Origin: a virus
Virus record (IMG/VR): IMGVR_UViG_3300035698_001188
Location: 1 to 22,595 of that record
Direction: 5' to 3' (one strand)
Length of the DNA stretch: 22,595 bases
Shown: positions 1-22,595 of the stretch, piece by piece
How positions within the stretch are numbered: the stretch's first letter is position 1
Layout of the letters: every line of letters begins with the position of its first letter
Made by a program: the position numbers and the translations under genes
The notes under the pieces: generated by a model
What the model was told of the DNA's origin: nothing
Databases searched by the model: none
What the model saw: the letters and a program-made list of their open reading frames with translations, nothing else

Positions 1-39
1 ACAACTAAACGCTTTAACAAGCCAAATTATATGAGGTGA
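1..39 (+). CDS. C-terminal end of an upstream gene (partial, uncertain)
   Basis: Frame 1 is open from the window edge to a TGA at 37-39 and would give a 12-residue tail (TTKRFNKPNYMR). The stop lies inside the Shine-Dalgarno sequence of the next gene, which is the usual arrangement in this tightly packed module. A second frame also stays open for ten codons up to a TGA at 32-34, so the assignment is a guess based on spacing. Nothing can be said about function. Confidence 0.25.
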   Translation, partial: TTKRFNKPNYMR

Positions 40-40
40 T
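33..40 (+). promoter_or_regulatory. Shine-Dalgarno site that fixes the small terminase start
   Basis: GAGGTGAT is complementary to the 3' end of 16S rRNA and ends four bases before the ATG at 45. The in-frame GTG at 36 lies inside this site, so it is unlikely to be the start codon. Confidence 0.7.
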
Positions 41-44
41 AGAA

Positions 45-461
45 ATGATTACAGACGACACTACGGATACCAACATAGTAAAGCCAAAACACGCCGGAGG
101 TAGACCTCCATTCTATAATACTCCTGAAGAGATGCAAATAGAGATCGACCATTACTTTGAGGATGCCGATAGGCGCAAGGTCCCTTATACAGTGCCTGGA
201 CTTAGCTACTGGCTCGGCTATGCTACACGCATGGAGCTTTCCATCATAGCGCGCGAGAAGCCCCTGTTTGCCAACACGGTATCACGCGCAAGGCAGCGGA
301 TCGAGATGCAGCGCATGGAGCTAATGGTGAGTGGCCTGACTAGCAACACACGAGGCATGCAGTTCGACCTGGTAAACAACCACGGCTACTCGAACGAGTC
401 TACGATCAGGCTGGAAGGCCAGGTAGAGATACACGAGGTAGAGGTAAGACTGGAGGGATAG
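45..461 (+). CDS. terS: Terminase small subunit (DNA packaging)
   Basis: The product is a 138-residue protein that would bind the viral packaging site and bring DNA to the large terminase. It opens with an acidic stretch followed by GGRPPFYNTPEEMQ, a pattern common at the start of gp3-like small terminases. Next comes a helix-turn-helix-like segment (PGLSYWLGYATRMELS) and a helical, Arg/Glu-rich region (RARQRIEMQRMELM) suited to oligomerisation. The C-terminus alternates acidic and hydrophobic residues (GQVEIHEVEVRLEG), likely a beta strand. The ATG at 45 is preferred over the GTG at 36 because the latter is part of the ribosome site. The stop at 461 is directly followed by the next start. 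Lying just upstream of the large terminase supports the call. The family assignment is from recalled sequence patterns. Confidence 0.8.
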   Translation: MITDDTTDTNIVKPKHAGGRPPFYNTPEEMQIEIDHYFEDADRRKVPYTVPGLSYWLGYATRMELSIIAREKPLFANTVSRARQRIEMQRMELMVSGLTSNTRGMQFDLVNNHGYSNESTIRLEGQVEIHEVEVRLEG

Positions 462-866
462 ATGCCATACAAGCACGCAGAGCAAGCAGTAGCAGCAAGC
501 AAAGGGCGTATGAGGCGACACCGCAATCCTGTTACGCCCGATGTTACGCCCGATGTTACGCCCGATGTTACGCCCGATGTTACGCCCGATGTTACGCCCG
601 ATGTTACGCCCGATGTTACGCCCAGGCAGCAGGCAGCAGCCCGTGATGAGGCGCGACAGCCTGAGACCATTGAACAGGGATGGCGGGACCTGGAGTCTTA
701 CATTCAGAGAGACGGGCCAGCTATGCCTAACCTTGAGCGCATACAGCGGATAGCAGGCAGCCTCGGACCCAATGCCAATGATGTACAGTTTGGTATCACT
801 GGCATCACAGTGCAAGATATCGGCACCGCCATCGGTACCCAGCCTGCCAAGTATGCTTTGAAATAG
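462..866 (+). CDS. Hypothetical protein with a VTPD tandem-repeat linker
   Basis: I do not recognise a function for this 134-residue protein. Three parts are visible: a basic N-terminus (residues 1-23, with RMRRHRN), a low-complexity linker of seven VTPD repeats and one VTP (about residues 24-54), and a C-terminal domain with an acidic helix and a Gly/Ile-rich end (NLERIQRIAGSLGPNAND, then GITGITVQDIGTAIGTQP). The start codon immediately follows the small terminase stop and is served by GGAGGG at 452-457, so the two genes are probably translationally coupled. Proline-threonine linkers after a short basic segment are common in phage DNA-associated proteins, so a role near packaging is possible but is only inference. 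The frame stays open after the TAG stop for another 71 codons (see findings). Confidence 0.7.
   Translation: MPYKHAEQAVAASKGRMRRHRNPVTPDVTPDVTPDVTPDVTPDVTPDVTPDVTPRQQAAARDEARQPETIEQGWRDLESYIQRDGPAMPNLERIQRIAGSLGPNANDVQFGITGITVQDIGTAIGTQPAKYALK
531..623 (+). repeat. 12-bp tandem repeat, seven full copies plus nine bases
   Basis: GTTACGCCCGAT is repeated perfectly seven times (starts at 531, 543, 555, 567, 579, 591, 603), followed by GTTACGCCC at 615-623. The unit is a multiple of three, so copy-number change would lengthen or shorten the VTPD linker without shifting the frame. The absence of any base difference between copies suggests recent expansion or slippage. Confidence 0.97.
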
Positions 867-884
867 CCAGCAGCACAGCGCTGG
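867..884 (+). other. Short hairpin after the repeat gene
   Basis: CCAGC (867-871) pairs with GCTGG (880-884) across an eight-base loop, directly after the TAG stop. No U-run follows, so it is not an obvious terminator. It may protect or separate transcripts, or mean nothing. Confidence 0.3.
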
Positions 885-920
885 GGCCAGTGCACAAGCA
901 AGGGGGTACGGCAATCGCGA

Positions 921-960
921 GGGCTATTAGAGTATATGAGTGGTAGCCCCCAACTTTTTT
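921..960 (+). terminator. Terminator-like stem-loop ahead of the large terminase
   Basis: GGGCTA (921-926) pairs with TAGCCC (944-949), and two G-U pairs plus an A-U pair extend the stem to nine pairs around an 11-base loop. A run of six T follows at 955-960, but five bases separate it from the stem, longer than in a typical intrinsic terminator. It sits in the largest non-coding gap near the packaging genes (867-995), so it could cause partial termination between the small and large terminase genes. Confidence 0.3.
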
Positions 961-983
961 GCAAGAAATGCAGAGCTAGACAT

Positions 984-991
984 AAGGAGGT
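984..991 (+). promoter_or_regulatory. Perfect Shine-Dalgarno site for a 28-codon mini-gene
   Basis: AAGGAGGT lies four bases upstream of the ATG at 996. It is among the strongest ribosome sites in the window and is the main reason to take the very short open frame behind it seriously. Confidence 0.7.
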
Positions 992-995
992 AAGC

Positions 996-1082
996 ATGCC
1001 ACGTAGAGATGGGACAGGGCCGAGGGGCAAGGGGCCTCGCACAGGCGGGGGTACTGGGAAATGCCCGCCGCGTAAGAAGTAA
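996..1082 (+). CDS. DUF5320-like Gly/Arg-rich mini-protein
   Basis: This 28-residue product begins MPRRDGTGP and continues with GKGPRTGGGTGKC, ending in a basic PPRKK tail. The spacing MP-DGTGP-G-GP-TG-G-G-C is the signature I recall for the DUF5320 family, small Gly-rich proteins of unknown function in anaerobic bacteria and archaea, here reduced to the core motif with Arg/Lys substitutions. It has one cysteine. A perfect Shine-Dalgarno sequence precedes it, and its TAA overlaps the Shine-Dalgarno of the large terminase, so translation of the two is probably coupled. An in-frame ATG at 936 would add a CKKC-containing extension but has no good ribosome site. The role is unknown; an RNA- or DNA-contacting basic peptide is one possibility. 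Confidence 0.65.
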   Translation: MPRRDGTGPRGKGPRTGGGTGKCPPRKK

Positions 1083-1089
1083 GGAGCAT

Positions 1090-3423
1090 ATGCAAGCAGT
1101 AAAGCAATACCGTGAGATAGAGGATGGGAAGTACATATTAAACCTGCACAAAGGGCAGGGTAAGGCTTGGCTGTCCAAGAAGCGGTATATCGTTATGTCA
1201 GCCGGATACCAATGCCTTGATGCCAATGAGTACGTTTATACAGAACACGGTGTGGTTGTAGTTAAAGATATCCATAATGGTGATGCGGTACTTGGCGGTA
1301 ATGTATCGAACAGGGTAGAATTTGACTCAGATATCTACGAGGTAAAATTTGCTAACGGCATAAGCATTAGGTTATCCCCTGAACATCCATTATGGTACAG
1401 GAAGGATGTGCGTTGTCCTGCTAAGTGGATGACTGTAGCTGACGCAAGCAAGCGTAGTCATGGGTATGTTCAGTTTTTAAAACCAGGATCAGATTCAGGA
1501 CAATACCAACCGTTCGCAAAGCTAATTGGGTACATGACTTCTGATGGTAGCTTTACTGATGGGCAAGCCGTTAAGTTCACTAATATCAATCGTGATTTCA
1601 TCGACGACGTATCCCAACTAGCGCAGTCGTTTGGTATGAAAACAGAGGCAAAGCCAAAGGGTAAGGGTTGGGATTTACATCTTACTTTTAATCAGGGGCA
1701 GAAAAATCCATTGCGCGAGTATCTAAAAATACTGAGTATCACACAGGATAGCTTTGGAGATGTTACGCAATTTAGCAAAGGCTCTCTTGTTAAATTCCTT
1801 CGTGGGTATTTCAATGGTGACGGTTATTTAAGGATAACTAAGAGAGAGACTGGTGATAAGAGGCTTGACTGTGCTGAGATAGGATTCTGCACAGCTACCA
1901 AACAGAAATCTATTGAGATGCAATATATTCTGTGGAAATTTGGTATCATCTCTACGGTACGTCACGAGATGATGAAGAAAAGCACCATGCCTTTCTATAG
2001 GGTTTCTGTGAATGGCAAGTTTGTTAAAATGCTTCTTCCGCTCCTAGATTGGTGGAAGTACCCGGATAAGTTTAAACAGGCTGAGGATTTACCAGACACC
2101 AATATAGACAAATACAAGGATATCGATGGTGGCTATTGGATAGCAATTAGAAGTATTAAATGTATCGGTATCGGCAAGGTTGTGGGTTGGGAGACGATTG
2201 GCAATAGTGAGATTATCTCTTACTGCGGCATGAGAACTCACAACTCTGGGAAAACATGCTTTCAACCTGACTGGCTAAGGCGGGAAATCAATGAGCGAGG
2301 GAACGGTGACTACCTGGTAGTGACAGCTACGTTCCCATTGTTAGAGTTGAAGCTGCTCCCTGAGTTTCGGCTCGTGTTCGAGCAGTCATTTCATTTAGGG
2401 GAGTATTTAGATTCCAAGAAGATGTTTCAATTCAGTCGCGTACTCCCGGGCGGGAAGGACAAGTCGATAGACCCAACCAGGATAATCTTCGCTTCTGCAA
2501 CGCATCCTGAGTCTATAGAGTCTGCTACAGCTAAAGCGGCTGTCCTAGATGAGTGTGGACAGATGCAATTTCAGAGAGGTTCACACGAGGCTATCGTTAG
2601 AAGGCTGAGTCTCCATCAGGGACGGATTCTATACGGAACGACTCTTTATAATGCCGGTTGGTTCATAGACGAGGTTTACGACGCTGCGCTCAGGGGAGAC
2701 CCTGATTTTGAGCTAGTGCAGTTCGACTCAACCATGAACCCCGCTTTCCCTAAAGAGGAGTACGAGAAGGCCAGAGCTACAATGCCGAGTTGGAAGTTCG
2801 CCATGTTCTGTCAGGGGAAGTTCATACGACCCACTGGACTGGTTTACGACTCGTTCGACCCTGCTGCCTGCATAATCCCCCGCTTCGATATTCCCAAGAA
2901 CTGGCTGGTCTATGTAGGGCATGATTTCGGCAAAGCCAACCCGGCAGCCATGTTCTATGCCCAAGACCCCGCTACGGGTATTTTCTATGCGTATCAGGAG
3001 TATATGCCTGGGTCTAGGTCAACCTACAACCACGCTCAAGAGTTTAAAAGGATGACCGCTGGTTACAACGTAGTCGCAAGAGTCGGAGGGAACCGAACGT
3101 CAGAGGACGAGATTAGGCAGGGCTACACGGCTCACGGCTGGCATATACAGATGCCGAAGATAAAGAACGTAGCCGAGCAGATCGGGCGGGTGTACGCCAT
3201 GCACAAGCTGAACAAGGTGAAAGTGTTCTCCGATTTGCATAATTACTTAGACCAGAAGAAATCGTTCTCTTACGAGTTGGACGAGAAGTACCAAGCTACG
3301 GACAAATACGAGGACGAGAGCAAGTTTCATCTTCTGGCGGCTGAGAGGTATCTATTGTCAGACTTTACACCCGAAACGGTACAGATAAAATCTCAATTTA
3401 ATAGGACGTACTTTCCATGCTAG
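1090..3423 (+). CDS. terL: Terminase large subunit, intein-containing precursor
   Basis: This is the packaging motor: an ATPase that translocates DNA into the capsid and a nuclease that cuts it. The precursor has 777 residues, and removing the 344-residue intein leaves about 433, a normal size. Walker A is SAGYQ-SGKT, split by the intein after Gln. Walker B is AAVLDECGQM (LDE at spliced residues 142-144), followed by the coupling motif GTTLYNAG. The C-terminal RNase H-like nuclease begins with YVGHDFGKANPAAMFY (Asp at spliced residue 268) and ends with an acidic segment, DKYEDES. The ATG at 1090 is chosen because AAGGAG (1081-1086) precedes it and because an upstream in-frame ATG at 1009 would run over the mini-gene and add a Gly/Arg-rich leader atypical of the family. 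The spacing to that ribosome site is short (three bases), so the start is likely but not certain. The stop overlaps the next start by seven bases. Confidence 0.93.
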   Translation: MQAVKQYREIEDGKYILNLHKGQGKAWLSKKRYIVMSAGYQCLDANEYVYTEHGVVVVKDIHNGDAVLGGNVSNRVEFDSDIYEVKFANGISIRLSPEHPLWYRKDVRCPAKWMTVADASKRSHGYVQFLKPGSDSGQYQPFAKLIGYMTSDGSFTDGQAVKFTNINRDFIDDVSQLAQSFGMKTEAKPKGKGWDLHLTFNQGQKNPLREYLKILSITQDSFGDVTQFSKGSLVKFLRGYFNGDGYLRITKRETGDKRLDCAEIGFCTATKQKSIEMQYILWKFGIISTVRHEMMKKSTMPFYRVSVNGKFVKMLLPLLDWWKYPDKFKQAEDLPDTNIDKYKDIDGGYWIAIRSIKCIGIGKVVGWETIGNSEIISYCGMRTHNSGKTCFQPDWLRREINERGNGDYLVVTATFPLLELKLLPEFRLVFEQSFHLGEYLDSKKMFQFSRVLPGGKDKSIDPTRIIFASATHPESIESATAKAAVLDECGQMQFQRGSHEAIVRRLSLHQGRILYGTTLYNAGWFIDEVYDAALRGDPDFELVQFDSTMNPAFPKEEYEKARATMPSWKFAMFCQGKFIRPTGLVYDSFDPAACIIPRFDIPKNWLVYVGHDFGKANPAAMFYAQDPATGIFYAYQEYMPGSRSTYNHAQEFKRMTAGYNVVARVGGNRTSEDEIRQGYTAHGWHIQMPKIKNVAEQIGRVYAMHKLNKVKVFSDLHNYLDQKKSFSYELDEKYQATDKYEDESKFHLLAAERYLLSDFTPETVQIKSQFNRTYFPC
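1213..2244 (+). other. Intein with LAGLIDADG homing endonuclease, inside TerL Walker A
   Basis: This in-frame element of 344 codons starts with Cys (CLDANEYVYTEHG, splicing block A) and ends MRTHN before a Ser, giving Cys1, penultimate His, terminal Asn and Ser+1 as needed for standard protein splicing. Block B is RLSPEHPLW (His58). Two endonuclease motifs are present, LIGYMTSDG (residues 104-112) and LRGYFNGDG (196-204), each with its catalytic Asp (111 and 203), so homing activity may be intact. Block F is weak: the usual Asp and His are not evident in the stretch before YCGMRTHN. Removing the element rejoins AGYQ to SGKT, a complete P-loop. GC is lower than in the flanking terminase (about 41% over five counted 60-base lines against about 51% over three), fitting separate acquisition. 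Confidence 0.93.
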
Positions 3424-5432
3424 GTTATACCTTATTCGAGAGGAACTGCGAGGCTGACGATACTACGTATGTCTTGGGTGGTATTGTGCGTGTTTCTCAA
3501 TCGTTCACGCCTTCAACAGCACATAACCTCTATACCTTCTGCTTCAAGATAATCAATGCGGCAACCTGTGGAGACGCGACAATCCGAATCTATGACGTGG
3601 ACGCTGACCACAAGCCCACAGGCTCGGCTCTAGCGACAATGGTTATAGCGAACGCTTCTATCTCGGCAGTTGCTTACGAGTACACGTACACGGTGACTAC
3701 GGCTTTGAAGATGGACACGTCCGAGAAAGCAGCGGTGCTATCCTCGGCGGCTACTGGACTTGGCGCAAGGTATCAGGGTACAGGCTCGTATTCCGGCTAC
3801 GCTTTCACCAGCCCCAACAGCGGGACAACGTGGAACGCTATCGCCAACGCTTCGTTCCTGTTTCAAGAATGGGGTCAGAAGTTGCCTTTATATGGAACGT
3901 ACAAGATACCCTTGCTCCCCGCCGGTGCGGGAACGTACACCGAGCTTGGCAATCCAAAGAATACAGCCAATTGGCAGAACGTAGCTAACTCTCTGGACGC
4001 TCCCGATGACTCAGGCGTTGTGGTCTATGCTCTGGGTGATATGGTAGTAAATGGCGACCCTACTAATTCATTTGGCTGGTCGATAGACGACCCGTTCCTA
4101 TCAGGAGCTACTACTGTTGCAGGTTATCTGACCGGCACGAGCGTCCTGTGGAAAACAGGCGTAGCGGGTATCACGGGTACTGGAACAGACTTTACCTCGG
4201 AGTTAGCGAAAGGGTACGTTGTAAGGACTCCGAATTTAAGTGATTGGTATCTCGGTCAGAACCGCAGGGTGTCTCAGGTTACTAGCGTCGATAGTAACAC
4301 AGGTGCTACATTTACATACAAACCTTCAGAGAGTCAAGCCTTTCTGTCTACTAATTATAGGGTTGGCAACTCGTGGTTCTTTACACCTAAAGACTCTGAC
4401 GCCGCCGATGCAGGCTGGATAAACTCTATAAAACTAACAGGACAGCAAGATAACCGCTACAACCTCACCATTCCAATGACCTTTATGGCTGGTGTGTGGA
4501 CAGAGGTAGGAGGCGGGAAGCTGATTACTGCCGCTGGCGGTGCTGCTTTGAGCGCGTATCCCGATACGACGTTTGCTACTGGTAACTATTACGGTACTGG
4601 TCACACGACTAAGAAAAACACAGGCATGGCTCATGGAGTCACAACCGTTGACTCTGATAATCAATTAACAAACTGGGACACCTTTATAAACACCAAGGAA
4701 GGCTTGGACGGGAAGTCCAAGTACGCTGGAACGTGGGTGGAGGATGATTTAAGCTCTGAGACTACCGCAACCCAATGGTGCGCTGCCGAGAAGAAAGACT
4801 CCTATACTGTAAAAACTACCATTAACAGTGGCGATATTCACAGGATCACCGTTAAATACAGGGTGTTCGTATTGCATTTCAATCGCACAGACGGGTACTC
4901 TGTTACTGCTACAGCCAAGCCATTCTGCTATCTAGGCGGGGTGTTCGCTTACGGGACGGAACGGACGATAACATCAACTGACGAAGATGCTATGTGGACT
5001 GATGGTACCAAGTGGTACAAGCCTACCGTATGGGAGTTCGATGATGTTCTGGCTAAACCTGGCGGGGGCGTGTTCACCAGAGAAGATTTAGAGGACATAG
5101 AGTTCGGCATAACCCTCGGTAATATCAGTGATATACGTGCAACTGTAGGGATTTATTGCTCTCAATTGGTTCCTATAGCGTGGGTTTCCAACCTCCCGGC
5201 TTATATCGTCATGGGAACACGCATCGGTCTTGACGACAGAGGATTCATAGTGAGGGGCAATTGGGATGAGTGGAACTCTCCTGTGGGTCTTGACGGGGTT
5301 AATGCTATGGGTTGGGGCATACACTACGCTTCGTGGCTTTCAAGGTTTGTAGCTAAACCGCTGAAGCTGATGTTCCAGACCGTTCGGAAGGTCTACAGAA
5401 GAAGCACGATTTTAAGGCTCAGGAGACGATAA
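3417..5432 (+). CDS. Large beta-rich structural protein (tail, appendage or adsorption)
   Basis: This 671-residue protein is probably exposed on the virion. Residues about 20-155 resemble a beta-sandwich often seen in phage minor structural proteins: SQSFTPS near residue 27, an IRIYDVDADHKPTGS strand-turn near 56-70, and a closing FLFQEWG at 147-153. A second module (about 200-320) contains GITGTGTDFTSELAKG, a turn-and-strand pattern also recalled from tail proteins. The remainder (about 340-640) is Thr/Gly/aromatic-rich without a family I can name. The C-terminus is basic (KVYRRSTILRLRRR). There is no signal peptide or membrane segment. The ATG at 3417 overlaps the terminase stop, with only a weak ribosome site, so translation is likely coupled to terL. 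No enzymatic motif was recognised. Confidence 0.6.
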   Translation: MLGYTLFERNCEADDTTYVLGGIVRVSQSFTPSTAHNLYTFCFKIINAATCGDATIRIYDVDADHKPTGSALATMVIANASISAVAYEYTYTVTTALKMDTSEKAAVLSSAATGLGARYQGTGSYSGYAFTSPNSGTTWNAIANASFLFQEWGQKLPLYGTYKIPLLPAGAGTYTELGNPKNTANWQNVANSLDAPDDSGVVVYALGDMVVNGDPTNSFGWSIDDPFLSGATTVAGYLTGTSVLWKTGVAGITGTGTDFTSELAKGYVVRTPNLSDWYLGQNRRVSQVTSVDSNTGATFTYKPSESQAFLSTNYRVGNSWFFTPKDSDAADAGWINSIKLTGQQDNRYNLTIPMTFMAGVWTEVGGGKLITAAGGAALSAYPDTTFATGNYYGTGHTTKKNTGMAHGVTTVDSDNQLTNWDTFINTKEGLDGKSKYAGTWVEDDLSSETTATQWCAAEKKDSYTVKTTINSGDIHRITVKYRVFVLHFNRTDGYSVTATAKPFCYLGGVFAYGTERTITSTDEDAMWTDGTKWYKPTVWEFDDVLAKPGGGVFTREDLEDIEFGITLGNISDIRATVGIYCSQLVPIAWVSNLPAYIVMGTRIGLDDRGFIVRGNWDEWNSPVGLDGVNAMGWGIHYASWLSRFVAKPLKLMFQTVRKVYRRSTILRLRRR

Positions 5433-5719
5433 TGGAAAGACCGAGATTAGGCGACCATGTGTATGTAAACTTCGTGAACAAGAGCAGGGCTGGCGACGTA
5501 ATGGACTGCGATACGGGCTATCCCCTCTTGGAATGGGAAGACCCTGCTGGTAAGATTCTCGTTGCCTCTACGGACGTGATGACTAACCAAGCCACAGGAG
5601 ACTACTACTACAACGCTGCAACCGCCACCACGTCTCCTAGCGGTGTGTTTAAAGCCAACATCATCTGTATCACTGACAGTATAACAACTCAATTCTCCAT
5701 GACCTACGAGGTATTATGA
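5432..5719 (+). CDS. Small Ig-like structural protein
   Basis: The product has 95 residues and one likely beta-sandwich domain. PLLEWEDPAGKILVAS followed by ATGDYYYNAAT and SGVFKANIICI reads like the strand order of small Ig-like domains in virion or surface proteins. The final strands are TTQFSMTYEVL. The ATG shares a base with the TAA of the preceding gene, and AGGAG (5421-5425) gives a good ribosome site. The stop overlaps the next start (ATGA). The tight coupling suggests it is made in proportion to its neighbours, perhaps as an accessory subunit of the same appendage. That role is inference. Confidence 0.55.
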   Translation: MERPRLGDHVYVNFVNKSRAGDVMDCDTGYPLLEWEDPAGKILVASTDVMTNQATGDYYYNAATATTSPSGVFKANIICITDSITTQFSMTYEVL

Positions 5720-7353
5720 GGGTAGTTGACACATTACTGGAAGAGGCGGGGCGTTCCGGCAGCCTCGCTACTGCTATAAAGATTCAGATAGGTGATGTTA
5801 CCTTTTGCAATAATGACGCGGAAGGTATGCAGACCTGTCGTAATACGGACGTCGGCCCACAGTGGACGACCATTCGCGGAAATAGGATAAAGTCGGTACA
5901 TACCTTCGAGCAGCCATACGGTAATATCAATGATAAGTCCAAGATAGTCCTGAACAACCACGACCTTATGTTGCCTGATTTCAAAGGCAAGCGGTCTCTG
6001 ATAAGTTGGGGAGCGCAGACCACCAAGGGCAGGCTGTACGACACGCAACCGCCGTATTACGTCAAGGCTCAGGTGAACGTGGAGTCTCAGGGAGTCATGG
6101 CTACCGAGCTTACTTTATTGGGATTGACAGACTGGCTCGGGCAGGACAAAGCTAACTGTAACTATATCTTTAACGGGACTGACACGATAGAGACTCTTGT
6201 TAAGGCAGTTCTGGGAGCAACCATGCCATGCTTCAGCGATTGCAAGGCATTCACTGTCGTATCCGATACGGACTATGATGGCATATTCGATGTGGTTATC
6301 CCAGGCCCGACCTTCTATATCGAGAAGGGCAAGGATACGAGAGCAACCGTACTGGCTCGACTGTTCGATATGACATACGTGAGATTAAAAGCAGGGTGCG
6401 AACAGCCGTCTGGCACCACTGACACGGTGCATCTGTTCATCCCTTCCAAGAATGTAACCCATTGGTTCTCATTAGAGGATACAGAGCATAAGTATCTTAT
6501 CACATCTGACTACTCTGAGATATTCGCTCCTAATGATATCACGGTTACCAACCCTAGCAACGAGGGGCTGACCTATACTGGAAGGGCGAGGGACAACAAA
6601 TCATGGAGTGCTATACCGTCTGCTGACACGCTATTTATCACAGGGCTGACGGGGAACGCCCAGGCTGACCTCGTAGCTAACGCTGTGCTTGCGAATTTAA
6701 GAGCCTACTTCAACGGGTTCTCCGCTAAGATACCCATGCAGTTCGGTCAAGATTTATTCGATAGAGTGAAGCTAACAAGTCGCAGAACCAAGAAAGCGTA
6801 TGAAGGCAACATAGCCACCGCAGAGCGTGTGTACGAGCCGTCTAAGGGTGAGCCTCAGTTCTACATGAACATATCAACAGGCAAGTGGTTCGACCCTCGT
6901 GCAGCATGGGATGTTATGGGAGTGGGGGCTGGAGTAGTCTCTACTGACGAGGAAAACCAATACCTCTATGTGTTCACTCCTTGCAGGGCTTATAGTTCCA
7001 AGTTGGGTGATTGGACTGGCGAAAGCCTAGTCCTATACGGTTCAGTTATAACGGGAAGTACCGACCAAACATGGATTAAGTATAAAGTTAAGATACCTTC
7101 AGGGCAATATAAATTAAGATTTAGTGTCCTCGCAGGGGCAAATACTTGTATTGCAAAAGTATATATTGATTCAACTTTAGCGTGGGAACAAGACTTGTAC
7201 GATGTAGCGGCTTTTCCAGAGGTTGATGAGACGGTTACTGTTCCAGAAGCGGCCTCATCGTGGCACGAGATAAAATTTGCAATAGATGGGAAGAACGCAT
7301 CATCTGGTGGTTATACCTTGATGTTCTCAGACTTTGTTTTATATCCATTCTAG
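5716..7353 (+). CDS. Putative tail/baseplate-type structural protein with C-terminal carbohydrate-binding-like domain
   Basis: This is a 545-residue protein. The N-terminal 130 residues (TAIKIQIGDVTF, then SKIVLNNHDLMLPDFKGKR and WGAQTTKGRLYDTQPPYYV) follow a layout I recall from tail hub or tail-assembly proteins of uncultured phages. A central alpha/beta region follows, containing ITVTNPSNEG near residue 275 and then helices around 315-345. From about residue 415 a separate all-beta domain closes the protein, resembling a carbohydrate-binding sandwich (IKYKVKIPSGQYKLRFSVL, then WHEIKFAI and SGGYTLMF). This last part is AT-richer than the rest: about 41% GC over four counted 60-base lines against 51% over two upstream lines, which hints at domain acquisition. 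It starts in an ATGA overlap with the previous gene. The exact role is not certain. Confidence 0.5.
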   Translation: MRVVDTLLEEAGRSGSLATAIKIQIGDVTFCNNDAEGMQTCRNTDVGPQWTTIRGNRIKSVHTFEQPYGNINDKSKIVLNNHDLMLPDFKGKRSLISWGAQTTKGRLYDTQPPYYVKAQVNVESQGVMATELTLLGLTDWLGQDKANCNYIFNGTDTIETLVKAVLGATMPCFSDCKAFTVVSDTDYDGIFDVVIPGPTFYIEKGKDTRATVLARLFDMTYVRLKAGCEQPSGTTDTVHLFIPSKNVTHWFSLEDTEHKYLITSDYSEIFAPNDITVTNPSNEGLTYTGRARDNKSWSAIPSADTLFITGLTGNAQADLVANAVLANLRAYFNGFSAKIPMQFGQDLFDRVKLTSRRTKKAYEGNIATAERVYEPSKGEPQFYMNISTGKWFDPRAAWDVMGVGAGVVSTDEENQYLYVFTPCRAYSSKLGDWTGESLVLYGSVITGSTDQTWIKYKVKIPSGQYKLRFSVLAGANTCIAKVYIDSTLAWEQDLYDVAAFPEVDETVTVPEAASSWHEIKFAIDGKNASSGGYTLMFSDFVLYPF

Positions 7354-7362
7354 GAGTAATAA

Positions 7363-9033
7363 ATGAAGAAACTTATCGCAGAGATTGACAAGAAGTTCGA
7401 TTCTACCGAGTTCAGGAATAGGGTCAAGGTAATAGAGGATGACCTTGGGCGGTATTTCCAAACCACCAAGTACGAGATTCTTGGCACAGAGGGGGATATT
7501 AAAAACAAGCCTCTCCCTGGCATGACCTTCGTTTCCTCCAACAAAGCTCAGACGTGGGCGAACTACTGCATGAACATCCTCTCCTCTGCCGATCCTGTGA
7601 TAAACATTACCAAGCGTGACTCTAACCTGACCCCGACTGACATTGCTCTTCTAAAGAACTTCTGGGATGTAGTCTACACATCGGCTAACTATGAGCGTGA
7701 GGAGAATGGGGAGTTGCCTATAAACCAGCATAATTCCTTCGAGTCAGTAATGACAGACACGGACATTATGTGCGGGATAGTCGAGCATATCGACAAAAAG
7801 ATTAGGTTCAAGATTCAGGTTGCCGAAACTACAACCGCATGTTGGGCTAAGGGGAAAAACGGAATCAAGTGGGTAGCCTTCAGGTTCCCCAAGACCAAAG
7901 ACGAGATAAAAGACGAGTATGGGATTGAGATAAAAGAGGATGAGGCCAACGAGACTCATTGGTGGGGATACAAAGACGACAAGGTAACACAGATTATTTT
8001 CATTGAAAAGGATGTTGTACCAAACGGAACTATCGACTGGTCTGCGTCTATGGAGAAGATTCCGATAGCGATAAGCCCTGTTCTGTTGGTTCCGCAGGTT
8101 CGTATCGGAACTACCTTAATGACCTCTGGTGCTTCGATATATTGGGGGCAGCGTGACCAGCTTGACGAGTTGAACAGGTCTAAGTCTATCAAGGCTACCT
8201 TCCTAATGAGAGAGGCCGTCCCCGCGTTAAAGCATAAGTCCGTAGCGGCTGATGGCACACCTGGCAGTTCCCTTGCTCGTTATCCCAAAGACGGCTCAGT
8301 AACCGATATGCTCAATAAGGACGAGGACATCCTGCCGGTGTTTATCAACACACCTACGGGGCTGGCTGCTGCTGATTCTTATGACAGGGATAACATGGCT
8401 GAGGTGGAGCAAAACTCGGTTCCTGAGATTGCCTATGGCGGACAGGAGTTCGCCGGAATGCCTACGTCGCTGTGGGACAGGCGGGCGTTCCAGATGGCTA
8501 AAGTTCTAATGCCCCGTCGAAAAGCAATGGAGATAGCCTACAAGCATCTGTTTAATTCCATGTTTGAGCAATTCTGCAAGATGAACCTCGAAATTAACGC
8601 CGGTGGGGAGAAGGGTTACTCGGATCAGAAGATAACCTCTGCCGAGTTGGAAAAGCTCAAAGGTAAATTCTCGGTTAAGTTCCTTGTGACCTCGGTTGAG
8701 CCGCAGGGAGATATGCTGAAGTTCCAGAAAGCTGAGATTGCTCTACAGGCTGGCGTGGACTCTGATTGGGTTGATGAGCATATCTTGGAATACGATGATG
8801 TTAAGACTGTCAGGGAGAACCGTATCAAGAGAGCGTCGTTAGAATTACGCCCTGAGCATAACTTGTTTGAACTCTACTCGGTTCTTTGTAAAGAATACGA
8901 CAACATGAAGAATGGACGGGAGAGGAAGATGCTTCTCCAAAGATTGAAGCTCATGGAAGCCGACCTGAAGATGATAGCAGAACGGGCGGTATCTGGAGGT
9001 AAAGATGAACCCAACAGCAGACCAACTCGTTGA
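7363..9033 (+). CDS. Portal protein
   Basis: This 556-residue protein would form the dodecameric ring at one capsid vertex through which TerL pumps DNA. The length is typical. The N-terminal part has the segment FVSSNKAQTWANYCMNILSS (residues 56-75), matching the portal pattern in which a short strand is followed by a helix. WGQRDQLDELNRSKSIKATF (261-280) fits the portal stem helix region, and the C-terminus is a long, charged helical stretch (about 430-545). Tryptophans and glycines around 195-205 (THWWGYKDD) lie in the wing. AGGAG in the ribosome site overlaps the previous TAG, nine bases before the ATG. The call also fits its place upstream of the scaffold and capsid genes. It rests on recalled family patterns and context, and no enzymatic activity is expected. 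Confidence 0.75.
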   Translation: MKKLIAEIDKKFDSTEFRNRVKVIEDDLGRYFQTTKYEILGTEGDIKNKPLPGMTFVSSNKAQTWANYCMNILSSADPVINITKRDSNLTPTDIALLKNFWDVVYTSANYEREENGELPINQHNSFESVMTDTDIMCGIVEHIDKKIRFKIQVAETTTACWAKGKNGIKWVAFRFPKTKDEIKDEYGIEIKEDEANETHWWGYKDDKVTQIIFIEKDVVPNGTIDWSASMEKIPIAISPVLLVPQVRIGTTLMTSGASIYWGQRDQLDELNRSKSIKATFLMREAVPALKHKSVAADGTPGSSLARYPKDGSVTDMLNKDEDILPVFINTPTGLAAADSYDRDNMAEVEQNSVPEIAYGGQEFAGMPTSLWDRRAFQMAKVLMPRRKAMEIAYKHLFNSMFEQFCKMNLEINAGGEKGYSDQKITSAELEKLKGKFSVKFLVTSVEPQGDMLKFQKAEIALQAGVDSDWVDEHILEYDDVKTVRENRIKRASLELRPEHNLFELYSVLCKEYDNMKNGRERKMLLQRLKLMEADLKMIAERAVSGGKDEPNSRPTR

Positions 9034-9226
9034 CAACCTGTGCACCAGCCTCAATAAGATATGGGCAAACCGTCCTGCGCCCGTACAAGCGTCGCAAGGA
9101 TTGACGGGAATGCCCTCCAAAGGCTTTGCGGGTAGTAAACCCCCCGACCAGCCTCTTAACCCCCCTACTTCAAATATGAAAGAAGAGTATCCTATGGCAA
9201 TGGGCGAGGCAAATGGCCGACAGTAA
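9005..9226 (+). CDS. Small proline-rich protein between portal and giant protein
   Basis: The product has 73 residues: an N-terminal amphipathic helix (TADQLVDNLCTSLNKIW) followed by a Pro/Gly/Ser-rich, probably disordered tail (SKPPDQPLNPPTSN). A strong ribosome site (GGAGGT, 8995-9000) four bases before the ATG and overlaps with both neighbours (29 bases with the portal gene, 14 with the next) argue that it is a real gene. No family is recognised. The helix-plus-flexible-tail build and position would suit a small portal- or capsid-associated accessory protein, but this is inference. Confidence 0.6.
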   Translation: MNPTADQLVDNLCTSLNKIWANRPAPVQASQGLTGMPSKGFAGSKPPDQPLNPPTSNMKEEYPMAMGEANGRQ

Positions 9227-12200
9227 GATAAAAACGTATCTTAGCGGTAAAACGGGCGCTGTCCCCGACCTGTCCCGACACGCCGGTGGGCGCATCGAGC
9301 AAATCCGGCGTGGGCTTATATCCCCTTGGGCTGTAACAGGCAGCGAGAGGGCTATGGCTGCGGAACCGAAGGGGCAGGAGCATATCGGTTATAACAAATG
9401 GCGCGAGGCTCAGGCTGACAAAGCATCGGCAAAGGCTGAAGAGCGCAGGCAGTCGGCTTTAAAACGTGCTGGCAGGGAGCCGAGAGTCAAAGAGCGCAGG
9501 GTCTATGCCGAGACTGGTAAATATTATGACGATGCTGGCAAACGATACGACGTAGAGGAAATACCTCTTGATGAGTCCCTTGAAGAACAGCGTCTTGGGG
9601 AATACGGTAGGTTTGAGTCCGAGGTAGGAATGTCTCTACAGGACACGCTTGATGTCCGTGAGGGCGTGGGCAAGGTGTCACAGCGCAAAGAGGCGTGGGA
9701 ATCTTTAATGTCCCCTGCACAGTTAATCACCCGGGAGGAATACTGGAACGATATATTTAAACGTGCCGACTATGCCTTATGGAAGATGTCGGAAAACGTA
9801 TACCTTGCTGGCGTATATGGTGGTACTGTAACTACTGACCAGTATGCTCAATTTAAAGTTTACTTCGGGGCATGGCTGGACGCTACCGACACGAACGCTA
9901 TGGACATGAACATCCCCGATTTGATAAGTCATATCGCATTCAATGATATCATCCCAGTATCGTTAGATGCCATAATAAACGCAGGTGCGATACATTACGG
10001 CGATGTGATTACAGTAGAGGAAGCGGCTGGATTCTCCTTTGATATATCTTCATTCAACACGGACTACGGCGATGCCACTATGGTCGTCACGCGGGACGAG
10101 AACGGCAATCATGTTATTACTATAAGGAAGAAAATCGGAACACAGAACTATGGCGACGGCTTTATCTATTCCGAGGTAATAGTTGACCCCGAAGTGTTCC
10201 GCAAGCGTGATTTCTCCATTGACCAGGTATTGACCGCAGACGAGGCTCGGTTCTATTTCCCCGAACTTACAGGCGACGGCACGTTCGTTATTGGGCTTAA
10301 CGAGGCTGGCACGGCCTATACAATCAAGAGTGCGGTTGATGTTAGTGGTTGGACGGTAGAGTATGGTGTTACCGACAGCGATATTCGTTTTATATCTTCA
10401 GAGGGAGTGGTATACGATAAGGAATCCTTTGACGAGGAAATGACACGGCTACAGCACATCCAAGAACTATTGGGTAGTATCAGGTCAGACTATCTCTCTA
10501 ATATCAATTTGCCTAAATATGTGGGCGTTGGCGATGGTAGCTTTGCGCTAGATGTTTCTAAAGACCTTGAGTGGTCGTTAATATTATCTATGTATCCAGA
10601 GGAGATAACTGGAATTATAGCAGGGGTTGGCCGCACCGAAAGCACAGAAACATTCTTAAGTGAAGTCTATGGCTTGGACGACAACGAGATAAATAAATTC
10701 TTTGGCGATCCGCACAAATGGCAATGGCCTACTGCGTTGCGTGGCGCAGCCGATGCGCTTGGGTTGGCAGACAATGAAGGATATTGGAATCCTGTATTGC
10801 AAGACATTTCTGGAACGGCTCTTGAAGTGCTGGAGCCAGTAGGTGAGTTCTTCGAGGGTGTTACTGACGTTTGGGCGAAGGGGTTATCCTATATATCTGC
10901 TAGGATGGTAAGTACGGGGTGTGGCTTGTTTGGTGTCGAGTATCCGAAGCTAGATGAATTCATTAGAACCTACGAAGCGGCAACAGCCGATAATATTCTT
11001 GGGTTCCTCGGAGATTCCGCAGTAGAAAAGTCGTATAACGATTTACTTCCTACATGGTATCGCGTCCCATTAGAGCTAAGTATGCCTCTATATTGGATTA
11101 TACCTGGTGCCAAGGTACTATCAATGAAGCTAGTGCCTGTAGTGGCACGGGGCGGGCTTATAGGAACGTCTGCTAGGGTTGCTAGGATAAGCCTTGGCCC
11201 TCTAGTTGCGTTTGAGACTGTTGCCTTTAAGGGCTTAAAGTTTGGTATCAGCTTCCCGTTCAAGGTTGGCAAGGGTGTAGTCAAACCAGTAATGAAGATG
11301 CTTGCTAACGTAAGTATGGATGCACAGTTTAACCGGATGCTGTCACGGGCAGGGATTCGTAGAACTAGCTATAGCGCACTAAGGATTATGCGTAATGTCC
11401 TCACGAACCACAATAAGGAAATCTCCGCGTCGGTACAGAAAGCATCAACTAGCGTCAAGGGCAATAACGTCAAGCATGTCGTTGATGCCGCAACTAAGGT
11501 TGCAGAGGAACTGAAGCCTTTCATGGATGCTGCCATAAAGGAAAGCAAGTCTGTTCCTAAACTACGCAGTATAAAGGAAACGTCTGCTCTAGCTAATAAC
11601 ATGGGGTATGATTTCGTGGTTAAGGGGAAGGGTTATCGCATCATAGGCAATGGCGACAACATCTATGCCCGTAATCTGCAAGAGGCGACTAACTTCCTTG
11701 AAGCACATAACATCACCGGCTACAGTGACGGCACAACGAGGCTTGCCCGCATCCAAGAGTTGACACGGAGGGGGCCCCTGACCGCTATTGAGCAGGCTGA
11801 GTTTGATGCCTTGAAAAGCAATGTTGGTCAGGCTTACGCTAGTATGGCAGCTAGAGATGCGTTCCCACAGTGGAACATAAGGCATCCTTACGTCATTGAC
11901 ACCACAGCCGAGGCGCGGAAGATAATCAACGAGAAGCTGTACCTACCTACCGATAACGCCGTAGACAGGGCTTCCACAGCATTCCTAAATAAGTCCGTAA
12001 GAAGTGGCAAGCCGTTATCCGAGTGCATCGATGCTATGGTAAGGGAAATGCCGGACGTTTCCGCAATGAAGATAGAGGCAATAGGTAAAGTTGTTAAAGG
12101 CAACATGAAAGAGTTGCAGGGGCTAAGGCAACTAGCCGTAAATGAATATGAGGCAACCCTTCGGTTTGCAGGGAAAGCCACTGAGGAGGCTACTAATAGG

Positions 12201-15200
12201 GTAAATAATATCTTATTAACTCGCTACGGCAAAGGCATCCTGAGCAAGCCATTAATAAAGGGTGCTGAGGTTGATATTGGCAAGGAAACAACCAGGATTA
12301 AGAAAATGGTTCTGCTTGCTGCGAAAGAATTAAAGTCTGATATAGAGTTCTACGATGATTTGATTGGACGAATACCCACAGGTGGTAAGTTAACAGTGGA
12401 GGATGCCTATAGGCTTGGTATAGCCACTAGGTCAACCAAGAGTGGGAAGATAGCACCACTAATCAGGGAGAGTGGCATTTACGTCAAGGCTGACTTTATG
12501 AACCCTGAGATGTACGTCGAAGTTTCTGGAACAAGTGCGTTACTTTCTCCCCCAAGGTATCTCTTTCAGCAGATGGATCGCGGAATATTTGATAGAAAGA
12601 TTCAGCAGTCTGTCCATTGGCCTGCTGAAAGAACGATGCAGGCAAGGGATAACTTTGTGCCACGTTTATCTCAGGATTTCAAGGATAGGGTTTCTGAATT
12701 TGGATTAGTTGATGCTGACAAATCAGTACGGACGAAGGTGTTCGATGTTGCCGATAAGATAGATAAGGTCAGGGCATCAATGACATTAGATGACCTAATG
12801 GAAGTCGCTGAGATGCGTTCTCTCGTTTCTAAGCTGTCTCCTGATATGCAAAGACGTGTTGTTGGGACGGCTATGCGATTAAGGCCATTCTACGATGAGA
12901 TGCGGGATATGTTAAACAAGATTCGTGTGCGTCGTGGAGAAGATGCGATAGGGTATATAGAAGATTACATGACTTATGCTCGTAAAACCGGTGTGTGGGC
13001 GAAGTTTGGTGGGTGGGCTAAAGGTGCTGAGGAAGTGCCTTATGCTTTTGACTTTATGAAGGCTCCTAAGAAAATTACCATACCGCAGGAGTTGGAAAGA
13101 CTTGGTGGCTTAGAGTCTTGGGAATTAGAGAAGGACTTTGTTTTAATTACCCAGAACTACATAGACGCTGTAAGCAAAGCAATATTTAACACTAATATAC
13201 TACAGAATACCAAGATACACGCTCAGGCGTTATTGGCTATGGGTTTCAAGAGTAATGCTGCAATCCTAGAGAGGTGGGCACAAGAATGCTATGCTGGTGT
13301 GTTGCCTACTATAGAGCAGTATATACGGAAACTACCCAAGCCACTGTGGGCGTTCCCTTACTTTATGAGAGCGCAGCTAAACCGTGCTGTGTTCCCATTA
13401 AACTTTGCGTGGAACCTTACAGTACAGCCTAGCTCTTACCTCTTAACTCCTGTCCATGTGGGGTTACGCAGGGCAATAGGGGGGTTTGAGTACCTGGTTA
13501 ATTCTACTGCTAGGAAATTAATACAAGAAAACGTATATTCTTGGCAAGTCAAGGCCGAAAGATTTGGTAGTGTTTCGATGCAAGACTTGGAGAAGTCATC
13601 TGAGGTACTGCTATCCAAGGGAAATATATTAGATAGGGCTACCTACTACGGTAACTTTCTGACTCGCCTAATTGAGTCTAATGTTACTGGTATGTCGGCA
13701 TGGGCTGGCTATCAGGATGCGTTGGCGCGTGGTTTCACTGGACGCAAGGCGTGGCAATGGGCATCGGATGTTGGGGCAAAGACGCAATCCATGTATAACA
13801 AAGAGGATTTACCAGGTCTTTTGAGGTCTAGGTTTATGGGAACCGTCGCTCCGTTCCAGACATTCTCTTTCGAGTGCTTTAATAAAGTTAGGGAGATTAG
13901 CTTTATAAGATACGGGCGCACAGGTGCTTACCAGACCATAGCTGCCAATACTGAGTTCGGGCAAGGCTTGCTAAGGATACGGATGCTCAGGATAGCGGAG
14001 TGGATCGCCGGTATGTGGGCATGGAATGAGGCTACTGAGGCTATCGCTGATAAAACGGTGTGGCATATATCCGCATTCGTGCCATTTTTTAATCTTCTAA
14101 CAGGTGGTTCAAACGTAGCTAATCCTTGGAATCATCCTATACCGATTCAATACGTCTCTGAGTTTTGGACGGGCTTCAATCAGAAAATGCAATACGACGA
14201 GTGGGATGGATTAAGAGAGTGGATGGTACGCTATCACGTTGTTGGCGGTACGCAGATAAATAGACTCTTGAAATCTATGGAGGCAATTTCCGAGGGCGGT
14301 GTTACCGATACCGCCGGTAAGGAATTATTCTCCCTAGACACGGAAGATACATGGGAGATATTCAGGGCTTTGCTTATGGGGCCGTATGGCACTAAGGCTG
14401 GTGTTGAGTACCTTGAGGGTAAAGAGTTACTACCAGGTGAGATGGAAGAATACTTTGAAGGGCTGTTAAACGGCGAGGGGTTGATAGAGGACATGAAGGG
14501 CTACCTACGCCGAGAGGATGGGTTCTTCTCTGGGTTTGCCCCCGACTTCATTGCAAGGCATCTGAGTGATTTCCTAGTTATAGATACTCCTAGTGCCTAC
14601 GATATAGGCGAGAGGCTGAACTATGGCGAGGGGCTGATTGGTGCGGTAGACGAGGAAGGCAACGTGTTTACCATGCAGGTATTCGCCAGATTCGTGAGCA
14701 TCATTGACGGTCATGTACGTGCCGAACAGATGGAGTCAAGCGTATTCGGGTTAAGCGAACTACTCTTCTACTCACGGGATCAGTGGGCTGACTACAAGGA
14801 ATTAGACGAGGAATTGCGGTTTGAGTATCGCAGGAACAATCCCGAAGTTGATGCGCTGATGTTCTTGTGGGGAGAAGTGTCTACGTTGAAATCCCCCGCA
14901 GCATTGATAAAACTCGAAGAACTTATGGAAGCGTACTCTATTCCCGACGATGCTATACCTTCCCTAGCTAACATAAACGGGGAAGTCCTACACCTACAGT
15001 ACGATTGGCGATTTACCTTCGATACCTACGAAGAACTGGAAACATCGGAGGAAAAGAGTGCGTATCTGGAGAGTCACCCTGACTTCGCAAACGTGCGTAA
15101 GGAAATAGAAGTCCTACAGATGATAGATAACGGTGCTATCACCCCTGAATTGAAAGAGCCGTATCTTGAATATTATAAGGTAGAAGGTAATTGGGGTTGG

Positions 15201-15575
15201 AGTCAGAAGAACTACATGAGAGACAACCCTGAGTTCTATCAATGGTGGGTAGAACAGAACCACGAAACCATAGACTTCAACAGGCTCCCTAATCCTGCCG
15301 AACATACTCTAATCGAGGCATACGAAGCCATAACAGACGGCAAGTTAAAAGACGTGTGGCGATGCCAGAGTCAGGCCGGAGATGCTGCGCTGGTGAAATA
15401 CAAGGGGATGGCTCCTATGTATGGCGGGAACGAATGCCAAGCCTTACTTCGTGACTACCCCCTAAATGTGAGAGGCAACATGCAGCAGTTCTTCACAGGG
15501 ACATCGAATGTAACCGAGAACATGGCTCCTACGTGGGATACGACCGTGAAGGAAGAATTTGAAGGGTTAGAATAG
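9213..15575 (+). CDS. Giant 2120-residue virion-associated protein (polyvalent/ejection-type candidate)
   Basis: One uninterrupted frame covers more than a quarter of the window. The N-terminus (1-200) is highly charged; about 200-420 is beta-rich; two hydrophobic, Gly-containing stretches (about 618-637 and 660-682) could contact membranes; about 720-1220 is helical. The segment from PFYDEMRDMLNKIRVRRG to IEDYM (1225-1253), the FPLNFAWNLTVQP patch (1394-1406), the GAKTQSMYNKEDLPGLLR to APFQTF block (1521-1552) and a hydrophobic run (about 1590-1635) resemble, from memory, the LPD38-like region of large phage polyvalent proteins. The last 450 residues are acidic. I see no certain lytic transglycosylase, protease, kinase or helicase motif. 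Position between portal and scaffold and the sheer length suggest an internal virion or DNA-ejection protein; a tape measure is less likely because no tail-tube genes surround it. Start: ATG 9213 behind GGGCGAGG. Confidence 0.6.
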   Translation: MADSKIKTYLSGKTGAVPDLSRHAGGRIEQIRRGLISPWAVTGSERAMAAEPKGQEHIGYNKWREAQADKASAKAEERRQSALKRAGREPRVKERRVYAETGKYYDDAGKRYDVEEIPLDESLEEQRLGEYGRFESEVGMSLQDTLDVREGVGKVSQRKEAWESLMSPAQLITREEYWNDIFKRADYALWKMSENVYLAGVYGGTVTTDQYAQFKVYFGAWLDATDTNAMDMNIPDLISHIAFNDIIPVSLDAIINAGAIHYGDVITVEEAAGFSFDISSFNTDYGDATMVVTRDENGNHVITIRKKIGTQNYGDGFIYSEVIVDPEVFRKRDFSIDQVLTADEARFYFPELTGDGTFVIGLNEAGTAYTIKSAVDVSGWTVEYGVTDSDIRFISSEGVVYDKESFDEEMTRLQHIQELLGSIRSDYLSNINLPKYVGVGDGSFALDVSKDLEWSLILSMYPEEITGIIAGVGRTESTETFLSEVYGLDDNEINKFFGDPHKWQWPTALRGAADALGLADNEGYWNPVLQDISGTALEVLEPVGEFFEGVTDVWAKGLSYISARMVSTGCGLFGVEYPKLDEFIRTYEAATADNILGFLGDSAVEKSYNDLLPTWYRVPLELSMPLYWIIPGAKVLSMKLVPVVARGGLIGTSARVARISLGPLVAFETVAFKGLKFGISFPFKVGKGVVKPVMKMLANVSMDAQFNRMLSRAGIRRTSYSALRIMRNVLTNHNKEISASVQKASTSVKGNNVKHVVDAATKVAEELKPFMDAAIKESKSVPKLRSIKETSALANNMGYDFVVKGKGYRIIGNGDNIYARNLQEATNFLEAHNITGYSDGTTRLARIQELTRRGPLTAIEQAEFDALKSNVGQAYASMAARDAFPQWNIRHPYVIDTTAEARKIINEKLYLPTDNAVDRASTAFLNKSVRSGKPLSECIDAMVREMPDVSAMKIEAIGKVVKGNMKELQGLRQLAVNEYEATLRFAGKATEEATNRVNNILLTRYGKGILSKPLIKGAEVDIGKETTRIKKMVLLAAKELKSDIEFYDDLIGRIPTGGKLTVEDAYRLGIATRSTKSGKIAPLIRESGIYVKADFMNPEMYVEVSGTSALLSPPRYLFQQMDRGIFDRKIQQSVHWPAERTMQARDNFVPRLSQDFKDRVSEFGLVDADKSVRTKVFDVADKIDKVRASMTLDDLMEVAEMRSLVSKLSPDMQRRVVGTAMRLRPFYDEMRDMLNKIRVRRGEDAIGYIEDYMTYARKTGVWAKFGGWAKGAEEVPYAFDFMKAPKKITIPQELERLGGLESWELEKDFVLITQNYIDAVSKAIFNTNILQNTKIHAQALLAMGFKSNAAILERWAQECYAGVLPTIEQYIRKLPKPLWAFPYFMRAQLNRAVFPLNFAWNLTVQPSSYLLTPVHVGLRRAIGGFEYLVNSTARKLIQENVYSWQVKAERFGSVSMQDLEKSSEVLLSKGNILDRATYYGNFLTRLIESNVTGMSAWAGYQDALARGFTGRKAWQWASDVGAKTQSMYNKEDLPGLLRSRFMGTVAPFQTFSFECFNKVREISFIRYGRTGAYQTIAANTEFGQGLLRIRMLRIAEWIAGMWAWNEATEAIADKTVWHISAFVPFFNLLTGGSNVANPWNHPIPIQYVSEFWTGFNQKMQYDEWDGLREWMVRYHVVGGTQINRLLKSMEAISEGGVTDTAGKELFSLDTEDTWEIFRALLMGPYGTKAGVEYLEGKELLPGEMEEYFEGLLNGEGLIEDMKGYLRREDGFFSGFAPDFIARHLSDFLVIDTPSAYDIGERLNYGEGLIGAVDEEGNVFTMQVFARFVSIIDGHVRAEQMESSVFGLSELLFYSRDQWADYKELDEELRFEYRRNNPEVDALMFLWGEVSTLKSPAALIKLEELMEAYSIPDDAIPSLANINGEVLHLQYDWRFTFDTYEELETSEEKSAYLESHPDFANVRKEIEVLQMIDNGAITPELKEPYLEYYKVEGNWGWSQKNYMRDNPEFYQWWVEQNHETIDFNRLPNPAEHTLIEAYEAITDGKLKDVWRCQSQAGDAALVKYKGMAPMYGGNECQALLRDYPLNVRGNMQQFFTGTSNVTENMAPTWDTTVKEEFEGLE

Positions 15576-15590
15576 CCTCGTATAGAGGCT
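15574..15590 (+). other. Hairpin spanning the giant gene's stop, before the scaffold gene
   Basis: AGCCTC (15574-15579) pairs perfectly with GAGGCT (15585-15590) around GTATA, overlapping the TAG stop and lying four bases before the AGGAGG ribosome site. Only five T follow, after the ribosome site, so it is not a convincing terminator. It could be an RNA processing or stability element separating the giant gene from the highly expressed capsid genes. A weak promoter-like pair, TTGAAG (15559) and TATAGA (15581) with 16 bases between, overlaps it. Confidence 0.4.
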
Positions 15591-15604
15591 TATAGGAGGT
15601 TTTT

Positions 15605-16315
15605 ATGACTGACGGAGGGCAGCAACCAGAGACTACGGGAGGGCAACCGCTTCAGGAAACTGCAACGGCTTCCCAAGCGGAAACTAAGGCTCCTGATGAA
15701 TCCGTCCTGCAAACGCTGAAGGAAGCGATTGACACAGAGGCTAACAAGGTACACTCCACGCTCAGAAAAGACCTAGACGCTCATGGCAAATACCTGAAGC
15801 TGGCAGGCTACGAACTAGGCCAGCGAGATAGCAGGATTTCCAAGCTGCAAGAGGATTACGATTCCCTCGTGGCGAAGGGCGAAGGCGGCGCGGATATGGT
15901 GAAGCTCCGCAAGCAAGCGGAGGATCGGCTAAATACCGCTCTCAAGAAAGAGACAGACAATGCGTGGAAGGAGGCTGAGTTGGGGGAAAATGCCAGACTT
16001 CTTCAAGAGACCCTAATTAGTGGCTTGATAGACAAGCTGGCTACCGCCAAGGAAGGCGACCCTGAGTTAAGGAAATCCTTGATAGCAAACATCAAGTCCT
16101 TTAATCCCAAGACACCGGAAGATGTCGAACGGATTGCTGGCTTGATAGTAGTGAAGCCTCCAGTCAATACTCCCGAAGCAAAAGTAATAGGTGGCGGCGG
16201 GGCGAACCCTTCTGATGAGCAGTTCCAGAAGGAATACTCTGAGGGGAAACATATATTGCCTGCCGATCACAAACGAGCAAAGCAAATAAACGACAGAATC
16301 CTTAAAGGAGGCTAA
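15605..16315 (+). CDS. Capsid scaffolding-like protein
   Basis: This 236-residue protein is very hydrophilic. The N-terminus (1-30) is Gln/Thr/Gly-rich and disordered. Residues about 35-150 are helical and coiled-coil-like, with dense Lys/Glu/Leu (LRKDLDAHGKYLKL, RISKLQEDYDSLVAK, LRKQAEDRLNTALKK). A Gly-rich linker (VIGGGGANPSDEQ, about 195-207) leads to a short basic C-terminal helix (HKRAKQINDRILKGG). This architecture, placed immediately before the major capsid gene, is typical of scaffold proteins that template capsid assembly and then leave. There is no protease motif, so removal would need another factor. A strong ribosome site (AGGAGG) precedes the ATG. It could also be a minor head protein. 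Confidence 0.65.
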   Translation: MTDGGQQPETTGGQPLQETATASQAETKAPDESVLQTLKEAIDTEANKVHSTLRKDLDAHGKYLKLAGYELGQRDSRISKLQEDYDSLVAKGEGGADMVKLRKQAEDRLNTALKKETDNAWKEAELGENARLLQETLISGLIDKLATAKEGDPELRKSLIANIKSFNPKTPEDVERIAGLIVVKPPVNTPEAKVIGGGGANPSDEQFQKEYSEGKHILPADHKRAKQINDRILKGG

Positions 16316-16317
16316 AT

Positions 16318-17184
16318 ATGGCCACTGGAAACATAACGACTGGCTCCCTTGCTGACAGTCTACCTACTGTAATCTCCTCAGCAATGGTAACGAGGGAATA
16401 TGAAGGCGTAATGCCTAACCTCGTTGATAAGAAAACCCTTGGCGAAGGTATCGGCCTTACATGGAACGAGATAACCCTTGACGCATTGACGGCTGTTGCT
16501 GTAACCGAGACTACGGAACTTGATAACCCTCAACAGCTTGCAGACACGCTGCTCTCAATCACCCCTACTGTGATTGGCGTTGAGACGTTCATTACTGACC
16601 GCGTGGCTGCGAGAATCAGTGCTATAGTTTACGCCCAGATAGGCGGGCAAATGCAGAATGCCATCCAGCGCAAGAAAGACGAGGATGGGCTGGCAATGCT
16701 CGACGCTGCGACAACCTCATTGTGCGGTGCGGGTGCTACACTGACTACAGGACACCTCACGGCTGCGAAGGCTCAGATAGCGCACTACAAGGGTAATGCT
16801 CCGTATTATGGCGTTCTCCACTCATATCAGGAGAAGGACGTAGCGGATGAGATTACCGCAGGTGTCGGCGCTTACGCTATCCCCGAAGGACTTACCGCCC
16901 GTGTGTTTGAATCAGGCGTTATCGGTCAGGTTGGTGGAGTCACCCTGTTCAGGGACGACAATATCAGCATTGATACGGCTGACGATGCTAAGGGTGGAGT
17001 GTTCGCTATGGAAGGCATCATACTGGTGCAGGGTCGTTCGCCCAGAACCGTTGCTGTACGACGTGAGAACATCGGTGGTGGTGGAACCTCAATCTACCAG
17101 TACGACGAGTATGCCTACGGTGAGCGTACCGCTGGTTACTGGCTGTTTGAAATTTACAGTGACGCAACTGCCCCGACTTCGTAG
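16318..17184 (+). CDS. Major capsid protein (HK97-fold type)
   Basis: The 288-residue product would form the icosahedral shell. The N-terminal arm (TTGSLADSLPTVISSA) leads into MVTREYEGVMPNLVDKKTL and GLTWNEITLDAL, followed by the acidic segment VTETTELDNPQQLADTLLS, a likely extended loop, and a long spine-like helix region (about 100-135, with QNAIQRKKDEDGLAMLD). The C-terminal half contains YGVLHSYQEKDVADEI, typical of the central domain of such capsid proteins, and ends in the strands FAMEGIILVQGRSPRTVAVRR and YDEYAYGERTAGYWLFEIYSD (shown in part). It has an excellent ribosome site (AAGGAGG, 16305-16311) two bases after the scaffold stop begins, fitting high expression. The family call is by pattern recall and context. 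There is no delta domain or protease-cleaved prosequence evident. Confidence 0.8.
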   Translation: MATGNITTGSLADSLPTVISSAMVTREYEGVMPNLVDKKTLGEGIGLTWNEITLDALTAVAVTETTELDNPQQLADTLLSITPTVIGVETFITDRVAARISAIVYAQIGGQMQNAIQRKKDEDGLAMLDAATTSLCGAGATLTTGHLTAAKAQIAHYKGNAPYYGVLHSYQEKDVADEITAGVGAYAIPEGLTARVFESGVIGQVGGVTLFRDDNISIDTADDAKGGVFAMEGIILVQGRSPRTVAVRRENIGGGGTSIYQYDEYAYGERTAGYWLFEIYSDATAPTS

Positions 17185-17191
17185 GTAACAC

Positions 17192-17413
17192 ATGAATAAG
17201 AGACGTGAGGTTTGGCAAGAGGCACACGGCATAATCCCTAAAGGGTGGCTTGTTCATTCTTTGAACGGAGACAAGGGGGATATTCGTTTAGAGAATCTTG
17301 CTGCGGTTCCCCGCTATCCTGTTCATCAGGGGCAAGTGACCGCACCATACGTAGAACGTATAAGAAAATTAGAGCTAAAGCTCTTAAAAGGAGAAATAAA
17401 TGGCGCAAAGTGA
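17192..17413 (+). CDS. Small HNH-type endonuclease-like protein, catalytic His replaced
   Basis: This 73-residue protein matches the HNH_3 pattern in which a Trp precedes a G-IP-G turn and then a V-H-H-NGD block: WQEAHGIIPKGWLV then HSLNGDKGDIRLENL. In active relatives the second position of the HH or DH pair is the general-base histidine; here it is Ser (Val-His-Ser), while the NGD and ENL residues are kept. The DNA-binding module that usually follows is reduced to a basic helix (ERIRKLELKLLKG). The protein is therefore likely inactive as a nuclease, a domesticated remnant, or a nickase with altered chemistry. It has a weak ribosome site (AGGT, 17183-17186), and its last 14 bases overlap the start of the next gene, whose ribosome site it contains. 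Confidence 0.65.
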   Translation: MNKRREVWQEAHGIIPKGWLVHSLNGDKGDIRLENLAAVPRYPVHQGQVTAPYVERIRKLELKLLKGEINGAK

Positions 17414-18149
17414 ATACGGTCGAATCAATATATTCGATGACTTTACAGGCCAAGAATGGACGGTAGCGGAAACCGCCGATGATTCCATGAATTGTGGCGC
17501 ATTCCGTGTTATCGGGCAGGGTAAAGAGGATACTGATTCCGGTGCTGTTAGCATGGAAACAGACCCCAACCTTAACGGGGTAATAGTCCTGACAACCACT
17601 AATGAAACTGAGCATACTTTAGGCTTGACAACCGCAAAGATGTTCGATGTTGCAAAGATGGGAACGCTCGTCGCCGAGATAAGGGTACAGTTTCCTGACC
17701 TTGATGAAAAACAGTTTTACTTCGGATTTACCGATGTAAACGACGACACAGCTATTCTTGAAGGCGGGAACCTGCTCGGAAGCACCGAAACTATAACCCT
17801 TACGGCGTCTGACCTGTGCGGATTCCTTTTCTCGTCAGAGCTTACCGAAGATGAGATGTGGCACATGGTCTACAACGGAGGTACTACTACGGGAGAAACG
17901 GACTCTACTGATATAGAGTCTGGCATTGACGCGGTTTCAGGTGAGTACAACATCCTGAAGTTGGAGATTGATCCCAACGGAACCGCAAGGTGGTACGTGG
18001 ACGGCGTACTGAAGCAGACCGTTGCTGGTGCTGTTTCACTCACGACTGATCTGGCTTGCATGGCTATGGTAGAGACAAAAGCTGCGGAAATTCAGTATGC
18101 CAAACTTGACTACTTTGGTATCAAAGCCAATAGGGACTGGACGGTATAA
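17400..18149 (+). CDS. Lectin-like structural protein (capsid decoration or fibre candidate)
   Basis: The protein has 249 residues. The overall pattern fits a concanavalin A-like or LamG-type jelly roll: an opening DDFTG--W segment, strands such as GTLVAEIRVQFP and QFYFGFTDVNDD (about 96-116), and a closing YNILKLEIDPNGTARWYVDG (181-200) then AKLDYFGIKANRDW. The IDPNG--RWYVDG turn is a hallmark of such domains in virion surface proteins. No signal peptide, membrane segment or catalytic residues are seen. AAGGAG at 17388-17393 gives a good start at 17400. Coming right after the capsid genes, it probably coats the shell or forms a fibre; sugar binding is possible but unproven. Confidence 0.6.
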   Translation: MAQSEYGRINIFDDFTGQEWTVAETADDSMNCGAFRVIGQGKEDTDSGAVSMETDPNLNGVIVLTTTNETEHTLGLTTAKMFDVAKMGTLVAEIRVQFPDLDEKQFYFGFTDVNDDTAILEGGNLLGSTETITLTASDLCGFLFSSELTEDEMWHMVYNGGTTTGETDSTDIESGIDAVSGEYNILKLEIDPNGTARWYVDGVLKQTVAGAVSLTTDLACMAMVETKAAEIQYAKLDYFGIKANRDWTV

Positions 18150-18150
18150 G

Positions 18151-18861
18151 ATGGCTGATGTACAGTTAGCAACCCTAAAAGACATCGAAATGTCAGGCCG
18201 AAGCGCGGTTGCCCCTGTCAGAGTAGCTGAGGGACAGTCAAACTCGGCTTGGTTTGCAAAAGACGGCTCAACCGTTAGTTTCCCTTGGAAGCAGGCTCTC
18301 GTACTTGAGGGACGGTGTTTCCATGTACAGGTAGGAGCCTTAGTAACAGCCATAGCTTGCGGTTCAGGCACAGTTCCAGAGCTTGCCGAGCCTGAGTTGG
18401 TAATCAGTGTCCCTTCGGGGTCAGTGATGATGCCTCTCAGTGTCTATGCAAACACTATCCCTGCTGACGGCTTTGCCAACCACGATGACCTAAACATCAT
18501 ACTTGGCATTGACAGGACGCAGGTGCACGACCTTTCTGGAACATCCACAACCGAGGTTATCTACAACTTGAGGACTGATGCACCGCGTAGCAATACGTGC
18601 ACTGCTGTAAGTGCTGTCACGGCTGACATGACCGCTGCTGCAATAGCTATGGAGCTTATGAGAACAGACGTTTTCATGGAGCAGACCACAGCTGTCGGGA
18701 CTGTGCCTATCATAATGGAACTCCGCTATGAGCCTGTAGCAGCCCCCATAATTGTGGGGCCAGCTATGGTAGTTCTCATGTGGGGTGGAACTTCGGCGGT
18801 AACAGGGTACGCTCAGGCTACATGGGCTGAGTGGACTAAGGCCGAACTCGGCATAGTTTAG
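18151..18861 (+). CDS. Structural paralogue A (virion protein, unknown role)
   Basis: I do not recognise a named family for this 236-residue protein, but it is clearly homologous to the next gene. Shared landmarks are GRCFHVQVGA, the VISVPSGSVMMPL strand, a central GTSTTE turn, and the closing APIIVGPAMVVLMWGGTS then GYAQATWAEW. Copy A has about 45 extra N-terminal residues before the shared core (MADVQLATLKDIEMSG onward). It looks all-beta and lacks transmembrane or signal sequences. The ATG at 18151, two bases after the preceding stop, is chosen over an in-frame ATG at 18097 lying deep inside the previous gene; the ribosome site (GGACGG) is weak, so coupling is likely. It is a candidate head-decoration or appendage subunit. 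Confidence 0.6.
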   Translation: MADVQLATLKDIEMSGRSAVAPVRVAEGQSNSAWFAKDGSTVSFPWKQALVLEGRCFHVQVGALVTAIACGSGTVPELAEPELVISVPSGSVMMPLSVYANTIPADGFANHDDLNIILGIDRTQVHDLSGTSTTEVIYNLRTDAPRSNTCTAVSAVTADMTAAAIAMELMRTDVFMEQTTAVGTVPIIMELRYEPVAAPIIVGPAMVVLMWGGTSAVTGYAQATWAEWTKAELGIV

Positions 18862-18872
18862 CAACTACGTTT

Positions 18873-18893
18873 GGCGGTAGCGTATAAACCGCC
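18873..18893 (+). other. GGCGGT stem-loop after paralogue A
   Basis: GGCGGT (18873-18878) pairs with ACCGCC (18888-18893) over a nine-base loop in the 73-base gap between the two paralogues. No U-run follows. A second, shorter inverted repeat (GCGG 18907-18910 with CCGC 18917-18920) lies just before the next ribosome site. Confidence 0.5.
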
Positions 18894-18934
18894 CCCTAAA
18901 TCAACTGCGGTGTATGCCGCGAGAAGGAAGTAAG

Positions 18935-19537
18935 ATGGCTTATAGATACAAATTAAATGGGGACTGGAGACAGAGAGCAGCCTTCGATGGAAGATGCTAT
19001 CATGTTGACGTAGGTGCGTTCTCCACCGCCATCGTTGGTGGGGGTAATGGTACTGCCGTAACGGCAGATGAGCCTGAGTGCGTGATTAGCGTTCCTACAG
19101 GCTCAGTGATACTACCATTGAGAGTTTCGGTACAGTGTCAGACTCCACTCTTAGTCACCGATGCTGATGAGGCTGAGATTATACTAGCGTGGGATCAGGC
19201 TGCGGCACAGGCTGGAGATGGAACTAGCACAGCAGAGACTTGTCTGCAAATGTTTGGAGGCTCTGGGAGCACTTCATTATGCACGGCAACTTCTGCTTAT
19301 ACTAGTGCCATGACTACACCAACATTGAGTGTTGAATTGGCGCGTAGTGTTGTAACTGGCGACATGAACGGTGCTCCCGCTAATGCACTATGGGGCAAGC
19401 TAGGCTTGTTATATGTGCCTGAGACTGCACCTATAATTGTAGGCCCTGCCATGCTGATAATCTATTGGGGTGGCACGGTAGCTACTAATGGCTTCGCTCA
19501 GGTCGAGTGGCTAGAACTTCTGGTTGGCGACCTCTAA
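18935..19537 (+). CDS. Structural paralogue B (virion protein, unknown role)
   Basis: This 200-residue protein arose by duplication with copy A. Corresponding motifs are GRCYHVDVGA, CVISVPTGSVILPL, GTSTAE, SLCTATSAYTSAMT, then APIIVGPAMLIIYWGGTV and GFAQVEWLEL. Differences are spread over the whole length and there are several small insertions or deletions, so the duplication is old. Copy B lacks the N-terminal extension of A. The ATG at 18935 is preferred to the one at 18914 because AAGGA (18924-18928) sits six bases before it and because homology to A begins soon after. It is probably all-beta. The pair may form a hetero-oligomer or alternate on the virion surface; that is inference. Confidence 0.6.
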   Translation: MAYRYKLNGDWRQRAAFDGRCYHVDVGAFSTAIVGGGNGTAVTADEPECVISVPTGSVILPLRVSVQCQTPLLVTDADEAEIILAWDQAAAQAGDGTSTAETCLQMFGGSGSTSLCTATSAYTSAMTTPTLSVELARSVVTGDMNGAPANALWGKLGLLYVPETAPIIVGPAMLIIYWGGTVATNGFAQVEWLELLVGDL

Positions 19538-19555
19538 AATTGAATAAAGGGCTTT

Positions 19556-19579
19556 GGCGGTGTGCCTCGAAACACCGCC
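19556..19579 (+). other. GGCGGTGT stem-loop after paralogue B
   Basis: GGCGGTGT (19556-19563) pairs perfectly with ACACCGCC (19572-19579) over an eight-base loop. Both this and the stem-loop after paralogue A are preceded by TTT and built on the same GGCGGT/ACCGCC core. TATTTAAAA follows, then the next ribosome site. It may be a terminator or RNA-processing signal, but there is no proper U-run. Confidence 0.55.
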
Positions 19580-19598
19580 TATTTAAAAAGGAGGTGCT

Positions 19599-19736
19599 AT
19601 GGAGGAAATAATAGTTACCAACGACTTTATAAAGTCCTTTCCTGACTGTTGGAAGTTCTTCTCCGATAAAACCATTCTCGGAATAACAAGGAAAACAGAC
19701 CAGTATACTGGTTTATTGGTAACGGAGTCTGAATGA
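19599..19736 (+). CDS. Small hypothetical protein (45 residues)
   Basis: A short frame, MEEIIVTNDFIKSFP then CWKFFSDKTILGIT, ends at the TGA at 19734-19736. It is supported by a nearly perfect ribosome site (AAGGAGGTG, 19588-19596) just after the GGCGGTGT hairpin, and by the ATGA overlap with the next gene. The sequence has one Cys and several aromatic residues and no recognisable domain. It occupies what would otherwise be a 195-base gap. No function can be proposed. Confidence 0.6.
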   Translation: MEEIIVTNDFIKSFPDCWKFFSDKTILGITRKTDQYTGLLVTESE

Positions 19737-20065
19737 GTGACTTAATTCTAGGCACATCAGCAATTAACGAAAACGAGCCTTGCTTTAAGCTCTGTGAGAT
19801 GAACCTGCAAAGCCCTGGTTCAAAGGGATGGCATCGTTACCAAATCATTGAAGTAATACGAAACGATAAGCCAGCAGAGTTCAGGATAGACCTCGGACTA
19901 GCAAAGAAGTTCAAGCGTGAGCAATTCAGAATCATAGGGGGTGTCAAAGACCCAAAGACAGGACGCGGTGAAGCCTTACACACGGTAGGCGAACTGATAA
20001 ACATGGCTAACGAACTAAGAGAAAAACCTGTTTGCGATAAACGGGAACTTGCACAAATAAACTAA
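19733..20065 (+). CDS. Hypothetical protein
   Basis: This 110-residue, mildly basic protein reads as a compact mixed alpha/beta fold: HRYQIIEVIRNDKPAEFRIDL in the middle, the basic LAKKFKREQFRIIGG segment, and a C-terminal helix GELINMANELREK (about 86-98). I do not recognise a family. It begins in an ATGA overlap with the 45-residue gene and is followed 11 bases later by the zinc-finger-like gene, so the three are probably translated together. The basic segment could bind nucleic acid, but there is no direct evidence. Confidence 0.5.
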   Translation: MSDLILGTSAINENEPCFKLCEMNLQSPGSKGWHRYQIIEVIRNDKPAEFRIDLGLAKKFKREQFRIIGGVKDPKTGRGEALHTVGELINMANELREKPVCDKRELAQIN

Positions 20066-20076
20066 AGGAGTATGCA

Positions 20077-20688
20077 ATGGAGGACAATCGCAGTAACGAA
20101 GAACTAATCGAAGAAATGCTCAGAAACGCTAAGGATGCTCCTGAGCCCGGGAAAAACGAAAAGGTAGTAGACAAAGGCTCTGACAACACGGGGCCGATAG
20201 TAGTGTCCAGCCTCAAGTCGGCGGGCTACGCTTATGTTTTCGACAACAAAACTGGTGAGAGGAGCATCGTCAATCGTAATATGTTAATGGCACAGTTGCG
20301 AAAAAAGCGTGATGACGGCTCTTTCGTATTCACCACTGTAAACCCTAAAATCGTGCCTTGGCGTGGCAAATCGAAGTGTATGCTGCACGTAGACGACCCC
20401 AACCGTGCACACTACGACGAGATGGGTCTACCGAAGTGCAGGAAAGCAAACATCACCTCTCCCTTCCAAGTAGTCAGGCATATGGAAAAGAGGCACAAGG
20501 CCGAGTACGCTGCAATCAAATCAGAAAAAGCAGACGCAGAGAGGGCTGAGGAAAAAGAATACCGCAGGAGCGTTCTCGATCTGTCTAGGAGCAGGAAAGC
20601 TGAGGAGCTTCCATTCAGTGACCCTCCGAAGGAAGATGAGGAGAAGAAACCTCGCAGGAAGATAAACCATCGTAAAAAGAAAGAATAG
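20077..20688 (+). CDS. Putative zinc-binding protein (C2H2-like)
   Basis: The product has 203 residues. A cluster of potential metal ligands lies at Cys101, His104, Cys121, His135 and His140: KCMLHVDDP then LPKCRKANITSPFQVVRHM and EKRH. The half FQVVRHMEKRH has the helix and H-x4-H spacing of a classical C2H2 finger, but the first two ligands are far apart (19 residues), so the finger would be unusual. The N-terminus is acidic and disordered, then comes a small domain (YAYVFDNKTGERSIVNRNM, about 51-69). The C-terminus is a long charged helix ending in a Lys/Arg-rich tail (KKPRRKINHRKKKE). It probably binds DNA or RNA, perhaps packaged DNA or a regulatory site. AAGGAG (20065-20070) precedes the ATG. 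It is not a known structural family to me. Confidence 0.6.
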   Translation: MEDNRSNEELIEEMLRNAKDAPEPGKNEKVVDKGSDNTGPIVVSSLKSAGYAYVFDNKTGERSIVNRNMLMAQLRKKRDDGSFVFTTVNPKIVPWRGKSKCMLHVDDPNRAHYDEMGLPKCRKANITSPFQVVRHMEKRHKAEYAAIKSEKADAERAEEKEYRRSVLDLSRSRKAEELPFSDPPKEDEEKKPRRKINHRKKKE

Positions 20689-20695
20689 AATCTAA

Positions 20696-20703
20696 AAGGC
20701 GGT
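20696..20703 (+). promoter_or_regulatory. Variant ribosome site AAGGCGGT
   Basis: AAGGCGGT sits five bases before the ATG at 20709. It differs from the consensus AAGGAGGT by one base (C for A) and is identical in sequence and spacing to the site before the gene at 22060. This decides the start of both genes. Confidence 0.5.
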
Positions 20704-20708
20704 TTGAA

Positions 20709-21695
20709 ATGATATTAGCTGATGGTGTGCAACGTGTCCGAGAGGACTTAATGGACGAGGCTGTGTCTGCCGACATGATACTAAAGTTCGACTCGGACGG
20801 CGGTATCATCGGGGCATTGCAGAAATCCTCGGACTTCATATCCGGCTTGTCTCCCAATCGTCTTATGGAGAAATTCCTTCTCTATGAGGAGCCTGACGAT
20901 GACTACTACGTGGATGCTGCGGATATAAGCGCGTGGACGGCTGGCTCCGCTGCAACGCTTACTGGCGAAGACCCTGACGTTGCCAGAAACGTGTCTTTCA
21001 AGTTTACCGATGCAGACTATTCTATAACAGCCTTCACTCTTACCGTAGTGGGTAAAGACATAAGAGGCACAGCCCAGACAGAGGTGTTCTACTGGGCTGG
21101 CGGGTTGGAGCAAGATGGGGATATGTTGTTCTCCTCCTTAACCTCCGTCACAGGCACAGCGATAACCGGCAATAGCACGGCTGATGTTCTGAATGTCGGC
21201 TTTGGTAAAAAGGTCTTTAAAGGCTTCTCCCTTGACCCTGACGACGCTACAAACACCCTAGACCTAACCACGTGCAGGGATGCTTACACAAGGCCGTATT
21301 TCGAGGATGCGGTGAAGTTCTACCGTGCGGAATACGAGATAGCTACCGCGAACCCTAGAAACTGGCATAACGTAGTGCATTGCGGTAACGAGTTGCGTGT
21401 AGAGTACGACAGTTCACTGGCAGAAGATGAGTACATACGGATAGATTGGGGCAAGAAGCACACATTGAACTACGACCTTGTTACCGTTCCTGAGAGGTTC
21501 AAGGAACTCTTGATTGACGGAGCAACTGGCTATGCTCTGGAGTCTTTGGGCAACCACAACATCAACCGCATAACAGACGGCATCAGCGTTGGCGGGCAAT
21601 GGGTGAACAGCGGGCGGTCAAAGGTGCAGATGTTCAAGATTGCCGTAAACAGTCGGATACCCACTGATTACACAGAATCTTTTTCAAGGAGTTAG
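20709..21695 (+). CDS. Candidate head-completion/adaptor protein with beta-domain insertion
   Basis: This is a 328-residue protein. The N-terminus (VQRVREDLMDEA, about 7-18) and the C-terminal helices (FKELLIDGATGYALESLG, then GGQWVNSGRSKVQMFKIAV) resemble the two halves of small head-tail connector proteins. Between them, about residues 70-175, is an all-beta module (VSFKFTDADYSITAFTLTV, then GTAQTEVFYWAGG and SVTGTAITGNSTADVLNVG) typical of inserted virion surface domains. Residues about 180-270 form a further mixed region. The role as a connector is inferred from these end patterns and from the structural context; a minor fibre or decoration protein is the alternative. A variant ribosome site, AAGGCGGT, precedes the ATG. 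No frameshift or truncation is visible. Confidence 0.45.
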   Translation: MILADGVQRVREDLMDEAVSADMILKFDSDGGIIGALQKSSDFISGLSPNRLMEKFLLYEEPDDDYYVDAADISAWTAGSAATLTGEDPDVARNVSFKFTDADYSITAFTLTVVGKDIRGTAQTEVFYWAGGLEQDGDMLFSSLTSVTGTAITGNSTADVLNVGFGKKVFKGFSLDPDDATNTLDLTTCRDAYTRPYFEDAVKFYRAEYEIATANPRNWHNVVHCGNELRVEYDSSLAEDEYIRIDWGKKHTLNYDLVTVPERFKELLIDGATGYALESLGNHNINRITDGISVGGQWVNSGRSKVQMFKIAVNSRIPTDYTESFSRS

Positions 21696-21697
21696 AC

Positions 21698-22048
21698 ATG
21701 GCATTAGTAGCTTCGGCAAGTTATCTACTTTCGGAACCATCAGCAGACCCGTTTACTTACTCGTATATTGTACCCTTAACGTCAGGTGACTACACGGACG
21801 TTTTCGCACCGGCAGGGACGCAGCTATTGGTGATGTTCCTAGCGTGGGAGGGTGACGTTACGTTGTCTACAATCTACACGAGCGCAGCTACCAGAGCGAC
21901 GGCTTTCATGGTGTGCGATTGGGGCGCGGATTACCTCTCATTCCTGCAAGTCATCCTGCAATCGACGGACGGCGTAGGATTAAGGATACTTGACACATCG
22001 GGCGGGTCGCAGGACATAACCATACAGGCGCGTGTTATCTCTAAGTAA
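21698..22048 (+). CDS. Small beta-rich structural protein candidate
   Basis: The 116-residue protein is hydrophobic and Thr/Ser-rich with no charged clusters. It looks all-beta (SYIVPLTSGDYTDVFAPAG, then QLLVMFLAWEGDVTLSTIY and FLQVILQSTDGVGLRILD). There is no signal peptide or clear transmembrane segment, although the Leu/Val-rich strand near residue 43 is long. AAGGAG (21686-21691) and the ATG follow directly on the previous stop. A virion role is likely from the neighbourhood, but no family is recognised. Confidence 0.5.
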   Translation: MALVASASYLLSEPSADPFTYSYIVPLTSGDYTDVFAPAGTQLLVMFLAWEGDVTLSTIYTSAATRATAFMVCDWGADYLSFLQVILQSTDGVGLRILDTSGGSQDITIQARVISK

Positions 22049-22054
22049 GGCGGT
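22047..22054 (+). promoter_or_regulatory. Variant ribosome site AAGGCGGT (second copy)
   Basis: AAGGCGGT overlaps the TAA stop of the previous gene and lies five bases before the ATG at 22060, exactly as in the site at 20696. Confidence 0.5.
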
Positions 22055-22059
22055 ATAAA

Positions 22060-22595
22060 ATGAGCAATTCTATCACTCATGCAATCGAACAGATATTAGG
22101 CAGAAGGTCGGCAACGGCAACGACTACGGCCTCAGACGGGACGCAGAACGTTATCGAGATGCTGCGTACTGTCTATGACAGGTCACTCTCGACCAGTAAC
22201 GGCATGGAGTTCGCGGGGGCGGTCACTACGGGCGGGTCAACTACGGCTCATGTGATATCCACTTTACTCGGATTGGGCGATGACAGGTTCACAACGTCTC
22301 ATTATTATATGTTCGTTGCCCGCACTACGGACGACGCTGCACCTCTCGGACAGTGGAGAGCCGTAACGGACTACGCTTCTGCTACAGGCACGTTCACCAC
22401 AGTAGCTTTCGGTGCAGCTATGACTACCGCAGACTACGTTGTTATCGTCCATGAGAGCGTGTACTGGGGATACCTGCTTAAATACATGTTCGGTGCTGCC
22501 GATGCTTCGTTGGCTTACGTTGTGGACGATTCCATAGTAGGGCATATATTGGCGATAGACGGCGATGTAGCCGACTACGACGATAACAAGCACTC
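22060..22595 (+). CDS. Structural protein candidate, C-terminus beyond the window
   Basis: An open frame of 178 complete codons runs off the right edge without a stop. The N-terminus is helical and polar (MSNSITHAIEQILGRRSA), followed by a Thr/Gly-rich beta section: GAVTTGGSTTAHVISTLLG, WRAVTDYASATGTFTTVAF and GAAMTTADYVVIVHES (about residues 98-130). The pattern of a repeated short strand, an FTTVAFGAA turn and a V-strand is one I associate with phage tail or appendage proteins, but this is only a recollection. The start at 22060 is supported by the AAGGCGGT site and by direct succession to the previous stop. Its true length is unknown. Confidence 0.6.
   Translation, partial: MSNSITHAIEQILGRRSATATTTASDGTQNVIEMLRTVYDRSLSTSNGMEFAGAVTTGGSTTAHVISTLLGLGDDRFTTSHYYMFVARTTDDAAPLGQWRAVTDYASATGTFTTVAFGAAMTTADYVVIVHESVYWGYLLKYMFGAADASLAYVVDDSIVGHILAIDGDVADYDDNKH

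Follow-up and report, generated by a model that had tools for sequence, protein, structure and literature searches.

The window analysed here, that is, the whole stretch of 22,595 bases of IMG/VR record IMGVR_UViG_3300035698_001188, is a linear virus fragment whose plus strand carries a gene for the terminase large subunit (TerL; 1009..3423, phrog_2 E 2.5e-17) with an intein (1213-2244, located by intein matches), a gene for a 556-aa portal protein (7363..9033), a giant gene (9213..15575), a gene for a 236-aa scaffold-like protein (15605..16315) and the major capsid protein (MCP) gene (16318..17184, Pfam Phage_capsid_4 E 4e-6). The portal was identified by profile–profile comparison, in which a profile of 17 homologues matched seven annotated podoviral portals with an HHalign probability of 94% and P 1.3e-7; the scaffold-like gene was assigned by its position directly 5′ of the MCP gene and by the similar ORFs of relatives. 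The giant gene is a single uninterrupted ORF of 2120 aa that starts with ATG, is preceded by GAGG 3 nt 5′ of this codon and has approximately 50 homologues; an open frame of this size is no chance event. An earlier note, made from the letters alone, had placed a giant 2120-residue ORF between portal and scaffold, and the intact frame, the HHalign assignment of the portal, and the scaffold-like gene and MCP gene downstream confirmed this arrangement.

The statement of the same note that most of the giant has no recognisable domain was also borne out. Searches of Pfam, PHROGs and NCBIfam with the whole protein and with its segments returned nothing of note, and neither did PDB sequences, with the N-terminal part included. 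Likewise, tblastn of the whole giant and of its segments against a collection of 50,697 phage records found nothing, and no relatives were detected when the whole giant, the portal and TerL were used as queries against viral and genome contigs. Profile searches of the window giant revealed neither a lysozyme or transglycosylase domain nor any enzymatic cargo, and no domain was recognised in it that could count towards the at least two effector domains per polypeptide by which phage polyvalent proteins are defined. Two matches were set aside: a 21-residue PHROGs antitoxin match at residues 408-428 (E 0.0016) was taken as chance, and a POR1 match (E 2) was rejected as it falls in a separate 245-aa structural protein beside the tape measure.

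The giant protein could be divided into three parts. The variable N-terminal part (residues 1-845; 9213..11747, +) has no relative among the family members described below, and scanning it against viral contigs returned nothing. It contains a hydrophobic Gly-rich stretch at residues 615-690 (11055..11282, +), seen in the hydropathy profile; of the hydrophobic stretches claimed earlier, the one at ~615-690 was present, but no 19-residue window exceeded a mean hydropathy of 1.5. A weak match of residues 629-802 to the giant of one MCP relative, L048, was observed. The conserved core (residues ~850-1770; 11760..14522, +), defined by alignments, a tree and an AlphaFold model, is mostly alpha-helical and includes a long helical hairpin at residues 959-1053 (12087..12371, +; model helices 110-156 and 163-204). 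Two motifs lie within the core: RAVFPLN..WN...Q.SS..LT at residues 1386-1412 (13368..13448, +), which is conserved in the family, and GR..W..AS..GAKTQSMYNKED...LR......PFQTF.FE..N..RE at residues 1510-1565 (13740..13907, +), which has invariant T, Q, S and Y columns and is the strongest signature of the family. The C-terminal extension (residues 1766-2120; 14508..15572, +) occurs in the branch of the family whose genes adjoin the portal and is missing from most of the other branch.

The family was assembled by scanning viral contigs with the segment 1354-1660, which gave two homologues, and by using their alignment for the following search, which added ~50 homologues from viral contigs, and a further one from a contig assigned to Patescibacteria. 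Uncultured phages are the source of nearly all these homologues; one member, of 2685 aa, is encoded in MT835607, the record of a human faecal phage (core HMM E 2.9e-16), and no other record matched among the 50,697 phages searched with the window giant and three other members. All share a core of ~770-920 residues that corresponds to window residues ~850-1770 and is marked by an invariant TQS-Y-N plus PFQTF signature, and comparison of 43 cores with Pfam, PHROGs and PDB sequences gave no recurrent match. Matches to DnaJ and HNH, each found once among 24 full-length members, and to malic enzyme, likewise in one member, were set aside as not common to the family. In most members a hydrophobic peak lies near +550 to +650 of the core, and the window's own peaks are weaker. 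The C-terminal extensions of the window branch run for 125-950 residues after the core, and 23 of 28 fall in one similarity cluster.

Using AlphaFold2 with 43 sequences, residues 850-1770 were modelled as a helical structure with pLDDT 79 and pTM 0.77, which agreed with the helical arrays that had been read from the sequence. The giant's length, hydrophobic segments and helical content are also what one would see in a tail tape-measure protein encoded at an unusual place; we regard this as very improbable, since the core is a compact multi-helix structure and not a coiled coil throughout, no tape-measure family was matched, and relatives carry nozzle-type podoviral tail genes. The tape-measure profile and full-length coiled coil that the earlier note had set against its own reading were not seen for the folded core; the hairpin, of ~95 residues, lies within the globular helical residues 850-1770. 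A fold search of the PDB with the core model gave nothing under E 0.001, and VIA-align rows for the PDB were discarded as they extend over the helical hairpin alone, a kind of match often made to unrelated coiled coils. The BFVD search with the same model returned 52 chains below E 0.001 (best 6.5e-14), and among the named ones are many giant phage proteins labelled polyvalent or large polyvalent associated. A 'Putative internal core protein' of Ralstonia phage RSB3 was also matched (E 4e-4), with a low TM-score of 0.27.

The dominance of such proteins among the BFVD matches would suit a divergent phage polyvalent giant of LPD38 type, in which the core would be a packaging or translocation module and the N-terminal half would carry effector or counter-defence functions for release in the host. 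The N-terminal parts of the 43 members fall into 21 similarity clusters, with the window's N-terminus alone in its own, and this diversity is consistent with the polyvalent reading. To compare the two groups, LPD38 modules were collected from viral contigs, one was folded with 30 sequences, and its model was searched in BFVD; among the chains displayed, A0A4D6BGS1 and A0A6J5RRX0 matched both this model and that of the window core. The models thereby suggest an LPD38-like fold for the core. Moreover, the best HHalign local alignment placed the TQSMYN region of the window motif in register on the LPD38 core, without significance (probability 0.5-4%, P 0.11-0.01). Against this, the Pfam LPD38 HMM (PF18857), with membership defined as a score above the curated cut-off of 27 bits, found no match in the window record, the 43 homologous cores or the 24 full-length members, and it scored BcepIL02 gp70, the positive control, at 127 bits. 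The region said to resemble LPD38-type proteins was accordingly not upheld by HMM or profile–profile comparison. As the window giant also has no catalytic domain, and the family offers only the solitary DnaJ and HNH matches, we consider the polyvalent reading doubtful.

Two gene layouts were distinguished among the homologues. In the window-like layout the giant lies between portal and scaffold/MCP and has a variable N-terminus and the extra C-terminal extension; the portal is separated from the downstream giant by 0-4 ORFs, and ORFs resembling scaffold and MCP come after the giant. This branch retains the succession of portal, giant (1115-3051 aa), scaffold-like protein and MCP despite different MCP types, the MCP of L058 being phrog_1357 and those of L072 and L074 matching the window MCP. 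In the second layout the giant stops at the end of the core and is located downstream of tail or nozzle-type virion proteins, with no portal nearby. Nozzle-type virion proteins (phrog_3287) lie upstream of the giant in L079, L087 and L094, and in L085 the core giant directly follows a tail protein (phrog_376, E 1.7e-190), an internal virion protein (annotated phrog_418, E 1.3e-18) and a 481-aa protein. The gene after the L085 giant may encode a T7 gp17-type tail-fibre N-terminus, which would give the T7 order gp12-14-15-16-17. A neighbour recognised as an internal virion protein was observed in only this one of the ejection-cassette loci. The giant is a member of a previously undescribed family, the other branch of which occupies the slot of the injected proteins of short-tailed phages.

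Where 4 kb or more of upstream sequence was available, an extension of >100 aa was found in 15 of 16 portal-adjacent members and in 1 of 19 others (P 7.5e-8, a value that overstates independence, because the layouts switch once on the tree and the association is essentially one event). On the core tree, which was rooted by midpoint only, the layouts need one change, at a branch with support 88/82, and none of 500 label shuffles was as low; the layout labels of L056, L063, L078, L080 and L090, which have no upstream sequence, were taken from downstream genes or the extension. These counts showed that the extension goes with the portal slot, as an association.

The portal–scaffold slot was also followed through the MCP. 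An MCP scan of viral contigs yielded 39 relatives, most at 60-67% identity, and those with enough upstream sequence carry an ORF of 1328-2255 aa directly before the scaffold, so having a giant in the portal–scaffold slot characterises the lineage. For most of these giants, no similarity to that of the window could be detected; the L048 giant (1328 aa) is similar (HMM E 1e-10, HHalign probability 96%). The giants of the L034 and L043 group occupy the same slot, are 1806-2255 aa long and adjoin an MCP 60-65% identical to the window's, but their sequences have no significant similarity to the window giant by BLAST and HHalign, and the L034-group giants were not joined to the family. That the portal–giant–scaffold order is strict in the window branch, and recurs in MCP relatives with unrelated giants, is what would be expected if the giant took the MuF/minor-head slot as a head-morphogenesis protein, acting as a large assembly factor and remaining in the procapsid or shaping the portal vertex without being ejected. 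We judge this unlikely, since the Mu F domain is absent by Pfam from the whole giant and its segments, and in the other branch the homologous core belongs to an ejection cassette, at a distance from both portal and scaffold.

A core common to the ejection-cassette branch and the portal–scaffold branch fits a protein that resides inside the capsid, having been loaded close to the portal, and is later ejected. In our assessment the giant therefore probably serves a podovirus-like phage as an ejection (pilot) protein within the capsid; its gene would have moved once to the portal–scaffold slot, and we infer that the protein is present in the virion and ejected. The earlier suggestion of a capsid-internal role gained indirect support in that some 20 relatives keep the slot, and a podoviral internal-virion-protein cassette ends with the homologous core. 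Under the ejection reading, the conserved helical core would act in the manner of T7 gp16-like proteins, which are the last and largest of the ejection proteins in short-tailed phages; the giant would be loaded into the procapsid near the portal, and would exit via the portal together with the DNA or ahead of it and help to build a channel across the cell envelope. In the window branch the gene would have been relocated once, presumably from the tail/ejection cassette to the portal–scaffold slot. The C-terminal extension may couple the giant to portal or scaffold during assembly, and the lineage-specific N-terminal ~850 residues may bear envelope-penetrating or host-acting functions. It was also observed that the window slot is a head-assembly slot and not an ejection cassette, and that the window's hydrophobic peaks are weak, which speak against ejection, as do the lack of a lysozyme or transglycosylase match in the window giant, the single cassette locus with a recognised internal virion protein beside the core, and the low TM-score of the RSB3 match. 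A more specific proposal, that this is a new family of giant ejection proteins whose gene left the cassette once to join the portal–scaffold assembly block, whose newly gained extension loads the protein into the procapsid and whose fast-changing N-termini form a lineage-specific delivery slot, is offered as possible, short of probable.

What emerges is probably a family-level variant of the ejection proteins, one whose gene lies in an unusual place. Few virion components are understood as poorly as ejection proteins, which as a rule can be matched by position alone, and this family ties two gene orders together through one alignable core. With its signature, TQS.YN ... PFQTF, giants overlooked by present databases can be sought, and the extension, which goes with the move beside portal and scaffold, suggests where the loading signal of an ejection protein may lie. 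In structure, the family may also connect the T7-type ejection proteins with the LPD38 polyvalent giants.

Among known systems, the N4-like virion RNA polymerase is a giant that travels in a podovirus head and is ejected from it (PMC12633501); the window giant differs from it in size (2120 vs ~3500 aa), and no polymerase domain was found. The LPD38 polyvalent proteins (PF18857; e.g., gp70 of Burkholderia phage BcepIL02, 4667 aa) resemble the family in being giant single polypeptides with a variable N-terminal part and a C-terminal module of roughly 850-900 residues, and the fold overlap is suggestive, whereas they carry AKNLTVNFNRRG/NASIQG in place of TQS.YN/PFQTF, and the family has neither an HMM nor a significant profile–profile match to them and no enzymatic domains found. 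T7-type gp16 proteins diverge fast, often find no match by sequence, are identified chiefly from their size and synteny, and have putative C-terminal transmembrane helices (PMC8954989). In a search for similarity to solved gp16, the core profile matched nothing relevant among PDB sequences. The window giant differs from the gp16 type in its larger size, its C-terminal extension and the absence of a recognised hydrolase domain, and it lies in the portal–scaffold slot, whereas the L085 homologue occupies the end of an ejection cassette. T7 gp16 (1318 aa) and the family are nonetheless of similar size and mostly helical, with a hydrophobic segment late in the family core, and the L085 core stands last in the order nozzle, internal virion protein, ~480-aa protein and giant, as in the gp16-type cassette.

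The major capsid protein (MCP) of the window (16318-17184) and the products of the three next genes (17400-20688) showed 41-67% identity to proteins of marine and other viral contigs, and the contigs sharing these four genes carry different giants; the head module of the window is therefore a mosaic. Two adjacent proteins of 254 and 207 aa (18097-19537) look like paralogues and are possibly capsid decoration proteins.

Upstream, the terminase large subunit contains an intein of 344 residues (1213-2244), which is matched by NCBIfam intein-containing models, has C...HN termini and is flanked by residue Q68 on one side and by the S of SGKTC on the other. A small ORF at 462-866 holds about 8 head-to-tail copies of a PDVT repeat, and repeats are visible in other frames too.

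Among the homologues of the window giant, a 2685-aa member in L189 (13404-21461; MT835607, an unannotated human faecal phage) lies downstream of the scaffold and MCP genes instead of upstream. In L083, three consecutive ORFs of 1412, 376 and 404 aa (9847-10977 and neighbours) represent a giant gene split by a frameshift or sequencing error. Another member, L108, lies on a 38-kb contig (JALLOP010000002) that is assigned to a Patescibacteria genome but possibly belongs to a phage of this group.

Giants of 1630-2255 aa occupy the slot of the window giant, ahead of the scaffold gene, in L034, L040, L043, L045, L021, L022, L028 and L050-L055; none had detectable similarity to the window giant, and those of the L034 and L050 groups matched each other weakly (HHalign P 2.5e-5). 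In the first five of these loci, which are MCP relatives, an ORF of ~750-1050 aa (413-3553 in L034) lies ahead of the giant; it ends in a LVGEEGPELALFPRGTEIVPL motif, which resembles the C-termini of tape-measure proteins, and a conserved basic tail.
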